Assembly: GCF_030811455.1 (NCBI RefSeq)
Contig: NZ_JAUSQU010000001.1
Span: 7,440,001-7,504,000 of the forward strand
Origin: Streptosporangium lutulentum
Lineage (GTDB): Bacteria; Actinomycetota; Actinomycetes; Streptosporangiales; Streptosporangiaceae
Direction of reading: 5' to 3'
Length of the DNA stretch: 64,000 nucleotides
This document shows, in pieces, positions 1 to 64,000 of this stretch; positions within the stretch are counted from its first letter, which is position 1; every line of letters begins with the position of its first letter. The translations under genes were made by a program, and so were the position numbers. Under the pieces are notes generated by a model, which searched no databases, had not been told where the DNA came from, and saw only the letters and a list, made by a program, of their open reading frames with translations.

Positions 1-1842
1 GGGAGGGCCTCGCGCCTTCACGCGGAGGTGCTCCGCGAGGCCGGCGGCTATGTCCTGCACGACCGGGGGAGCCGCAACGGGACGCTGGTCAACGGTAATC
101 GCGTGACCTCGCATGTGCTCCAGCCGGACGATCTGATCACGATCGGCGATGAAACGTTCAGTTTCGAGGCCTCCAATGAGATGGAAACAATCGTCGACGC
201 CCTCGTCCTTCAGTCATTCATCAAATCCGCCGTGCGCGGCGACGCGGGACCGGTTCTGAATGTCACGGTCTCCGGGGGCGGCCCTGTCGGACTGAGCCTT
301 TCCCTGCTCCTCGAAAACCTCATGGGTCCGCGAGTGGCCATCACGGTGTACGACGGTCGCTGGACTCAGGACGGGTCCCGGGTCGTGTGGAAAGACGAAG
401 CCCAGGGAAACGTCCGGCGCCGGCAGGTCGTGACGGTCCAGAGTCGTCAATATCTGAACCTCCCCGAGGAGGTCCAGTCGCGGCTGTTCACCCCCGAGGC
501 GTACTCCGAGATGTGGCCGACCGGCCCCGATTCGATTCGCGGCTACGGCCCGCGCAACATCCGGATCGCCGACATCGAGGACCGGCTGCTTGAGATGGCG
601 AACGAGAAGCCCGACCGCATCCGGCTCGTTCCCGCCGTCTTCGACCCGGCCGAGCACCATGAGACGTTGATCGAGAACCAGGTGCTCGCCATCTGCGAGG
701 GCGGACGCTCACGGACCCGCGAGTACTTCACCGACAAGTTCGGCAACGCCGACACGTCGATCTACTCACTGGACGGTCAGCACATACAGGACGTCGTGCT
801 GGGCCTTCAGGTGAAGTCCGGCCTGTCGGATCCCATGACCGTCCTGCTGACCGTGGCCCAGAACCGTTTTCTCCTGAACGCCCTGCGCGGCGAGGGCTTC
901 CTGAACATGCGCCTCACCGACACCGAGGCCGGGGAGGTCATCGGGATCGACCCCGTCCGGCACGTGTTCGAGGAATGCATCGCCTCCCGCCCGTGCCTGA
1001 TGGCACGAACCGACCACGGAGAGTTTCACTGCTCGACCCACGGCACGCTGTTCCTGCCCGCCCTGGTCAGAAGCTCGGCCCTGTGGAAACGGGTGATGGA
1101 GGGGTTGACGCTCTTCGGCGTCACGGAGGAGAACCTGAGAGCCGTCACCGCCTTCCGGCTGGACATGGTGCAGCGGCCCCGATTCACCGCCCAGCTGTAT
1201 CCCGCGACGTCGACCACCCCGGGAACCTACGGCTTCCTGCTCGGGGACGCCGCCAACGCGATCCACTTCTGGCCGGGGCGCGGGCTCAACAGCGGCCTCG
1301 CGTCGTCCATCTCCCTGGCGCGCTCCCTCAGCAACGGCTGGCGCGGGAAAGCCTTCCGCGACGCCGACTTCGTCCGTCACGAGGCGGCGATGTCGATGCT
1401 CCAGTACCGGCACAAGAGCCGGGCCTGGAAGGCGATGGTGACCACCGACGATCACGGGGTCACCCGTGCGATCAAAGAGAAGATCGTCCAGGGCATCGAG
1501 GAGGGAGGCGCGGGCACGGACAAGGACGCGGACATCGACGCTCTCATGGAGCGACTGCGGCAGATCCGGGATCGCCTGTCCTCTCGCATTCCCGGCATGC
1601 CCGACGACGAGACCCTCAGGGACCACCTGCGGCGGCTGAAGGGTGAGACGGTGCGGACCCTGCTGGTCAGCGGGGCCTGGGAGACGTCCGTCGTCGGAGG
1701 CGAGGAGGTCGACATCGACATCTTCGACCGGCGGGACCTGCCCGTGGCCGAGAGATCCCAGGTCGCGGCACGCGTCGAAGAGTCACCCGACCGCACCCGG
1801 CTGATCGCACGGAGACCGAGCGGCTCGATATCGCCGGGGTGA
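1..1842 (+). CDS. FHA domain fused to FAD-dependent monooxygenase (5' truncated by window edge)
   Basis: The frame is open from base 1, so the start lies outside the window. The first ~55 residues are the C-terminal half of an FHA domain: an S-R-x-H motif, then SRNGTLVNG, the phosphothreonine-binding loops. From about residue 85 an FAD-binding Rossmann motif follows (GGGPVGLSLSLLLE). Near residue 415 is the second FAD signature GDAANAIHFWPGRGLNSG, as in aromatic-ring and squalene-epoxidase-like monooxygenases. The tail (~500-613) is charged and probably helical. FHA domains bind phosphothreonine peptides, so activity or location may be set by a Ser/Thr kinase; that is inference and the substrate is unknown. 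The next gene, a flavin oxidoreductase, is 150 bp downstream on the same strand. Confidence 0.8.
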   Translation, partial: GRASRLHAEVLREAGGYVLHDRGSRNGTLVNGNRVTSHVLQPDDLITIGDETFSFEASNEMETIVDALVLQSFIKSAVRGDAGPVLNVTVSGGGPVGLSLSLLLENLMGPRVAITVYDGRWTQDGSRVVWKDEAQGNVRRRQVVTVQSRQYLNLPEEVQSRLFTPEAYSEMWPTGPDSIRGYGPRNIRIADIEDRLLEMANEKPDRIRLVPAVFDPAEHHETLIENQVLAICEGGRSRTREYFTDKFGNADTSIYSLDGQHIQDVVLGLQVKSGLSDPMTVLLTVAQNRFLLNALRGEGFLNMRLTDTEAGEVIGIDPVRHVFEECIASRPCLMARTDHGEFHCSTHGTLFLPALVRSSALWKRVMEGLTLFGVTEENLRAVTAFRLDMVQRPRFTAQLYPATSTTPGTYGFLLGDAANAIHFWPGRGLNSGLASSISLARSLSNGWRGKAFRDADFVRHEAAMSMLQYRHKSRAWKAMVTTDDHGVTRAIKEKIVQGIEEGGAGTDKDADIDALMERLRQIRDRLSSRIPGMPDDETLRDHLRRLKGETVRTLLVSGAWETSVVGGEEVDIDIFDRRDLPVAERSQVAARVEESPDRTRLIARRPSGSISPG

Positions 1843-1996
1843 CGTCGACCACAGTGCCCGCCGGCGTCGACGACCGTGCCGTGGGCGCCGCGGCCCGGCG
1901 AGGCCGGACCAGGCCGGACGGTGATCGCCGCCGGAATTCTCACCACGGTGTCACCGTTTCCCTCTACTGCTCGCGCTGTAGAGAAAGAGGCGAAGG

Positions 1997-3055
1997 ATGT
2001 CCGCACCACTTGAGTTCGCTATCGACACGTTCGGTGACGTCACCGTCGGCGCGGACGGCGATCGGCTGCCGTACGCGCAGGTGATCCGCAATGTCGTGGA
2101 GGAGGCCGTACTCGCCGACAGTGTGGGGATCGACGCGATCGGCGTCGGGGAGCACCACCGGGACGACTTCGCCGTCTCGGCGCCGGAGATCGTGCTGGCG
2201 ACGATCGCCGGCCGTACCGAACGCATCCGTCTCGGCACCGCGGTGACCGTGCTCAGCTCCGATGACCCGGTGCGCGTGTTCGAGAGGTTCGCCACGCTGG
2301 ACGCGGTGTCCCAGGGACGGGCGGAGATCATCCTCGGTCGCGGCTCCTTCACGGAGTCGTTCCCGCTGTTCGGCTTCGACCTCGCGCAGTACGAGGAGCT
2401 GTTCGAGGAGAAGCTCGACCTGCTCTCCCACCTGCTCGAAGAGGGCCCGGTCACCTGGCAGGGCCGCCTCCGCGCCGGGCTGAAGGACCAGCACGTCTAC
2501 CCGAAGACGGAGTCGGGCCGGCTGCGCACCTGGATCGGCGTCGGCGGCAGCCCCCAGTCCGTGGTGCGCGCGGCGAGCTACCGGATGCCGCTCATGCTCG
2601 CGATCATCGGCGGCCCGCCGGAGCGTTTCGAGCCGTACGTCGACCTGTACAAGCGCGCCCTCACCCAGCTTGAGGTGCAGCCGTTGCCGATCGGCGTGCA
2701 CTCGCCGGGCTACATCGCCGAGACCGACCGGCAGGCACGCGACGAGCTCTGGCCGCACTACTGGGCCATGCACGACCGCATCGGCCGCGAGCGCGGCTGG
2801 GGTCCCACGAACCGCAGCCGCTTCGAGTCGGAGGCCGACGAGGGCTCCCTCTACGTCGGATCGCCCGACACGGTGGCCGCGAAGATCGCGAAAACCGTGC
2901 GCACGCTCGGCGTCGACCGCTTCGAGCTCAAGTACAGCTCGGGGACGCTCCCGCACGAGAAGCTCATGACCACGATCCGCCTGTACGGCGAGGAAGTCGT
3001 GCCGCGGGTGAGGCGGCTTCTGGCCCAGACCCCCGCCGAGGCCCCGGCCGGGTGA
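1997..3055 (+). CDS. LLM-class (luciferase-like) flavin-dependent oxidoreductase
   Basis: A 352-residue protein of the bacterial-luciferase-like monooxygenase superfamily, which uses reduced F420 or FMN in a TIM barrel. Seen: the N-terminal strand with GVGEHHRDDF (residues ~50-60), the RIRLGTAVTVLSSDDPVRVFE segment with its conserved Asp-Pro, and the LGRGSF loop. Its length is normal. The ATG is preceded by an AGAGGCGAAGG ribosome site. The substrate cannot be read from sequence. It follows the FHA-monooxygenase on the same strand, so the two may act together, but the 150-bp gap makes an operon uncertain. Confidence 0.88.
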   Translation: MSAPLEFAIDTFGDVTVGADGDRLPYAQVIRNVVEEAVLADSVGIDAIGVGEHHRDDFAVSAPEIVLATIAGRTERIRLGTAVTVLSSDDPVRVFERFATLDAVSQGRAEIILGRGSFTESFPLFGFDLAQYEELFEEKLDLLSHLLEEGPVTWQGRLRAGLKDQHVYPKTESGRLRTWIGVGGSPQSVVRAASYRMPLMLAIIGGPPERFEPYVDLYKRALTQLEVQPLPIGVHSPGYIAETDRQARDELWPHYWAMHDRIGRERGWGPTNRSRFESEADEGSLYVGSPDTVAAKIAKTVRTLGVDRFELKYSSGTLPHEKLMTTIRLYGEEVVPRVRRLLAQTPAEAPAG

Positions 3056-3176
3056 GGCACGCCGCCGGTGCGGCACGGTGCCGGCGCGGTCATCCGGCGG
3101 TGCCGGCCGTCAATCCCGCCATATCTCTTCTCATTGGCTACACGTGCCGAAAGCGACGCGGCTAGCCTGAGCCCAT

Positions 3177-5471
3177 GTGGCTGCGGAGAGTGCTCGGATC
3201 GGCCGGTTTCGCAGGTGTGGCTTGACCGTGATCGATGAGGCGGCCCTGTTACGGGCCTGCGCGGCGGGCCGGGTCCTGAGTGCGCGGGCCGGCGAGGAGC
3301 TCATCGTCGAGGGCCGTCTGATCCGTGAGCTGTGCCGTCGGAGCAAGGAGGAGATCGACCCTCGCGGGCCGGCGATCGAGGGCGCCAGGATCAGCGGCGA
3401 GCTCGACCTGAGCGGGATGGAGGTCCCCTACCCTCTCCGCTTCACCGGCTGTGTGTTCGATCAGCCCGTCCATCTGGACGGTGCCGACCTGCACTCGCTG
3501 GCGTTCGACGACTGCACGGTGCCCGGGGTCCTGGCCAACGGGCTAAGGGTCCGCCGCGATCTGGATCTGTCCAGGTCGCGCGTCACCGGCGACCTGTGGA
3601 CCTCTGCCAGCACCTCCTGCAGCGCGGCCGTCTGGCTGTGCGAGTCGGAGATCGGTGGACGCCTGCTCTGTTTGGACACGGTCATCGACTCCTCGATGCG
3701 GGCGGTCCAGGCCGACCGGATGCGGGTCGGCGGGACGATCCGGCTGCTGCACGGCTTCGAGGCACGCGGTGGGCTGCGGCTGCTGGGGATCCAGGTGGCG
3801 GGCTCGCTGGATCTGACCGGCGCCCGGCTGACCCGTCCCGACCGCGGACTGGCCCTGGACCTGGGCGACGCGCAGATCGGCGGCAGCGTCTTCCTCATCG
3901 ACGACCAGACGGGGCGCCGCCCGCTGATCCGTGGCCGCGTCGACCTGGGCAACGCCCGGGTCTCCGGCCAGTTCCTGATCCGCAACGCCACCTTCGAGCC
4001 CACCGAGGCGGTCAGGCGCGCCGGATACTCCACCAAGCGCGGCGGTGGGACCGCGATCAGTGCCCCCGGCCTCTTCGTCGGGGGAGATCTCAGCGTCGAG
4101 GGCAAGTGCCGACTCGGCGGCGGCGTGGACCTCTCCATGGGCTCCTTCAGCACCATCCGGATCCACGCAGGATGTGAGCTCACGGCCGGTGGCGGGCGCG
4201 CCCTCGATCTGACCAACGCCGAGCTGCGCTCCAGCCTCCTCATCGAGGAAGGGGTGGCGGTCCAGGGCACTCTGCGGCTGGCGGGGGCGCACATCAAGGG
4301 CGACCTCACTCTCCGGGGAACCAGATGGAGCCGGCCGGAGAAGAGCTCGCTCATCGACGCGCAGGGCGTGGTCGTCGACAGCGTGGTGAACCTGCAGGAT
4401 GTGAAAGCCGTCGGCGGCAGGCTGGGCTTCCGCTCCGCGACGATCGGCGGCATCCTGGACGCCCGCAACGCCCGCCTGCGCAACCCGGGTGGCGAGGCGC
4501 TCTCGCTCCAGCAGGTGGTGGTGCGGGGGTCAGTACTGCTCTCCAGAGGATTCACCGCCGAGGGCCGGGTGCTGCTGAACCGGTGCGCCGCGGAGGGACG
4601 GATCTATTGCGAGAGCGGCGTCTTCGCCGAAGGGATCGAGGCGGTCTCGGCCACGGCACGCGGCGGCGTGAACCTGCACTGGGCCGAGGTCCCGCCGCTG
4701 GTGAACCTGACCGGCGCGTCCACCACGGTGCTCGCCGACGACCCTGCCAGGTGGCCACGAAACTCGATGATCGCGGGATTCGTCTACGACCGGTTCGACG
4801 GCGCCTGGGACTGGCGGGCCCGTCGCGACTGGCTGCGCGGGATGGTCCCCTTCGACGCCGGTCCCTACGAGCAGGCGGCCAGGGTGTTCCGCCAGCACGG
4901 CCACTCCGTGGAGGCCGAACGGCTGCTCATCGAGCAGCGCCGGCAGGCCAGACGGGCACCGTCGCCGGATGGCCGCTCGCCGCGCCGACTGATCAGGAAC
5001 GCCCGCGACCTGCTCTACGGGCTCACCGTCGGCTACGGCTACCGGCCGGGCCGGGTGCTGTGGCTACTGGGCGCTCTGCTGGCCCTGGTAGGCGTCATGA
5101 TGCTGAGCCCCGCGGTCCAGCAAACCCTGCGGGCCACCGATCCGCGCGGAAACGTCTACGCGGTGGACGGCCGGCTGGTCACCGTGGACGACGTGGCGAC
5201 TCCGGGGGACGGCACCGCGACCGTGGCGGGGCGCGGCGCCCGTCCCGGGCCGTGCGGGGACGGGCAGGTGCGCTGCTTCGACCCGCTGTTCTACACGGTG
5301 GACACCGTCATCCCGCTCATCTCGCTGGGCCAGCGCGCGACGTGGTACCCCGAGACGCGCAGCCCTGCGGGGGCGACGACCTCGGCGCTGTTGAACGTGG
5401 CCGGCCTGCTGGGCTGGTTGCTGTCGACCGTCGTCGTGCTCTCCTTCGCACGGCTCGCCAGACCGGCGTGA
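3177..5471 (+). CDS. Large beta-helix-like membrane-anchored protein
   Basis: A 764-residue protein. The first ~520 residues are a chain of ~20-residue repeats with patterns such as 'GELDLSG', 'GSLDLTGARL' and 'GDLTLRGT', typical of right-handed beta-helix proteins. Related actinomycete proteins are often annotated 'membrane-associated oxidoreductase' without experimental support. A helical stretch follows (~570-630), then two membrane segments: near 630 (LLGALLALVGVMML) and at the C-terminus (LLGWLLSTVVVLSF). The C-terminal part therefore probably anchors the beta-helix to the membrane. The GTG at 3177 gives the longest protein; a GTG at 3228 is also possible and no strong ribosome site decides. 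No catalytic motif was recognised. Confidence 0.75.
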   Translation: MAAESARIGRFRRCGLTVIDEAALLRACAAGRVLSARAGEELIVEGRLIRELCRRSKEEIDPRGPAIEGARISGELDLSGMEVPYPLRFTGCVFDQPVHLDGADLHSLAFDDCTVPGVLANGLRVRRDLDLSRSRVTGDLWTSASTSCSAAVWLCESEIGGRLLCLDTVIDSSMRAVQADRMRVGGTIRLLHGFEARGGLRLLGIQVAGSLDLTGARLTRPDRGLALDLGDAQIGGSVFLIDDQTGRRPLIRGRVDLGNARVSGQFLIRNATFEPTEAVRRAGYSTKRGGGTAISAPGLFVGGDLSVEGKCRLGGGVDLSMGSFSTIRIHAGCELTAGGGRALDLTNAELRSSLLIEEGVAVQGTLRLAGAHIKGDLTLRGTRWSRPEKSSLIDAQGVVVDSVVNLQDVKAVGGRLGFRSATIGGILDARNARLRNPGGEALSLQQVVVRGSVLLSRGFTAEGRVLLNRCAAEGRIYCESGVFAEGIEAVSATARGGVNLHWAEVPPLVNLTGASTTVLADDPARWPRNSMIAGFVYDRFDGAWDWRARRDWLRGMVPFDAGPYEQAARVFRQHGHSVEAERLLIEQRRQARRAPSPDGRSPRRLIRNARDLLYGLTVGYGYRPGRVLWLLGALLALVGVMMLSPAVQQTLRATDPRGNVYAVDGRLVTVDDVATPGDGTATVAGRGARPGPCGDGQVRCFDPLFYTVDTVIPLISLGQRATWYPETRSPAGATTSALLNVAGLLGWLLSTVVVLSFARLARPA

Positions 5472-5729
5472 TGGCTCTGACGTGTGGGAACGCCGCGCTG
5501 TTCACCGCAGCGCCAGGTCCGGCGGGATCCGTCGCGATCGCGGACGCCGCCTTCTCGCGAAGACCGTTTGTGTGTCGTAGTGCACGCTCGGCTCTATGTG
5601 TGTACTCGTACGCAGAACGAAGGCTTTCGTCTTCCTAATGTGAGTGATGTCCGAAACGAGCGGCCAACAAAAAAGCTCACCGGACGCAGGTTCTCCCCCG
5701 AACGCCCTCACTCCAAAGGAAGTCCCCTC

Positions 5730-6203
5730 ATGCGTAAGCTCCGCAGCGTCCTGGTCGGCACCGCCCTGGCCGGCGCTCTGGCCGCCGGTATCGCCGCCGC
5801 CCCCGCCTAGGCCGCCACCGCCACCACCGCGAGCGCCGCGAGCACCGCCTCGGTGGTGCAGGCCCAGTACGCCAAGCACTGGTTCTCCGGCTCCTCCGGC
5901 TACGGCCGCGGCGAGTCACGCGGCGAGCGCTCCACCTACAAGGGCTCCTGGTACTACGCGAACGGCCGCTACTACTTCGACCTCGAAGCATGGGACCACG
6001 ACCGCGACCGGCAGAACACCTACGTCGACTTCTCCTACCACGACAACCGCGGCTGGCACACCAAGCGGTTCGCCACCGGCGGCCACAGCCGGTGGACGTT
6101 CAGCTACAGCGCCCGCGGCGGCTTCGACGGCTTCCGCACCCACATCGGCGAGGGCACCTCCCGCGACTTCGACTGGGGCACCTACTACCGCCACTCCTTC
6201 TGA
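5730..6203 (+). pseudogene. Secreted-protein paralogue inactivated by a stop at the signal-peptide cleavage site
   Basis: The reading frame matches the intact 157-residue gene at 12429-12902 almost residue for residue. At 5808-5810 the codon after MRKLRSVLVGTALAGALAAG...APA is TAG, where the paralogue has CAG (Gln27 of the APAQAA cleavage region). Only the 26-residue signal peptide would be made. The frame beyond the stop is undamaged through the conserved Tyr/Trp/Gly-rich domain to the natural stop at 6201, so the mutation looks recent. A good ribosome site (AAAGGAAG) remains. Internal GTG codons after the stop could in principle start a leaderless 116-residue protein, but none has a convincing ribosome site. 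Confidence 0.88.
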
Positions 6204-6248
6204 AACCCCATCGGGCACCTCACCCCGATGACCCGACCATAGGAACCA

Positions 6249-6280
6249 AGAGCGGGCACTCCATCAGGAGCGCCCGCTCT
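6249..6280 (+). terminator. Terminator hairpin after the secreted-protein pseudogene
   Basis: Stem AGAGCGGGC/GCCCGCTCT (9 bp), one mismatch, then CTCC/GGAG closing an ATCA loop. It is followed by TCCTCGTT rather than a pure U-tract, as is common in high-GC actinomycetes. The same hairpin is present in the inverted copy. Confidence 0.8.
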
Positions 6281-6525
6281 TCCTCGTTCCCGAGACACGG
6301 GCAGGCAACCGAGACCGACGCCGGCTCCGTACCCCGGACGGGGCAACCGGCCACGGCGGATGTGCGACGGCCTTCCTGAGCTGGTCGTTCGCAAGAGCCG
6401 GTGACCGTATCGGTCTCGGTCAATGGGCGCGGGGGTGAACGACTCGACCGCCTACGCGAACAACAGTGTCTACGGCCGGCTCCGCGCCGACGTCGACGAC
6501 CTGCGTCGTCACGGCCGGAGCGCCC

Positions 6526-6975
6526 TCACGTTCCCGCCAGCCAGGTCTCGTCGTCGGTGGCGTGGGCCAGCAGTCGCTGCAGGAGCGTGCGCAGCGTCTC
6601 GACCTCGGACGGATCCATGTCGCCGAGGAAGTCGGCTTCCATCCGCATCAGCGGCCCCTCCGTGTGGGCGACCAACCGCCTGGCACCCGGTGAGAGGACG
6701 AGCCTGCGGGTCCGGCCCGTCGCCCCGGGCAACCGCCTCAGGTGACCGGCCCTCTCCAGCTCACCGACCAGTTCGTGCAGGGACTGCCGGGAGACGCCCA
6801 GTTGCCGCGCCAGCTCCGACATGGTGAGCTCCGGCTCGATCTGGAGCTGCACCAGCAGCCCGAACTTCCGCACGCTGAGGCCGTACGGACTCAACTCCTC
6901 GTCAGCCCGTCGGGCCGCGAGGGTGAAGGCATAGGCCAGCAGGTACGGGATGGGGGGCTTCGGCTGCGGCTGCAC
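6526..6975 (-). CDS. MarR-family transcriptional regulator
   Basis: A 149-residue winged-helix protein. Seen: the N-terminal dimerisation helix, the DNA-recognition region LTMSELARQLGVSRQSLHELVGELE (~50-75), the wing with RLPGATGRTRRLVLS and the C-terminal helix. Its length is typical of MarR. It is divergent from a DrrAB-like ABC exporter, with an inverted-repeat candidate operator between them, so it probably represses both itself and the exporter until a small ligand binds. That regulatory role is inference from arrangement. Confidence 0.9.
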   Translation of the reverse strand: MQPQPKPPIPYLLAYAFTLAARRADEELSPYGLSVRKFGLLVQLQIEPELTMSELARQLGVSRQSLHELVGELERAGHLRRLPGATGRTRRLVLSPGARRLVAHTEGPLMRMEADFLGDMDPSEVETLRTLLQRLLAHATDDETWLAGT

Positions 6976-7036
6976 GCCCTCACGATACGGTCCGCGCCTG
7001 CCGGAGCCCGGCGAATACTGTCAGGGACCTTAACGG

Positions 7037-7058
7037 TTTAGACGTATTTCAATCTAAG
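7037..7058. promoter_or_regulatory. Candidate MarR operator
   Basis: An inverted repeat TTTAGA-(10)-TCTAAG in a locally AT-rich stretch, 60 bp upstream of the marR start and 157 bp upstream of the exporter start. Its size and spacing suit a MarR dimer. Confidence 0.5.
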
Positions 7059-7099
7059 CTTTTTCAGCCGCCACAACCGGTGCCGACCGACGCGAGCAT

Positions 7100-7186
7100 C
7101 CCGAAACACCCGATCCGCCCCGCCGGGCGTGGTCTCGCCGTGCCCGAAACACCTGATCAGCCCCGCCGAGGGGTGGCTTCGCCATG
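7100..7186 (+). repeat. Two imperfect tandem repeats upstream of the exporter
   Basis: Two adjacent ~43-bp units, each starting CCCGAAACACC and ending GCCGTG or GCCATG, with a third unit beginning at 7187 (CCCGAACCC). They lie in the 5' leader of the exporter operon. Function unknown; possibly recent slippage duplication. Confidence 0.7.
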
Positions 7187-7214
7187 CCCGAACCCACACG
7201 CGCTGGAGGAACAG

Positions 7215-8177
7215 ATGATCCACACTCGCGGACTGACCCGTCATTTCCGGGTCAAAGGAGAGACCGTCGAGGCCGTGCGCAACCTCGACCTCGACGTCAA
7301 GGAGGGAGAGCTGGTCGCCTTCCTCGGCCCGAACGGCGCGGGCAAGTCGACCAGCCTGCGCATGCTGACCACCCTGCTCCCGCCCACCTCGGGCAACGCG
7401 ACCGTCGCCGGATGCGACGTGCTGACCGACCCCGAGGGCACACGCCGGCACATCGGCTACCTCGGCCAGGGCAACGGCGCGGGCAACCATTTCCGGGTCC
7501 GCGACGAGGTGGTGACGCAAGGACGCTGCTACGGACTGAGCCGGACGGAGTCACGAAGGCGAGCGGACGAGCTGCTCGCCGTACTGGACCTCGAATCCCT
7601 GGCCAATCGGGAGGCGGGCACGCTCTCCGGCGGTCAGCGCAGGCGCCTCGACATCGCCATCGGGTTGGTCCACCGGCCGCCGCTGCTGTTCCTGGACGAG
7701 CCGTCCACCGGGCTGGATCCACACAACCGCGCCAACCTGTGGAAGCACATCCTGCGGCTGCGCGACGAGCACGGCATCACGATCTTCATGACCACCCACT
7801 ACCTGGACGAGGCGGACACGATGGCCGAGCGGGTGATGGTCATCGACCACGGACGGATGATCGCCGACGACACCTCGGAGAACCTGAAGGCGAACCTGGC
7901 CGGCGACAGCGTCACCGTCACCACCGGCGACGAGGCGGACGCCAGACGGTCCGCGGAGATCGCCGGACGGATGCCGTCCGCACGCGAGATCACCGTCGAC
8001 GCCATGACGATGAACCTGCGCGCGTCCCGCGGCAACGCGCTGCTCCCGGATCTCCTCCGGTCCCTGGACGCCGCCGGGGTCAGGGCACTCACCGCCGAGG
8101 TCAGGCGCCCCACGCTCGACGACGTCTTCCTCGCGCTCACCGGCCGCAGCCTGCGCGAGGGTGACGGCGCCCAGTGA
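7215..8177 (+). CDS. ABC transporter ATP-binding protein, DrrA-like
   Basis: A 320-residue ATPase of a drug-type exporter. Walker A GPNGAGKS (~36-43), ABC signature LSGGQRRR (~140), Walker B LLFLDEPSTGLDP and the switch His in MTTHYLDEAD are all present. The C-terminal extension (TVDDVFLALTGRSLREG) is typical of the daunorubicin-resistance (DrrA) subfamily. The ATG at 7215 is chosen because GGAGGA precedes it by 5 bases; the open frame extends upstream only through the tandem repeats. The permease gene follows directly, making a two-gene exporter operon facing marR. The substrate is unknown. Confidence 0.92.
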   Translation: MIHTRGLTRHFRVKGETVEAVRNLDLDVKEGELVAFLGPNGAGKSTSLRMLTTLLPPTSGNATVAGCDVLTDPEGTRRHIGYLGQGNGAGNHFRVRDEVVTQGRCYGLSRTESRRRADELLAVLDLESLANREAGTLSGGQRRRLDIAIGLVHRPPLLFLDEPSTGLDPHNRANLWKHILRLRDEHGITIFMTTHYLDEADTMAERVMVIDHGRMIADDTSENLKANLAGDSVTVTTGDEADARRSAEIAGRMPSAREITVDAMTMNLRASRGNALLPDLLRSLDAAGVRALTAEVRRPTLDDVFLALTGRSLREGDGAQ

Positions 8178-8206
8178 CCCCGATCTTCCACCCAAGGAGC
8201 CCGAAC

Positions 8207-8962
8207 GTGAACGTCCTCAGTGCCGCCGGCATCGTGTTCGCCCGTGAAATCCGTCCCAGCCTGCGCAATCCTCTCGGCCTCGCCTTCACCATGCTCGAAC
8301 CGCTGGTCTTCCTTCTCCTCTTCGGCCCGCTGCTGTCCGGCATGCCGGGAGTCGGGGAGGGGGCACCGTGGCAGTGGTTCGTACCGGGGATCCTGGTCAT
8401 GCTGGCCCTGTTCGCGACGACGGGCGCGGGATACCTCCTGCTCATCGAGATGGCTTCCGGCTCCCTCGAACGAATGCTGGTCACCCCCCTGAACAGGACG
8501 GCGATGATGATCGGCCGGAACCTGAAGGAGATGGTGACGCTGCTGGCGCAGGCCATCCTGATCGTCGTCGCTCTGCTGCCGTTCGGTTTCCGGCTCTACC
8601 CCCTCGGCGCGCTGACGGGACTTCTCATCCTGGCGGCGTTCGGCCTCGGGCTCGGCGGACTGACCTTCGCGCTGGCCATCGCCGCCAAGCATCACGAGAA
8701 CCTCTTCTACGGCGTGCAGCAGGTCGTGCTCTTCCCGCTCCTGCTGCTGTCCGGCGTGCTGATGCCCATGGACGCGGCTCCCGCCTGGCTGTCCGTCCTC
8801 TCCCAGGTGAACCCGGTGACCTACATCGTCGACGCCGAACGAGCGCTGTTCGCCGGCGAGTTGTCCTCGGCAGCGGTCCTGCACGGCGCGATCGCCGCCG
8901 CGGCCACGGCCGTGGTGGGTCTCGCGCTCGGGACACGAGCCATGCGCCGCGCCTCCCTCTGA
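8207..8962 (+). CDS. ABC-2 type permease, DrrB-like
   Basis: A 251-residue integral membrane protein with about six hydrophobic segments (e.g. LAFTMLEPLVFLLLFGPLL and VVLFPLLLLSGVLMPM) and the ABC-2 sequence LSGVLMPMDAAPAWLSVLSQVNPVTY. It pairs with the upstream ATPase. The GTG at 8207 is preferred because AAGGAG lies 7 bases before it; a GTG at 8174 overlapping the ATPase stop is the alternative and would add 11 residues. With the ATPase it should form a two-subunit exporter in the cytoplasmic membrane. Confidence 0.9.
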   Translation: MNVLSAAGIVFAREIRPSLRNPLGLAFTMLEPLVFLLLFGPLLSGMPGVGEGAPWQWFVPGILVMLALFATTGAGYLLLIEMASGSLERMLVTPLNRTAMMIGRNLKEMVTLLAQAILIVVALLPFGFRLYPLGALTGLLILAAFGLGLGGLTFALAIAAKHHENLFYGVQQVVLFPLLLLSGVLMPMDAAPAWLSVLSQVNPVTYIVDAERALFAGELSSAAVLHGAIAAAATAVVGLALGTRAMRRASL

Positions 8963-9252
8963 CCGCCCTTCCGGCAGTCGCACGACTTCCGGACAGTGAC
9001 CCCGCCGCCCGGCAAGGCACCCTCCCGTGCGGAGTCCACGCGGACTCCGCACGGGCTCCGCGCGCAACCGGCTCGCGTCACTGACCGCCGGGGAGGAAAA
9101 CGTGGTCAGGGCACCGGCCGGTGGCCTGCCGAACGCGGAGGCCGGCGGGGGCTCACGCCGAGGCTGCGCCATACGGTGCCTCGGACCGATCTGGGCGTTC
9201 GATACGGTCTCTTGGTCATGTTTGTCGCAATAAAGCGAAGGAATTCGGCACT

Positions 9253-10191
9253 GTGCGAAAAGCGCTGCTCATCGTCATCCTGATAGCGAGTCTCGCCGGC
9301 TGCGGTTTTGTGCTCAATCCCGTCGCCTACCTGGTCGGCCCATCGGATACAGCCCCCTCATCCGCTGCGGCACCCACGCCCGTCCCCGTTTCCACCCCCA
9401 CCCCCACCCCCACCCCCACGCCTACGCCTACGCCTACGGCCGAGGGCATCCGGCTCACCATCGCCGACGCCAAGAAGGAAGCGGCGGCCTGGTTCGCCAG
9501 GAACAATCAAATGATCAAGGATCGCGACTGGTGGGACGACCCCTCCAAGCGGGACGCATTGTTCGCAGAGGGCACCAGGCACGAGGTGGTCATCGACCAG
9601 GGCCATGTGGAAGACGGGGACAAGAGCAGGATCCGCAAGCCGATCCTGCTGACCGGCAGGCAGACGTACTACGTGCCCCGCGAGCAGCCGTCCGACGGAG
9701 AGTGGTTCATCCTTCATACGACCTACAAGGGGCAGGACCGGTCGAGCGTCCTGGCATTCTGGCGCTGGAAGGGCGAGTCCTTCAAGCTGGCCGCGAAGAC
9801 CCCGCTGCACTACGGCCAGCGGGTGCCGGCGCCGCGCCTGGACGCCGAAGGCTACGTCACCGCCGCCTCGGACGGCGATGGCGCGGGCAAGGAGTATCTG
9901 GCCTTCTGGGACTACCCCAACAACAAGGCGGGAAAGAACGGCTACCGGCTGGCCAAGGACAACTTCAGCCGCCTCGCCTACGCCAAGGTCTCCAAGGGCC
10001 TTTACATGGCGTATGAGTCCCACACCTACCCCTACGGCTTCAGCGTCGAAGGCGGCGGCTCCTTCTACCTCTTCAGCCTGCTCAACAACCCGGAGATGAT
10101 CACACAGGTCTACACCGTGGGCCTGTATGTGAGCCCGGAGCGCAAGGGGATCAAGGAGATCCAGGAGATCGCCGGCGACTGGTACGCCTGA
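9253..10191 (+). CDS. Secreted lipoprotein with Thr-Pro linker
   Basis: A 312-residue protein. MRKALLIVILIASLAGC is a lipoprotein signal peptide with lipobox LAGC (Cys17). A Ser/Ala/Pro stretch and a run of Thr-Pro dipeptides (~40-57) follow, encoded by a hexanucleotide repeat (CACCCC changing to TACGCC). The globular domain (~58-312) has many Trp/Tyr residues and no recognised family motif. The GTG start at 9253 has GAAGGAA upstream. It probably sits on the outer face of the membrane. The gene lies 290 bp after the exporter and may be separately transcribed. Confidence 0.8.
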   Translation: MRKALLIVILIASLAGCGFVLNPVAYLVGPSDTAPSSAAAPTPVPVSTPTPTPTPTPTPTPTAEGIRLTIADAKKEAAAWFARNNQMIKDRDWWDDPSKRDALFAEGTRHEVVIDQGHVEDGDKSRIRKPILLTGRQTYYVPREQPSDGEWFILHTTYKGQDRSSVLAFWRWKGESFKLAAKTPLHYGQRVPAPRLDAEGYVTAASDGDGAGKEYLAFWDYPNNKAGKNGYRLAKDNFSRLAYAKVSKGLYMAYESHTYPYGFSVEGGGSFYLFSLLNNPEMITQVYTVGLYVSPERKGIKEIQEIAGDWYA

Positions 10192-10385
10192 CGCTCCGTT
10201 CCTTCGTGAACAAGCTTCTCGGCCCCATCGGGACGTCGGCCGCGTCGGCGGAGGGAAAACGCGGCACCGCGGACAACCAGGGGTCATCCGCGGTGAACCG
10301 CTACGTGGCGGCCGGGACACGTTCGGGAGAAGACCCCGAGCCGCCGCGCACCGCCGGGCCCGCCGAGGAGAGGTCCGGCGGCGGA

Positions 10386-11576
10386 CTACCGGATCTCGGC
10401 CAGGTCGATCATGTAAAGGTCGTCCCCGAGTGTGTAGCTGAGGAGTCTGCCGGTCGAATCCTCGGACGGCAGGGTTATGAAGGAGCCCTCCCCTCGAATA
10501 CCCAGGTAGCCCGATTCACCGGTGTTCAGGTCGTACAGTCCCACGCCCTCGAACTTCTCATCGCCGTATGCCGAGACGTAGAAGCGATCCTGAGTCGGCG
10601 GGATCGCGCTGGACACCCTGGTAGGCACCATCTTCTGTGAGGAGCCGTCCCGATGCCGGAAGAAGGTCTGGAATTCCGAGGTGGTGCCCAGGCAGATGGT
10701 CACGCCACAGGATCGGATCACCTCGCCGGGGTGGGTGACGGCGGCTCTGGTCTCGCCGGTCTCCACGTTCAGGATTCGGGCGAACACGGTGCCTTTGGGC
10801 TCGCCTCCTCTCCCCGGCGTGCCGATCCACGGCCAGGACAGCAGATGCATCCCGGTGCCTCCCTCGACCGGTTCCACCGTGCCGCCCTCCAAGGGGACGG
10901 AGAAGACCCCGCCCGTGTAGAGCGAGAAAACAATCTTGCCGTTGGCCACGGTGAGATTGTCGATCCCGCTGCCGTCCCCCTCCTTGATGCTCTGGTCGGC
11001 GACGATCTTCGCCGTCCCACCGTCCACCGGCACGGCCCAAAGGTGTGCGACGCGGTCCTTCGTCGAGGTCCACCACACCACGTGTCCGTCGCCCACGGCG
11101 AAGCCGTTGGCGGCGCCCGCCGGGCTCTCGGGCGACGGCAGGTCAGCGATCTTGCGCCGCGAGTCGCCGTCGAGGTCGTAGGCGTAGACGGCGGTCGGCT
11201 GGTCGAACCCCGCCGGAGCCGTCACGAGCAGCGTACGGTCGTCGATGAACGTCTCCGGTCGCCATGACGCCCCGTCGGGCCCCTTCGCCGGGACCTTCCG
11301 CACCGCCTCCGGCCAGACCTTCTCCACGTGCTCGGCCGGCGTCGCGGCACGCGCCTCCGAAGCGGTCGTGGTCGTCATGACGTCGCCGCCGGGCACCACG
11401 GCGACGGCCCCGCCCGCGACCAGCACGACCGCCGCGGCGGCCAGCGCCACCCGGGTCCGCCGCCTCCTGCGCCGGTGGATCCGCTCAAGCCGCTCAGGCA
11501 GCAGGGCGGGCAGGCGGGGCGCCTGCCCGGCGGCCTGGCCGAACGTCCTGCGAAGAGTCTCCTCAACCTCGGTCAT
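10386..11576 (-). CDS. Membrane-anchored beta-propeller-like partner of a SigE-family sigma factor
   Basis: A 396-residue protein with a short cytoplasmic N-terminus (MTEVEETLRRTFG), an Arg-rich stretch, one membrane segment (~40-60, VALAAAAVVLVAGGAVAVV) and a long extracytoplasmic domain. That domain has repeated strands such as 'GGHVVWW', 'LWAVPVDGGTAKIV' and 'VFSVPLEGGTVEPV', suggesting a TolB/WD40-like propeller. Its ATG overlaps the sigma-factor stop (ATGA), so the two are translationally coupled. Topology and coupling suggest an anti-sigma or sensor role, although no zinc-binding anti-sigma motif is visible. The organisation repeats at 56921-58839. Confidence 0.78.
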   Translation of the reverse strand: MTEVEETLRRTFGQAAGQAPRLPALLPERLERIHRRRRRRTRVALAAAAVVLVAGGAVAVVPGGDVMTTTTASEARAATPAEHVEKVWPEAVRKVPAKGPDGASWRPETFIDDRTLLVTAPAGFDQPTAVYAYDLDGDSRRKIADLPSPESPAGAANGFAVGDGHVVWWTSTKDRVAHLWAVPVDGGTAKIVADQSIKEGDGSGIDNLTVANGKIVFSLYTGGVFSVPLEGGTVEPVEGGTGMHLLSWPWIGTPGRGGEPKGTVFARILNVETGETRAAVTHPGEVIRSCGVTICLGTTSEFQTFFRHRDGSSQKMVPTRVSSAIPPTQDRFYVSAYGDEKFEGVGLYDLNTGESGYLGIRGEGSFITLPSEDSTGRLLSYTLGDDLYMIDLAEIR

Positions 11577-12073
11577 CGTACGTTCCCCCTGGTCATCGGC
11601 TTGGTCGGAACAGCGCCGCGGAGCTTGTCGAGCGCGCGGGCGGCCTGGCTGCGTACCGTGCCGCGCGAGATCCCGAGTACGGCGGCGATCTCGGCGTCGT
11701 CGAGTTGCTCGTAGTAGCGCAGCACCAGCACCGCGCGCTGCTTGCGCGGCAGACCGGCCAGCGCCTGCCACATCCTTCGCTCGTCGCCGCTGGGCAGCGA
11801 GTCGTGGTGCTCGCGCTCCGGCAGATCCCAGGCGAGCTGCTCGCGTTTGCGTAATCGCCAGGTGGCGATGTGCAGCCTGGCCATCGTGGTACGGGCGTAG
11901 CTCTCCGGGTTCTCCTTCGAGTGCAATCGATGCCAGGCGCCGCGCAGCTTCAGCAGCGCCTCCTGGACCAGGTCGGCCGCGTCATGCGGATTGCCGGCCA
12001 GCATGTAGCCGTAGCGCAGCAGCGCGTCGCCGCGTTCGGCGACGAACTCCGCGAAACGGGGATCAGCTTCCAA
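11573..12073 (-). CDS. SigE-family RNA polymerase sigma factor (ECF type)
   Basis: A 166-residue sigma-70 family protein. Region 2 (FVAERGDALLRYGYMLAGNPHDAADLVQEALLKL) and region 4 (LPRKQRAVLVLRYYEQLDDAEIAAVLGISRGTVRSQAARALDKLR) are intact and carry the sequence style of the actinobacterial SigE-like ECF group. It is followed by, and overlaps, its membrane partner gene. It would direct RNA polymerase to stress-type promoters; targets are unknown. Confidence 0.92.
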   Translation of the reverse strand: MEADPRFAEFVAERGDALLRYGYMLAGNPHDAADLVQEALLKLRGAWHRLHSKENPESYARTTMARLHIATWRLRKREQLAWDLPEREHHDSLPSGDERRMWQALAGLPRKQRAVLVLRYYEQLDDAEIAAVLGISRGTVRSQAARALDKLRGAVPTKPMTRGNVR

Positions 12074-12349
12074 CAGCCCTTGCCTTTCGTCGGTCCTTCA
12101 CCTCTGAGAGGGGCCAGGGGCGGAAACTGTTGCATGAAGAGACTCTTCACCTCGAACCGAGCCTGCTCGCGAAGGATCCGGCGGAGTCCGTCGCCGGGCC
12201 GGGCGCGGCGTCCGATCGGCCGGGCTCACCGAGCCGATCGTGGCCCCGGCGCTGGAGACCGTACACGCCCGAACCCGGCCGGCGGCGGTCAGGTCGCGCA
12301 CGGCGCCTGCGTCGGCCTGGGTTGCCTGCCCGCGTCTCGGGAACGAGGA

Positions 12350-12381
12350 AGAGCGGGCGCTCCTGACGGAGTGCCCGCTCT
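12350..12381 (-). terminator. Terminator hairpin after the secreted-protein gene
   Basis: Stem AGAGCGGGC/GCCCGCTCT with inner CTCC/GGAG stem, identical in design to the hairpin at 6249-6280. It lies 48 bp after the stop on the minus strand. Confidence 0.8.
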
Positions 12382-12428
12382 CGGTTTCCCTATGGTCGGG
12401 TCATCGGGGTGGGGTGCCCGATGGGGTT

Positions 12429-12902
12429 TCAGAAGGAGTGGCGGTAGTAGGTGCCCCAGTCGAAGTCGCGGGAGGTGCCCTCGCCGATGTGGGTGCGGAA
12501 GCCGTCGAAGCCGCCGCGGGTGCTGTAGCTGAACGTCCACCGGCTGTGGCCGCCGGTGGCGAACCGCTTGGTGTGCCAGCCGCGGTTGTCGTGGTAGGAG
12601 AAGTCGACGTAGGTGTTCTGCCGGTCGCGGTCGTGGTCCCATGCTTCGAGGTCGAAGTAGTAGCGGCCGTTCGCGTAGTACCAGGAGCCCTTGTAGGTGG
12701 AGCGCTCGCCGCGTGACTCGCCGCGGCCGTAGCCGGAGGAGCCGGAGAACCAGTGCTTGGCGTACTGGGCCTGCACCACCGAGGCGGTGCTCGCGGCGCT
12801 CGCGGTGGTGGCGGTGGCGGCCTGGGCGGGGGCGGCGGCGATACCGGCCGCCAGAGCGCCGGCCAGGGCGGTGCCGACCAGGACGCTGCGGAGCTTACGC
12901 AT
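12429..12902 (-). CDS. Small secreted Tyr/Trp-rich protein
   Basis: A 157-residue protein with a clear Sec signal peptide (MRKLRSVLVGTALAGALAAG, cleavage near APAQAA), an Ala/Thr/Ser linker, then a ~105-residue domain rich in Tyr, Gly, His and Arg with repeated aromatic strands (GSWYYANGRYYFDLEAWD, YVDFSYHDNRGWHTKRF, WTFSYST). The alternating pattern suggests a small extracellular beta-sandwich. No family was recognised. It has an AAAGGAAG ribosome site. The near-identical inverted copy at 5730-6203 is broken by a stop codon, so this is the functional copy. Confidence 0.85.
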   Translation of the reverse strand: MRKLRSVLVGTALAGALAAGIAAAPAQAATATTASAASTASVVQAQYAKHWFSGSSGYGRGESRGERSTYKGSWYYANGRYYFDLEAWDHDRDRQNTYVDFSYHDNRGWHTKRFATGGHSRWTFSYSTRGGFDGFRTHIGEGTSRDFDWGTYYRHSF

Positions 12903-13066
12903 GAGGGGACTTCCTTTGGAGTGAGGGCGTTCGGGGGAGAACCTGCGCCCGGTGAGCTTTGTGTTGGCCGCTCGTTTCGGACATCACTCACATTAGAAAG
13001 ACGAAAGCCTTCGTTCTGCGTACGAGTACACACATAAAGCCGAGCGTGCACTACGACACACAAACG

Positions 13067-13524
13067 CCCCTTCCCTCGGGTTCCGGTGACCGCGAGCGAA
13101 GCGATCTGCGGTCAGGGCGGCCGGGCCGGCGCGTTCCGTCTCTTCGGTGCGCGGCTCATGGCTCTGACCGTTCACGCGACGATCGACGCCGTCGCCGTCC
13201 GGCTCCTCACCGGTCTCGACCCCGCCCTCGCCGCCGTGGAACCGGTCACCGCCTTCGGCCTCGCCACCCGTGACGGAGACCGGCCCCTTTCGGACGGCGC
13301 CCGCAGGCGAGAGCAGCCGCCCCGCCGGCGGAACCGAGCCAATATCCCCAGGCCAGAAGGCCGTATCGCGACATTTGCAAGACTCTTCCGGTGGATGTGC
13401 CGAGGGTCGTTGTGCGACCCGTACCCGCCTGTGAGGCTCGGGGGAAGGGTGGTGAGAAACAGGGCTGAAGGGCGTAAGCTCCGGGGCCAGCAACCGGCGT
13501 TCAGATCGTAGAAAAGGGGCCCAG
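13067..13524. other. Intergenic region upstream of dnaE
   Basis: About 460 bp with no convincing gene. The frames open here have no ribosome site and odd composition. It should hold the dnaE promoter and the outer flank of the inverted repeat. GGGGCCCAG precedes the dnaE GTG. Confidence 0.5.
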
Positions 13525-16500
13525 GTGACCAAATCGTTTGCGCATCTGCATGTACACACCGAGTATTCGATGCTCGACGGCGCAGCGAAGGTCAGCCCCT
13601 TATTCGCGGAGACGTCGCGATTGGGCATGCCCGCCATCGCGATGTCCGATCACGGCAACATGTTCGGCGCCTACGAGTTCCAGCAGGTCGCGGGGAACCA
13701 CGGCGTGAAGCCGATCATCGGGATCGAGGCCTATGTCGCCCCGGCGTCCCGGTTCGTGAAGAAGCCCATCTTCTGGGGGGCCGGCGGGCAGCGTGCCGTC
13801 AGCGACGACGGCGAAGGCAGCAAGGACGTCTCCGGCGGCGGCAGGTACACCCACCTGACCATGTGGGCGGAAGACGCCACCGGTCTGCGCAACCTGTTCA
13901 AGCTCTCCTCCCTGGCCTCCATCGAGGGCTACTACGGCAAGCCCCGCATGGATCGGGAGCTGATCGCGGACAACGCCCGGGGGATCATCGCGACCACGGG
14001 CTGCCCGTCGGGGGAGGTGCAGACCCGGCTGCGACTCGGTCAGTACGACGAAGCGGTCAAGGCCGCGGCGGCCTACCAGGACATCTTCGGCAAGGAGAAC
14101 TACTTCCTGGAGTTGATGGACCACGACCTCGACATCGAGCGCCAGGTCCGCGAGGGGCTGCTCCGGGTCGCCAAAGAGCTCGGCATACCGCCGCTGGCCA
14201 CCAACGACAGCCACTACGTGCTGGAGGACCAGGCCGACGCGCACGACACCCTGCTGTGCATCGGGGTCGGCAAGAACAAGGACGACCCGAACCGGTTCCG
14301 CTTCAACGGCTCCGGCTACTACCTCAAGACCCCCGAGGAGATGCGGGAGCTGTTCCGGGAGTTGCCGGACGCCTGCGACAACACCCTGCTGATCGCGGAG
14401 CGCGTCGGCGACTACAGCGAGGTTTTCGCCCACGTCGACCGGATGCCGCAGTTCGACGTGCCCGAGGGCGAGACGCAGGCGTCCTGGCTGCGCGCGGAGT
14501 GCGAGCGGGGCCTCAAAGAGCGCTACGGCGACAGTCCCGGCCAGGAGGTCCTCGACCGGCTGGAGCTGGAACTCGGCGTCATCTCTCCGCTGGGGTTCGA
14601 CTCCTACTTCCTCGTGGTCGCCGACATCTGCCGCTACGCGCGTGACAACGGCATCCCGGTGGGCCCGGGACGTGGTTCGGCGACCGGTTCGATCGTCGCC
14701 TACCTGACCCGCATCACCGAGCTGGACCCGCTGGAGCACGGCCTGCTGTTCGAGCGGTTCCTGAACCCCGAGCGCGTCAGCCCGCCCGACGTCGACCTCG
14801 ACTTCGACGACCGCCGACGCGACGACATGATCAACTATGTCACCCAGAAGTACGGCGCGGCCTATACCGCGCAGGTCAACACGTTCGGCATGATCAAGGC
14901 CAAGGCCGCGGTCAAGGACTCCGCTCGTGTCCTCGGCTACCCCTTCCAGGTGGGCGAGCGCATCACCAAGGCGATGCCGCCGGACGTGATGGGCAAGGGA
15001 GTCCCCCTCACCGGCATGTTCGACGAGGACCACCCGCGCTACAGCGAGGCCGGCGAGTTCCGGGCGATGTACGACAGCGACCCGGACGTCAAAAAGGTCG
15101 TCGACACCGGCCTCGGCATCGAGGGACTGATCCGCAACACCGGCGTCCACGCCGCCGCGGTCATCCTCTCCTCCGCTCCGCTGCTTCAGTTGATCCCGCT
15201 GCATCGCCGCGACAAGGACGGCGTGATCATCACCGGGTTCTCCTACCCGCAGTGCGAGGACATGGGCCTGGTCAAGATGGACTTCCTGGGTCTGCGGAAC
15301 CTGGGCGTCATCGACCACGCCATCCAGATCATCCGAGAGCACCGGGGGGTGGAGATCTCCACCGAGAAGATCCCCCTGGATGACGCCACAACCTATGAGC
15401 TGATGGCCCGCGGCGACACCCTGGGGGTGTTCCAGCTCGACGGCGGCCCCATGCGCAACCTGCTGAAGCTGATGGTGCCCACCCGATTCGAGGACATCGC
15501 CGCGGTCCTGGCCCTGTACCGGCCCGGACCGATGGCCGCCAACGCGCACATCAACTACGCCGACCGCAAGAACCACCGCCAGGAGATCGCCCCGATCCAC
15601 CCCGAGCTCGAAGCGGCGCTGGAGCCGATCCTCGGCACCACCTTCCACCTGCTGGTCTACCAGGAGCAGGTCATGGCCATCGGCCGGGAGCTGGCCGGCT
15701 ACAGCCTCGGCGGCGCCGACCTGCTGCGCCGGGCGATGGGCAAGAAGAAGAAATCGGAACTGGACAAGCAGTACGAGTTCTTCGAGCGCGGCATGAAGGA
15801 CAACAACTACTCCGACGAGGCCATCAAAGCCTTGTGGGACGTGATGCTGCCGTTCTCCGGTTACGCGTTCAACAAGTCCCACACCGCCGGATACGGCCTG
15901 GTCGCCTACTGGACGGCCTACCTGAAGGCGAACTACCCGGCCGACTACATGGCGGCGCTGCTCACCTCGGTCGGCGACGACAAGGACAAGGCGGCCATCT
16001 ACCTCGCCGAGTGCCGGAAGATGGGCATCCAGGTGCTGCCGCCCGACGTCAACGAGTCCTCCCTGCACTTCGCTCCGGTCGGGAAGGACGCGATCCGGTT
16101 CGGTCTCGGCGCGGTCCGCAACGTCGGTGAGACCCCGGTGGAGGCCATCCTCGCCGCCCGCAAAGCCACGGGGGCCTTCACGGACTTCAACGACTTCCTG
16201 GCCAAGGTCCCCCTTACGGTGTGCAACAAGCGGCTCATCGAGTCGCTCGTCAAGGCGGGGGCGTTCGACTCGCTCGACCACCCGCGCAAAGCGCTGATGA
16301 TGATCCACGAACAGGCCGTCGACAGCGTCATCCCGATCAAGAAATCCGAGGCCCACGGGCAGGACTCGCTGTTCGGCGACGACGCGGGCGGCGTCGACGA
16401 GACCTTCGCCGTCTCGATCCCCGACGGGGAATGGGACAAGAAGACGCGGCTCGGCTTCGAGCGGGAGATGCTCGGCCTGTACGTGTCCGACCATCCGCTG

Positions 16501-17073
16501 GCCGGCACCGAACGGCTCCTGGCCCGCAACCGGTCCCACACGATCGTCGACCTCCTCGAAAACGGCCAGGACCGCACCGACGCCAAGGTGTGCGGGCTCA
16601 TCACCAAGGTCGACAAAAGGGTGAACAAGGCCGGGAAGGTCTGGGCGATCATCGTCGTCGAGGACATGGACAGCGCCGTCGAATGCCTGTTCTTCCCGAA
16701 GAACTACGAGCTGTACGCGCCGGAGCTGCGCGAGGACGCCGTCGTGTCGGTCAGCGGAATGGTCAGCAGCCGCGACGGCGCGATCTCGATCTTCGCCAAC
16801 GACCTCGTTCCGATCGATGTGTCCGGCGTGACCAGCGACTCCGGGCACCCGGTCACCATCACTCTGCGAGAAGAGCGCGTCACGCCGGATCTGCTCCATG
16901 AGTTGCGGAACATCTTCAAGACCCACCAGGGAAAGGTGCCGGTCCGGATCCACCTGCACCGACCCGGCGCCAAGGTCCTGATCATGGCTCTGCCGGAGTT
17001 CTCGGTCAGAGCCGAACCATCGTTCGCCGCCGATATCAAGACATTGGTAGGGCCCGAGGCGATCAGCTTGTGA
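13525..17073 (+). CDS. dnaE: DNA polymerase III alpha subunit
   Basis: An 1182-residue replicative polymerase, normal for the family. Seen in order: the PHP domain with HLHVHTEYSMLDG (8-20) and MSDHGNM; the polymerase palm with the catalytic PDVDLDFDD motif (~421-430) and GPGRGSATGSIVAYLTRI; the fingers with YAFNKSHTAGYGLVAYWTAYLK; and a C-terminal OB fold (~1000-1080). The start is GTG at 13525 with a GGGG-type ribosome site, and the N-terminal MTKSFAHLHVHTEYS aligns with family starts. This looks like the main actinobacterial DnaE1 rather than the mutagenic DnaE2 (inference from overall sequence). A small GTG-start gene overlaps its stop. Confidence 0.97.
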   Translation: MTKSFAHLHVHTEYSMLDGAAKVSPLFAETSRLGMPAIAMSDHGNMFGAYEFQQVAGNHGVKPIIGIEAYVAPASRFVKKPIFWGAGGQRAVSDDGEGSKDVSGGGRYTHLTMWAEDATGLRNLFKLSSLASIEGYYGKPRMDRELIADNARGIIATTGCPSGEVQTRLRLGQYDEAVKAAAAYQDIFGKENYFLELMDHDLDIERQVREGLLRVAKELGIPPLATNDSHYVLEDQADAHDTLLCIGVGKNKDDPNRFRFNGSGYYLKTPEEMRELFRELPDACDNTLLIAERVGDYSEVFAHVDRMPQFDVPEGETQASWLRAECERGLKERYGDSPGQEVLDRLELELGVISPLGFDSYFLVVADICRYARDNGIPVGPGRGSATGSIVAYLTRITELDPLEHGLLFERFLNPERVSPPDVDLDFDDRRRDDMINYVTQKYGAAYTAQVNTFGMIKAKAAVKDSARVLGYPFQVGERITKAMPPDVMGKGVPLTGMFDEDHPRYSEAGEFRAMYDSDPDVKKVVDTGLGIEGLIRNTGVHAAAVILSSAPLLQLIPLHRRDKDGVIITGFSYPQCEDMGLVKMDFLGLRNLGVIDHAIQIIREHRGVEISTEKIPLDDATTYELMARGDTLGVFQLDGGPMRNLLKLMVPTRFEDIAAVLALYRPGPMAANAHINYADRKNHRQEIAPIHPELEAALEPILGTTFHLLVYQEQVMAIGRELAGYSLGGADLLRRAMGKKKKSELDKQYEFFERGMKDNNYSDEAIKALWDVMLPFSGYAFNKSHTAGYGLVAYWTAYLKANYPADYMAALLTSVGDDKDKAAIYLAECRKMGIQVLPPDVNESSLHFAPVGKDAIRFGLGAVRNVGETPVEAILAARKATGAFTDFNDFLAKVPLTVCNKRLIESLVKAGAFDSLDHPRKALMMIHEQAVDSVIPIKKSEAHGQDSLFGDDAGGVDETFAVSIPDGEWDKKTRLGFEREMLGLYVSDHPLAGTERLLARNRSHTIVDLLENGQDRTDAKVCGLITKVDKRVNKAGKVWAIIVVEDMDSAVECLFFPKNYELYAPELREDAVVSVSGMVSSRDGAISIFANDLVPIDVSGVTSDSGHPVTITLREERVTPDLLHELRNIFKTHQGKVPVRIHLHRPGAKVLIMALPEFSVRAEPSFAADIKTLVGPEAISL

Positions 17074-17417
17074 CCGACGCCCCCCTGGAGATCCGTTCCG
17101 TCCCGGAGCCGTCCCCCTGCCCGCGCTGCACAGGAAAGGGCAGCTTGTCAGCGCGGGTCTCCTACGGGTGGACCAACTCCCGGGGCATCGACGTACGCGG
17201 CTGGAACCACGTCACGCTGTGCGCCGGCTGCGACGCCGACGCTCCGCACGCGGCCCCGCTCATCACGTGGTTCCATGTGCACGGCAGCGTCGTGGGCGAC
17301 AACTGCGAGGAGTTCGTGGTGCTCCTGACCGACTGGGCCGAGCACGTGCGAGTGCCGGAGCTGGACCAGGCCGCGTTGGAGGAGGAGATCGACGCCTGGC
17401 GGTGCGGCGAGCTGTGA
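17070..17417 (+). CDS. Small protein with two CxxC knuckles (DUF6300-like)
   Basis: A 115-residue protein whose GTG overlaps the dnaE stop (GTGA), so it is probably co-translated with dnaE. CPRC (~16-19) and CAGC (~50-53) could form one zinc site, and an acidic C-terminus ends in EEEIDAWRCGEL. It resembles actinomycete DUF6300-type proteins; that assignment is from memory of the pattern and is tentative. Function unknown. Confidence 0.7.
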   Translation: MTDAPLEIRSVPEPSPCPRCTGKGSLSARVSYGWTNSRGIDVRGWNHVTLCAGCDADAPHAAPLITWFHVHGSVVGDNCEEFVVLLTDWAEHVRVPELDQAALEEEIDAWRCGEL

Positions 17418-17629
17418 CAGACGAGCGTGCGTGCCCGCCGATCGTCCGGCCAAGAGACCCGAGCCCCATCGGCGGCTCGGAACGAAAGCGAGGGCCGGGG
17501 AAGAGAACCGCTGCGAATGTGTGAGGGCTCGGGATTTCGTGTCGGTGACCGCCGCCGAAACGGTGTGTACGACAGGAGGCCGGCTCCCGTCATAGGCTGG
17601 ATCTCGCCCGCGATGGACAGGAGTCCGAG

Positions 17630-18316
17630 ATGGCCGAGACGACGCTGACCGAGACGACGGTGGCCGAGGTGACGGCCGAGCTGGCCGAGCTCGAAGACCC
17701 GAAGATACGCGCGGCGAACGAGAGACACGGTGACGATCACGGGGTGAACCTCGGCAAGCTGCGCGCGCTCGCGAAGCGGCTGAAGACGCAGCAGGAACTC
17801 GCGCGCCGGCTCTGGGAGACGGATGACACCGCGGCGAGACTGCTGGCGATCCTGATCTGCCGCCCGAAGGCGTTCGAGCGTGACGAGTTGGACGTCATGG
17901 TGCGCGAGGCGCGTGCGCCCAAGGTGCACGACTGGCTCGTGAACTACGTGGTGAAGAAGAACCCGCACTCCGAAGAGCTGCGCCTGGCCTGGTCCGCCGA
18001 TCCGGATCCGGTGGTCGCGAGTGCCGGCTGGGCGCTGACCATCGAACGGGTGGCGAAGAGGCCCGAAGGCCTCGACCTCGCCGGACTGCTCGACGTCATC
18101 GAGGCGGAGATGAAAGGCGCCCCGGATCGCCTGCAGTGGGCGATGAACCACTGCCTGGCTCAGATCGGGATCGAGCGCGCCGAGCACTGCGCCCGCGCGC
18201 TCGACATCGGTGAGCGCCTGGAGGTGCTCAAGGACTACCCGACGTCCCCGGGCTGCACGTCTCCGTTCGCGCCCATCTGGATCACCGAGATGGTGCGCCG
18301 GCAGCACGACAGCTAG
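17630..18316 (+). CDS. DNA alkylation repair protein (AlkD-like HEAT fold)
   Basis: A 228-residue all-helical protein with HEAT-like repeats. Features of the DNA alkylation repair family are visible: VNLGKLRALAKRLK near residue 45, LWETDDTAARLLAILICRPK, VHDWLVNYVVKKNPHSEELRLAW, and WAMNHCLAQIG near 165. AlkD proteins remove bulky or cationic alkylated bases without flipping them. An ATG with GGACAGGAG upstream sets the start. Its neighbours are unrelated small genes. Confidence 0.85.
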   Translation: MAETTLTETTVAEVTAELAELEDPKIRAANERHGDDHGVNLGKLRALAKRLKTQQELARRLWETDDTAARLLAILICRPKAFERDELDVMVREARAPKVHDWLVNYVVKKNPHSEELRLAWSADPDPVVASAGWALTIERVAKRPEGLDLAGLLDVIEAEMKGAPDRLQWAMNHCLAQIGIERAEHCARALDIGERLEVLKDYPTSPGCTSPFAPIWITEMVRRQHDS

Positions 18317-18321
18317 GAAGG

Positions 18322-19062
18322 CTACTCGGGGAGCAGGTAGCGGGTGTGGGTCCCGTTCATCCACTCCCTGTCGAACTCCCGCCCCGTCACCCTGCCGACC
18401 AGTGTCAGCGCAGAGGTGACGCACGTCGCCAGTCGCGGGCTGTATCCGTTGTGAGCGAGGGCGATGAAGTCGTCCCACCCTGATGGCAGAATCTCGTCTT
18501 CTTCCCCGTAGTCTCGCCCGCTCTCCATCCGTGCCTCCTCCCATGCGGCGTACTCAAGCCATCCCGGTGTGAGGTCGGGGTCGCTCTCCCAGCTTGAATC
18601 CGCCAGGTCGAACCGCAACCCGTGCGCGTATGAGTCGAGTGCGGCGGGGTGACGGCCCCACCGCTCCCCGGGGGTGGTGACGCTGAACCCCGTGGCATGG
18701 ACACCGTTGACCGCATACTTAAGGTCACGAGGCCCGTTCAAGTCCCACCACACCAGCAGCGCCCGTCCTCCGTACGAGAGGTCCCGCAAAGACCCGTCGC
18801 AGTCGTGCCCCCGGACCTGGATGATCTGCGTCCAGTTCTCGTTCAACCGGCCGGCCCAGATCACTCCCGGGCCACCGTCGAAAGACATCCCCTCCAGGAG
18901 ATCCCCCCAGTCGCAACCGACCGCGTCATCCACATCCGCGACCGAGACCCCCAGCCGCCGGGCCACCTCCCACGTCTCCAGGCCCTCCACCCATGCGGCC
19001 ATGAACCACTCGCCCATGCCGTAGGACCGGGCAAGGTGCCACAGACGCTCCGACTGCCGCAT
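18322..19062 (-). CDS. DUF6461-like protein
   Basis: A 246-residue protein, convergent with the alkylation-repair gene (5-bp gap). Residues 20-45 (FMAAWVEGLETWEVARRLGVS) and 75-120 (WTQIIQVRGHD...LSYGGRALLVWWDLNG) follow the pattern of DUF6461 proteins, a common actinomycete family of unknown role. Acidic and cytoplasmic. A second member is at 30644-31231. Confidence 0.65.
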   Translation of the reverse strand: MRQSERLWHLARSYGMGEWFMAAWVEGLETWEVARRLGVSVADVDDAVGCDWGDLLEGMSFDGGPGVIWAGRLNENWTQIIQVRGHDCDGSLRDLSYGGRALLVWWDLNGPRDLKYAVNGVHATGFSVTTPGERWGRHPAALDSYAHGLRFDLADSSWESDPDLTPGWLEYAAWEEARMESGRDYGEEDEILPSGWDDFIALAHNGYSPRLATCVTSALTLVGRVTGREFDREWMNGTHTRYLLPE

Positions 19063-19203
19063 GCTCTCTCCTCGACCGTCCCCTGCTCATTCCAGCAACC
19101 CAAGCAGACGGTCCCGACACTTCCATGATCGACAGCACGAAGATCCGCCCCTGGCTGAGCGGTCACCGGAGGAGTCGATCAGCTGAACTCCGACGTCGGC
19201 AGG

Positions 19204-20214
19204 TCAGGGGATTCGCCACAACTTCGCGGTATCGTCCTTGCTGCCGGTGGCGAGGGTCGTTCCGTCCGGGCTGAAGGCCACCGACATGACAGCGCCGGCG
19301 TGGCCGGTGAAGGTGGCGACGGTTGTGCCGCTGTCCACGTTCCACAGCCGCGCGGTCCTGTCGAGGCTGCCGGTGGCGAGGGTCGTTCCGTCCGGGCTGA
19401 AGGCCACCGACATGACAGCGCCGGCGTGGCCGGCGAGGGTGGCGGTGGCTGTACGGCCGGCCACATCCCACAACCGCACCACGCCTCTTGACGGCGACGA
19501 GTTCTCTTCCCTGCCGCCGGTGGCGAGGGTCGTCCCGTCCGGGCTGAAGGCCACCGAGTCGACAGTGCCAGTGCCGGTGGGGATGGCGGTGGCGGTGGTT
19601 GTGCGGCCGGCCACATCCCACAACCGCACCGTGCCTTCGGCGTGGTCGCTGCTGCCGACGGCGACGGTCGCCCCGTCCGGGCTGAAAGCCACCGAGAGGA
19701 CGGTGCCGGTGAGGCCGGTGAGGGTGGCGGTGGCTGTGCGACCGGCCACGTCCCACAACTGCGCCGTCCTGGCATTCCCGCCGGTGGCGAGGGTCGTCCC
19801 GTCCGGGCTGAAGGCCATACTCCAGACGAGGTCGGTGCGGCCGGTGAAGGCGGCGATGGTTTCGCGACTGGCCACGTCCCACAACCGCACCGCGCCGTCG
19901 CTCTCACCGCAGGCGGCGAGGGTTCTCCCGTCCGGGCTGAAGGCCACCGACACGACAGTGCCGTCGTAGTCGGTGAAGGCGGCGATGGTTTCGCCGCTGT
20001 CCACGTCCCACAACCACACCTCGCCGTTCTGGCTGCCGGTGGCGAGGGTCGTTCCGTCCGGGCTGAAAGCTACCGAGCCGACAGTGGCCGTGTGGCCGGT
20101 GAGGGTGGGAGTGCGGGTAAGGGCGATCGCGACCGGCACCCCGACGGCGGTCACGCCGAGGACCCCGAGCCCGGCCATGAGCAGGACCTTGCGCCGCGGC
20201 AGAGAGCGACCCAT
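19204..20214 (-). CDS. Seven-bladed WD40 protein with N-terminal membrane/Tat-like anchor
   Basis: A 336-residue protein. The N-terminus MGRSLPRRKVLLMAGLGVLG has an Arg-Arg pair before a hydrophobic helix (~10-35), as in Tat signals or signal anchors. Seven WD40 blades follow, each with a variant of 'VxSVAFSPDGTTLATGS....LWDV', completing a propeller. Several blades are nearly identical in DNA (e.g. around 19250 and 19370), implying recent internal duplication. The chosen ATG overlaps the stop of a short upstream frame (TAATG). It is probably an extracytoplasmic scaffold; no enzymatic domain is present. Confidence 0.85.
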   Translation of the reverse strand: MGRSLPRRKVLLMAGLGVLGVTAVGVPVAIALTRTPTLTGHTATVGSVAFSPDGTTLATGSQNGEVWLWDVDSGETIAAFTDYDGTVVSVAFSPDGRTLAACGESDGAVRLWDVASRETIAAFTGRTDLVWSMAFSPDGTTLATGGNARTAQLWDVAGRTATATLTGLTGTVLSVAFSPDGATVAVGSSDHAEGTVRLWDVAGRTTTATAIPTGTGTVDSVAFSPDGTTLATGGREENSSPSRGVVRLWDVAGRTATATLAGHAGAVMSVAFSPDGTTLATGSLDRTARLWNVDSGTTVATFTGHAGAVMSVAFSPDGTTLATGSKDDTAKLWRIP

Positions 20215-20423
20215 TACGCGACCCACGCTGCCACGGCGGCGGAAAACCCCAGCACGCCGACCCCGTCGCGCGACCAACGGGTGAAAGCGGTGAACGCCTC
20301 GACAATCCGACCACCGCCGAAGCGTTCGGCGAGATCCTCACGCGGCAGACCGACCGGCACCGGCGGTACGAGATCCTCGCGGTCCCGCCAGACCCCGCCC
20401 CTGCCGCCACCCACCTCGATCAC
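20214..20423 (-). CDS. Possible small coupled gene upstream of the WD40 gene
   Basis: A 69-residue frame starting GTG whose TAA overlaps the WD40 start codon (TAATG). The overlap is its main support. The protein (MIEVGGGRGGVWRDREDLVP..., Trp/Arg-rich) has no recognised motif. It could also be the degraded 3' end of a longer gene formerly fused upstream of the propeller. Confidence 0.35.
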   Translation of the reverse strand: MIEVGGGRGGVWRDREDLVPPVPVGLPREDLAERFGGGRIVEAFTAFTRWSRDGVGVLGFSAAVAAWVA

Positions 20424-20894
20424 CCGATATCACCCGCCGATAAACGCACTACCGCCCCGATCATCACGGCACACTAACGCACTCTTGATCATAAAACAGC
20501 ACACGCCCGACGAATCCAACCGAATCATCCGTCCCGATCAACCGTTTCTCCATCACGCCCGAGAGAACCGCCTCCGGCCCACGTGGTGGCCGACATCCTC
20601 GTGGAAGTGTGAGCGGATTGGCTCCTGGAGTTCTGGAGGAGCATCCCGAGGCCGTCGAGCGTCGGCCGCAGGCCGAGCCTCACCGTCCTGACCGGCCACC
20701 TCACCACGCACGGTCTGGTCCGCGCTTCCCTCATCAGGGGCTTGACCTGGTCAGGATCGGTTTCCATCGGCTTCTCCGCAGTCGCCGAGGAAAGCCCGCT
20801 ACCGCCCTGGTCAACCGGGGAGTGGGGCTATCCCCACCCACCCGTGCGTCCAGACGGATACCGCCTCGACCAGGCACTTCGTAACGTTTGTGAC
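20424..20894. other. Non-coding stretch
   Basis: About 470 bp between the WD40 region and a small membrane-protein gene. Neither strand has a convincing start or ribosome site. No tRNA, inverted repeat or IS end was recognised. Confidence 0.4.
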
Positions 20895-21335
20895 ATGAAA
20901 ACCAACACGCGCACCACGACCGAGCCGGCACTCCTCAACGACCCCCGCACCCAGGAAGCCTTCGACACGGCGAAGAGCGGCATCAAGATTTACGCCGCAC
21001 TCAGCGCCGTCGCCCTTCTGGCGATCATCGTGGTGTCGAGCAGCGGTCATACGATCAACACGTTCATGTGGGTCCGGGCGATCCTGCTGCCTGTGATCGC
21101 GGTGCTGTTCTACCGGATGACCGTCTCCGCTTCCCGGGGATCTCGACGGGCCTTCGAGCGCGTGAGCGTCCTCACCGTCACCGTGCCGATCGCGATCATC
21201 GCCGTCGACCTGATCCCGGGTGTCTGCCCGCCGTGGTACGCCGTCACGCAGGCCGTCTGCATGCTGCCCATCATCCGGGTCGCGTTCGTCACCCGTGGCT
21301 CCGTACTGCGCGCCGCCTTCCCCACGTCACGCTGA
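20895..21335 (+). CDS. Small four-helix membrane protein
   Basis: A 146-residue protein with four hydrophobic segments: IYAALSAVALLAIIVVSS, MWVRAILLPVIAVLFY, VLTVTVPIAIIAVDLI, and VTQAVCMLPIIRVAFV. A short soluble N-terminus precedes them. The ATG at 20895 is chosen because the upstream part of the frame is implausible. No family recognised; the final residues are basic. Confidence 0.72.
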   Translation: MKTNTRTTTEPALLNDPRTQEAFDTAKSGIKIYAALSAVALLAIIVVSSSGHTINTFMWVRAILLPVIAVLFYRMTVSASRGSRRAFERVSVLTVTVPIAIIAVDLIPGVCPPWYAVTQAVCMLPIIRVAFVTRGSVLRAAFPTSR

Positions 21336-21472
21336 CCCCTCAGCTCCTGCGTGCTTCCCGAACGCGAACCGCACCCACGACGGTTCGACGGCCTTGGCGT
21401 AACGAAGGCATCGTTCACGGCCGCATCAAGCCGGAACACGGGAAGCCGCTCGATCGGGTCGCGTTCGCCTCG

Positions 21473-22147
21473 TCAACCACGAGACCGGCCGGCGGGCGGC
21501 GTGATTCGCACCCGCTCCTCCTCAGGGCGGCTGTCGATGTCGTCGAGTTGCTCGCGGACCGTCTTCTGCAGGTCCTCGTAGTCCCGGAAGTAGTAGTCGT
21601 TGAACAGGGTGTAGCCGGTCCACATCAGGTTGGCGCACACCCTCGGCGGCACCCGGCCCGTCGCCACGCCCATGCCGACCAGCGCCACCGACCCGACGCT
21701 GCCCGGCTCCTTCTCGTTCTGCATGTGAATGGCCTGAAACGCGGCGGCGCACGCCAGCGCCACGTTCAGCGTCTCACTCACGTTCTGCACCGACTGCACC
21801 ATCGTCGGCGTCGAGATCAGGAACTTCGGGTTGGTCGCCCCCGACGGCACGCACACGGCACTTCCCACCGGCAGCGACCCTCCGAACTGATCGCGGATCG
21901 CCCGCTGGACGCGCAACTGGATCCCCGCCCCGAGGTGACGCTTGATGGCCGCGTCGACCCCACCGTCCATCCGTCCGCGGGAGTTGGTCGGGTTGACCCA
22001 GGCGTCGACGTGCCGGGTGAGGATCGACCCCTTGTAGATCTCGACCTCGGGGACGTCGGCGAACGCCGCTCGCCACTCCTGCACCACTTTCGCGTTGATG
22101 TCCACCAGCACCACCTTGAGCGGCGGCTTCATGTGTTCGACAGTCAT
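21473..22147 (-). CDS. Macro-domain protein (ADP-ribose binding or hydrolysing)
   Basis: A 224-residue protein. Residues ~35-70 carry the macro-domain core: a strand before 'VDAWVNPTNSRGRMDGGVDAAIKRHLG', the NPTN...GGVDAAI loop that holds ADP-ribose. A second loop, VALVGMGVATGRVPPRV, resembles the phosphate-binding G-x-G-x-x-x-G segment. Macro domains bind ADP-ribose and many remove it from proteins or DNA. It is divergent from the UDG-ADP-ribosyltransferase gene 316 bp away, an arrangement resembling writer/eraser pairs such as DarT/DarG. The functional link is inference. Confidence 0.85.
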   Translation of the reverse strand: MTVEHMKPPLKVVLVDINAKVVQEWRAAFADVPEVEIYKGSILTRHVDAWVNPTNSRGRMDGGVDAAIKRHLGAGIQLRVQRAIRDQFGGSLPVGSAVCVPSGATNPKFLISTPTMVQSVQNVSETLNVALACAAAFQAIHMQNEKEPGSVGSVALVGMGVATGRVPPRVCANLMWTGYTLFNDYYFRDYEDLQKTVREQLDDIDSRPEEERVRITPPAGRSRG

Positions 22148-22328
22148 GGCTCACTCCGGGCGCAGGGGGTGGTTCCAACGTCCACGAAGATATCGCTCCA
22201 CACCGACAAATCTGATCTTGTCTGGAGATTCAGGAACGATCTCCGCGCCTGCGGACGCATCGACTCCGGGCCTCCCCGCCCCGGGCCTTCCGCGGACCAG
22301 GCCTTACGGTGAACCGGCGCTCACGACA

Positions 22329-22363
22329 GGAAAGCCCACCCGCTGGAAGGGGGTGGGCTTTCC
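22329..22363. terminator. Strong 13-bp hairpin in the divergent macro/ART intergenic region
   Basis: Perfect stem GGAAAGCCCACCC/GGGTGGGCTTTCC with a 9-nt loop. No annotated gene ends here: it is 100 bp upstream of the UDG-ART start and ~180 bp upstream of the macro gene. It could be an attenuator in the ART leader, the terminator of an unseen small RNA, or a relic. Confidence 0.65.
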
Positions 22364-22463
22364 GGTTCTCCGACATCGCATTCTGGATCTTCGCACGGCA
22401 CAATTCCCCCACCTCAATCACCTGTGCCGTCACCGGTACGACTCCCCGATCCAGGAATTCACG

Positions 22464-24081
22464 ATGAGCGACGTCAACGCCCCCACCCCGCCCGACCCGA
22501 GTGACCCGCTGGCCCTCGCCGAACTCTTCAAGGGCGGTGGCGAGCCGTGGCTGCCGCTCTTGAAGCCGGTCATCGAGGCGCAGCCGGCCGCGGCCACGTT
22601 CATCGGTCCGGGCCGCAGCCCGGAGGTCGTGCCCATCCGGGAACTGACCTTCCAAGCGCTCAAGCCCAATCCGCTGCACAAGTGGAAGGTCGTCGTCTTC
22701 GGCCAGAACCCGTACCCGCGGGCCGAGAGTGCCACCGGCATCGCCATGTTCGACAACACCTTCCACGACTGGAACGACAGCCAGTTCGGCAGGGTCATCA
22801 CCATCCGCTGCATCATCAAGGCGGCGGCGATGTGGAAGCACGGCGTCCCCCAAGAAGACGCCGATCGCCGACATCCGCGCACTCCTGAAAAAGCAGGACA
22901 CCGTGCAGCCGCCGGAGTGGTTCCAGGCGATGCTCACGCAGGGCGTGTTGCTGTTGAACGCGGCGCTCACCGCCAGCGGCGACGGGGCGATGGCCACCGA
23001 CCGGCACACCGCGTTCTGGCGACCGGTCGTCGAGAAGCTCATCGAGGAGATCCTGAAGGCCAAGCAGAACGCCGACGAGAAGGACCGGGGCGTGGTGTTC
23101 GCGTGGTGGGGAGCTCACGCCCGCAGCCTGAAAGAGGTCGTGCTCCGGCTCCAGCAGAAGTACCCCGAGGTGGAGGTCCTGCACATCGACCACCCCAACC
23201 CCGCGGCACAGGGCGACATCTTCTGCGACGGGAACCATTTCGCCGCCGTGAACACGGCACTCAAAATGCTCGGGGCCGACGAGATCGACTGGCTGCCCGG
23301 CAAGGGGTGGAACACGCTCGCGGCGCAAGCCGGCGGGGCGGACGCGGACACCGCCGACCGCATGGGGGCGTTCATCGCCTCCACGATGGAGTTGCACAAG
23401 CTCTACCTCGAACGGCTCGCCGGCGTCAAAGACGAGGGGCTGGAACTTCCGGCGATCACCGGCGTGTTCGACACCCCGCTCATGGACTTCCGCGAGGCCG
23501 GCGCCCCGGTGGCCAAGCTGCTGTCGGGTCTCGACCGGCACATGGAGCAGTCGTACCTGTTCGGCGAGAAGCACGCGGACGGCGCGGCCGACAGCCTGTC
23601 CGCCGACGAGATCGCGGCCCTCTATCTCTACACCTGCGAGTCGGGGTTCTACCGGCAGATCAACGCCATCCTGCGCCACCCGGACCGCACCCGGATCGTC
23701 CCCTACCTCCCGTATCTGCGACTCCTGTTCTCGGCCGTGTCGCGCCTGCCGGCCCGCAAGGAGCCGCTGTGGCGCGGGGTGTCGCTGGACCTGCGCGCGC
23801 AGTACCCTCTCGGCCGAACCGTGACGTGGTGGGGCGTGTCCTCGTGTACGTCGAGTCTCAGCGTGGCCCAGACGTTCCTCGGCCACCGCGGCAAGCGGAC
23901 GCTCTTCGAGGTGCTCCCCCTGCGGGCCGTGGGCATCCGCGGTTTCTCCGCGTTCACCGGTGAGGAGGAGTTCATCCTCGCCCCCGGCACGCAGCTCAAG
24001 GTGACCGACGTGAAGGCCGAACGCGGTGGCCTGTACACCGTGAAGCTGACCGAACTGGCCGAGCAGCACCTGGTGGCGTGA
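22464..24081 (+). pseudogene. Uracil-DNA-glycosylase-like domain fused to ADP-ribosyltransferase, with one-base frameshift
   Basis: Restoring one base in the C5 run at 22847-22851 gives a 538-residue protein. Residues ~70-290 match family-1 UDG: motif GQNPYP (80-85; canonical GQDPYH, so the catalytic Asp is Asn), LLLNAALT, VFAWWGAHA, and HPNPAAQGDIF...GNHFAAVN (canonical HPSP...HF). The rest (~300-538) matches arginine-type mono-ADP-ribosyltransferases: a helical N-lobe with 'LYLYTCESGFYRQINAILR', then WRG (R), SSCTSS (S-T-S) and GEEEFILAPGT (ExE). All R-S-E elements survive. The upstream part starts at the ATG of MSDVNAP. The defect may be real, a sequencing error or programmed slippage. It is divergent from the macro gene. 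Confidence 0.85.
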
Positions 24082-24105
24082 GCGGCGGAGGGTGTCTCCG
24101 TTCAT

Positions 24106-24151
24106 GAAGCTCCGGCGGCCCGGCGACAACGCTCCGGGCCGCTGGAGCTTC
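24106..24151 (+). terminator. Terminator after the UDG-ART gene
   Basis: Stem GAAGCTCC and GCGGCCCGG pairing with CCGGGCCGC and GGAGCTTC (17 pairs with one G-T) around a 10-nt loop, 24 bp after the stop. Confidence 0.75.
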
Positions 24152-24310
24152 GTGTCCACCGGCCCGCGACGCCTGCACCAGGGGTCGGCGGATCTCCCGT
24201 CCGCTGCTCGCATCGCGATGCGGGGATGACGCCGCTACTCCGTACGAGGCAGGCGCCGTGGCGTCATAACACCCTGCGCGCGGGCCGTCCTCACCGGGAG
24301 AAGGTCGCGA

Positions 24311-25141
24311 TCATCGGTGAACGTCACCCAGAAACCGCCGCGCACCACGCAGCCTGGTCCGAAGCCGCCGCTGAGTCATGCCGCACTCCAGGCGCACGTC
24401 CATCGGGCCGGGCACGTTGGTGTCCGCTCGCCGGCCCGAAGGCAGTCGGTCCGCGTCGAGTCCGTCACGTCGGGCGATGAGCAGCCCGAGCTCGTATCGG
24501 CTCACCGCGTCGGCTCCGGCGACATGGTGGATGCCGTGATACTCGGATGCGGCAAGTTCGAGGAGCGCCGCGGCGAGATCGACGACATGTACAGGACATC
24601 GCACGTCGTCGGTGAACAGCACTCCTCCTGCCCTGCCGGTGGCCAGTGAACGCACCAGCGCCTCGTGCGAGGAGTCACCGTCACCGATGATCAGGGATGT
24701 CCGGGCTATCACCGCGGTTGGCGCGATCGCGTTCACCGCTGTCTCGGCAGCGGCTTTGGCCGCACCATACGGGGTGATCGGGTCAGGGAGACACGTCTCG
24801 TCATAGCGAATCGCGGCGCCGGAGAAGACCGCGTCGCTGGACACCTGGACCAGGCGCCCACCTGCCGCGGAGACGGCGAGAGCCACGTTCGCGGCTCCCA
24901 CCGCCGTGATCATCCAGTCTGTCTGCCGATACGCGGCGTTGATGACCACCTCTGGTCGAAACGCGCTGATCAGCGCATCGACGTCGTCTCGTCGACGCAC
25001 ATCGAGCGGCAACCACTCGACGCCCGCGGTCTCTCCTGGTCGGGTCAGGTAGGTCGCAGCCACCTCATGCTCGGCCATCGAACACTGCCGAGCGAGTTCG
25101 CCGCCGAGAAAACCGCTGCCACCGACGATGAGGAATCTCAT
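24311..25141 (-). CDS. RmlD-like NAD(P)-dependent sugar-nucleotide reductase/epimerase-type SDR
   Basis: A 276-residue extended-SDR protein. GGSGFLGGELARQ (7-19) is the NAD(P) Rossmann loop. VINAAY is followed by VQVSSDAVFSG and TPYGAAKAAAE, giving the Ser and Tyr-x-x-x-Lys of the active site. Best resemblance is to dTDP-4-dehydrorhamnose reductase-like proteins. Without neighbouring rml genes the substrate is open. It is convergent with the UDG-ART gene. Confidence 0.85.
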   Translation of the reverse strand: MRFLIVGGSGFLGGELARQCSMAEHEVAATYLTRPGETAGVEWLPLDVRRRDDVDALISAFRPEVVINAAYRQTDWMITAVGAANVALAVSAAGGRLVQVSSDAVFSGAAIRYDETCLPDPITPYGAAKAAAETAVNAIAPTAVIARTSLIIGDGDSSHEALVRSLATGRAGGVLFTDDVRCPVHVVDLAAALLELAASEYHGIHHVAGADAVSRYELGLLIARRDGLDADRLPSGRRADTNVPGPMDVRLECGMTQRRLRTRLRGARRFLGDVHR

Positions 25142-25222
25142 GGCCGGTCACCGTAATCGATCAGTCGTTCCGAAGCGGCCGCCGCGTTCACGTCCCGAGA
25201 CATGGTGCTCATCCTCACATGC

Positions 25223-25282
25223 CTGTTCAAGGGCCTTCTGGCACTGCGCGGCCGGAGACACTCGAAACCCCGACCTTCTGAT
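25223..25282 (-). repeat. Diverged tRNA-Arg 3' end plus terminator half (third att-like site)
   Basis: An ungapped 60-bp alignment with 34609-34668 has 11 differences by hand count. It covers half of the downstream terminator and the tRNA 3' half (T-loop GTTTCGAGT on the minus strand), but not the anticodon loop. It is in the same orientation as the copies at 34628 and 53363. Probably a relic of an older integration or of a related tRNA-Arg gene. Confidence 0.65.
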
Positions 25283-25413
25283 GTTCCCGCAGGCAAGGGC
25301 AGAAGCCTCGTCAGCGACGTCCCGGCCTGCTCAGACGATAGATGCGGTCCGGTGACGTGTGATCGTATGAGGTGGTGTCGCTGTACATCACCTTCGTGGA
25401 CGTGAACCGGCGC

Positions 25414-27702
25414 TCAGCGCCCGGTTGCCGCGCCAGGTCCGTCTAGCTCCTCGAGTTCCATGACCACCTCGGCGGCTTGCTCGGTTTCACCGCATATCTC
25501 CAACAGTCGTAGCCCTTCCGTCAACGCCTGGCGGGCCTCCTCGATCCGGCCCAGGTGCCGTAGCGCGGTGCCCAGCCTGCGCTGAATGCGCCCCACGATT
25601 ATGTCGATTGAACTGGTCTGCAACTCGGACAGCGCCTGGTCGAAGGCGTCGACCGCCTCCTCCCAGCGTTCGAGCGTGAGGTAGGCGGTGCCGACCTCGC
25701 GCAGGGCGATCCCGAGACAGTGGGTGATGAGGGCCGGGGAACCGCCGTATTCGGGGTCACGCAACGTAGTCACAAGTGCGAGGCTGTGCTTCAAGGCTTC
25801 TTCTACCCGGCCCGCCAGCCGCAGGACGTTGATATAGCTTGCCATCGCCTGGGGATAGCGATCCAGGTCCCCTGCCTGGAGGAGAAGATCAGCGGCTCGC
25901 CGGTTGTAGTCCAGCGACCGCTCCATGCTCGCCGGCTCCATCCTCGCCTGCTCCAGGCTCGCCGAGCCGGCACAATTCAGCGCCTGTCCCTGCAGACGTA
26001 GATCGCCGGCCTCGCGGGCCAGCTCCAGCGCCCGCAACGCGGTCGCCTCCCCCTCCTCATTACGGCCTTCGCACGCGGACAGCGCCCAGCACAAGAGGTT
26101 GAGATGCACCGCCTCCCGCCGCGGGTCGCCCAGGGCGTGTGCCGCACCTGCGGACAGCTCGAACACCTCGCTCCAGTGCCCCCACGCGATCCAATGGTCG
26201 GAGAACCAGTGCATGGACTCGGCCATTTCGACCACCGTCGCGTGCTCTCCACGCCGAGCCACTGAGCGCAGCGCCTCCAGCCAGGCCGTGTCCTCCGTCT
26301 GCAGCCAGTCGGCGGCTTCCTGCCGGCTGTCGAGCGCGACCAGGGAGTACCACTCCGGTGGCGGCGCGCCGTAGCCCGGCTCGAACCAGCGCCCCGCCAC
26401 CGTGGCCACCTCCAGTAGCCAGTCCTCCATCCGCAGGCGCGCCGCTTGCCGCGCCTCGATCGGCTCCTCCTGCTCCAGCTGGGCGCGCGCATAGAGCCGG
26501 ACCAGGTCGTGGAAGACATAACGCCCGGCGTACGGCGAGGTCAGCAGGCCCAGCTCGACCAGCTCCTCCAGCGCGTCCTCGGCCTCGAACACATCCACCT
26601 GGGTCAAGACGGCGGCCAGCGGCACCCCGAACTCCGGCGCGGCCGCCAGCGCCAGCCGCCGGAAGCTGCATCGCGCCGTCCCGGTCAATTGCCGGTAGGA
26701 CAGCGCGAACGCGGCGGCCACTGCCAGGTCCCCGGCCGCCAGGGCCTCCAACCGGCGCCCTTCATCTCCCAAACGGCCTGCCAGCTGGCTGACCGTCCAG
26801 CCTGGCCGGCTCTGCAGCCGGTTCCCGGCGATCCGTACGGCCAGCGGCAGGTGGCCGCACAGCCGGGCCAGCTCGGCCACGCCGTCCGGGTCGTTCTCGG
26901 TCCGTTCCGCGCCCACGATCTCCCGTAGTAGCCCGGCCGTCTCATCACCGGTCAGCTGGGCGAGCGGGATCTGCCGCACCCCTTCCAGCCCGGCCAGCGA
27001 ACGGCGGCTGGTGACGATCGTCATCCCGGGACCACCGGACGGGAGAAGGGGACGCACCTGTGCCTCGTGCGCGGCGTTGTCCAGCACGATCAGGCACCGT
27101 CGGTCACTCAGCAGGGTCCGATAGAACCCGGCCTGCTCTTCCTCATCGCCCGGAATCCGCTGTTCGGCCACGCCCAATGCCTTCAGCAGCCGCGACAGCA
27201 CCGCCCCCGGGGCCGGTGGGGCGCTGTCCATGCCGCGCAGGTCCACGTAGAAGCGGCCGTCAGGGAACATCTCGGCCAGGTGCCGGGCGGCGTGCACGGC
27301 CAGAGCCGTCTTGCCGATCCCGGCAGTGCCGGAGATAGTGGCCACCATCGCAGGCTCCCCGGACCTGGCCTGCTCAGCGAGCCGGCGCAGCAGATCGAGC
27401 TCCCTCACGCGACCGGTGAAATCACCCGTTCCGTACGGCAGCTCACACGTGCCCGGCACCGGGCCACTCGGCCGCGGCCGGCCCGCCCTGGCGGCCTCGA
27501 CCAGCTCCGCCTGTTGCTCGTCGCCGAGCCCCAAGGCTTCGGCCAGTTCCTGCACCGTGCGCTGTTGCGGGCCGCGGCTGACGCCCCGCTCCATGTTCCC
27601 GATGGCCCGTACGCTCACGCCGGAGGCGTGGGACAGCTCTTCGATCGTCAACTTCGCGTCCTGCCGCAAGCTTCGCAGGAGCGACCCGAACGAGCCGACC
27701 AT
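25414..27702 (-). CDS. XRE HTH - NB-ARC - TPR (STAND) regulator
   Basis: A 762-residue protein. It has an N-terminal Cro/C1 HTH (7-62; LTIEELSHASGVSVRAIGNMERG), then an NB-ARC ATPase with Walker A GTAGIGKTALA (~125-135), Walker B CLIVLDNA (~205) and LPLAVRIAGNRL (the GxP-type motif, ~285). A winged-helix segment and many TPR-like helices follow (~480-750). Related proteins regulate secondary metabolism or act as ATP-dependent sensors. The HTH sits at the N-terminus in place of a SARP domain. It lies just inside the diverged tRNA fragment, consistent with accessory DNA. Confidence 0.9.
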   Translation of the reverse strand: MVGSFGSLLRSLRQDAKLTIEELSHASGVSVRAIGNMERGVSRGPQQRTVQELAEALGLGDEQQAELVEAARAGRPRPSGPVPGTCELPYGTGDFTGRVRELDLLRRLAEQARSGEPAMVATISGTAGIGKTALAVHAARHLAEMFPDGRFYVDLRGMDSAPPAPGAVLSRLLKALGVAEQRIPGDEEEQAGFYRTLLSDRRCLIVLDNAAHEAQVRPLLPSGGPGMTIVTSRRSLAGLEGVRQIPLAQLTGDETAGLLREIVGAERTENDPDGVAELARLCGHLPLAVRIAGNRLQSRPGWTVSQLAGRLGDEGRRLEALAAGDLAVAAAFALSYRQLTGTARCSFRRLALAAAPEFGVPLAAVLTQVDVFEAEDALEELVELGLLTSPYAGRYVFHDLVRLYARAQLEQEEPIEARQAARLRMEDWLLEVATVAGRWFEPGYGAPPPEWYSLVALDSRQEAADWLQTEDTAWLEALRSVARRGEHATVVEMAESMHWFSDHWIAWGHWSEVFELSAGAAHALGDPRREAVHLNLLCWALSACEGRNEEGEATALRALELAREAGDLRLQGQALNCAGSASLEQARMEPASMERSLDYNRRAADLLLQAGDLDRYPQAMASYINVLRLAGRVEEALKHSLALVTTLRDPEYGGSPALITHCLGIALREVGTAYLTLERWEEAVDAFDQALSELQTSSIDIIVGRIQRRLGTALRHLGRIEEARQALTEGLRLLEICGETEQAAEVVMELEELDGPGAATGR

Positions 27703-28138
27703 CCATCCTCCTCGACGCCGACTTCACCCCGGACACCGGCCGGCTGTACTGAAGTCACCTGCGGGCGCCTGAGCGCATCGACCGAGCACCCCTACCTTAC
27801 GAATCACCGTATCCCGGTGTTCAGGCACAGTGCCTCTGGCCGAAAACGGTTCCACGCGGGCGTTGCCGAGATCCATGGTCACGTCGCCCATGCTCAAGGG
27901 GCGGCTCGCCGAAGACGTCCGGCAGGCTCAGCCACGACTAAATATCCGAATACGTGACGGCGGCCATCCTCGAGCCTTGAAACGACGAGCGTCGCGGCCC
28001 GCTCTTCGAAGGATGACCGCCTCGCCCTGCAGTTGGCTGCCTCAGGCGCGCACGGTGAGAAGAAGTGCGCGTCGAAAGGTCAGTATCGGTCCATTGGCCT
28101 GGATTCCCCCTTCGGGGAGGAGGACAGGAGAATCTGCG
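27703..28138. other. Intergenic stretch without a gene
   Basis: About 435 bp between the STAND regulator start and the sulfotransferase stop. It should carry the regulator's promoter. Open frames here lack starts with ribosome sites. No repeat or RNA gene recognised. Confidence 0.4.
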
Positions 28139-28903
28139 TCACTCTGCCGGCTCCGTCCTGTAGCGATCGATCCACTGGCCGTTGAGCTCGTCGGCCTGGC
28201 GCTTGTGCCGTGGCACGATCACGTGTCCATCGGGTAGGTCGAGCCCGAGGAAGTCGAGGATGCCCTGGGTGACACCGATCATGTCGGCGTCAAGCTCCTC
28301 GTAGCGCACCACGTGCTGCTGGATGCCGAACGAGGTGAACCACTCCTCCCACGCCGTATTGTGCTCATCGATCAGCCGGATCAGCTGACCGATCCGGTTC
28401 GAATCGAAGCTGGGCGGTCGCCCCTTTCCGCCGGTGTCGCCGATTTCGCCGTTCCCGCCGATGTACCAGGCATTGGTCTGCTCAGCGCGTAGCCAGGACA
28501 CCGCCTGCGCCAGAACATCGTCGCGTCGTAGATACACGAAGCGCGTGCGCCCGCATGCCCGGTTCAACAACCTGACGTCCTCACCGGCGAGGTCCGGGTA
28601 GACCGTCCTCAACTTGTCGACCACCTCGCCCAAGGTTCCCCACATGAGCTTCGCCCCGAACACGCCGTTCTCGGTCCGGCCTGCGTCAAGTGCCGCTCGC
28701 ATGTAGTCCGCATAGTCGAAACCACCATCAGAGGTGCGTGGAATCCGCCACCGGTCGGCCCACAGCGGCTCGTCGGGCTCACGGAAATACGCCTGAGGCC
28801 GGCCAGCGACCCCGGTGGTCTCCAGCAGTCCGAGGAGCAACGAGCTGCCGGTACGAGGAGTGGCGCAAACGAAATACGAGTCGACATGTTCCGCAACGTC
28901 CAT
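28139..28903 (-). CDS. Stf0-type sulfotransferase
   Basis: A 254-residue protein. YFVCATPRTGSSLLLGLLE (~10-28) is the 5'-phosphosulfate loop of PAPS-dependent sulfotransferases in the Stf0 form. RFVYLRRDDVLAQAVSWLRA (~123-142) holds the 3'-phosphate-binding Arg and the Ser. The founding member Stf0 sulfates trehalose in mycobacteria; the substrate here is unknown. The ATG at 28903 is chosen because it directly precedes the conserved fold; no clear ribosome site, and a GTG at 28915 is possible. Confidence 0.85.
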   Translation of the reverse strand: MDVAEHVDSYFVCATPRTGSSLLLGLLETTGVAGRPQAYFREPDEPLWADRWRIPRTSDGGFDYADYMRAALDAGRTENGVFGAKLMWGTLGEVVDKLRTVYPDLAGEDVRLLNRACGRTRFVYLRRDDVLAQAVSWLRAEQTNAWYIGGNGEIGDTGGKGRPPSFDSNRIGQLIRLIDEHNTAWEEWFTSFGIQQHVVRYEELDADMIGVTQGILDFLGLDLPDGHVIVPRHKRQADELNGQWIDRYRTEPAE

Positions 28904-28970
28904 CGGCGTAGTCACGACGACAAGGTAAGACCCCGCGATCACGACACGCAACCCGGTTGACCACCGGCGG

Positions 28971-29135
28971 CTATTGAGCTTCAGCCTCCTCGAATGATCT
29001 TTCCCCGCCCCCGTCCTGCATGTACGGTGCGACGATTCCGCCCGGGTCGTGGGCAAGGAGAGCGGCGTTCATCGCGTCCACCACCACGCCGTCGCCGTCG
29101 GCCTGGACGCCCCGCAGGTCGGTGACCCACTCCCC
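28971..29135 (-). pseudogene. Possible 3' remnant of an M20-type metallopeptidase gene
   Basis: A stop-bounded 55-codon frame with no start, reading GEWVTDLRGVQADGDGVVVDAM then ALLAHDPGGIVAPYMQDGGG. 'DP...VxPYMxxGG' resembles the region before the last metal ligand of M20 dipeptidases. Codon usage looks coding. The rest of the gene is absent. Low certainty. Confidence 0.3.
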
Positions 29136-29355
29136 TCACACCGACACGGTAAGAGCACAACGACACAGATCTCACACGGCATGGAGCAATACCTACGCCA
29201 AAGCACTTCATTATGAGTTGAGGGACGATTGTCCGGGACCGTCCACAGGCGTCTTCCGGGCCAGATCGGACAGGCTCTCTGAGGTCTCTCAGTCCATGGT
29301 CGTCCAGACCTGTGATTGGCATCCGCGTCAGCAAGATCACGCAGATGACGTCGAG

Positions 29356-30399
29356 TCAGGTCTGCGGCTGAGCGTCCCGTACCCGGTCGCGTACCACCGC
29401 GGCGCCCAGCCAGCGGTCATGCAGCACCCGGCCTTCGGGATCGAGGAGCATCCACAGCCCACCCGCCAAAAGACACAACAGCCCGACCTCGGGGACAAAG
29501 GCGAGCAGGGGGAAGACCAGCGCGCGGAGCGCGGTCCTGCCCGCGCCCAGCCGTCCACCCGTATTCGCTGCGATGACCCGGATGCCCAGCAGCCGCTTTC
29601 CGAGCGTCCGCCCCCACAGGGCGTGCTGCACCCAGAAGTAGAGGAACAGCACCGACAAGATGACCAGTTCCACGGGCTCCGGGCTGCTCTGGAGCACGTC
29701 AATCCGCTCCAGGAACCCGAATGCCATCGGGTACTCGGTACCGATGCCGATCAAGGACCAGACCGGTCCCACGATGACGCCCAGGACGGTAACGACGATC
29801 AGATAGTCGGCCAGGGCCGCCACCGGCCGACGCCACACCATCCCGGCACGTGACCCGGCCGGCTCGTCCCCGGTGACGGGCCGCATCTCGCGCGACGCGG
29901 CGAACACCAGCGCCGCGGCCACCAGAAGGCACAACTGGGTGACAGCCCAACCACCGGCCACCGCGCCGAACCCGTCGGCGTTGAACGGCGGGAACATCTC
30001 GGCGTAGATTTCCCGCCCGCTGTACGACCGGACGAGAAGTGCGATCACCGCGATCAGGACGAGGAGTCCCGCCACCCTCCGGCCCGTCACCCTGGGATCT
30101 CTGCGGCCGAGACATGCCAGGAGGCCGAGAAGAACCACGAGAGCCGGAACCGCCCAGTCCCCCGTGATCTCCATGACCACTTCGAGATCGACCTGCAGCG
30201 GGACGAACGGCGACAGCGTTGATCCACTGCTGTACAGGCCCACAAATCCATAGATCGTTTCGGGCACTCCATGGGCCTGGACGAACTCCTCAGGCTTGAA
30301 TCGTTCGTACCACAGCTTCAAGTTCGGGAAGGCGGCGACGACCGCGGCCGCCATCCACGCCGACAGCGCTGACCACGATAATCGGGGGAACTGCGGCAC
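29356..30399 (-). CDS. RDD-family membrane protein
   Basis: A 347-residue polytopic protein with about seven hydrophobic segments. The C-terminal half is an RDD domain: RRPVAALADYLIVVTVL with the Arg and Asp, LWGRTLGKRLLGIRVI, and the last LHDRWLGAAVV. The N-terminal half adds four membrane helices and a loop. The GTG at 30399 is chosen because AAAGGA lies 6 bases upstream. RDD proteins are generally unassigned; some act in ion transport or membrane homeostasis. Confidence 0.82.
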   Translation of the reverse strand: MPQFPRLSWSALSAWMAAAVVAAFPNLKLWYERFKPEEFVQAHGVPETIYGFVGLYSSGSTLSPFVPLQVDLEVVMEITGDWAVPALVVLLGLLACLGRRDPRVTGRRVAGLLVLIAVIALLVRSYSGREIYAEMFPPFNADGFGAVAGGWAVTQLCLLVAAALVFAASREMRPVTGDEPAGSRAGMVWRRPVAALADYLIVVTVLGVIVGPVWSLIGIGTEYPMAFGFLERIDVLQSSPEPVELVILSVLFLYFWVQHALWGRTLGKRLLGIRVIAANTGGRLGAGRTALRALVFPLLAFVPEVGLLCLLAGGLWMLLDPEGRVLHDRWLGAAVVRDRVRDAQPQT

Positions 30400-30643
30400 G
30401 ATGATCCTTTCGCCCTGGGAGCGACACCCTACGATGCTCCAGCACGCAACACAGACACGACGGCCAGGTCCGGCATCGCACCACAAACCGGAGAAGGATC
30501 CTGTCCTACGTCGGTTGGCGCTGTTCCCGTCGCGCTGGGTTCTCCGATGTCATGCCTGCGGAGAGCCTGCCCCGGAGGCTTGCAGCAAAGTGAGCCCACC
30601 TGCCGCGACCTGGCCCCATGGGGTCACGGATGGTGGATCCGGC

Positions 30644-31231
30644 TCACCACGGCCAGGGGATGTCTGTGGACAGGGGTTCGGGAACGACTCCGCACAGGTA
30701 GGTGGACTTCTTTATCAGCTGTCGCGTCAGGGTGATCCCGGTGAGGCGCTCGGCCAGGAGGAACATCGGCCCCTCGTGGGGGTCGGTGAGTGGAGAGTAG
30801 ACGGAGTCGATCAGGTTCATGGTCTCCGCGAGTTCGTCCGGCACCTCCTCCAGGTAGCCCTCCTGGGCGATGAAGCAGAACCGGAGCTCTCCGTCCTCGA
30901 TCCAGAAGAAGTAGTCGAGGGCCTTGATGTCGAGGAATTGGTGGGAGACGAGGCGGGTGCCCGCCGACAGCGGCATGACGACTTCTTCGGTGATACCGAG
31001 CCGGCTTCTGGTCTCGACGATGAACGCCCAGTCCCCGACGGTCGTGACGCCGAGAAACACGCCGGATCCGCGCGGACCGGAGGGGGCTGCGCACATTTCG
31101 TCGAACGTCATGGGCGTGAAGTCCTCCGCCCGAGCGCCGAGCCGGGTCACCACTTGCTCGGGAGCCAGGCCACGGACGTAGGTGAAGCAGCCACCGGAGA
31201 GCCAGGCGTAGTCATCAGGGGTCGTGATCAC
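30644..31231 (-). CDS. DUF6461 family protein
   Basis: A 195-residue protein. The N-terminus DYAWLSGGCFTYVRGLAPEQVVTRLGA is the typical DUF6461 opening, and 'VGDWAFIVET' and 'FFWIEDGELRFCF' are further conserved strands. Cytoplasmic, function unknown. A more distant relative is at 18322-19062. Confidence 0.75.
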   Translation of the reverse strand: MITTPDDYAWLSGGCFTYVRGLAPEQVVTRLGARAEDFTPMTFDEMCAAPSGPRGSGVFLGVTTVGDWAFIVETRSRLGITEEVVMPLSAGTRLVSHQFLDIKALDYFFWIEDGELRFCFIAQEGYLEEVPDELAETMNLIDSVYSPLTDPHEGPMFLLAERLTGITLTRQLIKKSTYLCGVVPEPLSTDIPWPW

Positions 31232-31718
31232 CCCGCCATGCTCGCAGCGCCTACCGACATAACGGGCGCAGGCGGTTCACCATCGAGAGCTTGCGCCGAA
31301 CCTGCCACTGCTCGGCCTGGCCCTGGCTTGCTGCCCCGACTCAGCCTGCCGAGGTCAGCGATCTATCCGATCAGTTCCCTGGTCACGGCTACCGGTACGC
31401 GACTGAGAGGACCCGGGCTCTAAACCTTCTGAGCCTCCGCACCGCTCGCGCCCGCGGACTCCCTATCGTCATCTGGTCAGCGTGTGGCCCGATAGCAAGG
31501 CTCGACGAGGAGAGCCATAAGTGATGAACGTTTTCGCAAGCGGACATCCTAGGCTCGAACCAGTGACATCTCGCTTGCAAGGCAACCGGAACGAGACCCT
31601 GACCAAGACATACGGTCCGTCGTGATCCACCGGAGTCCAACCCTGTCCGTGATCGTTGTTACCCGGTTGGTCACTCACCCATCCCTCCGCCCACAAGGGG
31701 AAGCGCCAGCGTCACCCG
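31232..31718. other. Intergenic stretch with a tRNA-like fragment
   Basis: About 490 bp without a convincing gene. On the minus strand at 31541-31582 the sequence contains CTTGCAAG followed by a T-loop-like GGTTCGAGCC and resembles the 3' half of a tRNA with a TGC anticodon, but the T stem pairs poorly. It is listed as a possible relic only. Confidence 0.3.
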
Positions 31719-32282
31719 TTACAGGGTTGATTCGCCTCGGACATGGATAATGCGATCAGGCGTCCCGAGGGCAGCGGTATGGACTCTGCCTTCGCTCAGA
31801 CCCTGGCCTGTGTCCGCGAAAAGAAATCTATCAGCGTAGATCTGTCCGGACCGAAGCCACTCATGGCGAACGACCGGGCGTCTCCAGATGGTTTCGAACC
31901 AATCTCCTGTGATCACCGCTAGCTCCTCAGGGCTACCGGACCCTATGAAGGCAAGCGGCGTGGGCTCTGCGGGAAGGGTGAACACCTGGTTGTGGAGCTT
32001 GTCGCCGTGAATCTTCGACCCATCGAGGTAAGCACCCACCGTCAAAAGACTGAGGTTGAATCCCGGGGCGGGAAGATCAGCGCAAACCAGCAGCTTACCG
32101 AAGGACGTTTCTCCTGGCTGGAGGTCGTACCCGTACGCGATGTAATCCGGAAGCAGTACCTCAACGTCGTTGACTGCCAGCGGCCATGAGGCTGCGCGCC
32201 CCCTCAGCGCGTCGATGAAAGCAGCCTGAACTTCATCGGGCTCATCATCATCGTCAAGGGGGAACCATCGATCTTCGACCAT
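31719..32282 (-). CDS. Hypothetical acidic protein
   Basis: A 187-residue acidic cytoplasmic protein (MVEDRWFPLDDDDEPDEVQAAF...). No membrane segment, signal or known motif. Predicted strands around LLPDYIAYGYDL and FNLSLLTVGAYL suggest a compact alpha/beta fold. It lies 110 bp from the left end of an IS3 element. Codon use resembles its neighbours. Confidence 0.55.
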   Translation of the reverse strand: MVEDRWFPLDDDDEPDEVQAAFIDALRGRAASWPLAVNDVEVLLPDYIAYGYDLQPGETSFGKLLVCADLPAPGFNLSLLTVGAYLDGSKIHGDKLHNQVFTLPAEPTPLAFIGSGSPEELAVITGDWFETIWRRPVVRHEWLRSGQIYADRFLFADTGQGLSEGRVHTAALGTPDRIIHVRGESTL

Positions 32283-32414
32283 ACGACACCATAGATCGAG
32301 CCGACGAAGGTCAGAGACAGCCTCGACCTGAGCACATGCCGGCAGTCTCCCCTGCCACTACGCGGCCCGAAGGTCTTCGCGGCCTGTCTATCCCCTGAAA
32401 ACGTGGAGATTCGG

Positions 32415-33353
32415 TTATGCGGCGCTGGCCTCCTGAAGCCTCGCTCTGGCGGCTATTCGAGCGGTCATGATCTGCTGCTCGTAGACGATCGGTGGTAGCC
32501 CGTCAGCGGCGCTGTGTCGTCGGCGAGCGTTGTAGAAGTCAGCGATCCAGGTCGCGATCTTCAGCCGGGCTTCGGCCCGGGCGCGGAAGCGGTGTCGGTG
32601 CACGTATTCGACCTTGAGGGTGGAGTTGAACGACTCGGCGGCGGCGTTGTCCAGTGCACAGCCGACCCGGCCCATCGACTGGACCACGCCCCAATGCCGG
32701 CAGGCTGCTTGGAAGCGGGCAGCGGTGTACTCGCTGCCGCGATCGGTGTGGAAGATCACCCCGTCGACGTTCCCGCCGCGGGTGACAGCGGCCATCTGCA
32801 GGGAGGCAATGGTCAGCGCCGCATCGTGATGCTCCGACATCGCATACCCCAGCAACCGGCGGGAGAACAGATCCTCGACCGTGGCCAGATACAGCTTGCC
32901 CTCGTCGGTGACGATCTCGGTCACATCGCCGCACCACAGCACGTCCGGCGCGACCGCAGTGAACGAGCGCCGCACCAGGTCAGGGGCGGCAGGCCGTTTG
33001 CCCTGCCGGGTCAGCGATCGGCGTCTCCTTGGTGCTCTGCCGGCTAAGCCAAGCTCGGCCATGCGCTGCGCGACGGTGTTCTCCGATATCCGCCATCCCT
33101 GTTCGTGTAGGTCACGGGTGATGCGTGGGCTGCCGTAGGTGCCGCCCGAGGCGGTGAACTTCGCCGCAATCTCCGCGTCGAGATCCTTGCGGCGCTGCTG
33201 GCGGGCCGTTGGCGCCCGGTCGCGCCACTTGTAGTACCAAGACTGCGAGACACCCAAGGCCCGGCAGGTCACCGCGTGGGGGACGTCGTGCTCGGTCTTC
33301 TGGGAGCTGATGAAGGCCGCCACGCTTACCGGCCCGTCGCTTCCTTGACCCAC
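32415..33353 (-). CDS. IS3-family transposase OrfB (DDE integrase)
   Basis: A 312-residue protein with an N-terminal HTH_21-like segment (YGSPRITRDLHEQG) and an rve integrase core: D in LWCGDVTEIVT, D in IFHTDRGSEY and E in NAAAESFNSTLK, the complete DDE triad. It overlaps orfA. The GTG at 33353 is nominal: IS3 elements often make OrfAB by -1 frameshifting, and a GTG at 33323 is an alternative. Confidence 0.9.
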   Translation of the reverse strand: MGQGSDGPVSVAAFISSQKTEHDVPHAVTCRALGVSQSWYYKWRDRAPTARQQRRKDLDAEIAAKFTASGGTYGSPRITRDLHEQGWRISENTVAQRMAELGLAGRAPRRRRSLTRQGKRPAAPDLVRRSFTAVAPDVLWCGDVTEIVTDEGKLYLATVEDLFSRRLLGYAMSEHHDAALTIASLQMAAVTRGGNVDGVIFHTDRGSEYTAARFQAACRHWGVVQSMGRVGCALDNAAAESFNSTLKVEYVHRHRFRARAEARLKIATWIADFYNARRRHSAADGLPPIVYEQQIMTARIAARARLQEASAA

Positions 33354-33649
33354 AAGACCACGGAGCGTTTGAGGACATCACGCTCCATCTCCAGCTCGGC
33401 GCGCTCCTTGGCCCACTCCGCCCGCTGCCTGCGCAACCTGGCGAGCTCTTCCCGCTCGGATCCGGACAGTTCCTCGCTGCCGGCGTTCTGCTCGCGGGCC
33501 AGCCGGTCCATCTGCACCCAGTTGGCCAGCGTGCCCGCATTGATGCCCAGATCCTTGGCGACTTGCGCGATCGACTTTCCTGTCTCCCGCACGATGCGCA
33601 CCGCGCCCGCCCGGAACTCCGGATCGAACCTGCGTCTGGTCTCTCCCAC
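33326..33649 (-). CDS. IS3-family transposase OrfA (HTH)
   Basis: A 107-residue protein with an HTH_Tnp_1 domain (FDPEFRAGAVRIVRETGKSIAQVAKDLGIN) and a leucine-zipper-like coiled coil (SEREELARLRRQRAEWAKE...). Its 3' end overlaps orfB. Confidence 0.9.
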   Translation of the reverse strand: MGETRRRFDPEFRAGAVRIVRETGKSIAQVAKDLGINAGTLANWVQMDRLAREQNAGSEELSGSEREELARLRRQRAEWAKERAELEMERDVLKRSVVLWVKEATGR

Positions 33650-33767
33650 GACCCAACCTTCTCCTTAGGTCAGATCTCCACGATAGAAGGGGAAGGCCAG
33701 CCTGCGCCGTGGGTGATTGAGGACGAATAACGGACCTGCTGGCTGACCGACTGGTGAAGGAGAATCA

Positions 33768-34388
33768 GTGGCGCTCACCTTTGGCGAGGCGATCGGACGA
33801 CTTGCCGATCGCGCGGCAGCTCGCCGGCAGTCAGGAGCCAAGCGGCTGCAAAAACTCGCCGACCCAGAGGCGGGGCCGGCGTTGCTGGAAGCGTTGCGGC
33901 GTGAAATCGAGGGTCCTCGGGCTTGGGAGACCCTCTACCACCTGGTGATGGCGCTCGGTGCTTGCGATCATCGAGCAGCGGTGCCGTATCTCTACGAACT
34001 CGCGCGTCACCCGCTCAAGGCCACCACGGTCTATACAGCGATCGGGGATGCACTCGTTCGGTTGGACTCGGAGGACGACAACGACTCCACTCCAATTCTT
34101 TGGTGCCTCAACACCGGCAACGACCGGCTCGTCGACGGGGCTTTCCGTGCGATGGCGATACTGCGTATGGTTCCCGACGACAAGACCATCGGACGAATCC
34201 TCGATTTTCTGGCCCCTCGACTACCTGAGGACGGACTCCGTTTCTGGCCTGCTGTGGCGGCGGCGGGTTGGCAGGGACCGCCCGTGCACGCCTTCCTCAC
34301 CACATGCGCCACAGGATCCCGGGAAGACGTCGCGGAGGCCGCCGCCGCCTCGCTCACGGGGAAGTACAAGGCTTATCGACATCTGTGA
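33768..34388 (+). CDS. HEAT-repeat-like protein
   Basis: A 206-residue all-helical protein. Repeated helix pairs such as 'EALRREIEGPRAWETLYHLVMALG', 'AAVPYLYELARHPLKATTVYTAIGDALVRL' and 'VDGAFRAMAILRMV' suggest HEAT repeats. The GTG start has AAGGAGAATCA upstream. Function unknown. It lies between an IS3 element and the tRNA-Arg fragment, just outside the island. Confidence 0.7.
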   Translation: MALTFGEAIGRLADRAAARRQSGAKRLQKLADPEAGPALLEALRREIEGPRAWETLYHLVMALGACDHRAAVPYLYELARHPLKATTVYTAIGDALVRLDSEDDNDSTPILWCLNTGNDRLVDGAFRAMAILRMVPDDKTIGRILDFLAPRLPEDGLRFWPAVAAAGWQGPPVHAFLTTCATGSREDVAEAAAASLTGKYKAYRHL

Positions 34389-34580
34389 GCGGATGGACAC
34401 CACCAGGCCGACCTATGGCGGCGTGCTCACTCCGCCCGTCATCAAGATCCACAATGGCGGGCGGAGTCGGTCATCTACGCGGCCATGGACTGCTCGCCCA
34501 CTCCGTACAAGAGATCGGAAAGCAGCGGGAACCACCCTGTTATCAAGGGTGTTGGCAAGAAGCCCGAACGATCTGGAAAC

Positions 34581-34626
34581 CAGGAAGGCCCCTGACGGCG
34601 TAATACCCTGTTCAGGGGCCTTCCTG
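34581..34626 (-). terminator. Terminator adjoining the tRNA-Arg fragment
   Basis: Perfect 15-bp stem CAGGAAGGCCCCTGA/TCAGGGGCCTTCCTG around a 16-nt loop. It sits immediately downstream (minus strand) of the tRNA 3' fragment, as the hairpin at 53325-53357 does for the intact tRNA, although its sequence differs. It is probably the original terminator of the tRNA gene, displaced by integration. Confidence 0.8.
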
Positions 34627-34627
34627 A

Positions 34628-34673
34628 GCTGTGCAGCCGGAGGTACTCGACACCCCAACCTTCTGATCCGTAG
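34628..34673 (-). repeat. Attachment-site half: 3' part of tRNA-Arg
   Basis: Forty-six bases match 53363-53408 with one mismatch (34651). The match runs from just past the tRNA 3' end to the anticodon loop and stops abruptly there. This is the standard footprint of an element integrated in the 3' half of a tRNA gene, with this copy as the displaced end. Confidence 0.85.
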
Positions 34674-34776
34674 ATCCCCAAACGACGCCCAAGAGCATTC
34701 AGACCAGTTCGCCACGCAGGTCGCTCACGATCCGCCTGTTCATATCAGTCCAGCTCGGTCCGAGACCGTACGGTCC

Positions 34777-34799
34777 GTTGGCTCCCAGGTTGGCTCCCA
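34777..34799 (+). repeat. Direct repeat near the island end
   Basis: GTTGGCTCCCA occurs twice with a 12-bp period (34777-34787 and 34789-34799), about 105 bp inside the attachment half-site. The position would suit integrase arm-binding sites; that is inference. Confidence 0.45.
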
Positions 34800-35660
34800 C
34801 ATCGCTGGGGGTCCAGCACTTCATGGCAGGCTGACCCCTGTGACCCGCGGCTCCGACAAGACCTTCCCAAAGGATCACGCGATGGCCGTACTCATTTCAC
34901 GACGCCACGCCTCCACCAGCGGAAACACTTACACCACACCCGTAGACGCAACCCTCGGCCCCGATGCGCAGGTCTTCGGATCCGGCCCTGATGGGGGGCG
35001 TGAGGCGTCCTTCAACGGCCAGTTGACATACCCAGACCCGACCCCCGATGGGCCATGGCGCCGTGCCTTTGCAGTCCATCTGCCGTCCTGGTGCTGGACG
35101 TTGATTGGGTGATTGAAGGCAGCCGAGACGTTCTCCGTTGTGACGGCTGCCCGCACTGCGCCGGAAGTGACCACCCGCCCGTCAGTGATCAGCAGAGCGT
35201 GGGTCGTCGTGGTCGGCAGTTCTTCGAGATGGTGGGTGACGAGAATGGATGCGATGTCGGGATGGGTGCTGTCGAGCAGGTCGATCGTCTCAAGGAGTTG
35301 TTCTCGTGCGGCGACGTCGAGGCCAGTCGACGGTTCGTCGAGGAGAAGCAACCGTGGGTTGCAGATGAGGGCGCGAGCGATGAGGACTCGCCCGCGTTCT
35401 CCTTGGGACAGGGTGGGCCACTTCTCATCTGCCTTTCCCGCAAGACCCAGGGTGTCGATAAGAGAGTCGGCCTGGGCAAGGTCGCTGGGCTGAGGATGCC
35501 ACCTCAGCGGGGTCTCGATCGACCCGGTGATGCCCGTCAGGATGACCTCGCGGATGGTCAGCGGTGACCGCAGCGGATGACGCGGGTTCACATGGCCGAT
35601 TGAGCGGCGGAGCGCTTGCAACTCGACCCGGCCGAGTTGCTTGCCGAGGACGTGAACAGT

Positions 35661-35668
35661 TCCCGAAG
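35661..35668. repeat. Target-site duplication of the IS256 element, left
   Basis: TCCCGAAG, repeated at 37102-37109 directly outside the opposite end of the element. Both copies lie at the same codon phase of the interrupted ABC ATPase gene. Confidence 0.88.
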
Positions 35669-37101
35669 GAGCAATGATCGAAACCTGTGGATCTGCCGGG
35701 GAGGGGTGTACCTTCCCGGATCATCCGATGATGGTTTCGAGATAAGGCCGACGTTGGCGCGTCGGTCGGGAAGGCACACCCGTGCCGCTCACCGTAGTGC
35801 CCGAACCGCCCGCTGACGACAGCTCATCGACGGCCGCCGCCTCCTCGTTGATCGATGAGATCGTCCGTGAGGGCGCCCGTAAGATGCTGGCCGCCGCGTT
35901 GCAGGCCGAGGTGGACGCCTACATCGCCGCCTTCGCTGACGAGCGCGATGCGGCCGGTCGCCGTCTGGTGGTGCGTAACGGCTCCCATCAGCCGCGCGAG
36001 ATCCTCACCGCGGCCGGCGCGATCGAGGTCACGGCCCCGCGCGTCAACGACAAGCGCATCGACGAGCAGACGGGTGAGCGTCAGCGGTTCTCCTCATCGA
36101 TCCTGCCGGCCTGGGCGCGTAAGACCCCGCAGGTCAGCGAGGTGTTGCCGCTGTTGTACCTGCACGGCCTGTCCTCGGGCGATTTCATCCCCGCGCTGGG
36201 CCAATTCCTCGGCTCGACCGCGGGCCTGTCCGCGCCGGTGATCACTCGTCTGACCGAGACCTGGAAGGGCGAGCAGCGCGCGTTTGCCGCCCGCGACCTG
36301 TCCGGCGCCGACTACGTCTACCTGTGGGTCGACGGCATCCACGTCAACATCCGGCTGGAGGAGCACAAGCTGTGCCTGCTGGTGATGATCGGGGTGCGCG
36401 CTGATGGCCGCAAGGAACTCGTCGCGCTGAGCGACGGCTATCGGGAGTCGGCTGAGTCGTGGGCCGATCTGCTGCGCGATGCCAAAAGGCGCGGGATGCG
36501 GGCGCCGGTGCTGGCGATGGGGGACGGTGCGCTGGGGTTCTGGTCCGCGCTTCGGGAGGTGTTTCCGCAGGCCAGAGAGCAGAGGTGTTGGTTTCACAAG
36601 ATCGCTAATGTGCTGGGGGCGCTGCCGAAGTCCGCTCACCCCGCAGCGAAGAAGGCCCTGGCCGAGATCTGGAACGCCGAGGACAAAAACCATGCCCAGG
36701 CCGCGGTCAAGGGCTTCCAGGCCGCCTACGGCGCCAAGTATCCCAAGGCCGTGACCAAGGTGGTCGACGACCTCGAGGAGCTGCTCGCCTTCTATGACTT
36801 CCCGGCCGAGCACTGGGTGCACCTACGCACGACCAACCCGATCGAGTCGACCTTCGCCACCGTCCGGCACCGCACCAAGGTCACCAAGGGGCCCGGCTCA
36901 CGCGCTGCCGGGCTGGCCATGGCGTTCAAGCTGATCGAGTCCGCCCAGGCCCGCTGGCGCGCGGTCAACGCCCCTCATCTGGTCGCGCTGGTCCGCGCCG
37001 GGGCGACCTTCACCGGCGGCAAGCTCGTCGAACGACCCGACGACCACGTCCCATCCGCAGCCGCTTAAAAGATCTTGATCCACAGGTATTGACGATTGCT
37101 C
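35669..37101 (+). mobile_element. IS256-family insertion sequence, 1433 bp
   Basis: Ends are imperfect 25-bp inverted repeats beginning GAGCAAT and containing ACCTGTGGATC (left 35669-35693, right 37077-37101). It is flanked by 8-bp duplications, as expected for IS256. It carries one intact transposase gene and interrupts an ABC ATPase gene; the intact ends suggest a recent and possibly active insertion. Confidence 0.9.
35782..37068 (+). CDS. IS256-family (mutator-type) transposase
   Basis: A 428-residue protein. Mutator-type DDE elements are visible: VYLWVDGIHVNIR (first D), LAMGDGALGFWSAL (second D), the CWFHKIANVLGALPK signature and NPIESTFATVRHRTKVTKGPGS (E). Full length, no frameshift. 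Confidence 0.95.
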   Translation: MPLTVVPEPPADDSSSTAAASSLIDEIVREGARKMLAAALQAEVDAYIAAFADERDAAGRRLVVRNGSHQPREILTAAGAIEVTAPRVNDKRIDEQTGERQRFSSSILPAWARKTPQVSEVLPLLYLHGLSSGDFIPALGQFLGSTAGLSAPVITRLTETWKGEQRAFAARDLSGADYVYLWVDGIHVNIRLEEHKLCLLVMIGVRADGRKELVALSDGYRESAESWADLLRDAKRRGMRAPVLAMGDGALGFWSALREVFPQAREQRCWFHKIANVLGALPKSAHPAAKKALAEIWNAEDKNHAQAAVKGFQAAYGAKYPKAVTKVVDDLEELLAFYDFPAEHWVHLRTTNPIESTFATVRHRTKVTKGPGSRAAGLAMAFKLIESAQARWRAVNAPHLVALVRAGATFTGGKLVERPDDHVPSAAA

Positions 37102-37109
37102 TCCCGAAG
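37102..37109. repeat. Target-site duplication of the IS256 element, right
   Basis: TCCCGAAG, identical to 35661-35668. Confidence 0.88.
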
Positions 37110-37295
37110 TCGGGTGCGTGACTGCGCCGCAGAAGTCGAGAATGGTGCTCTTTCCGGCGCCGTTCGGCCCGAGTAGAGCCCAGTGCTCCCCCTCATGTAC
37201 GGCGAAGGTGATGCCGTGCAGGATCTCTTTGCTCTCGCGACGGAACGTCACGTCACTCAACTCCACCACGGGGAGCGGCCCAGACATCGCTGCCG

Positions 37296-37967
37296 TCATA
37301 CGAACGCTCCCTTCAAAGCTGCCAGGTGCGAGCGGCTGAACTCGGTAGCCGCCTGTGGGTCTCGGTCTGCGACGGCTTGTACAAGCGCCGTGTGCAGGGC
37401 GTGATCGGCCTCTTCGGAGACGAGAGGTCGAATCTTGAGCATGTCGATCATCGCGGTGCGCACGCGGGGGATGAACCCGTCGAACAGTTCTGTGAAGACG
37501 TCGTTGTGAGCGGCGAGGACCACAGCGCGATGGAAGCCCATGTCGGCGTCGACATGCTCATCAATGCTCTGCCCATCGGCACGACGCTCCATCAGCGCGC
37601 GTCGCATCGTTCGTAGGTCGGCGGGTGTGCGCCGCTCGGCGGCGAGGCCGGCAGCCTCGGCCTCGATCGCAATTCTGGCCTCGATCACCGACACGATGGA
37701 CGCTCGCCGTAGGACGGTATCGCGATTCTCGGGCACGTCGAGCGCGGTGACGAATACCCCGGAGCCTTGACGAGTGTCAAGAATTCCTTTTCCGGACAGT
37801 TCGCGGATCGCTTCGCGCAGGGTTGAGCGGCCGACGCCGAGCTGAGCCGCGAGCGTGGTTTCGCCGGGCAGCTTGTGCCCGAGCGGCCACTCGCCCGCTC
37901 GGAGGCGCTCCAGTAGGACGTCGGCAGCCTGCGCCGCCAACGGGTGACGCTGGACTGGTGATGGCAT
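37296..37967 (-). CDS. FadR-type GntR-family regulator
   Basis: A 223-residue protein. The N-terminal winged helix has LPGETTLAAQLGVGRSTLREAIRELSGKGILDTRQGSGVFV (~32-72). The C-terminal all-helical FCD domain has IEARIAIEAEAAGLAAERRT, a D-x-x-x-H pair in ADMGFHRAVV, and a further H in DHALHTALV, the metal or ligand site. The ATG at 37967 is chosen because it starts the conserved region. It was co-transcribed with the ABC ATPase and is divergent from the MFS exporter, with three related operator-like sequences between. Confidence 0.9.
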   Translation of the reverse strand: MPSPVQRHPLAAQAADVLLERLRAGEWPLGHKLPGETTLAAQLGVGRSTLREAIRELSGKGILDTRQGSGVFVTALDVPENRDTVLRRASIVSVIEARIAIEAEAAGLAAERRTPADLRTMRRALMERRADGQSIDEHVDADMGFHRAVVLAAHNDVFTELFDGFIPRVRTAMIDMLKIRPLVSEEADHALHTALVQAVADRDPQAATEFSRSHLAALKGAFV

Positions 37968-37978
37968 CGGCAACTTCT

Positions 37979-38090
37979 CTACTTGTCTGAGGTGATGGCT
38001 CCAGAGTAGTCCAAGGTTCTCAGCAGACGATACGTCTGAGGCTCCGAAAAGCGGGTGGCCCAAGCATGAAACACCTCAGCTTGTCTGAGG
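37979..38090. promoter_or_regulatory. Three operator-like repeats for the FadR-type regulator
   Basis: The motif TCTGAGG recurs at 37986-37992 (within CTTGTCTGAGG), 38035-38041 (part of the palindrome CAGACGATACGTCTG, 38024-38038) and 38084-38090 (within CCTCAGCTTGTCTGAGG, a 6-bp inverted repeat). Spacing is about 49 bp. They lie between the divergent regulator and MFS genes. Confidence 0.6.
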
Positions 38091-38322
38091 AGTTATTTCG
38101 TTCTACTGTGGCAAGCATCCCGGCCCACTACGTGACGCCAGCCATCTCGGCCTGGCCGTGATCACGAGCCGAAGCCACGTCTACCTTCGGTCAGCAGCGG
38201 CCCGGCAAGCCGATCGTCGTCAAGGAACCCAGCCACATGATTCTCAGCACCTTCATTCTTCAGAAGCGGTGCCGCCAAGCCCTGCCGGCCTGCGCCGACG
38301 CAACGACCAGGGCGGTGACGGA

Positions 38323-39570
38323 GTGGTGACGGCCGCTGTCGCCTTGCCGCGTAGCCGCCGCGCAAAGCTCTGGGTTCTGGTGGTGACCCACGGAGTCAAC
38401 GACTTCTACACCGGAGCGGTGGCCGCGCTCCTGCCGTACCTGGTCTCCGAACAGCACTACGACTACGCCGCCGTCGCCGGAATCACCCTCGCCGCGACCT
38501 CACTGTCGAGCATCGCGCAGCCGCTGTTCGGATACCTCAGCGATCGCTACCCGCTGCGCCCGCTGATCCTCATCGGGCTCCTCGCCGCCGCGGCGGGCGT
38601 CGCCGTCAGCGGCCTGACCGCATCGTCGTATTGGACGACCTGGGCTGCCGTCGCCCTGTCCGGCATCGGAGTCGCCGCCTACCACCCGTCGGCGACGATC
38701 GACGCGAAAGAAGCCGGAGGCGGGACCAATCGTTCGATGAGCACCTTCTCCGTCGGCGGGAACATCGGCGTCGCCCTCGCCCCGGTTGCCGTCGGTGCCA
38801 GCGTCGGCGTCCTCGGCCTGCACGCCACCCCGCTCCTGGCGATCCCCACCATCGCCGTCGCCGTCGTCTACCTGGCCGTTCACCGCAAACCCAGCGGACC
38901 CCTCGCGCACGCCGCGCCTGCGGCAGTCAGTAACGCCGCACCGACCGCCGGGGCCAAAGACGATTGGGGCCGCTTCGTCTGGCTGCTCGTGGTCGTCTCG
39001 TTCTGGTCCATCGCCTACGTCAGCACGACCTCGTTCGTGTCCCTGTATTCCATCCAGCGCTTCCACGTCACCGCGGAAACGGCATCGCTCGCCCTGACCG
39101 TCTTCCCCGCAGCCGGCGCCGTCGGAACCCTGGGCGGCGGATGGTTCGCCGACCGTTTCGGCCGCCTGCACACCATCCGCGCCGGCTACCTCATCGCCGC
39201 CCTCGCCGCCCTCGCGATCGTCCTCGCACCGAACACCGCGACCGTCGTCTGCGCGGCAGCAGTCCTCGGCTGCGCTCTGTTCCTCCCGTTCGCACCGCAG
39301 ATCACGCTCTCGCACGCCTACTTGCCGAAACACATCGGCACGGCCAGCGGCGTGACCCTGGGGTTGTCTCTCTCCCTCGGCGGCTTCCTCACCCCCGCGC
39401 TCGGAGCGCTCGCCGACGACACGACCATCCGAGCCGTCTTCACTCTCCTCGTCGCCCTTCTCGCGATCGGCTCCGTATGCGCGCTGTTCCTACGCGAGCG
39501 ACGAGACCGTGATCCTGTTGAAGCCTCACCGCGGCCGTCAGGCAGCTCAGAGGGAGAAAAAACGGTGTAA
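38323..39570 (+). CDS. MFS exporter, Fsr (fosmidomycin resistance)-like
   Basis: A 415-residue protein with twelve predicted membrane helices. It opens LWVLVVTHGVNDFYTGAVAALLPYLV, a pattern of Fsr-type MFS drug exporters, with the loop 2-3 motif GYLSDRYPLRPLIL and the second-half counterpart GWFADRFGRLHTIR. The start is uncertain: GTG at 38323 is used because the upstream open frame is polar and low-quality; GTG at 38326 is possible. It is divergent from the FadR-type regulator, which probably controls it. Confidence 0.88.
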   Translation: MVTAAVALPRSRRAKLWVLVVTHGVNDFYTGAVAALLPYLVSEQHYDYAAVAGITLAATSLSSIAQPLFGYLSDRYPLRPLILIGLLAAAAGVAVSGLTASSYWTTWAAVALSGIGVAAYHPSATIDAKEAGGGTNRSMSTFSVGGNIGVALAPVAVGASVGVLGLHATPLLAIPTIAVAVVYLAVHRKPSGPLAHAAPAAVSNAAPTAGAKDDWGRFVWLLVVVSFWSIAYVSTTSFVSLYSIQRFHVTAETASLALTVFPAAGAVGTLGGGWFADRFGRLHTIRAGYLIAALAALAIVLAPNTATVVCAAAVLGCALFLPFAPQITLSHAYLPKHIGTASGVTLGLSLSLGGFLTPALGALADDTTIRAVFTLLVALLAIGSVCALFLRERRDRDPVEASPRPSGSSEGEKTV

Positions 39571-39595
39571 TTCCCGATCAAGGAGGAAACACCTG

Positions 39596-39945
39596 ATGAG
39601 TACTGAGATCCAGGCATCCGTAGACATGGACCTGGAGGAGACCGCAGTGGCGCGGCGAGACGATCGTGAAGCGTCGGATCGGGAGCTGATGGCCAGGCTG
39701 GTCGGCCAGGCGCGGGCCGATGGACTGGAGTTGGTGGGCGAAAACGACCTGCTGGGCCGGCTGACCAAACTGGCGGGAGGAGTCGGCGCTGGAAGGTGAG
39801 ATCACCGACCGCCTCGGCTACGACAAGCACGATCCGGCTGGGCGCGGGGCGGGTAACTCCCGCAACGGCACCCGGTCCAAGATGGTGCTGACCGAGGTCG
39901 GGCCGGTGGAGATCACCGTCCCGCGCGATCCCACCACCTTTCGCC
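39596..39945 (+). pseudogene. Truncated, frameshifted IS256-family transposase
   Basis: The N-terminal part MSTEIQ...ENDLLGRLTKL continues after a frame change near 39778 as ESALEGEITDRLGYDKHDPAGRGAGNSRNGTRSK...LTEVGPVEITVPRD, then stops matching. Only about the first third of the gene is left. It is not closely related to the intact IS256 element at 35669. Confidence 0.85.
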
Positions 39946-40084
39946 CTGGTAGTCATCCCGGAGCGGGAGTGCCTTCGCTGGACGCCAGGGGCCCATGCGT
40001 CCAGTTCCGGACGCCGGGCATTGGGGACTCGCATGAGCGGGCGTGCTCACACGAGTCCCACGCGCGGCCGGTCGGCGTCCGGGG

Positions 40085-41014
40085 CTACTCGGGCAGGTGG
40101 TCCGTCCACTCGGCGACGATCGATGCGGTTCCGTCCATGAGGAAAAGCCGCCCTCCGCCTTGGGGAACATAGAAGTTCGTGTCACGCACCCACGAAGTCT
40201 CCGGATCGACGACCAACCTGACCTGCTCCGATGACAAGGAGACCTGCAGGCCATGCCCGCCCTCGACCGCACCGAGGCTCTGGACGTTCGGCAGCGAGGC
40301 GATCGCCCGGAAGGCCGCGGCACGGACCTCCGACGAGACCGGCACCTGGCTGATTAGGGAGGTCAGCGCTTCGAAGACGAAGTCGTTCCGGTCATCTGCG
40401 GATGGCTCGCCGGCGCTCGTTCTGATATCGCCGCGCCGCACACCATCGGCGATCTCAGTCCGCAACGCGGCCTGTAACGCGGCCGGATCAGTCGGCAACT
40501 TCCGGAGCTTCTCAAAACTTGTCTCGAGCGGCCCCAGCCGGAACGGCTGCGGCCCTGTGAAGTGTTGGATCTTTCCTTCTCCCTTCAGCCCCAGGCCCCT
40601 GATCCAGGTTTGACCGTTGCGCTGGAACCAGTACTCTTCCCGGCGCTTCTCGGAGACCCTGCCGTTATCGTCCTTGCGCGTCACCGTGACGTGCCAGTAC
40701 TTACCGGATCCCTCCGGGATCCGCTCTGCGATCGCGGCGGCCACGAGCAGAACCTGCCGGGCGGACTGCTGCTGCGCCGCGACCGGCGGGCCGCCGGGGG
40801 AGCCGGTGGGCAACGTCGCACCCGAGGCGACCACGACCGCGACGGCCGCAGCGACGGCGGTTAGTGCCAGACCGCCTGTCAGCCAGCCGATCCTGCGCCT
40901 ACGGACTGGGGTACGGCGCATCGCGTTCTGCAGCTGGTGTCGGCGGCGGTCGATCACGTCACGCGACGGCTCCGGCTTGGCCAGCAGGGTGCCGATCTCA
41001 TGCAGATCATCCAT
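40085..41014 (-). CDS. CU044_5270-type membrane protein paired with a sigma factor
   Basis: A 309-residue protein with a short cytoplasmic N-terminus (MDDLHEIGTLLAKPEPSRDVIDRRRHQLQ), one membrane segment (~45-67, WLTGGLALTAVAAAVAVVVAS) and an extracytoplasmic domain with 'YWHVTVTRKD' and 'LVVDPETSWVRDTNF'. The build matches the actinobacterial CU044_5270 family, usually encoded behind an ECF sigma factor and suspected of anti-sigma function. Its ATG overlaps the sigma gene by 8 bases. Confidence 0.8.
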   Translation of the reverse strand: MDDLHEIGTLLAKPEPSRDVIDRRRHQLQNAMRRTPVRRRRIGWLTGGLALTAVAAAVAVVVASGATLPTGSPGGPPVAAQQQSARQVLLVAAAIAERIPEGSGKYWHVTVTRKDDNGRVSEKRREEYWFQRNGQTWIRGLGLKGEGKIQHFTGPQPFRLGPLETSFEKLRKLPTDPAALQAALRTEIADGVRRGDIRTSAGEPSADDRNDFVFEALTSLISQVPVSSEVRAAAFRAIASLPNVQSLGAVEGGHGLQVSLSSEQVRLVVDPETSWVRDTNFYVPQGGGRLFLMDGTASIVAEWTDHLPE

Positions 41015-41630
41015 GGAAAGCCTCCTGATCGATCGCGTTGTGGAGCTTTTTGCGTGCCCGGCTGAGCCGGGAGCCGACCGTGCCGTAGGAGACACCGAGC
41101 GCCTCGGCCACCTCCTGGTGGCTGAGCTGACCCAAGGACACGAGCATGACGACGTCGCGTTCACCCTGGTTCAGTGCGGCAAGGGCCTTGACCAACTGCG
41201 GCTTCATGCGCTCGGCGGTCACCGAGCTGATGACGCGGTTCTCGTGGCTGTCAGGCACGGGCTCGACCCTCACACGAGCCAGTGCCCGGTAATGGCGCGC
41301 TTCCTTACGCCGATGCCGAGCCATCAGATTGGTGGCGATACCGAATAACCAGGGCCGCAGGCTGCCGCGTTCGGGGTTGAACCGTTCACGGTCACGGAAG
41401 GCCACGCAGAACGTCTCCGCGGCGATGTCCTCGCCCGCCTGCACGTCCAGGCGTCCGGCCGCATACAGGTAGATGTCGCGGAAGTAGCGGTCGTAGACGG
41501 CCGTGAACAGCTCTGGATCCCGCTGGAACCGATCGACAAGCTCGGCGTCATTCACCTGCTCGCGCATCTCGGCGGTCAAGTACTCGTCTCTCTCATGCGA
41601 GTGCCTCCGAGTGAGATGGTCAACTGTCAT
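41007..41630 (-). CDS. ECF sigma factor
   Basis: A 207-residue sigma-70 family protein. Region 2 spans ELFTAVYDRYFRDIYLYAAGRLD through GEDIAAETFCVAFRDRERF...PWLFGIATNLMARHRR. Region 4 includes LNQGERDVVMLVSLGQLSHQEVAEALGVSYGTVGSRLSRARKKL. It is co-transcribed with and overlaps the CU044_5270-type partner. A start a few codons downstream (MREQVNDAEL) is also possible. Confidence 0.9.
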   Translation of the reverse strand: MTVDHLTRRHSHERDEYLTAEMREQVNDAELVDRFQRDPELFTAVYDRYFRDIYLYAAGRLDVQAGEDIAAETFCVAFRDRERFNPERGSLRPWLFGIATNLMARHRRKEARHYRALARVRVEPVPDSHENRVISSVTAERMKPQLVKALAALNQGERDVVMLVSLGQLSHQEVAEALGVSYGTVGSRLSRARKKLHNAIDQEAFHG

Positions 41631-41923
41631 CTACTCTTCGCCACGAGCCCGGATCACTTTCCCGCGTCATCTGCGCGATATGACACTGGTCGGGAGGCCA
41701 AGGGCTGATCCACTCAGGAGGCCGTTCTGAAGCGGTTTCCCTCATCTGTGACCCCCGAGACCTGCGGACCGTCGACGATGCGCGAAAAACCGACCTTATG
41801 GTGACGACCACGCGAATACGCTGTGATCGCCCTTCTGACGGACACCCAACGAGCACGACACCAGAGCCTCCACCCAAACTGGGGGGCCACGATGATTCCG
41901 GACAGCCGCCTTATGGGCGTAGC
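41631..41923. other. Promoter region of the sigma operon
   Basis: About 290 bp between the sigma gene start and the end of an IS3 remnant. No gene or clear repeat was seen. Confidence 0.35.
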
Positions 41924-42318
41924 CTATGCGGCTGGTTGGGATGAAAGGGACTCGTTGAGCACTTCAAGCGGCGTCCGGTAGCCGAGCGCCGAGTGCAGGC
42001 GCCGCTGGTTGTAGAACCCTTCGATGTAGCGGATGACCTGCCGTTTCGCTTTGGCTCGGGTGGTGAAGACGAAGCGGTGGAGCCATTCGTTCTTGATCGC
42101 GGCGAAGAACGACTCGGCCATCGCGTTGTCATAGCAGACACCGGTGCGGCCGACCGAGCGACGGATTCCTAAGCCGGTCAGGAACCGGCCGAACTCATCT
42201 GAGGTGCAGTTCGAGCCGCGGTCGGAGTGGAAAACGGCGCCTGACTGGAGCAACCCAGTGCCGGCCGCCATCCGGATCGCGTCCTTGATGAGCTCAGTGC
42301 GGTAGTGATCAGCCATCG
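41924..42318 (-). pseudogene. C-terminal remnant of an IS3-family OrfB
   Basis: About 131 codons of a DDE integrase C-terminus, from ADHYRTELIKDAI through VFHSDRGSNCTSDEF, DNAMAESFFAAIKNEWLHR (catalytic E) to the stop. It is cut at its 5' side by the IS3 element beginning at 42319. Confidence 0.88.
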
Positions 42319-42349
42319 GGCCTTGGCCCCAAAATGTGGACACCAGCTG

Positions 42350-43240
42350 TCATGCGGCGAGCAGGACCCTATCGGACCGCTGCTCGTAGGTGATCGGGCT
42401 GAGGTAGTTCAGGCTGGAGTGCCTCCTTCGGGTGTTGTAGCGAGTGATCCACTTGAAGACCTCCAGGCGAGCCTGGCGGGCCGAGGACCAGCGTTTGGCG
42501 CCCTGCAGCGTCTCGCGTTTGAGAGTGGCGTTGAACGCCTCGGCGGCAGCGTTGTCCGCGCTTGTCCCGACGGCGCCCATCGACTGGCGAACACCGAACT
42601 CCTTGCACACGGCGGCGAAGTCGGCGGAGGTGTATTGCGCCCCGTGATCGGAGTGAAAGACCGCCCCGGCCAGGTCACCACCCCGCGTGGCGGCGGCTGC
42701 CCGCAGCGCGTCGGTCACCAGCTCGGTGCGCATGTGATCGGCGATCGACCAACCAGCCAGGCGACGTGAATGCAGGTCCAGCACCGTCGCGAGATACAAG
42801 AACTGTCCCTCACCGACGGGCAGATAGGTGATGTCGCCCACGTACCGCTGGTTCGGCGCGGCCGCGGTGAAGTCCCGCTTGATCAGGTCGGGCATCTTCT
42901 GATGGGAGGGCTCGGGCACCGTGGTGCGGACCCTCTTACGCAGATGCAGCCCGACGATGCCGAAGACCCGCATGATCCGCGCCACCCGCTTGTGATTGAC
43001 CCGCCGGCCCGCATCGCGCAGCTCGGCAGTCACCCGCGGGCTGCCGTAGGTGCCATCGAAGTCGGCGTGGATCTGCCTGATCTCCGCCGCGAGCGCAGCG
43101 TCGGCCGCCGTCCGCACCGCCCTCGCCGGTGTGGCGGCCACCCACCGATAGAACCCCGACCGGGAGACCTCCAGCACTCGGCACAGTCGCTTCACCCCGA
43201 AGGCGTCACGGTGATCGGCAACGAACTGGAAGCGACTCAC
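42350..43240 (-). CDS. IS3-family transposase OrfB
   Basis: A 296-residue DDE integrase: HTH_21 region YGSPRVTAELRDAGRRVNHKRVARIM, D in YVGDITYLPVGEGQ, D in VFHSDHGAQY and E in NAAAEAFNATLKRE. The GTG at 43240 overlaps the orfA stop (GTGA); frameshift-made OrfAB is also possible. Confidence 0.9.
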   Translation of the reverse strand: MSRFQFVADHRDAFGVKRLCRVLEVSRSGFYRWVAATPARAVRTAADAALAAEIRQIHADFDGTYGSPRVTAELRDAGRRVNHKRVARIMRVFGIVGLHLRKRVRTTVPEPSHQKMPDLIKRDFTAAAPNQRYVGDITYLPVGEGQFLYLATVLDLHSRRLAGWSIADHMRTELVTDALRAAAATRGGDLAGAVFHSDHGAQYTSADFAAVCKEFGVRQSMGAVGTSADNAAAEAFNATLKRETLQGAKRWSSARQARLEVFKWITRYNTRRRHSSLNYLSPITYEQRSDRVLLAA

Positions 43241-43554
43241 CAGTTCGTCTCCCCGGCGAAATACTTGGCCGCCCGCCGCAAAATCTCGCGCTCCAGCTCC
43301 AGTTCCCGGATCCGGGCCCGCAACTGCTTGTTCTCCTCTTCCAGCACGTTGCCGGAGGTTACCAATCCCGTCGGCGGCCTCTTCACCGAGCCCGTCTTCG
43401 GAGCAGTGCCGGCAGACCGCGCCTGGTGCACCCACAGGCGCAACGTCTCACGGTTGACGCCCAGGTCCTTGGCCACCGACGCGTACGTCCGCGACGGGTC
43501 CGACAGATACAACGCGACGGCGTCTGTCTTGAACTCAACTGAGTAGGCCTTCAT
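43237..43554 (-). CDS. IS3-family transposase OrfA
   Basis: A 105-residue protein: HTH MKAYSVEFKTDAVALYLSDP...VAKDLGVNRETLRLWVHQ, followed by a coiled coil (LEEENKQLRARIRELELEREIL). It overlaps orfB. Confidence 0.9.
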   Translation of the reverse strand: MKAYSVEFKTDAVALYLSDPSRTYASVAKDLGVNRETLRLWVHQARSAGTAPKTGSVKRPPTGLVTSGNVLEEENKQLRARIRELELEREILRRAAKYFAGETNW

Positions 43555-43629
43555 GGCCACGAGGAACTCCTTGGTCTCCAGATCTCTATGATCTGGCACT
43601 CAAGATGTCCACACCTCGGGGTGAAGGCC

Positions 43630-43960
43630 CCACCTCGATCACTTGGCGGGTCTTGTCGAGTTCGGCGCGCAGCCGCTCAACCTCGCCCTCCAGCGTGTCG
43701 ATCTTCTTATCGCGTGGATCGGCCTTGGGGCGGCCGACCGGCCGGGCCAGAGCCTCGCTCGCGCCATGGTCTCGGGCTGTCTTCCAACTGGAGATCAACG
43801 ACGAGTACAGGCCTTCCCGGCGCATCAGCGCGCCCTTGCCGGCCTTGTCGAGCTGGTCGTACTCCGCCAGGATCCGGGCCTTGTAGGCCGCGGTGTATCG
43901 GCGGACCGCAGCCCGCTCACGCACCTGCGGGTCAGGGATTTGCGGATCCAGCTTGCTTGC
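43630..43960 (-). pseudogene. N-terminal remnant of an IS3-type OrfA
   Basis: RRYTAAYKARILAEYDQLDK...LYSSLISSWK, then KKIDTLEGEVERLRAELDKTRQVIEV, is the HTH and coiled-coil start of a transposase OrfA. It is cut at 43629 by the nested IS3. Its right limit is set where the homology fades before the istA fragment. Confidence 0.75.
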
Positions 43961-44037
43961 TTCCACGAAGGGATGTCTCCTTCCCCGCCCTCGATACAGA
44001 GTTTTATGCCTACTTGCTACCTCTGTCCATTTTGGCA

Positions 44038-45135
44038 GGGAGGGGCACCCCAACCCGGCACATCCGCTACGACAATCTGACCTCGGCGGTGACCAAGGTC
44101 CTCTTCCGCGGCCGGGCCCGGGTGGAAAACCCCCGCTGGCGGCTGTTTCGCTCGCACTACCGCTGCGAGGCCTTCTACTGCGAACGCGGCATCGAGGGCG
44201 CTCATGAGAAAGGCGGGGTGGAAGGCCAGATCGGCTACTTTCGCCGCAACTACCTGTCGCCGGTGCCAGAGGTGGACAGCCTGGCCGAGCTCAACGCCCG
44301 GATCGAGCACTTCGAGCAACTCGAAGACGGCCGCCGGATCGGGGCGCGGCTGCGCACCATCGCTCAGAACTTCGCGATCGAGGCGCCGCTCCTGCGCACG
44401 CTGCCCGACGATCATTTCTCTACCGCGCTGCTGCTAACGCCCCGCGTTGACCGCTATGGCCAGATCACGGTGCGCTGCTGCCGCTACTCGGTCCCGATTC
44501 ATCTGATCGGCCGCACGGTGCGGGTGATGCTGCACGCCTCCCAGCTGATCATCTACGACCGGCACCACGAGATCGCCCGGCATGAACGGCTGGCCGGCAA
44601 GGGCACCGAAACCATTGTGTTGGACCACTATCTGGAGGCGTTGATGCGCAAACCCGGGGCGTTGGCCGAGTCGGTCGCATTGGAGGTGGCCCGCGCCGGC
44701 GGCGCGTTCACCGACGCCCACGACGCCCTATGGTCAGCAGCTCGGCGCTCGCTGGGCGAACCCGGCGCGACCCGCGCGCTAATCGAGGTGTTGTTACTGC
44801 ACCGCACCATGGACGACGCCGACGTCATCGCCGGGATCCGCGCGGCGTTGTCGGTCGGCTCGTTCGCCGCCGACGTGATCGCGGTGGAGGCCCGCAAGGC
44901 CGCCGACGCCCGTGGCACCGGCCGCCCCACTCCGGGCATCGCCCGCCTGAGCGCACCGGCCACGACGGTCACGGCCCAAAGCCTCCAGGTGAGCAGTCTG
45001 ACCCGCAAACGCCTGGCTGATCTTCCCCCCGACACTCGTCCGCTGCCCAGCGTGGACGCCTACGACCAGCTGCTGCGCCGCCCAGCGCCGAACACCTGCC
45101 ATCAGCCCGACACCCACCAGGAGAGCGCGTCATGA
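44038..45135 (+). pseudogene. IS21 IstA transposase, C-terminal fragment
   Basis: From about 44038 the frame reads as the second half of IstA: TRHIRYDNLTSAVTKVLFRGR, then FYCERGIEGAHEKGGVEGQIGYFRRNYL (E of the DDE triad region) and the Mu-transposase-like C-terminal domain. The N-terminal half is lost where the IS3 remnants begin. It is followed by istB with a 4-base overlap. Confidence 0.88.
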
Positions 45136-45862
45136 CCCGCAACCGGGGCATCACCGAACCCGCCGCCGAGGCCGCGATCGACACCGCCTGCCGAGTGCTG
45201 CGCCTGCCAGCCATCCGCGGCCAGTTCGCTGAGCTAGCCGACCGGGCCGAGCGTGAGCAACTGACCTACCGGGGATTTCTGGCCGAACTCTTCATGGTCG
45301 AATGCGATGAGCGAGACCGCCGCCGCGCTGAACGCCAGCTGCGCGCCGCCGCCTTCCCCCGCCCGAAATGGCTCAAGGACTTCGACTACGACGCCAACCC
45401 TCACATTGAACCCGCCATCATCAACACCCTGGCGAACTGCGAATGGGTCAGCAAAGGCGCCCCGTTGTGTCTGATCGGCGATTCCGGGACGGGTAAGTCG
45501 CACCTGCTGATCGGCTTGGGCTCGGCCGCGGCGATGGCCGGCTTCAGGGTCCGCTACGTGCTGGCCTCCAAACTCGCCAACGAACTCGTCGAGGCCGCCG
45601 ACGACCGTCAGCTCACCAAAACCATCAACCGCTACGGCCGCGTCGACCTGCTCTGCATTGACGAGCTGGGCTACATGGAACTCGACCGGCGCGGCGCCGA
45701 ACTGCTGTTTCAGGTTCTGACCGAACGCGAGGAGAAAAGCAGCGTCGCGATCGCCTCCAACGAAACTTTCTCCAAAGCGCACATGTTCGCGTGAACCTGC
45801 GTCAGGTAGTGCCGAAACCTCACGGGTTCGCTGGGACGTCCCGTCGACTGGGGCTCGCTTGC

Positions 45863-45913
45863 CATATCGACTATCAATGGATACGTTTATCGATACCATC
45901 GAAAAACGATATG
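45863..45913 (+). promoter_or_regulatory. AT-rich operator/promoter of the DUF2975-XRE pair
   Basis: A 50-bp AT-rich island framed by CATATCG (45863-45869) and CGATATG (45907-45913), with an internal palindrome TATCGATA (45888-45895), ending 15 bp before the start codon. Autoregulation by the XRE protein is likely by analogy. Confidence 0.5.
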
Positions 45914-45928
45914 CCTTGGAGTGGCCTG

Positions 45929-46546
45929 ATGGCAACGCAGCACAGCACGATCGGACGAGTGGCGCGCCAACCCACGGTCCTCGCGGTCCTCATCCTGGTG
46001 ACCGGGGTGATCACCGGCATGGTGCTCTACTCCCGGGCCGGTTTCTTCGGCTTGACCTACGACCTCGTGGTGGCCCAGTCGCCCAATGGCTACGGGATCC
46101 GTCTCGATCACCCGGCGTACACGCAGATGGCCCGGCCAGGCGTCATGGCCTCGGCGAATGGCCTCGAATACATCGACGGTTCCCCTGACGCCGGCCAGTA
46201 CCTCTGGCAGGCCCTGACCACCTTCCCGGGCTTCGTGGTGGCCGTCGGCGCGTTTTTCCTGATATGGCGGCTGATGTGGCGCGCTCGCGGCGGTGTCTAC
46301 ATGCCGCAGGTCGCGCGTCGTGTGCGTTTCTTGGGCTGGTGGCTGCTGGTCGGTGGTCTCCTGGCTCCCCAGATTGAGAACTTCGCGATGATGAGGCTGC
46401 TGGACACGATGGCCATGGGGGTGGCCAGCTACCAGATAAGGGAGATCCCGCTGGTCGTGCCGCTCGTCGCGCTTGGGCTGCTGGCGCTGGTGGGCATCCT
46501 GCGCGATGGAGTGCGGATGCGTGAGGACCTGGCAGGAACCGTCTGA
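45929..46546 (+). CDS. DUF2975-like membrane protein
   Basis: A 205-residue protein with four membrane segments: PTVLAVLILVTGVITGMVLY, ALTTFPGFVVAVGAFFLIWRLMW, VRFLGWWLLVGGLLAPQIE, and EIPLVVPLVALGLLALVGIL. Its build and its pairing with a YozG-like XRE protein match the DUF2975 family. The ATG at 45929 has TTGGAG upstream. Its TGA overlaps the next ATG (TGATG). It is cargo of the transposon. Confidence 0.78.
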   Translation: MATQHSTIGRVARQPTVLAVLILVTGVITGMVLYSRAGFFGLTYDLVVAQSPNGYGIRLDHPAYTQMARPGVMASANGLEYIDGSPDAGQYLWQALTTFPGFVVAVGAFFLIWRLMWRARGGVYMPQVARRVRFLGWWLLVGGLLAPQIENFAMMRLLDTMAMGVASYQIREIPLVVPLVALGLLALVGILRDGVRMREDLAGTV

Positions 46547-46785
46547 TGTCATCCGCTGAGATGGACGCCCATGCCATCACCGTCCACCTCGACCGGCTCC
46601 TGGAAGAACGCGGCATGACTCTCACCGAACTGGCCAACCGGGTTGGGGTGACCGTCGTCAATTTGTCCATCCTGAAGAACGACCGGGCCAAGGCCATCCG
46701 GTTCACCACGCTGACCAAGATCTGCAAAGTCCTCAACTGCCAACCAGGTGACCTGCTGGGCTATCACCCCGAGGAGAAACGATAA
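46546..46785 (+). CDS. YozG-like XRE-family regulator
   Basis: A 79-residue Cro/C1-type HTH protein: MTLTELANRVGVTVVNLSILKNDRAKAIRFTTLTKICKVLNCQPGDLLGY. This type commonly accompanies DUF2975 membrane proteins. It is translationally coupled to the membrane gene. Confidence 0.9.
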   Translation: MSSAEMDAHAITVHLDRLLEERGMTLTELANRVGVTVVNLSILKNDRAKAIRFTTLTKICKVLNCQPGDLLGYHPEEKR

Positions 46786-46890
46786 GCGGATGCGCTGTTT
46801 TCGCCGCTCGTCCATCGCATCAGCCATGTGACAAACCTGACCACCAACGCCGACGAGAGCCGATCGAAGCCTGAGCGGCGACGTCAGATT

Positions 46891-48530
46891 TCACCCAGGC
46901 CACAACTTGGTTGGCAGTCTCCCGTCGTCGATGTGATCTGCGAGGTAGATCATGGCGCCTTCGGGGTTCATGCCAAAGGCGGCCGCCACGAGTTTGGGGT
47001 CCATCGTGTTGACCAGGTCGACCAGTCGAGTGCTGCGGAGCATCCGGGGCGGGACACCGCACAGGTCCAGGACGTGGCTGACATAGGCGGTGGACGCCGG
47101 GGCGCGCCCGGCCTTGGTGCCCTTGGTGACCATCACGTGGGGGTTATTGGTGCGCTGAGTCTCGCGGTGTGTCAGGCAGCGTTGCAGAATTGTCCAGCTG
47201 GCGGGTCCATCGGCACCGGGTGGGGTCGCTGTCCAAGGCGGATCGTCCGGGCGGCGGAATCGATGGCGGCGATTTGCAGGTGGCGGACCTCGTTGCTGGA
47301 GGCTCCGTGCAGTAGGGCGAGGATTCCCATCAGGGCCTCGTGCGGGTGGACCGCCGGGTCGGTGGTCCATCGGCGAAACAGCATACGCTGCCGGCCCAGT
47401 GTGAGGGTCTGGCCGGTGAAACCCTTCGGTGCCTTGGCCGACAGGCCACGAGCGGGGTCGACGAGCACGATCTTGTGGGTTTTGGCGAAGCGGAAGAACT
47501 GCCCGACGATGGTCAGCCGTCGCGCCCGGCCTTTGGGCAGCACGGCCAAGAACGCGTCGATGTCGTGCACGTCGGCCAGAGCCCAATCCTGCTTGCCCCG
47601 CTCGTTGTTCAGGAATCTGGCCAGATCACGCACGGTCGAGAGCACCGCGTCGATGGTGGTGTCGCTGCGGGGCAGAGTCCCGGCCCTGCGGGCTCGTTCG
47701 CGTGAGCGCAGCAGGAAGGCGGCGAAGGACTCCACCGCCGGGCGCAGCGGCGCAGGAGTTGCGTCGATACGGCGCCTGCGCCGTCCCTCGGCCAGCCTTG
47801 CTGCCTGATCGACTGGCAGCGCCAGCCCGTGCTCGGTGAAGTAGTTCTCCAGGAGGCGGGCGAGAGATCCCATGGAGCGTCCAGGGCGGCGGGCGCGCTC
47901 CAGCAGGGCCTGCGGGTAGTTGGGGTGCTCGTCTTCCAGCAGTCGACCGAGGCCGCTGATCATGGTGCAGGCACGTCCGACGCTATAGCGGGCGGCCAGC
48001 TGCGCGATGAGGTCGCCGAGCCAAGGCGGCGGCTCGGTCAGGCGAGCGATGAGGTTGTCGCCGGCGATGAAGGGCCGGTCGGGATGACGTTGCCAGCAGG
48101 GCGAACACAGTCCCAGCCCGGCATGAGGGCGGACCTGGCCGCATCCGGCGCAGGCGCGCGGCGGCTGTTTGGACTGCCGCACGCGCGAGCAGTGACCGCA
48201 CCAGCCGGTGTCCTGGCGCAGATAGCCGGGCCGGCCGCAACGCGGACACGGGCACTGATCGGCCTGCCGATCGGCTCGGCGCCGGCAGTCGCGACACAGA
48301 GTCGCCTCTTGGGCCCGCACCGGATGCCCGCACCTGGTGCACGCTCGTGAGCAGCGGATGCACACTCCGGTGTCGGCCTGCAAGATGCGCTGTTTGCCGC
48401 ATCCCGGGCAGGGGTCCTTCGCCGCCTCCTCGGTCAGTCGGCGCCGGCACCGGCTGCAGTGCTGCCGATCGGGATCGTGAAGGCCGACCGGACCACCGCA
48501 GCCGATGCAATCTCGTTGTCGTTTGCCCAT
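46891..48530 (-). pseudogene. Zinc-ribbon tyrosine-recombinase-like protein with a frameshift
   Basis: The N-terminal ~140 residues hold repeated CxxC pairs (CIGCGG, CSRC, CPGCG, CIRC, CTRCG, CRDC and more), several zinc ribbons. A helical core-binding domain follows, then a recombinase catalytic domain. The usual GLRxxE Arg is replaced in HGASSNEVRHL. Near 47197 one base appears lost: the frame stops as ...AGQFCNAA, but the next frame continues SWTILQRCLTHRE, then LRSTRLVDLVNTMDPKL, ending with YLADHIDDGRLP. The protein therefore lacks some catalytic residues even if repaired, and may have been a non-catalytic partner of the adjacent recombinase. Confidence 0.78.
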
Positions 48531-48553
48531 CGCCCACGTTCGCCTTTCCCCGG

Positions 48554-48868
48554 TCACACCGGCGGCATCGACCGACCACCAAAGGAGGCGCTCTTCGGCT
48601 GGTCGACCGTCACCCGCGGCGTCGGCGCGGGCCGCTCGACGGGTGTGGTGTCCACCTCGAACAGGTCGTTGGGGGTGCACTCCAGCGCGGTGCACAACGC
48701 CGCGAGGGTGGACAGCTTCATCTGGGCGGGTTCCTTGGTGAGCAACACTGATACCGATGCCGCTGACAGCTCCAACCCGGCCTTTTCGGCCAGCAGCCGC
48801 CGCAGCTGGGCACCGGTCCACACCTCGCGCTGGGCCGCGGCCATCCGCAGCTTCCAGCGAATCTTCAT
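48554..48868 (-). CDS. HTH (XRE-like) protein of the recombinase operon
   Basis: A 104-residue protein with an HTH: TGAQLRRLLAEKAGLELSAASVSVLLTKEPAQMKLSTLAALCTALECTPNDLFEV. Its ATG overlaps the recombinase stop (ATGA). It is probably the operon's control protein; two GCACCTAA repeats lie upstream of the operon. Confidence 0.85.
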   Translation of the reverse strand: MKIRWKLRMAAAQREVWTGAQLRRLLAEKAGLELSAASVSVLLTKEPAQMKLSTLAALCTALECTPNDLFEVDTTPVERPAPTPRVTVDQPKSASFGGRSMPPV

Positions 48869-49935
48869 GGCGAGGGGTCCTCTCGGGTCAGTTCGCTCAG
48901 CGTGCCGGCCACCGCGCGTCGATAGGCGTCCTCGATGAACGTGACCGAGGGCCGGACATAGCGCATCGTCGAGCTGACCGTCCAATGCCCGAGCAACTGC
49001 TGGATGGCCACCAGGTCGACGCCGCGTTCGTAGTTGTGCGTCGCGCACGCCCGCCGCAGCGCATGCGGACTGAACCGCTCGGCGGCCGGACGGCCCTCCA
49101 GCTCCATCAGATAACGCAGCCGGTTACGGATGGTTCCCGGATGCAGACTGCCGCCGGACTCGTCGGCGAACAGCACCGGCGAGTCGGGAAACTTGCCGCG
49201 CACATCGTCCAGGAACCAGCGCAGCACCAGGTCCAGGTGATCGAGCATCGGCACCCAGCGAGGCCGGGGCCCAGAGGTGCGGGCGCCCTTGCCGAAACGG
49301 ACATGCAGCTTGCCGAACGGACCCCGGCCGAAATGCACATCGGCTCGATCCAGCAGCGCGCACTCCTCCGAGCGCAGACCGGCGTGATACAGCGTTCGAA
49401 ACAGCGCGTAGTCCCGCGCCGCGGGCGCGTACTTGCGGGCGGAGGCGATCCGAACCTTGAGGAAGTCGAAGAACTCCGTCACCCGCTCCGGGGTCGGCGG
49501 CGGCAGCTGGGCCGGGGAATCGTCGCCGACATGGCGGGAGGCGTTGAACTCATCAACCGGGCAGACCAAGCGGACCCCGAAGGCCGCCTCGATCTGGGCC
49601 GCCTTACGAGCCTGCAGGAACCGATGGAACCCTTTGAAGATCTGCACGTAATCGCGGCGGGTGGAGGTCGCCCGGCCCGCCACCGCCAGGTCCCCGACGA
49701 TTCGGTCGATGTCTTCAGGAGCCACCTCCCAGGCCAGACGCCCCAGGGCGGTCAGGGTCCGCTCCAGTAGGCCGGTGTCGTTGTCGATCGTCACCGGGCT
49801 GAACCCGCGGGCTGTCCACGAGGCCACGAACGCCTCGACGCACTCGGCCTGGAACTGCCACGGGTCCGTGGTGACCGGCTCCTGCGGGACGCCACCGCCC
49901 TGGACGATCTGTAATCGCGACCGCACCACCGGCAC
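48865..49935 (-). CDS. Tyrosine recombinase (phage-integrase family)
   Basis: A 356-residue protein with an N-terminal SAM-like core-binding domain (~30-110) and a catalytic domain carrying R in LYHAGLRSEECALL, HALRR (H-x-x-R), LLGHWT and the nucleophile Y in TMRYVRPS. All catalytic residues are present, so it is the likely active recombinase of the 4.3-kb element. It is first gene of the three-gene operon. The start near 49935 is the longest; a downstream GTG is possible. Confidence 0.9.
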   Translation of the reverse strand: MPVVRSRLQIVQGGGVPQEPVTTDPWQFQAECVEAFVASWTARGFSPVTIDNDTGLLERTLTALGRLAWEVAPEDIDRIVGDLAVAGRATSTRRDYVQIFKGFHRFLQARKAAQIEAAFGVRLVCPVDEFNASRHVGDDSPAQLPPPTPERVTEFFDFLKVRIASARKYAPAARDYALFRTLYHAGLRSEECALLDRADVHFGRGPFGKLHVRFGKGARTSGPRPRWVPMLDHLDLVLRWFLDDVRGKFPDSPVLFADESGGSLHPGTIRNRLRYLMELEGRPAAERFSPHALRRACATHNYERGVDLVAIQQLLGHWTVSSTMRYVRPSVTFIEDAYRRAVAGTLSELTREDPSP

Positions 49936-49944
49936 ACCTTCCTC

Positions 49945-49972
49945 GCACCTAAAGGATTAAGGCAGCACCTAA
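49945..49972 (-). promoter_or_regulatory. Direct-repeat operator candidate upstream of the recombinase operon
   Basis: GCACCTAA occurs at 49945-49952 and 49965-49972, two helical turns apart, in an AT-rich stretch just before the recombinase start. Possibly bound by the HTH protein of the operon. Confidence 0.45.
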
Positions 49973-50214
49973 CATAACGTGTCTACGCCTTGACAATCGG
50001 TGAAACGAGAAAGAACGAAAGATCCCAGGAACCAGCCGAGATCCCGGGAACCGAACAAGTACGAGCCCCAGATGGCTGGACCAAGACCTTCACCGACCCG
50101 CGCCTTTGCGCCGCGATCGTCGACCGGCTCACCTTCGGCGGCACCATCATCGAGACCGGCACCGAATCCTACCGACTGGCCCGCACCAAAGCTCAGCACA
50201 ACAGCAAACCCTGA

Positions 50215-50523
50215 CACCACCCTGCCCCGCGCATCGAGGCGAGGACGTCGCCCGCCCCACTCCACGCCCGCCACCACGCCCGGCGGGCGGGCGACGCCCT
50301 CGCGGGGCAGGGGTTCGGGGGCGGCAGCCCCCGAGACCACAGACCGCATGATCACCCCGCAGCCGACTGTCTTGTGTCACCGAAGTTTGAGTAGTGGACG
50401 TGTGTTGGTCAGGAGGGCGATTGGGGGAATCGCGGAGGTGGACGCAGATCCCGTGCTGTGAACGACAGGCCTGCATCCGGAAAAAATGTTGCCGCGTGCC
50501 GCTTGCCCTGGGACAGTCCCGGC
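50215..50523. other. IS21 right-end region and GNAT promoter
   Basis: About 310 bp without a gene. It includes a GC-rich palindromic stretch (50260-50335) and, at 50370-50392, TGTCTTGTGTCACCGAAGTTTGAG-like sequence reminiscent of an IS21 terminus. The left end of the IS21 copy is lost, so the repeat cannot be confirmed. Confidence 0.35.
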
Positions 50524-51447
50524 ATGCAGATACGCGCCGCGATGATGAATGACTTGACTGCCCTGACGGAGCTGTTCCAGGCGATCGAACTAGTCGAGAT
50601 CGGACGAGCAGAGACCAACAAGGCCGACATCCGGCACATCCTGATCACGCCAGAGCTGGACCTGGAGCGACGTAGCTGCGTATATGAGAAGGACGGTGAC
50701 ATCATCGGCTTTGCCGCGCTCCACTTCGCTCCGCACGCCGACCAGTTCCGCGCGCACCTTGGAGTGTCACCCGTCGCCCCGGACTCCCTGGCTGATGCGT
50801 TACTGCGGCAGATCGAGGAATGGGCGCAGAAGCAGACCGCGACAGCAGGTCGAGAGCGTGAGAGCGTCACGCTCTTCCAGATGCCTCAAGCTCTCGCCAC
50901 GCCCGCGCTCCAAGATCACGGCTGGCACGTTGTCCGTCGTTACAGCCGCCTGATCATCGACTTGAACGGCGAACGGCCCTCCCTTCTGCAATTGCCGGCC
51001 GGAACCGAGATTCGGATCGCGGCTTGTGACGACGATCGGCGCCGCCTGCATGCGGTGCTGGAGGAAGCGCTGAGCGGACACTGGAACCACCACCGTCGAA
51101 CGTTCGAGGAGTTCTGGGCCGATCAACAACAGCGAGACGGTCACGATCCCAGCCTGTGGTGGATCGCCGAGGTCGAGGGAACCCCAGCGGCTGTGCTGAT
51201 CGCCCGCTCGCAACCGAACCGCGGCTGGATCGCCTGGCTAGGCACCGAGCAGCGTTACCGAGGGCGAGGATTGGCCCGCTGCCTTCTGCTCACCGCATTC
51301 GCCGAGTTGAAGGCACGTGGCCACCACATGGTCGGTGTCGATGTTGACAGCGCAAACGACACGAATGCCACGGGTGTCTATGAGGCTGCCGGCATGCGCG
51401 TGCTCGGCCAGGCCGACCAGTGGCAACGGGATATCAACATCAGTTGA
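50524..51447 (+). CDS. Tandem GNAT acetyltransferase
   Basis: A 307-residue protein with two GNAT-like halves. The second is clearer: WWIAEVEGTPAAVLIARS, then GTEQRYRGRGLARCLLLTAF (the acetyl-CoA Q/RxxGxG/A loop as RYRGRGLA) and DSANDTNATGVYEAAGM. The first half (VYEKDGDIIGFAALHF) seems degenerate. The layout recalls mycothiol-synthase-like proteins. Substrate unknown. The ATG at 50524 starts the fold. Confidence 0.82.
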   Translation: MQIRAAMMNDLTALTELFQAIELVEIGRAETNKADIRHILITPELDLERRSCVYEKDGDIIGFAALHFAPHADQFRAHLGVSPVAPDSLADALLRQIEEWAQKQTATAGRERESVTLFQMPQALATPALQDHGWHVVRRYSRLIIDLNGERPSLLQLPAGTEIRIAACDDDRRRLHAVLEEALSGHWNHHRRTFEEFWADQQQRDGHDPSLWWIAEVEGTPAAVLIARSQPNRGWIAWLGTEQRYRGRGLARCLLLTAFAELKARGHHMVGVDVDSANDTNATGVYEAAGMRVLGQADQWQRDINIS

Positions 51448-51687
51448 GGGTCTGTCAAACCACTCAAGGTTCAGTGGCACAGAACACCGGCCGGCCAGGG
51501 TGGGGCCATTTCAAGCCGCCACATTTTCACCTAGTGATCAACAAATGGGTCCAGATCAGGCCGTCAACTGGGGCCAACTGAAGCCGTCCTAGCCAAGTAG
51601 AGGCCACCCCGATGCGGAGATGACAAACGCGACCCCTGATGATCGTCGGTGTCTAGCCAGTCGATCAAGAACAGGGGCCGCGTTCGC

Positions 51688-52875
51688 GTGCCATCATTCC
51701 CGATCAACGTGCTCGCCCGCCACTTGGAGCACGTCCCCGCTTTCGACCCATCGACCGATCTGCCCGCGCTGGCCGAGGTACTGGGCACCCTGCCCGACCC
51801 ACGCAGCCACCGCGGACGTCGCTACCGACTCGGCCCACTGCTGGCCCTAACCCTGCTCGCCGTACTCAGCGGAGCCACCTCCATAGCGGCGATCAACAGA
51901 TCCATCCACGGATACGACCCGGACATCCTGTCTCGTGCCGGGCTCCCCGGCACCGTTCGCCTGGCCGCCAGCACCCTGCGGCGACTACTCGCCCGCCTGG
52001 ACGGCGACGCCTTCGACACCGCGACCGGCACCTACCTGGCCACCCTCGCCGCCGACGGCCCGCCCGCCACCGACCACCCCGAAAGCCGACCACCGCTGAC
52101 CGGCCTGGCCATCGACGGCAAGACCCTACGCGGCAGTCGCACCGCCAACGGCACGGTGCACCTGCTGGCCGCCTTGCGCCACGACACCCAGACCGTCGTC
52201 GCCCAACGCCAGGTCACCGCCAAGAGCAACGAGATCCCTGCAGTTGCGCCCCTGCTGTCCGGCCTGGACCTGTCCGACGTGGTAGTCACCGCCGACGCCC
52301 TGCATACCCAGCACGCCCATGCCCGCCAGATCATCGACTCCGGCGGCCATTACCTATTCATCGTCAAAGGCAACCAGCCCACCTTGCACCGCCGGCTCAA
52401 GGCTCTGCCCTGGCGCCACGCCCTGCTCAACGACCGCACCGATACCCGCGGCCACGGCCGCCGCGAGATCCGCCGCATGAAGATCTGCACCGTCCGGCCC
52501 GGCCTGCCCTTCCCCCACGCCGCCCAGGCCATCCAGGTCAAACGCCGCCGCACCGACCGCCGCACCGGCAAAACCACCATCGTCACGATCTACGCGATCA
52601 CCAGCCTGCCGCCCGGCCGCGTCACCCACGCCCACCTCGCCACACTGATCCGCGGCCACTGGAGTATCGAGGCCCTGCACCACATCCGCGACGTCACCTA
52701 CCGCGAAGACGCCTCACGCGTTCGGACCGGCACCGCCCCACGGGTCATGGCGAGCCTGCGTAACCTGGCCATCGGCCTGGCCCGCTTGATCGGCTGGACC
52801 AACATCGCCGCCGCCACCGATCACTACCGCAGCCACCCCACGGACGGCCTTCAGCTACTCGGTCTCACAACATGA
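51688..52875 (+). CDS. ISAs1-family transposase
   Basis: A 395-residue protein: an N-terminal DDE_Tnp_1-associated domain ([31 protein letters not shown]) followed by the catalytic region with [12 protein letters not shown] (D), [10 protein letters not shown] (D), [11 protein letters not shown] and [20 protein letters not shown] (E). It is full length. The GTG at 51688 is chosen near the domain start; an upstream start at 51649 is possible. Terminal repeats were not found with confidence. Confidence 0.9.
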
Positions 52876-52908
52876 GAACGCTTCGGCCCTGACCGAATAC
52901 CGGAGTAC

Positions 52909-53229
52909 GTGACGACGATCATCATGCAGTCTCGCGAGGCCGAGGGTCGTAAGCCATTCCTGGAAGCACTGGTGCGCCTCGCCGTGCGAACTGCCTGGGA
53001 GCCCGTTAAGAAGATGGTCGACGCTACCGGAGTCCCGGAGATCCAACGGGCATGCCGGATCCTCGCCGTACTGATCTGCCCGGCACCCGAGAAGCACAAG
53101 GCCGTCCAGGACGGCGCCCTGCTTCCTTTGGCGAAAGAGGGTCTGCTGGCGACCAGCAAGGAGCGGCTTGAGAGAGTCTTCCCTGCGGACTGGGTTCGCC
53201 GTCTACAGGAGGGCTTCGGCGGCGTCTGA
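52909..53229 (+). CDS. Hypothetical helical protein
   Basis: A 106-residue helical protein (MTTIIMQSREAEGRKPFLEALVRLAV...WVRRLQEGFGGV), GTG start, 33 bp behind the ISAs1 transposase. No family recognised. It may be the last gene of the island before the tRNA. Confidence 0.5.
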   Translation: MTTIIMQSREAEGRKPFLEALVRLAVRTAWEPVKKMVDATGVPEIQRACRILAVLICPAPEKHKAVQDGALLPLAKEGLLATSKERLERVFPADWVRRLQEGFGGV

Positions 53230-53324
53230 GCAGAGCGGCCGGCGGCTCGAAGGGTAGGAGCCGGCGGTAGGAGACCGTCTGTGTGCGGCTGCGTTGCTGT
53301 ACGACGCTGCTGTGCGGGCACGGA

Positions 53325-53357
53325 AAAGGCCCTCCGGGATGATCCCGGAGGGCCTTT
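53325..53357 (-). terminator. Terminator of tRNA-Arg
   Basis: Perfect 15-bp stem AAAGGCCCTCCGGGA/TCCCGGAGGGCCTTT with a 3-nt loop, starting 10 bp past the tRNA 3' end on the minus strand and running into TTTT. Confidence 0.9.
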
Positions 53358-53362
53358 GACCT

Positions 53363-53408
53363 GCTGTGCAGCCGGAGGTACTCGAAACCCCAACCTTCTG
53401 ATCCGTAG
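53363..53408 (-). repeat. Attachment-site half within tRNA-Arg
   Basis: Forty-six bases shared (45/46) with 34628-34673, from just beyond the tRNA 3' end up to the anticodon loop. Confidence 0.85.
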
Positions 53409-53439
53409 TCAGATGCTCTATCCATTGAGCTACGGCTGC
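53367..53439 (-). tRNA. tRNA-Arg (ACG anticodon)
   Basis: A 73-nt cloverleaf: acceptor stem GCAGCCG/CGGCTGC, discriminator A, D stem GCTC/GAGC, anticodon stem TCTGA/TCAGA closing the loop CTACGGA (anticodon ACG), and T arm GGGGT-TTCGAGT-ACCTC. CCA is not encoded. Its 3' half serves as an integration site, and the gene is intact. Confidence 0.95.
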
Positions 53440-53840
53440 TCGTTGCTTAAGTAATCATAGCGGGTCTTGAGCGATGCCTCGAACCGGTTAAACGGAATCT
53501 CTCCTGACGCGCTCCTCGATGCCGGATCCCCCTTCGTACGCGAGGAAACCGGCCGCCGCGGGGGCACCGGAAGCAGATCCCGGCAGACGCCACACACCCC
53601 ACCCGTCCGCGCGGAGCGCGTTGGGTGCCGGAGGGTGAGGAGGGACGAAAGGGGTCTCAGGAGGTAAGAGATCTCAGAAGTCCGGAAGACCGAGGGAGGA
53701 CGCCCCAGATGCGCTCCGAAGCGCTCCAAGGAACCTCGGGGTGCTCCAAGAGGCACCTCCGGGCGCTCCGGCGAAGGGCTTCCGTCCCACCCAGGCAGGG
53801 TTCGTAGCGGTGGAAGTCGCCTTCAAGACAGCAGAGGAGA
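53440..53840. other. Region upstream of tRNA-Arg
   Basis: About 400 bp with no convincing gene. It should contain the tRNA promoter. A purine-rich stretch lies at 53630-53700; no known element recognised. Confidence 0.4.
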
Positions 53841-54389
53841 TCACACCCTGGAATCTTCGGCGACCTTCTTCGGGAACAGGGTGTAGCTCACCGGCCAGAG
53901 CAGGGCCACCAGCGGCACCTTGAGCAGGCCGCCCATGAAGGCGATCAGCGCCGCGGTTCGTGAGGAGTCGTCGACAATCCATATCAGGACGAACAGCAGG
54001 CCACAGGCGATGCCGTACGCGACGACGATTTGAAACCACACGCCCCATTCGTACCGAGCCCTCGCCATACCGCCCGCCGGGGGCTTCCACGGCTCGGGGC
54101 CGCCCGCGAAACGGTGGGCGAACTTGGCATCGGCCCATTTGACGGTCTTGTGGCCGAAGACGATCGAGTAGGCGATGTAGGCCGCGGCCAGGCCGTGGCG
54201 CCAGTCCGCCTCGGCTCCGCCGCGCATGTCGATGACGGCGGCGACCAGCAGGACCACGTCGACCAGCGGCACCGCCAGCAGCAGGGCGTTGCTGAGCCGC
54301 CTCATGCCCCACAGGTAACGAGAGGCGAGCCCCAGACCCAGCAGGACCCAGAATCCGATCTCGCAGCCGATGATAATCGCCAGAATCAT
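53841..54389 (-). CDS. Membrane protein with four to five helices
   Basis: A 182-residue protein with hydrophobic segments MILAIIIGCEIGFWVLLGLGLA, LSNALLLAVPLVDVVLLVAAVI, WFQIVVAYGIACGLLFVLIWI, and ALIAFMGGLLKVPLVALLWPVSYTL. A soluble loop in the middle (FGHKTVKWADAKFAHRFAGGPEPW) is conserved-looking. No family assigned. It is divergent from the two-component system. Confidence 0.75.
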   Translation of the reverse strand: MILAIIIGCEIGFWVLLGLGLASRYLWGMRRLSNALLLAVPLVDVVLLVAAVIDMRGGAEADWRHGLAAAYIAYSIVFGHKTVKWADAKFAHRFAGGPEPWKPPAGGMARARYEWGVWFQIVVAYGIACGLLFVLIWIVDDSSRTAALIAFMGGLLKVPLVALLWPVSYTLFPKKVAEDSRV

Positions 54390-54511
54390 GGTTCCATGGT
54401 CACGGGGGGATGCCCGGCGCGCATCGTCGACGCTGATGATCCGGCCTACATCCTTATATGTACGGAGCTCCCGCCCGCTGCAGGATCAGCGGGCCGTGCA
54501 GAGGTGATGAG

Positions 54512-55651
54512 ATGAAGGGCATGAGACGAGACGACGCGCTGTGGGCCGCGTTGTGCTTCGCCGGTGGCCTCGTCCTGATCGCGACGGATGCCTATGTCCA
54601 TCGGGGCGTCCCCGTCTACCTCCTCACCGGACCGCTGCTGCTCACCTGTCTCGGGATCGTGGTACGGCGGAGAGCACCGCTGGCCGCTCTGACGCTGGGC
54701 GTCGTCGCCGTCGTCGGTGACGCCCTGGTCGGCCCGTCCATGGGCACGATCCTGTTTTTCACCGACAACCTCTACGCCGCCGTCCTGTACGGCCCGCGCA
54801 GGCTGGGCAGGTGGATGCTCGGCATCACCTCGGTCTTCGCCGTCGTGGGCGGGACGGCCGCGGGATTCATCTCCCGCGACCTGAGCGTCCTGGCCATGGC
54901 CATCGTCCAGCTCGGCCTGATCGGGACCACCCCGGTCATCACCGGAGTGATCGTAAGACAGTACCGGGACCAGGCGAAGTCCGAGCGGGCCAGGGCCGAG
55001 CAGGTGGCACGGCTGGCCGAGCTGGACCGGCAGGCCGCGGTGAACACCGAGCGGACCAGGATGGCGAGGGAACTGCACGACATGATCGCCAATCACTTCA
55101 GCGCGATCGCCATTCAGTCCACGGCCGTGCTCTCCCGCAAGGACCTGGACGCGCGGACCGTACGGGAGGTGCTGGAGTCCATCCGGGAGAACAGCGTCCA
55201 GGGCATGGCCGAGATGCGCACCACGATCGAACTGCTCCGGCAGGACGGCGAGGAGGCCGAGGCGACCCGGCGCAGGGTGGCCGAGGCCGGCGAGCTGGCG
55301 AAGCGGGCGCGGGAGGCGGGGCTGGACGTACGGCTGCGCGTGGACGGCGACGCCCGGGAACTGCCCGCCTCGGTGGATCTGGCCGGATACCGGATCGTGC
55401 AGGAGTCCCTGACCAACGCGCTCAAGCACGGCGGTAAGGTCGCCGACGTGGTGATCGGTTATCGGCCTGGCCTGGTCACGCTCACCGTGGACAATCCCGT
55501 CGACGGCGTCGGGCGGGGTCTTCCCGGCGCGGGCGCGGGGATCATCGGCATGCGCGAACGGACCGCTCTCGTGGGCGGCGCCTTCCAGGCCGGACCACAC
55601 GACGACGGCTGGCGTGTCCGGGCCGAACTACCCACCCGGGAGACCGTATGA
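54512..55651 (+). CDS. NarL-type sensor histidine kinase
   Basis: A 379-residue kinase. Four to five N-terminal membrane segments (~10-160), then a coiled linker, the HisKA_3 box ARELHDMIANHFSAIAIQS with phospho-acceptor His (~188), and a HATPase with YRIVQESLTNALKHG (N box) and GAGIIGMRERTALVGG (G box). The ATG at 54512 has AGAGGTGATGAG upstream. It overlaps the response-regulator start (ATGA), so the pair forms an operon. The signal is unknown. Confidence 0.93.
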   Translation: MKGMRRDDALWAALCFAGGLVLIATDAYVHRGVPVYLLTGPLLLTCLGIVVRRRAPLAALTLGVVAVVGDALVGPSMGTILFFTDNLYAAVLYGPRRLGRWMLGITSVFAVVGGTAAGFISRDLSVLAMAIVQLGLIGTTPVITGVIVRQYRDQAKSERARAEQVARLAELDRQAAVNTERTRMARELHDMIANHFSAIAIQSTAVLSRKDLDARTVREVLESIRENSVQGMAEMRTTIELLRQDGEEAEATRRRVAEAGELAKRAREAGLDVRLRVDGDARELPASVDLAGYRIVQESLTNALKHGGKVADVVIGYRPGLVTLTVDNPVDGVGRGLPGAGAGIIGMRERTALVGGAFQAGPHDDGWRVRAELPTRETV

Positions 55652-56349
55652 CCATCCGAGTCCTCGTCGCCGACGATCACGCGGCGGTTCGCGCCGGGAT
55701 CGTCCTCATACTCGACGGCCACGAGGACATCGAGGTCGCCGGTCAGGCCTCGGACGGGGAGCAGGCCGTCGCGATGGCTTTCGACCTGCGTCCGGACGTG
55801 GTGCTGATGGACATCCGGATGCCGAAGCTCGACGGGATCTCCGCGACGCGTGAGCTGACCGGGATCGCCGACGTGCTGATCCTGACCACCTTCGACCTCG
55901 ACGAATACGTCTTCGGGGCGTTGCGGGCGGGGGCCGCCGGGTTCCTGCTCAAGAGCACCGACGCCGACGCGCTGGTGGAGGCGGTGCGGGTGGTGGCCCG
56001 GGGGGACGGGCTCATCGCTCCCTCGGTCACCCGGCGGCTGATCGCGGCCTTCGGGTCCGCGGCTCCGGAGTACAGGCCACGGGAGGTCGACAGCCTGACT
56101 CCGCGTGAGCGCGAGGTGCTGGCGTGCCTCGGACGGGGCCTGTCGAACGCCGAGATCTCCGCCGAGCTGCACATGGCGGAGGCGACCACGAAGACCCACG
56201 TCAGCAGGTTGCTGAACAAACTGGGTCTGCGCAGCCGCGTCCAGGCGGCCATCCTGGCCCAGGAGCTCTCAGCGGGAGACCGGAGGACCCCCGAATCCCT
56301 CAAGGGGAGGCAGAAGACCCCGGACCAGGGGTTTCCTGCGGGAGCGTAG
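55648..56349 (+). CDS. NarL/FixJ-family response regulator
   Basis: A 233-residue protein. Receiver domain with DD (9-10), phosphorylation site D55 in VVLMDIRMP, Thr in LTTFD and Lys in FLLKST. The C-terminal LuxR HTH has LTPREREVLACLGRGLSNAEISAELHMAEATTKTHVSRLLNKLGLRSR. It is translationally coupled to the kinase. The C-terminal ~25 residues are an unstructured tail. Confidence 0.95.
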   Translation: MTIRVLVADDHAAVRAGIVLILDGHEDIEVAGQASDGEQAVAMAFDLRPDVVLMDIRMPKLDGISATRELTGIADVLILTTFDLDEYVFGALRAGAAGFLLKSTDADALVEAVRVVARGDGLIAPSVTRRLIAAFGSAAPEYRPREVDSLTPREREVLACLGRGLSNAEISAELHMAEATTKTHVSRLLNKLGLRSRVQAAILAQELSAGDRRTPESLKGRQKTPDQGFPAGA

Positions 56350-56445
56350 CGGCCCCGGCCACGGGTCCTCGACGAAAGCCGAGGCTCCCGGTACGGAAGC
56401 CCTCACCGTGCGGGAACCGTACTCGGGGGCGGGGAAGACCCCGGC

Positions 56446-56910
56446 TCAGGGGCTCTCGGCGGGAACGTAGAGGGAGAGGGTCTCCGCGATGCAGGCGGGC
56501 TTCTTCTGACCCTCCACCTCGATGGTCACGCGCACGCTCGACAGGTAACCCGAAGGGGTGCCCTTGAGGTCGACGAGCTCCGCCCCGGCCCGGATCCGCG
56601 CGCCGACCGGGACCGGCGAGGGGAAGCGGACCTTGTTGAGTCCGTAGTTGATGCCCATGGCCAGACCGCCCACCTTGATCAGCTCCTGCATGAGCGAGGG
56701 CAGCAGGGACAGGCTCAGGTAACCATGGGCGATGGTGCCTCCGAACGGGCCCTCCTTCGACCTCTCGACGTCCACGTGGATCCACTGGTGGTCGCCGGTC
56801 GCGTCGGCGAAGAGATTGACCTGTTCCTGGCTGATCTGGCGCCACTCGGTGTGGCCGAGGTGCTCGCCGACAGCGGCCTTGAGTTCGGTGATGTTCGCGA
56901 AGGTCCTCAT
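56446..56910 (-). CDS. MaoC-like (R)-hydratase/dehydratase
   Basis: A 154-residue single hot-dog-fold protein. The catalytic signature is FADATGDHQWIHVDVERSKEGPFGGTIAHGYLSLSLLP, with Asp and His of the (R)-specific enoyl-CoA hydratase type. It is close in build to the mycobacterial HtdX/NodN-like group. Probably hydrates enoyl-CoA esters. Confidence 0.9.
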   Translation of the reverse strand: MRTFANITELKAAVGEHLGHTEWRQISQEQVNLFADATGDHQWIHVDVERSKEGPFGGTIAHGYLSLSLLPSLMQELIKVGGLAMGINYGLNKVRFPSPVPVGARIRAGAELVDLKGTPSGYLSSVRVTIEVEGQKKPACIAETLSLYVPAESP

Positions 56911-56920
56911 GAATGGAACT

Positions 56921-58327
56921 TTATTCCGTCGGAGGCACGGCGAGAAGGTTCACGACCGTCAGCTCCTTTCCGCCGCCCACCTCCTTCATCGAGCACGCCG
57001 TGCCCTCGCCTCTGGGGACGGGCTCTCCCGACGCCTGGGGAGGAAGGATGCGGCCGTCGACCGTCTTGCACTCCGTGACCTGTTTCTTGCCCTCGTCCCA
57101 GTAGAGGATCGAGGTAGGCGAGGAGGAGATGCCCCTTCCCAGGCTTCCTCCGTTCCCGGTCCCTATCCCTGCCACGAACCCGCTGTCCGGGTCGTACACC
57201 ACCCGTGAAGGGAAGTAGCCGCCCGTGCCCCGTTCCCCGCCGACGCTCAGCATTCCGAACCTGCCACCGATGTCTTTCATGTAAGGCGCGGGAAACAGTC
57301 CCGGCAGGATCTTCCCGTCCGAACCGTCCAGCTTCTGCACCAGGGTCCCGTCCCCTTCATCACTCCCGTCCCCGAAGCACCAGATCGGGCCGCAGCGGAG
57401 ACTCGTCACCCCTTCGGGGGCTTTCACCTCGGTGACCCGTCCCGTCTCCAGGTCGACCACCTTGCTCTGGTTCTTGAACACGTCCCCGCCCTCCTTCTCC
57501 CCGAAGTCGACCGCCAGCGGCCAGGACAGCAGGTGGAGCCCGTCGGTCCCCTCGACCCGCTCCGGCGCTCCGCCGCTCATCGGCATGCGGTAGATCCCCC
57601 CGCCGGTGACCGACCAGACGACGGAGTCCGAGGTGACGCCGATTCTCGTGACGCGCGAGAGATCACCCGTGACCTCGCCGACCCGCTTCGGAGTGCCGCC
57701 GGACCGAGGCATGACCCAGAAGTCGGCCCATCTGTCGGAATTGTTGGGCGTCTCGCCCCACCACGCGATGGAGTCGGCCCCCACCTCGTAGCCCTGAACG
57801 AAGTAGCCTTTCACGCCCGTCGCGGGCATGTCCGTGAGCACGGTGCTCTTTCGTGTCACCGTGTCGTACACCTCCAACCGGCCGGCCTTCTCGAACGACG
57901 ACTCCGCGGTGAGCAGCAACTCCGTGGCGCTCAGTCCCGTGACCGGCCGGTATCTCCAGCCGTCCGCGGCCTTGGCCGGGATCGTGAACACCGCCGAAGG
58001 CCAGACCTCGGCCGCGGGCCGCACCACTCTGCGGGGCGACGCCGAGGGAGAGGGCGTGACCAGGGGAGAGCCTTCGGTGGAAGACGTGGCCCTGCTGACG
58101 ACCTGACCTTCTCCGCCCCTGTCGAAGAAGGCCCCCCTGGCCACCGCCGTACCGCCACCGATCATCGCGATCACCCCGGCGACCGCGAGTGCCGACTGCA
58201 CCCGCCTGCGCGTGCGCCGCCCGCGTCGCCGGCGGATCGTCACGACCAGGTCTCCCTTCGGCTCGGGTGCGGACTCGGCCGCCCTGGCCAGCGTGCGGAT
58301 CAGCTCCGCCTCATCCCTGTCGTTCAT
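56921..58327 (-). CDS. Membrane-anchored beta-propeller-like partner of SigE-type sigma factor (paralogue)
   Basis: A 468-residue protein with an N-terminal cytoplasmic helix (MNDRDEAELIRTLARAAE), an Arg-rich stretch, a membrane segment (~45-65, ALAVAGVIAMIGGGTAVA), a Ser/Pro linker and a large extracytoplasmic domain with repeats 'SVVWSVTGGGIYRMPMSGGAPERV' and 'ADFWVMPRSGGTPKRV'. Same build as 10386-11576, including the 'GxHLLSWP' segment (here 'GLHLLSWPL', there 'GMHLLSWPW'). The ATG at 58327 overlaps the sigma stop (TGATG). Possible anti-sigma or sensor. Confidence 0.78.
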   Translation of the reverse strand: MNDRDEAELIRTLARAAESAPEPKGDLVVTIRRRRGRRTRRRVQSALAVAGVIAMIGGGTAVARGAFFDRGGEGQVVSRATSSTEGSPLVTPSPSASPRRVVRPAAEVWPSAVFTIPAKAADGWRYRPVTGLSATELLLTAESSFEKAGRLEVYDTVTRKSTVLTDMPATGVKGYFVQGYEVGADSIAWWGETPNNSDRWADFWVMPRSGGTPKRVGEVTGDLSRVTRIGVTSDSVVWSVTGGGIYRMPMSGGAPERVEGTDGLHLLSWPLAVDFGEKEGGDVFKNQSKVVDLETGRVTEVKAPEGVTSLRCGPIWCFGDGSDEGDGTLVQKLDGSDGKILPGLFPAPYMKDIGGRFGMLSVGGERGTGGYFPSRVVYDPDSGFVAGIGTGNGGSLGRGISSSPTSILYWDEGKKQVTECKTVDGRILPPQASGEPVPRGEGTACSMKEVGGGKELTVVNLLAVPPTE

Positions 58328-58839
58328 CACACGTTCCTCATCTCAAGGGCGACCGCCCGGACTCTGAGCTTGTTCAGCGCACGGGCCGCCTGGCTGCGCA
58401 CCGTGCCGCGTGAGATTCCGAGGAACTCGGCGATCTCCTGGTCGGAGAGGTCCTCGTAGTAGCGCAGGACCAGCACCGCCCGCTGTTTGGGCGGCAGCCC
58501 CTTCAGTTCCTTCCACAGGCCGGTGTCATCGGTGAAGCGATCTTCGATGTAGGCGACCTCGGGCACCACCGCGACCAGGCGTTCCCTGCGTAATCGCCGC
58601 CAGACGCTGATGTGCAGGCGGGCCATGGTCGTGCGGACGTACCCCTCCGGGTCGTCCCTTTTTCTGATCTTGGGCCACGCGTCCCCCAGGCGCATCAGCG
58701 CTTCCTGCGTCAGGTCGGCCGCGTCCTCGGCGTTGCCGGTGAGCACGTAGCCGTACCGGTACAACGCGCCTCCCCGCACGGCGACGAAATCAGTGAACTC
58801 CACGGACCAGGGACGCACGAGGGGTTCGTTCTGTTGCAT
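58327..58839 (-). CDS. SigE-family sigma factor (paralogue)
   Basis: A 170-residue ECF-type sigma. Region 2 FVAVRGGALYRYGYVLTGNAEDAADLTQEALMRLGDAW and region 4 LPPKQRAVLVLRYYEDLSDQEIAEFLGISRGTVRSQAARALNKLR are very like the protein at 11573-12073. The ATG at 58839 (MQQNEP) has GGGGAAAGCGG upstream. It is followed by its membrane partner. Confidence 0.9.
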   Translation of the reverse strand: MQQNEPLVRPWSVEFTDFVAVRGGALYRYGYVLTGNAEDAADLTQEALMRLGDAWPKIRKRDDPEGYVRTTMARLHISVWRRLRRERLVAVVPEVAYIEDRFTDDTGLWKELKGLPPKQRAVLVLRYYEDLSDQEIAEFLGISRGTVRSQAARALNKLRVRAVALEMRNV

Positions 58840-59017
58840 CCGCTTTCCCCGTACGGCTCGCACGCGGTCGCCGCGCGGCTTCCGTACCGCTTCTCCATGC
58901 GGTTTCGCCGCGATTTCCACGCGCTTTTTGTACGGCCTCCGCCCACGATGTCAGTCTTCTCCGTACGGTCCGCGGCACAACACCGGCAGTTCATACAGGC
59001 GCCCTAGCGTGCCCGCC

Positions 59018-60202
59018 ATGAGACGACGTATGACCATAACCATTGGTGCCGCCGTACTGGCGATGGCGATGGCGACCCCCGCGATGGCCACCCCCACGCG
59101 TCCTGGCTTCGAGCGCGCCACGCTGACCGGATTCGCCACCATGCCCGCCCTGACGTTCGTGCCCCGCAGCGAGCCGTCGGGTGCCTACATCGACCAGACC
59201 CCGGTCAACGGCGTGACCCCGCCGTTCACCGGGCAGCCGGTCCAGGGCTTCAGCGGCGTCGTGCGACGGGGTGACGACACCTTCGACGTGCTGTCCGACA
59301 ACGGCTACGGCTCCAAGGCCACCAGCGCGGACTTCCTGCTGCGGGTGCACCGGGTGAAGCCCTCCTTCCGTCGCGAGAAGGTCGAGGTGCTGGGCGGGTT
59401 CAACCTGAGCGACCCCGACCACCGCGTGACCTGGCCGCTGACCCGGCCCGACCGGAAGCTGACCGGCGCCGACTTCGACGTGGAGTCGATCGTTCGGAAC
59501 TCCGACGGCACGTACTGGATCGGCGACGAGTTCGGCCCGTTCCTGCTGCACTTCTCGTCGTCGGGCAAGCTGCTGGAGACCCCGATCTCGCTGCCCGGCG
59601 TGAAGGCGCCGGAGAACCCGTTCCTCAACGGCGCTCAGCCCAACCTGGGCGGTAGCAAGGGCTTCGAGGGCATGGCCCGCTCGGTCGACGGCCGCACGCT
59701 GTACCCGATGCTGGAGGGCACCGTGGCCGGCGACCCGGCGGGGACCCTGCGGATCAACGAGTTCGACCTGCGCAAGCGCGCCTACACCGGCAAGCGCTGG
59801 ACCTACACGCTGGACAGCCCCGGCAACTCGATCGGCGACATGACCGCGGTGGACAGTCACCGGTTCCTGATCATCGAGCGCGACAACGAGCAGGGCGACG
59901 CGGCCAAGACCAAGCGCGTCTACATGGTGGACACCCGCGACCGCGACCTGCGCAAGACCCTCGTCGCCGACCTGCTCGACCTGGCCAATCCCCGTGGCCT
60001 GGGCGGGTTCGGGAAGACCTTCCGCTTCCCGTTCCAGACCATCGAGGACATCGTGATCCTCGACGACCGGACCCTGGGCATACTCAACGACAACAACTTC
60101 CCGTTCTCCTCGGGCCGTACGGCGGGCAAGCCCGACAACAACGAGTTCATCACCGTGCAGCTGTCGCGCCCGCTCCAGGCCGACCGCCGCGTCTACAAGT
60201 AA
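59018..60202 (+). CDS. Secreted esterase-like/phytase-like protein
   Basis: A 394-residue protein. Signal peptide MRRRMTITIGAAVLAMAMATPAMA (cleavage ~25). The mature domain matches the 'esterase-like activity of phytase' family (PF13449): GFSGVVRRGDDTFDVLSDNGYGSK, FDVESIVRNSDGTYWIGDEFGP, FEGMARSVDGRTLYPMLEGT, and RFLIIERDNEQGD. These acidic motifs probably form a metal-lined beta-propeller. Secreted. It is divergent from the sigma operon. Confidence 0.88.
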   Translation: MRRRMTITIGAAVLAMAMATPAMATPTRPGFERATLTGFATMPALTFVPRSEPSGAYIDQTPVNGVTPPFTGQPVQGFSGVVRRGDDTFDVLSDNGYGSKATSADFLLRVHRVKPSFRREKVEVLGGFNLSDPDHRVTWPLTRPDRKLTGADFDVESIVRNSDGTYWIGDEFGPFLLHFSSSGKLLETPISLPGVKAPENPFLNGAQPNLGGSKGFEGMARSVDGRTLYPMLEGTVAGDPAGTLRINEFDLRKRAYTGKRWTYTLDSPGNSIGDMTAVDSHRFLIIERDNEQGDAAKTKRVYMVDTRDRDLRKTLVADLLDLANPRGLGGFGKTFRFPFQTIEDIVILDDRTLGILNDNNFPFSSGRTAGKPDNNEFITVQLSRPLQADRRVYK

Positions 60203-60672
60203 CGCGGCTCGCGATCTCATGACGTGCTTCGGGGTCCCGCCGATCGGGTGAGCCGGCCCCGAAGCACGCGATCGGCGCCCCGGCGGCGGCCGGCGGTCCT
60301 CACGGGCCCCGCCCCGCCGGGATCCGCACGAATGGACGGGCGTCCGGGGCGGTCAGGCCGGAACGCGGTCCGGGTGATCTCCGAAGCGACCGGGGCGGGC
60401 CTCGACGTGCGGGGCCCGCCCCGGAGGCTCCGGCGGTATTTTTTCGCTCTCGCCAAGCGTGCATATTCACACTTATTTCACACTCAACTTTGATATTTGC
60501 TATAAAGCTCATTAAATGCCCGAAGTGGGTCATATTTCCCTTCTCTGGTACTACTTATTTGCCCTCCCCAAACCGGACCAATGCGTTATATCCAAATTTC
60601 CCGGGTACCTCCTGATCACTACCACTTTCGTGGCAGTACGGCAGATCCGATATTTTCGGAATCAGGAACGAC
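60203..60672 (+). promoter_or_regulatory. Long AT-rich leader/promoter region
   Basis: About 470 bp without a gene. From 60440 to 60670 base use is far more AT-rich than anywhere nearby, with candidate -10 TATAAA at 60501-60506 and a leader of ~160 nt to the ATG at 60673. Small hairpins (e.g. CCACTTTCGTGG) are present. No riboswitch class was recognised. Confidence 0.5.
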
Positions 60673-61377
60673 ATGGGAGATCAATTGCTTCCTCGTAAGG
60701 GTAAATTGGCGCCAGGTCCCCTCTCCAACAATCGTGTCGGGGCTTTGGCCGTCGCGGCAGCAGCCGGCATCCTTCTCGTATCGAGCCAGGTATCGGCAGA
60801 CGCCGCAACCGGGAAATCAGAAGGCATTCACTCCTCTTCACAGAACAGCTCCGTTCTCCAGATCGGGAGCGGCCTCGGCGCCCACGATCTCAGCCTCCGC
60901 GATCCGCGCGGCCGGGCCGACAGGGGCAGGGGCCACAAGGCCGGCAGACACCGCCACCACCACAAGGGCGGCAAGGCCAACAGGGAAGGCCGAGGCGCCA
61001 GAGATGGCAGAAACGCCATGGACGGCAGGGACGACAGCGGGGAGAACGCCCCGAGTCCGACCGAATCCGCCGAGTCCGCCGGACCCGCCGAGTCAACCGA
61101 TTCTCAGGAAACCGCTCCGCAGGAAAACGCTCCGCAGGAATCCGGAGGTGCGGGCGGCCCCCAGGAAGGCGCGGCTCTGGGGAACCTGCAGGGAGCCCAG
61201 GACATCAAGGACCTGCAAGGGATCCGGGATCTGATGGGCTCAGGGGGAATCCAGGGCCTGCTGGATCCGCAGGACACGCAGAGCGTGGACGGCCTGACCA
61301 AGATCCAGGGCCTGCTGGACCTCGGAGGTCAGAACGACGTCAACCTGCAAGGAATTCAGGGCCTGATCGGCCAGTAG
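60673..61377 (+). CDS. Secreted low-complexity protein with C-terminal repeats
   Basis: A 234-residue protein with a signal-type N-terminus (hydrophobic VGALAVAAAAGILLVSSQV, cleavage near ADAA ~45). It has a His/Arg/Gly-rich basic stretch (~75-110), a Ser/Glu/Pro-rich acidic stretch (~120-165) and a C-terminal set of repeats 'LQGIRDL', 'IQGLLDP', 'IQGLLDL' and 'LQGIQGLIGQ'. No family recognised. It may be a cell-surface or matrix protein. Charge changes sharply between segments. Confidence 0.75.
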   Translation: MGDQLLPRKGKLAPGPLSNNRVGALAVAAAAGILLVSSQVSADAATGKSEGIHSSSQNSSVLQIGSGLGAHDLSLRDPRGRADRGRGHKAGRHRHHHKGGKANREGRGARDGRNAMDGRDDSGENAPSPTESAESAGPAESTDSQETAPQENAPQESGGAGGPQEGAALGNLQGAQDIKDLQGIRDLMGSGGIQGLLDPQDTQSVDGLTKIQGLLDLGGQNDVNLQGIQGLIGQ

Positions 61378-61643
61378 GGAATTCCCAGCAGGGAATTCAA
61401 AGCCCGCTGGATTCACACGAAACTCAGAACGCAGACGCCCTGATCCCGGTTCAGGGCCCGATAAGTCCGAGAGCGTAATCGGCACGTAAGGCACACCGGA
61501 CGGTCCTCTCTCTCCACGGGCTCCGCACCCGCGGTTGCCCGAGGCGAGAGGAATTCCGCCCGGCGGGGAAAACACCGCCTTCGCCGCCACGCCGCCGGAT
61601 CGAGTCATATGCACGTCGCGTCATACACGCGTCGAAGAAGAAA

Positions 61644-61682
61644 GCGAATGCCGTGCCCGATCGAATCGGGCACGGCATTCGC
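61644..61682. terminator. Bidirectional terminator
   Basis: Perfect 17-bp stem GCGAATGCCGTGCCCGA/TCGGGCACGGCATTCGC with 5-nt loop, between two convergent genes. Confidence 0.85.
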
Positions 61683-61899
61683 CGTCTCGGCGTTGATCGG
61701 AGTCGCCCGGCGGCCAGGCGGGCCCGAGCGGGAGAGCGGGGCCTGTCCCCGGGCGGGCTCGAGCGGGAGAGTGGGGTCGCGGGCCTGTTCCCGGGCGGGC
61801 TCCGACCCGCATGGGCTCCTCGCCGTCCAGGTGACAACGCGCCACCGCGAACGAGCCCGGGTGCCGGGTCGAGGACGACGTGACAAAAGCAGCAGGCCG

Positions 61900-63420
61900 T
61901 CACGGGAGCAGCAGGCCCCAGTAGAGGGCCCACGGGACGAACACCACGCCACCGGTGAGCAGAAGGCCGAGCCGTACCCTCTCTCCTCGCGGAACGGAGT
62001 CCCGGGTGCGGTGCCAGGCCAGCGCGGTGAGGACCGCGGCGGCCACGGAGGCCCACGCCATGGCCTGCAGCGCCAGCCAGATCAACGGGCGCTCCGCCAC
62101 CACCGGCCCGGGAGCGGCCAGCTTGCCGCCGGTCATCACCAGGTAGGACAGGTAGAACAACGAGCCGAGCACCGCCGTGAGCCCTCCGGCGCTGAGCAGC
62201 CGCGCGGCCCCGGTCACCGGAGCCGCCGAACGCCGGCGAAGGCGCCGCACCAGCGCGACCACCGGGTAGGCGGCGAACGCGATCACGAACAGCATCAGCG
62301 CCGCGAGCTGCATCGACGCCGACTCCCACCACGCCGAGGGATTCACCGGCACGGTCAGCGAGTCCTGCACGGGGGTGGGCCCCGAGATCTGTGCCGTGGG
62401 CGGCCTGCCTGACGTGACGTCGCCGACCCAGGAACCGACCAGGTCGGCGTAGCCGGGGGCGAGCTCGGGCAGCCGGGTGACGCCGCCGTCGGGAGTCTGG
62501 TGGGCGGCGTGGTCGGCGCCGGGGAAGAAGCGGAACGTGTAGTGGCGGTTGCCGCCCTTCTCCAGTGCCTCGGCGAATATCGGCGGACTCTCCTTCGGTG
62601 GTGTCAGCAGGTCGTGGGTGCCCCAGATGCCCAGCACCGGCTGGCGTACCGCGCTCAGGACCGGCGCGGGGTCGTAGTAGGGCTCGGGGAACATGCCGCC
62701 GTCGGAGATCGCCCGGTACAGGTTGAACTCGGCCCGGTCGATCAGCGAGCCCGACACCCCCGCCTTGCGGAGCCCGGCCGCCACGGTCCAGGTCTGCTGC
62801 CGCAGCGGTGGCAGCCCGTTGGCTCCCACGAGCACGACAAAACCGATGTCCTTCGAGCGGGACGCGGCGATCGGGACCACCCAGCCGCCCTCGCTGAACC
62901 CCCAGATGCCGATCTTCGCCGGGTCGACGCCCGGCTGGGAGCGGAGCGCGGCCACGGCGCCGAGCGCGTCGTCGGCGAGCTGCGAGTAGGACCGGTGGAA
63001 GAGCGAGTAGCCCTCGGACCGCTTGTCGTAGATCAGCACCGACAGACCTCTGCGGGCGAACTCGACGGCCTCGCCCATCAGCTTCTCGCGAGGGCCCTCA
63101 CCCGCGCCGTGCACGAGGACCATGCCGGGGCGTGCGGGTTTCGCCGCGGCGGGTGAGACGACCGTGCCGTGCATGGCGAGGCCCCCGCTGCCGCGGAAGC
63201 TCACCTCCGTCGCGGTCAGGTCGGAGGGTACGGCGGGCGAGGGCGTCGGTGCCGCCACCGTCGTTGCCGCTGCTGTCGTTGTCGTTGTCGTCGCTGTCGC
63301 TGCCGTTGCTGTCGTTGCCGTTGCCGTTGCTACCGCCGTCGCTGTCGTCGCTGCCGTCGCCGCGGCGGGAGTGGCGAACAGGCAGAGGGCGAGGACTGCG
63401 GCTGGGAGGATTCTTCTCAC
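61900..63420 (-). CDS. Membrane-attached alpha/beta hydrolase
   Basis: A 506-residue protein. Signal peptide MRRILPAAVLALCLFATPAA, then an Ala/Thr-rich linker coded by short triplet repeats (~22-60). The hydrolase domain (~65-340) has nucleophile Ser in GIWGFSEGGWVV, Asp in GIWGTHDLLTPP and His in GADHAAH. Four C-terminal membrane segments (~370-500) end in VVFVPWALYWGLLLP. It is probably an extracytoplasmic acyl-ester hydrolase. Divergent from an ArsR-like regulator. Confidence 0.85.
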   Translation of the reverse strand: MRRILPAAVLALCLFATPAAATAATTATAVATATATTATAATATTTTTTAAATTVAAPTPSPAVPSDLTATEVSFRGSGGLAMHGTVVSPAAAKPARPGMVLVHGAGEGPREKLMGEAVEFARRGLSVLIYDKRSEGYSLFHRSYSQLADDALGAVAALRSQPGVDPAKIGIWGFSEGGWVVPIAASRSKDIGFVVLVGANGLPPLRQQTWTVAAGLRKAGVSGSLIDRAEFNLYRAISDGGMFPEPYYDPAPVLSAVRQPVLGIWGTHDLLTPPKESPPIFAEALEKGGNRHYTFRFFPGADHAAHQTPDGGVTRLPELAPGYADLVGSWVGDVTSGRPPTAQISGPTPVQDSLTVPVNPSAWWESASMQLAALMLFVIAFAAYPVVALVRRLRRRSAAPVTGAARLLSAGGLTAVLGSLFYLSYLVMTGGKLAAPGPVVAERPLIWLALQAMAWASVAAAVLTALAWHRTRDSVPRGERVRLGLLLTGGVVFVPWALYWGLLLP

Positions 63421-63433
63421 ATACCGAATATAT

Positions 63434-63469
63434 TCTGCAGAATTTTTTCGGCAAAGACTTGTCTGCAGA
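63434..63469. promoter_or_regulatory. Paired TCTGCAGA operators
   Basis: Palindrome ATTCTGCAGAAT (63432-63443, core 63434-63441) and a second TCTGCAGA at 63462-63469, 28 bp apart, in an AT-rich stretch between the divergent hydrolase and regulator genes. Likely regulator binding sites. Confidence 0.55.
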
Positions 63470-63498
63470 TATCATTCGGCAGGACTAGGCTGGTCATC

Positions 63499-64000
63499 AT
63501 GAAGGATGAAGAGTCGTTCATGCTCGACGATCCGGCGAAGCTCAAAGCGCTGGCCCACCCCCTGCGACGGCTCATGCTGCGTCACCTCAACGTGCACGGC
63601 CCCGCGACCTCGACGACGCTCGGCGAGGTGCTCAACGCCAAGACGGGCACGACCAGCTACCACCTGCGCCTGCTTGAGAAATGCGGCTTCATCGAGGAGA
63701 TCCCCGAGCGCTCGACCGGCAGGGAGCGCTGGTGGCGCAAGGCCGGCCCCACGGACATGCGGCTCCCGACGCCCGACCGGCTCGCCCCCGAGGACCGTCC
63801 CGCGCTCGCCGAGTTCCATCGGATCGGCATGGACGAGGATCGTGAGCTGTTCGAGCGCTTCCCCGCGGCCTACCTGCGCGATCCCGAGTGGGCCAGGGGC
63901 TCGCGCGGCTTCAGCTGGATGACCGGGGCGGAGCTGGAGGAGTTCTACGAGGCCTACATCGCGCTGCTGATGAAGTACCACCGCCGGCCGGAGGAGGCTC
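63499..64000 (+). CDS. ArsR-like winged-helix regulator (3' truncated by window edge)
   Basis: At least 167 residues, continuing past the window. The HTH lies in LKALAHPLRRLMLRHLNVHGPATSTTLGEVLNAKTGTTSYHLRLLEKCGFIEEI (~15-68), followed by the wing STGRERWWRKAGP. Typical of HTH_20 regulators with an extra C-terminal helical domain. Divergent from the hydrolase gene, which it probably controls through the TCTGCAGA sites. Confidence 0.85.
   Translation, partial: MKDEESFMLDDPAKLKALAHPLRRLMLRHLNVHGPATSTTLGEVLNAKTGTTSYHLRLLEKCGFIEEIPERSTGRERWWRKAGPTDMRLPTPDRLAPEDRPALAEFHRIGMDEDRELFERFPAAYLRDPEWARGSRGFSWMTGAELEEFYEAYIALLMKYHRRPEEA

What the first reader, a model, noticed from the sequence alone, without database searches (positions are those of the whole stretch)
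21473..24081. Divergent macro-domain / UDG-ADP-ribosyltransferase pair: candidate new ADP-ribosylation system
Seen: a UDG-family-1-like domain with GQNPYP and HPNP motifs joined to an arginine-type ADP-ribosyltransferase with R, S-T-S and ExE elements, next to a macro-domain protein. Known: DarT/DarG pairs use an ADP-ribosyltransferase and a macro antitoxin on DNA, and UDG-fold proteins recognise DNA bases. Inference: the fusion may target ADP-ribosylation to DNA or to a DNA-bound partner, with the macro protein as eraser or antitoxin, possibly for phage defence. I do not know of a described system with this fusion.
Basis: partly seen in the sequence, partly recalled or inferred. Interest (0 to 1): 0.87.

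Follow-up and report, generated by a model that had tools for sequence, protein, structure and literature searches.

The report
Damage-induced ADP-ribose writer and eraser
A small mobile pair of bacterial genes joins a DNA-base-reading domain to an enzyme that attaches ADP-ribose, next to a macro gene that probably removes it and sits under a DNA-damage promoter, which suggests an undescribed reversible marking system tied to DNA damage.

The parts
21421..24168 (.). mobile two-gene cassette (outer limits of DNA homology to related loci)
   Evidence: blastn of the 64-kb window against 14 loci of close relatives: homology next to the genes starts between 21421 and 21519 and stops between 24081 and 24168 (L108 is the window's own genome)
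21473..22147 (-). macro-domain gene, 224 aa; predicted ADP-ribose binder or hydrolase (eraser/antitoxin)
22187..22209 (-). RecA-NDp-like (PafBC-type) DNA-damage promoter of the macro gene, 39 nt upstream of its start codon
   Evidence: one of 10 exact matches to TTGTCRGTGN{8,9}TANNNT in the whole 10.64-Mb genome, reversed-pattern control 1; conserved in position in relatives
22464..22850 (+). UDG-ART gene, N-terminal part of the UDG-like domain (first reading frame)
   Evidence: NCBIfam Ung E 1.7e-7; 91% identical to P0003 residues 1-132
22840..22860 (+). zone of the frame change in this copy
   Evidence: the two frames' homology meets here; absent in 80 of 80 related loci
22855..23307 (+). 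C-terminal part of the UDG-like domain (second frame), with LLLN and HPNP motifs
23428..24081 (+). ADP-ribosyltransferase domain (R-S-ExE type), ends at the stop codon
22701..22718 (+). GQNPYP: UDG motif with Asn where canonical family-1 UDG has the catalytic Asp
   Evidence: column N 23, S 9, T 2, A 2 of 36 letters, never D
23191..23202 (+). HPNP motif of the UDG-like domain
   Evidence: His in 41 of 48 letters in A1
23773..23775 (+). ART catalytic Arg codon
   Evidence: R in 38 of 38 letters
23839..23853 (+). ART SSCTS motif
   Evidence: both leading Ser in 38 of 38 letters
23962..23970 (+). ART ExE motif (EEE)
   Evidence: both outer Glu in 37 of 37 letters

Best explanation
It is a mobile, DNA-damage-linked, reversible ADP-ribosylation cassette. 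SHOWN by sequence: a UDG-fold domain and an R-S-ExE ADP-ribosyltransferase domain in one protein family; a macro-domain partner that travels with it and is sometimes fused to it; a conserved RecA-NDp-like promoter in front of the macro gene (and of the whole unit where the genes are co-directional or fused). INFERRED: the UDG-like domain, which has lost the catalytic Asp and the DNA-wedge Leu but keeps the base pocket, reads or anchors on DNA bases rather than cutting them out; this places the ART at damaged or unusual DNA, where it puts ADP-ribose on a target, most likely an arginine of a DNA-bound protein, less likely the DNA itself; the macro protein removes or masks the ADP-ribose, and its induction by DNA damage switches the mark off and limits the harm. 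The window's own copy is broken in the UDG part, or mis-assembled there, and keeps an intact macro gene.
Against: No activity, target or induction was measured. In divergent loci the promoter motif faces UDG-ART in only 10 of 67, and not in the window, so damage control is firm only for the macro gene. Ten of 67 divergent loci, including the close relative L002, score below 11. Four of the 10 genomic matches lie before copies of one IS605/TnpB-type gene, so the pattern is not specific to repair genes. An ExE ART is expected to modify arginine, while most characterised macrodomain hydrolases do not cleave arginine-ADP-ribose (recalled; the exception is the DUF4804 class, PMC10951314), so writer and eraser do not match chemically in an obvious way. 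Asn at the Asp position is compatible with weak glycosylase activity, as in other UDG families (recalled). The letters of the RecA-NDp consensus are recalled; the papers seen name it without letters.
Confidence: 0.5

Rival explanations
1. A DarTG-like toxin-antitoxin pair: UDG-ART is a toxin that ADP-ribosylates DNA bases, using base recognition by the UDG-like domain, and the macro protein is the antitoxin; the DNA adduct itself triggers the damage response that induces the antitoxin. It would serve growth control or phage defence.
For: Obligate pairing; patchy, mobile cassette. Among 10 Streptosporangium carriers, three UDG-ART copies are damaged (window; G396 lacks residues 76-248; G400 is a remnant of both genes) while the macro gene is intact in two of the three, as expected if the writer is costly and the eraser needed only with it. 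DarT/DarG and SCO6735 act on thymidine-ADP-ribose in DNA (PMC9411070, passages).
Against: No DarT or other PADLOC model hits the fusion, and DarG only weakly hits the macro (E 0.012). ExE predicts arginine. Writer and eraser in one polypeptide is unusual for a toxin-antitoxin pair. No phage or viral contig carries the fusion. The three damaged copies are few and one may be an assembly error.
Confidence: 0.25
2. A base-excision repair enzyme: the UDG-like domain is an active glycosylase of altered specificity, and the ART marks the repair site or the enzyme itself.
For: Tyr, Asn and His of the pocket are mostly kept (33 of 35, 46 of 49, 41 of 48); fold as in active UNGs; damage promoter.
Against: The catalytic-Asp column is Asn, Ser, Thr or Ala in 36 of 36 letters and the wedge Leu is Ala in 44 of 47; His is Tyr in the choanoflagellate member.
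Confidence: 0.12
3. A phage-defence decoy: the UDG-like domain binds phage-made UDG inhibitors or uracil-containing phage DNA and thereby unleashes the ART, with the macro protein as immunity.
For: The domain has the family-1 UNG fold, and several of the solved UNGs matched are bound to UDG-inhibitor proteins; patchy distribution.
Against: No defence neighbours shared by 10 or more loci, no PADLOC hit for the fusion, and the regulation points to DNA damage. Inhibitor binding was not modelled.
Confidence: 0.06
4. For the window copy only: a dead or assembly-damaged gene whose intact relatives do whatever the family does; the macro gene is a left-over antidote.
For: Frame change near 22840-22860, absent in 80 of 80 related loci; two further damaged copies in the genus.
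Against: One frame change in an otherwise well-kept gene (93% identity over the second part) also fits a sequencing or assembly indel; reads were not available.
Confidence: 0.5

Closest known systems
DarT/DarG (DNA ADP-ribosyltransferase and macrodomain antitoxin)
   Same: ART writer next to a macro partner, link to DNA
   Different: Fusion has a UDG-fold domain and an R-S-ExE ART matched by no PADLOC model, DarT included; the macro hits the DarG model only at E 0.012; damage promoter on the macro gene; writer and eraser can be one protein
SCO6735, macrodomain hydrolase of Streptomyces coelicolor
   Same: macrodomain protein under a RecA-NDp promoter, in an actinomycete (PMC5087735 and PMC9411070, passages)
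   Different: stands beside an amino-acid permease gene, no UDG-ART partner mentioned in the passages seen; TARG1/ALC1-like, whereas this macro has a MacroD-like GGVD loop
Tre1/Tri1 and other ART-ARH effector/immunity pairs
   Different: partner is a macrodomain instead of an ARH-type protein; UDG-like domain; damage promoter instead of a secretion context
PARP1-type lesion-activated ADP-ribosylation with macrodomain erasers
   Same: DNA-reading module coupled to an ART and countered by macro proteins; relatives of this ART are fused to WGR and PARP_reg
   Different: ART is R-S-ExE (ARTC-like, Pfam ART), not the PARP catalytic domain; reader is a UDG fold; lesion activation is not shown
SirTM-macrodomain operons
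   Same: linked ART and macrodomain, stress-induced (PMC7050489, passages)
   Different: ART is a sirtuin, target is lipoylated GcvH-L, stress is oxidative
Family-1 uracil-DNA glycosylase (UNG)
   Different: catalytic Asp column N/S/T/A, wedge Leu column mostly Ala, ART fused behind it

Membership tests
DarTG | ART recognised as DarT | tested here: not met
   P0003, P0006 and the window ART piece hit no PADLOC model at E <= 1
DarTG | macrodomain recognised as DarG | tested here: inconclusive
DarTG | thymidine or guanine ADP-ribosylation of DNA | not testable with these tools
   needs a biochemical assay
Family-1 UDG (Ung) | overall fold | tested here: met
Family-1 UDG (Ung) | profile match above curated cut-off | tested here: not met
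   NCBIfam Ung models match P0003 at E 2.4e-22 but 80 bits against a cut-off of 162; Pfam UDG 18.7 bits against 24.3
Family-1 UDG (Ung) | catalytic Asp in GQDPY (recalled) and Leu wedge in HPSPL (recalled) | tested here: not met
   Asp column N 23, S 9, T 2, A 2; wedge column Ala 44 of 47. Residue equivalence by motif spacing, not by a residue-level alignment to a solved UNG
R-S-ExE ADP-ribosyltransferase (Pfam ART, arginine type) | Pfam ART match and R, S, ExE residues | tested here: met
R-S-ExE ADP-ribosyltransferase (Pfam ART, arginine type) | arginine as acceptor | not testable with these tools
   motif rule only (recalled)
MacroD-type macrodomain | N-x6-GG[VLI]D signature (recalled) | tested here: met
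   N55 to D65 reads N-x6-GGVD in the window protein; N55, G62, G63 and D65 invariant in 31 sequences
MacroD-type macrodomain | second loop G[VIA][YF]G (recalled) | tested here: not met
   the loop reads ATGRVP in the window protein, with T163, G164, V166 and P167 invariant
DUF4804 arginine-specific macrodomain (MavL/Larg1 class) | motifs [VIL]xGxGxGx[FWY] and WDxx[SA]xPGN[DE] (PMC10951314, passage) | tested here: not met
   not present by reading the window macro protein; Pfam lists only Macro PF01661 for it
RecA-NDp (PafBC) regulon | promoter motif at a fixed place before the gene | tested here: met
   57 of 67 divergent and 10 of 10 co-directional loci for the macro gene; 1 of 1340 flank windows
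RecA-NDp (PafBC) regulon | induction by DNA damage through PafBC | not testable with these tools
   needs expression data
PARP | PARP catalytic domain | tested here: not met
   Pfam finds ART PF01129 in the window piece and P0003, no PARP family

The most novel reading that the evidence does not exclude
A DNA-base reader made from a uracil-DNA glycosylase that has given up base cutting steers an ADP-ribosyltransferase to lesions: a PARP-like lesion-marking system of bacteria, built from other parts, with its macro eraser under the DNA-damage promoter, sometimes all in one polypeptide, and shared with protists (choanoflagellate, haptophyte, probably dinoflagellate) by gene transfer.
Probability: 0.3. 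Interest if true: 0.92.

Novelty: new variant of a known kind. Interest (0 to 1): 0.78.

Why it matters
Bacterial ADP-ribosylation writer/eraser pairs known so far (DarTG, SirTM-macro, ART-ARH effector pairs) lack a base-recognition module. This family supplies one, ties the eraser to the main actinobacterial DNA-damage promoter, and gives natural fusions that state the partnership outright. If the lesion-targeting reading is right, it is a bacterial counterpart of PARP signalling that evolved from different parts, and it makes the question of what actinomycetes ADP-ribosylate after DNA damage directly testable with two purified proteins.

Tried and rejected
Phage defence: PADLOC gave nothing for the fusion; tblastn of the fusion in 50,697 phage records gave 38 records, none covering 80% of the query, the 20 listed covering only the UDG part at 24-28% identity; a scan of viral contigs gave no relative. 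Macro relatives do occur in phages (22 records, 27-38% identity), so this is not absence of all parts.

SCO6735 orthology: rejected for this macro because SCO6735 lies by an amino-acid permease gene and is TARG1-like (PMC9411070, passages); no sequence comparison with SCO6735 was run.

LexA box: GAACNNNNGTTC with one substitution allowed (so not exact boxes) appeared in 6 of 67 intergenic regions, the window included, and at varied places; not pursued. A first regex for the RecA-NDp motif in the same call was loose and is superseded.

Programmed frameshift: rejected as a family trait, since 80 of 80 relatives are in one frame. Whether the window frame change is biological or an assembly indel could not be decided.

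Sigma-70 consensus promoters: none found in 21300-24300; 3 weak terminator-like stems inside genes against 1.2 expected. Rfam: no match in 21000-25000.

Gene transfer by tree: the UDG-ART tree needs 24 label changes for 15 genera, minimum 14, with unsettled bootstrap; suggestive only. The cassette-border test is the better evidence. L002 also had two weak matches (about 70%) to window 10813-12112 and 58367-58798, far from the cassette.

Print search: no held open-access paper combines the terms (0, 1, 0, 1, 0, 0 and 8 listed, the hits not about this fusion by title and abstract start). Subscription reviews of ADP-ribosyltransferase natural history (recalled) are not in the library and could mention such a fusion. 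Databases already label members 'ADP-ribosyltransferase domain-containing protein' or 'uracil DNA glycosylase'.

VIA-align absences: no family is called excluded because it is missing.

Full report
WHAT IS IN THE WINDOW. The window is 64 kb of a 10.64-Mb genome in 3 contigs, Streptosporangium-like by its nearest hits. At 21473-22147 (-) lies an intact macro gene (Pfam Macro E 2.2e-12). From 22464 (+) runs the UDG-ART gene. Its first part, to about 22850, and its second part, from about 22855 to 24081, are in different frames. The second part alone has 922 relatives; the 120 listed all cover it completely and are 484-558 aa long, the best 93% identical and named from Streptosporangium roseum. 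In 80 related genome loci (the best 80 of 226) the gene is in one frame without stops in 80 of 80, and the macro gene without stops in 78 of 78.

ACTIVE SITES. In alignment A1 (55 rows, many of them fragments) the ART residues are unbroken: Arg 38 of 38, both leading Ser 38 of 38, outer Glu 37 of 37. The UDG site is remodelled: the catalytic-Asp column is N 23, S 9, T 2, A 2 and never D; the Leu-wedge column is Ala in 44 of 47; the Phe column is M 30, H 6, L 1; the pocket Tyr is kept in 33 of 35, Asn in 46 of 49, His in 41 of 48. Equivalences rest on motif spacing and on recalled numbering. I read this as a base reader, possibly a weak or altered glycosylase. The macro protein keeps a GGVD loop (D65 invariant in 31 sequences) but not the usual second glycine loop.

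ONE UNIT. The macro gene is next to UDG-ART in 78 of 80 loci; in the other two the contig ends at the UDG start. It is divergent in 68 and co-directional in 10. In 345 genomes of the class, 11 hold UDG-ART and the same 11 hold the macro gene (E <= 1e-30). In 16 genomes of the genus, 10 hold UDG-ART matches and 9 the macro; the tenth, G400, keeps only remnants of both. Macro, UDG and ART form one open frame in L069 and L077 (772 and 784 aa) and in an 801-aa annotated plasmid protein; all three parts share one frame in L083 and L084, whose genomes report the same open-frame length for both queries (850 and 923), as do G666 and G690. Partial proteins P0144, P0179 and P0183 also join macro and UDG. 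Distances of the two proteins correlate at r 0.69 over 78 loci.

MOBILE AND PATCHY. In 81 loci no gene family other than overlapping frames of the cassette itself recurs in 10 or more (ORFs of 100 aa or more, flanks up to 8 kb, several loci shorter). The fusion is in 3 of 396 phylum genomes (the other 45 matches at E <= 1e-3 cover only part, mostly the UDG region) and 11 of 345 class genomes. It lies on a 335-kb Streptomyces plasmid and on three very large records of the plasmid set, one of 11.85 Mb. No phage record covers 80% of it and no viral contig was found.

BEYOND ACTINOMYCETES. Searches with the UDG and ART parts found members in a Planctomycetota MAG (P0131, 70%), an acidobacterium (P0145, 58%), a Sandaracinaceae MAG (P0293, ART part, 50%), the choanoflagellate Salpingoeca rosetta (P0142, 61%), a Prymnesium record (P0175, 52%) and several algal transcripts (P0162, P0181, P0203); P0200 is probably from a dinoflagellate (name recalled). 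ART is found by Pfam in P0142 (E 2.4e-5) and P0181 (E 2.6e-13). P0142 has a lysine-rich start and lacks the Arg-bearing stretch of the ART; its gene model may be incomplete. ART relatives of 37-43% identity are fused to PARP_reg, most of them with WGR as well; named examples are from Aphanomyces, and Pfam here confirms the architecture in P0313 and P0320. Contamination in transcript sets was not excluded.

REGULATION. The commonest 8-10-mers between the divergent genes in 67 loci were TTGTCAGTGG and its complement, which I recognised as the -35 half of the RecA-NDp promoter (letters recalled; passages of PMC5087735, PMC6789036 and PMC8223512 name the promoter and its PafBC control without letters). 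A fixed 12-position score gave >= 11 towards the macro gene in 57 of 67 (28 of them 12), median 42 nt before its start; 0 of 1340 dinucleotide shuffles and 1 of 1340 flank windows of equal length reached 11. All 10 co-directional loci score 12, 38-40 nt before the macro start. Towards UDG-ART the score reached 11 in 10 of 67, not in the window (8). The ten divergent loci below 11 towards the macro gene are L002, L019, L021, L039, L042, L044, L045, L052, L064 and L071. In the whole genome the exact pattern occurs 10 times, reversed control once: the macro gene (22187-22209), uvrB, a uvrD-type helicase, a NUDIX gene, four near-copies of a TnpB-type gene, and two genes without Pfam match. Thus the motif is rare and marks repair genes, but not only these. 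SCO6735 of S. coelicolor, another macro gene, has this promoter and rises five-fold after UV (PMC5087735, passages).

MECHANISM. The best-supported picture is a damage-linked writer and eraser: the UDG fold brings the ART to DNA, the ART marks a target, the macro protein, made when DNA is damaged, removes or masks the mark. Shown: the parts, their conserved pairing, natural fusion, mobility, promoter motif. Inferred: DNA reading, transfer, removal, induction. Two points cut against a simple story. ExE ARTs modify arginine while most characterised macro hydrolases do not act there (recalled), so either the macro is unusual, the target is not arginine, or the macro only binds. And in most divergent loci only the eraser is visibly damage-controlled, which also suits a toxin whose own DNA adducts call up the antidote. 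The damaged writers beside an intact eraser in the window and G396 lean that way; the one-polypeptide forms lean the other way. I give 0.5 to the lesion-linked cassette and 0.25 to a DarTG-like toxin-antitoxin pair.

NOVELTY. Seven paper searches with the relevant terms found no description; subscription reviews were out of reach. Each part belongs to a known kind, and writer/eraser pairs are known, so I rate it a new variant of a known kind; the PARP-like reading would be more. Papers: passages only for PMC9411070, PMC5087735, PMC11833690, PMC13036486, PMC6789036, PMC8223512 and PMC7050489; abstract and passages for PMC10951314; all others as search listings.

Noticed in passing
P0313, P0314, P0318-P0320, P0322, P0325: Relatives of this ART fused to PARP_reg, most also to WGR, in oomycetes (Aphanomyces) and unnamed sources: an R-S-ExE ART where a PARP catalytic domain is usual.
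   Followed up: partly
P0316, P0317: Relatives of this ART in the rotifer Adineta steineri, fused to MORN repeats.
   Followed up: no
P0142, P0162, P0175, P0181, P0200, P0203: Protist relatives of the UDG-like domain, some with the ART; the choanoflagellate one has a lysine-rich start.
   Followed up: partly
phage records H40-H61; phrog_2613 E 6e-39: The nearest phage relatives of the macro protein (27-38% identity) are in Sinorhizobium phages such as phiM12 and, next to tail-fibre genes, in Salmonella phages SEN4/SEN5 and Gifsy-1.
   Followed up: no
window about 22330-22368: An inverted repeat (aaagcccaccc/gggtgggcttt) lies between the two divergent genes; L004 and L002 have a similar stretch. 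Not reported by the terminator scan.
   Followed up: no
L092, L093, L097, L099: Four near-copies of a TnpB/IS605-type gene in this genome carry an exact RecA-NDp-like motif just upstream.
   Followed up: partly
L111 (G396) and L112 (G400): Two more damaged cassettes in the genus: one with the middle of the UDG part missing beside an intact macro gene, one reduced to remnants of both genes.
   Followed up: partly
P0134 and P0229: In Micromonospora zhanjiangensis the UDG part and the ART part are annotated as separate proteins on contigs of the same length (7366819), another possibly split copy.
   Followed up: no
window 19204-20277 (-) and 25414-27702 (-): Flanking genes: a seven-WD40-repeat protein and an HTH/NB-ARC/TPR regulator; neither recurs beside the cassette in relatives.
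   Followed up: no
G000:C1:5970944-5971261: The genome has another UDG-like gene, matched at 37% over residues 28-148 of the query, probably its ordinary Ung.
   Followed up: no
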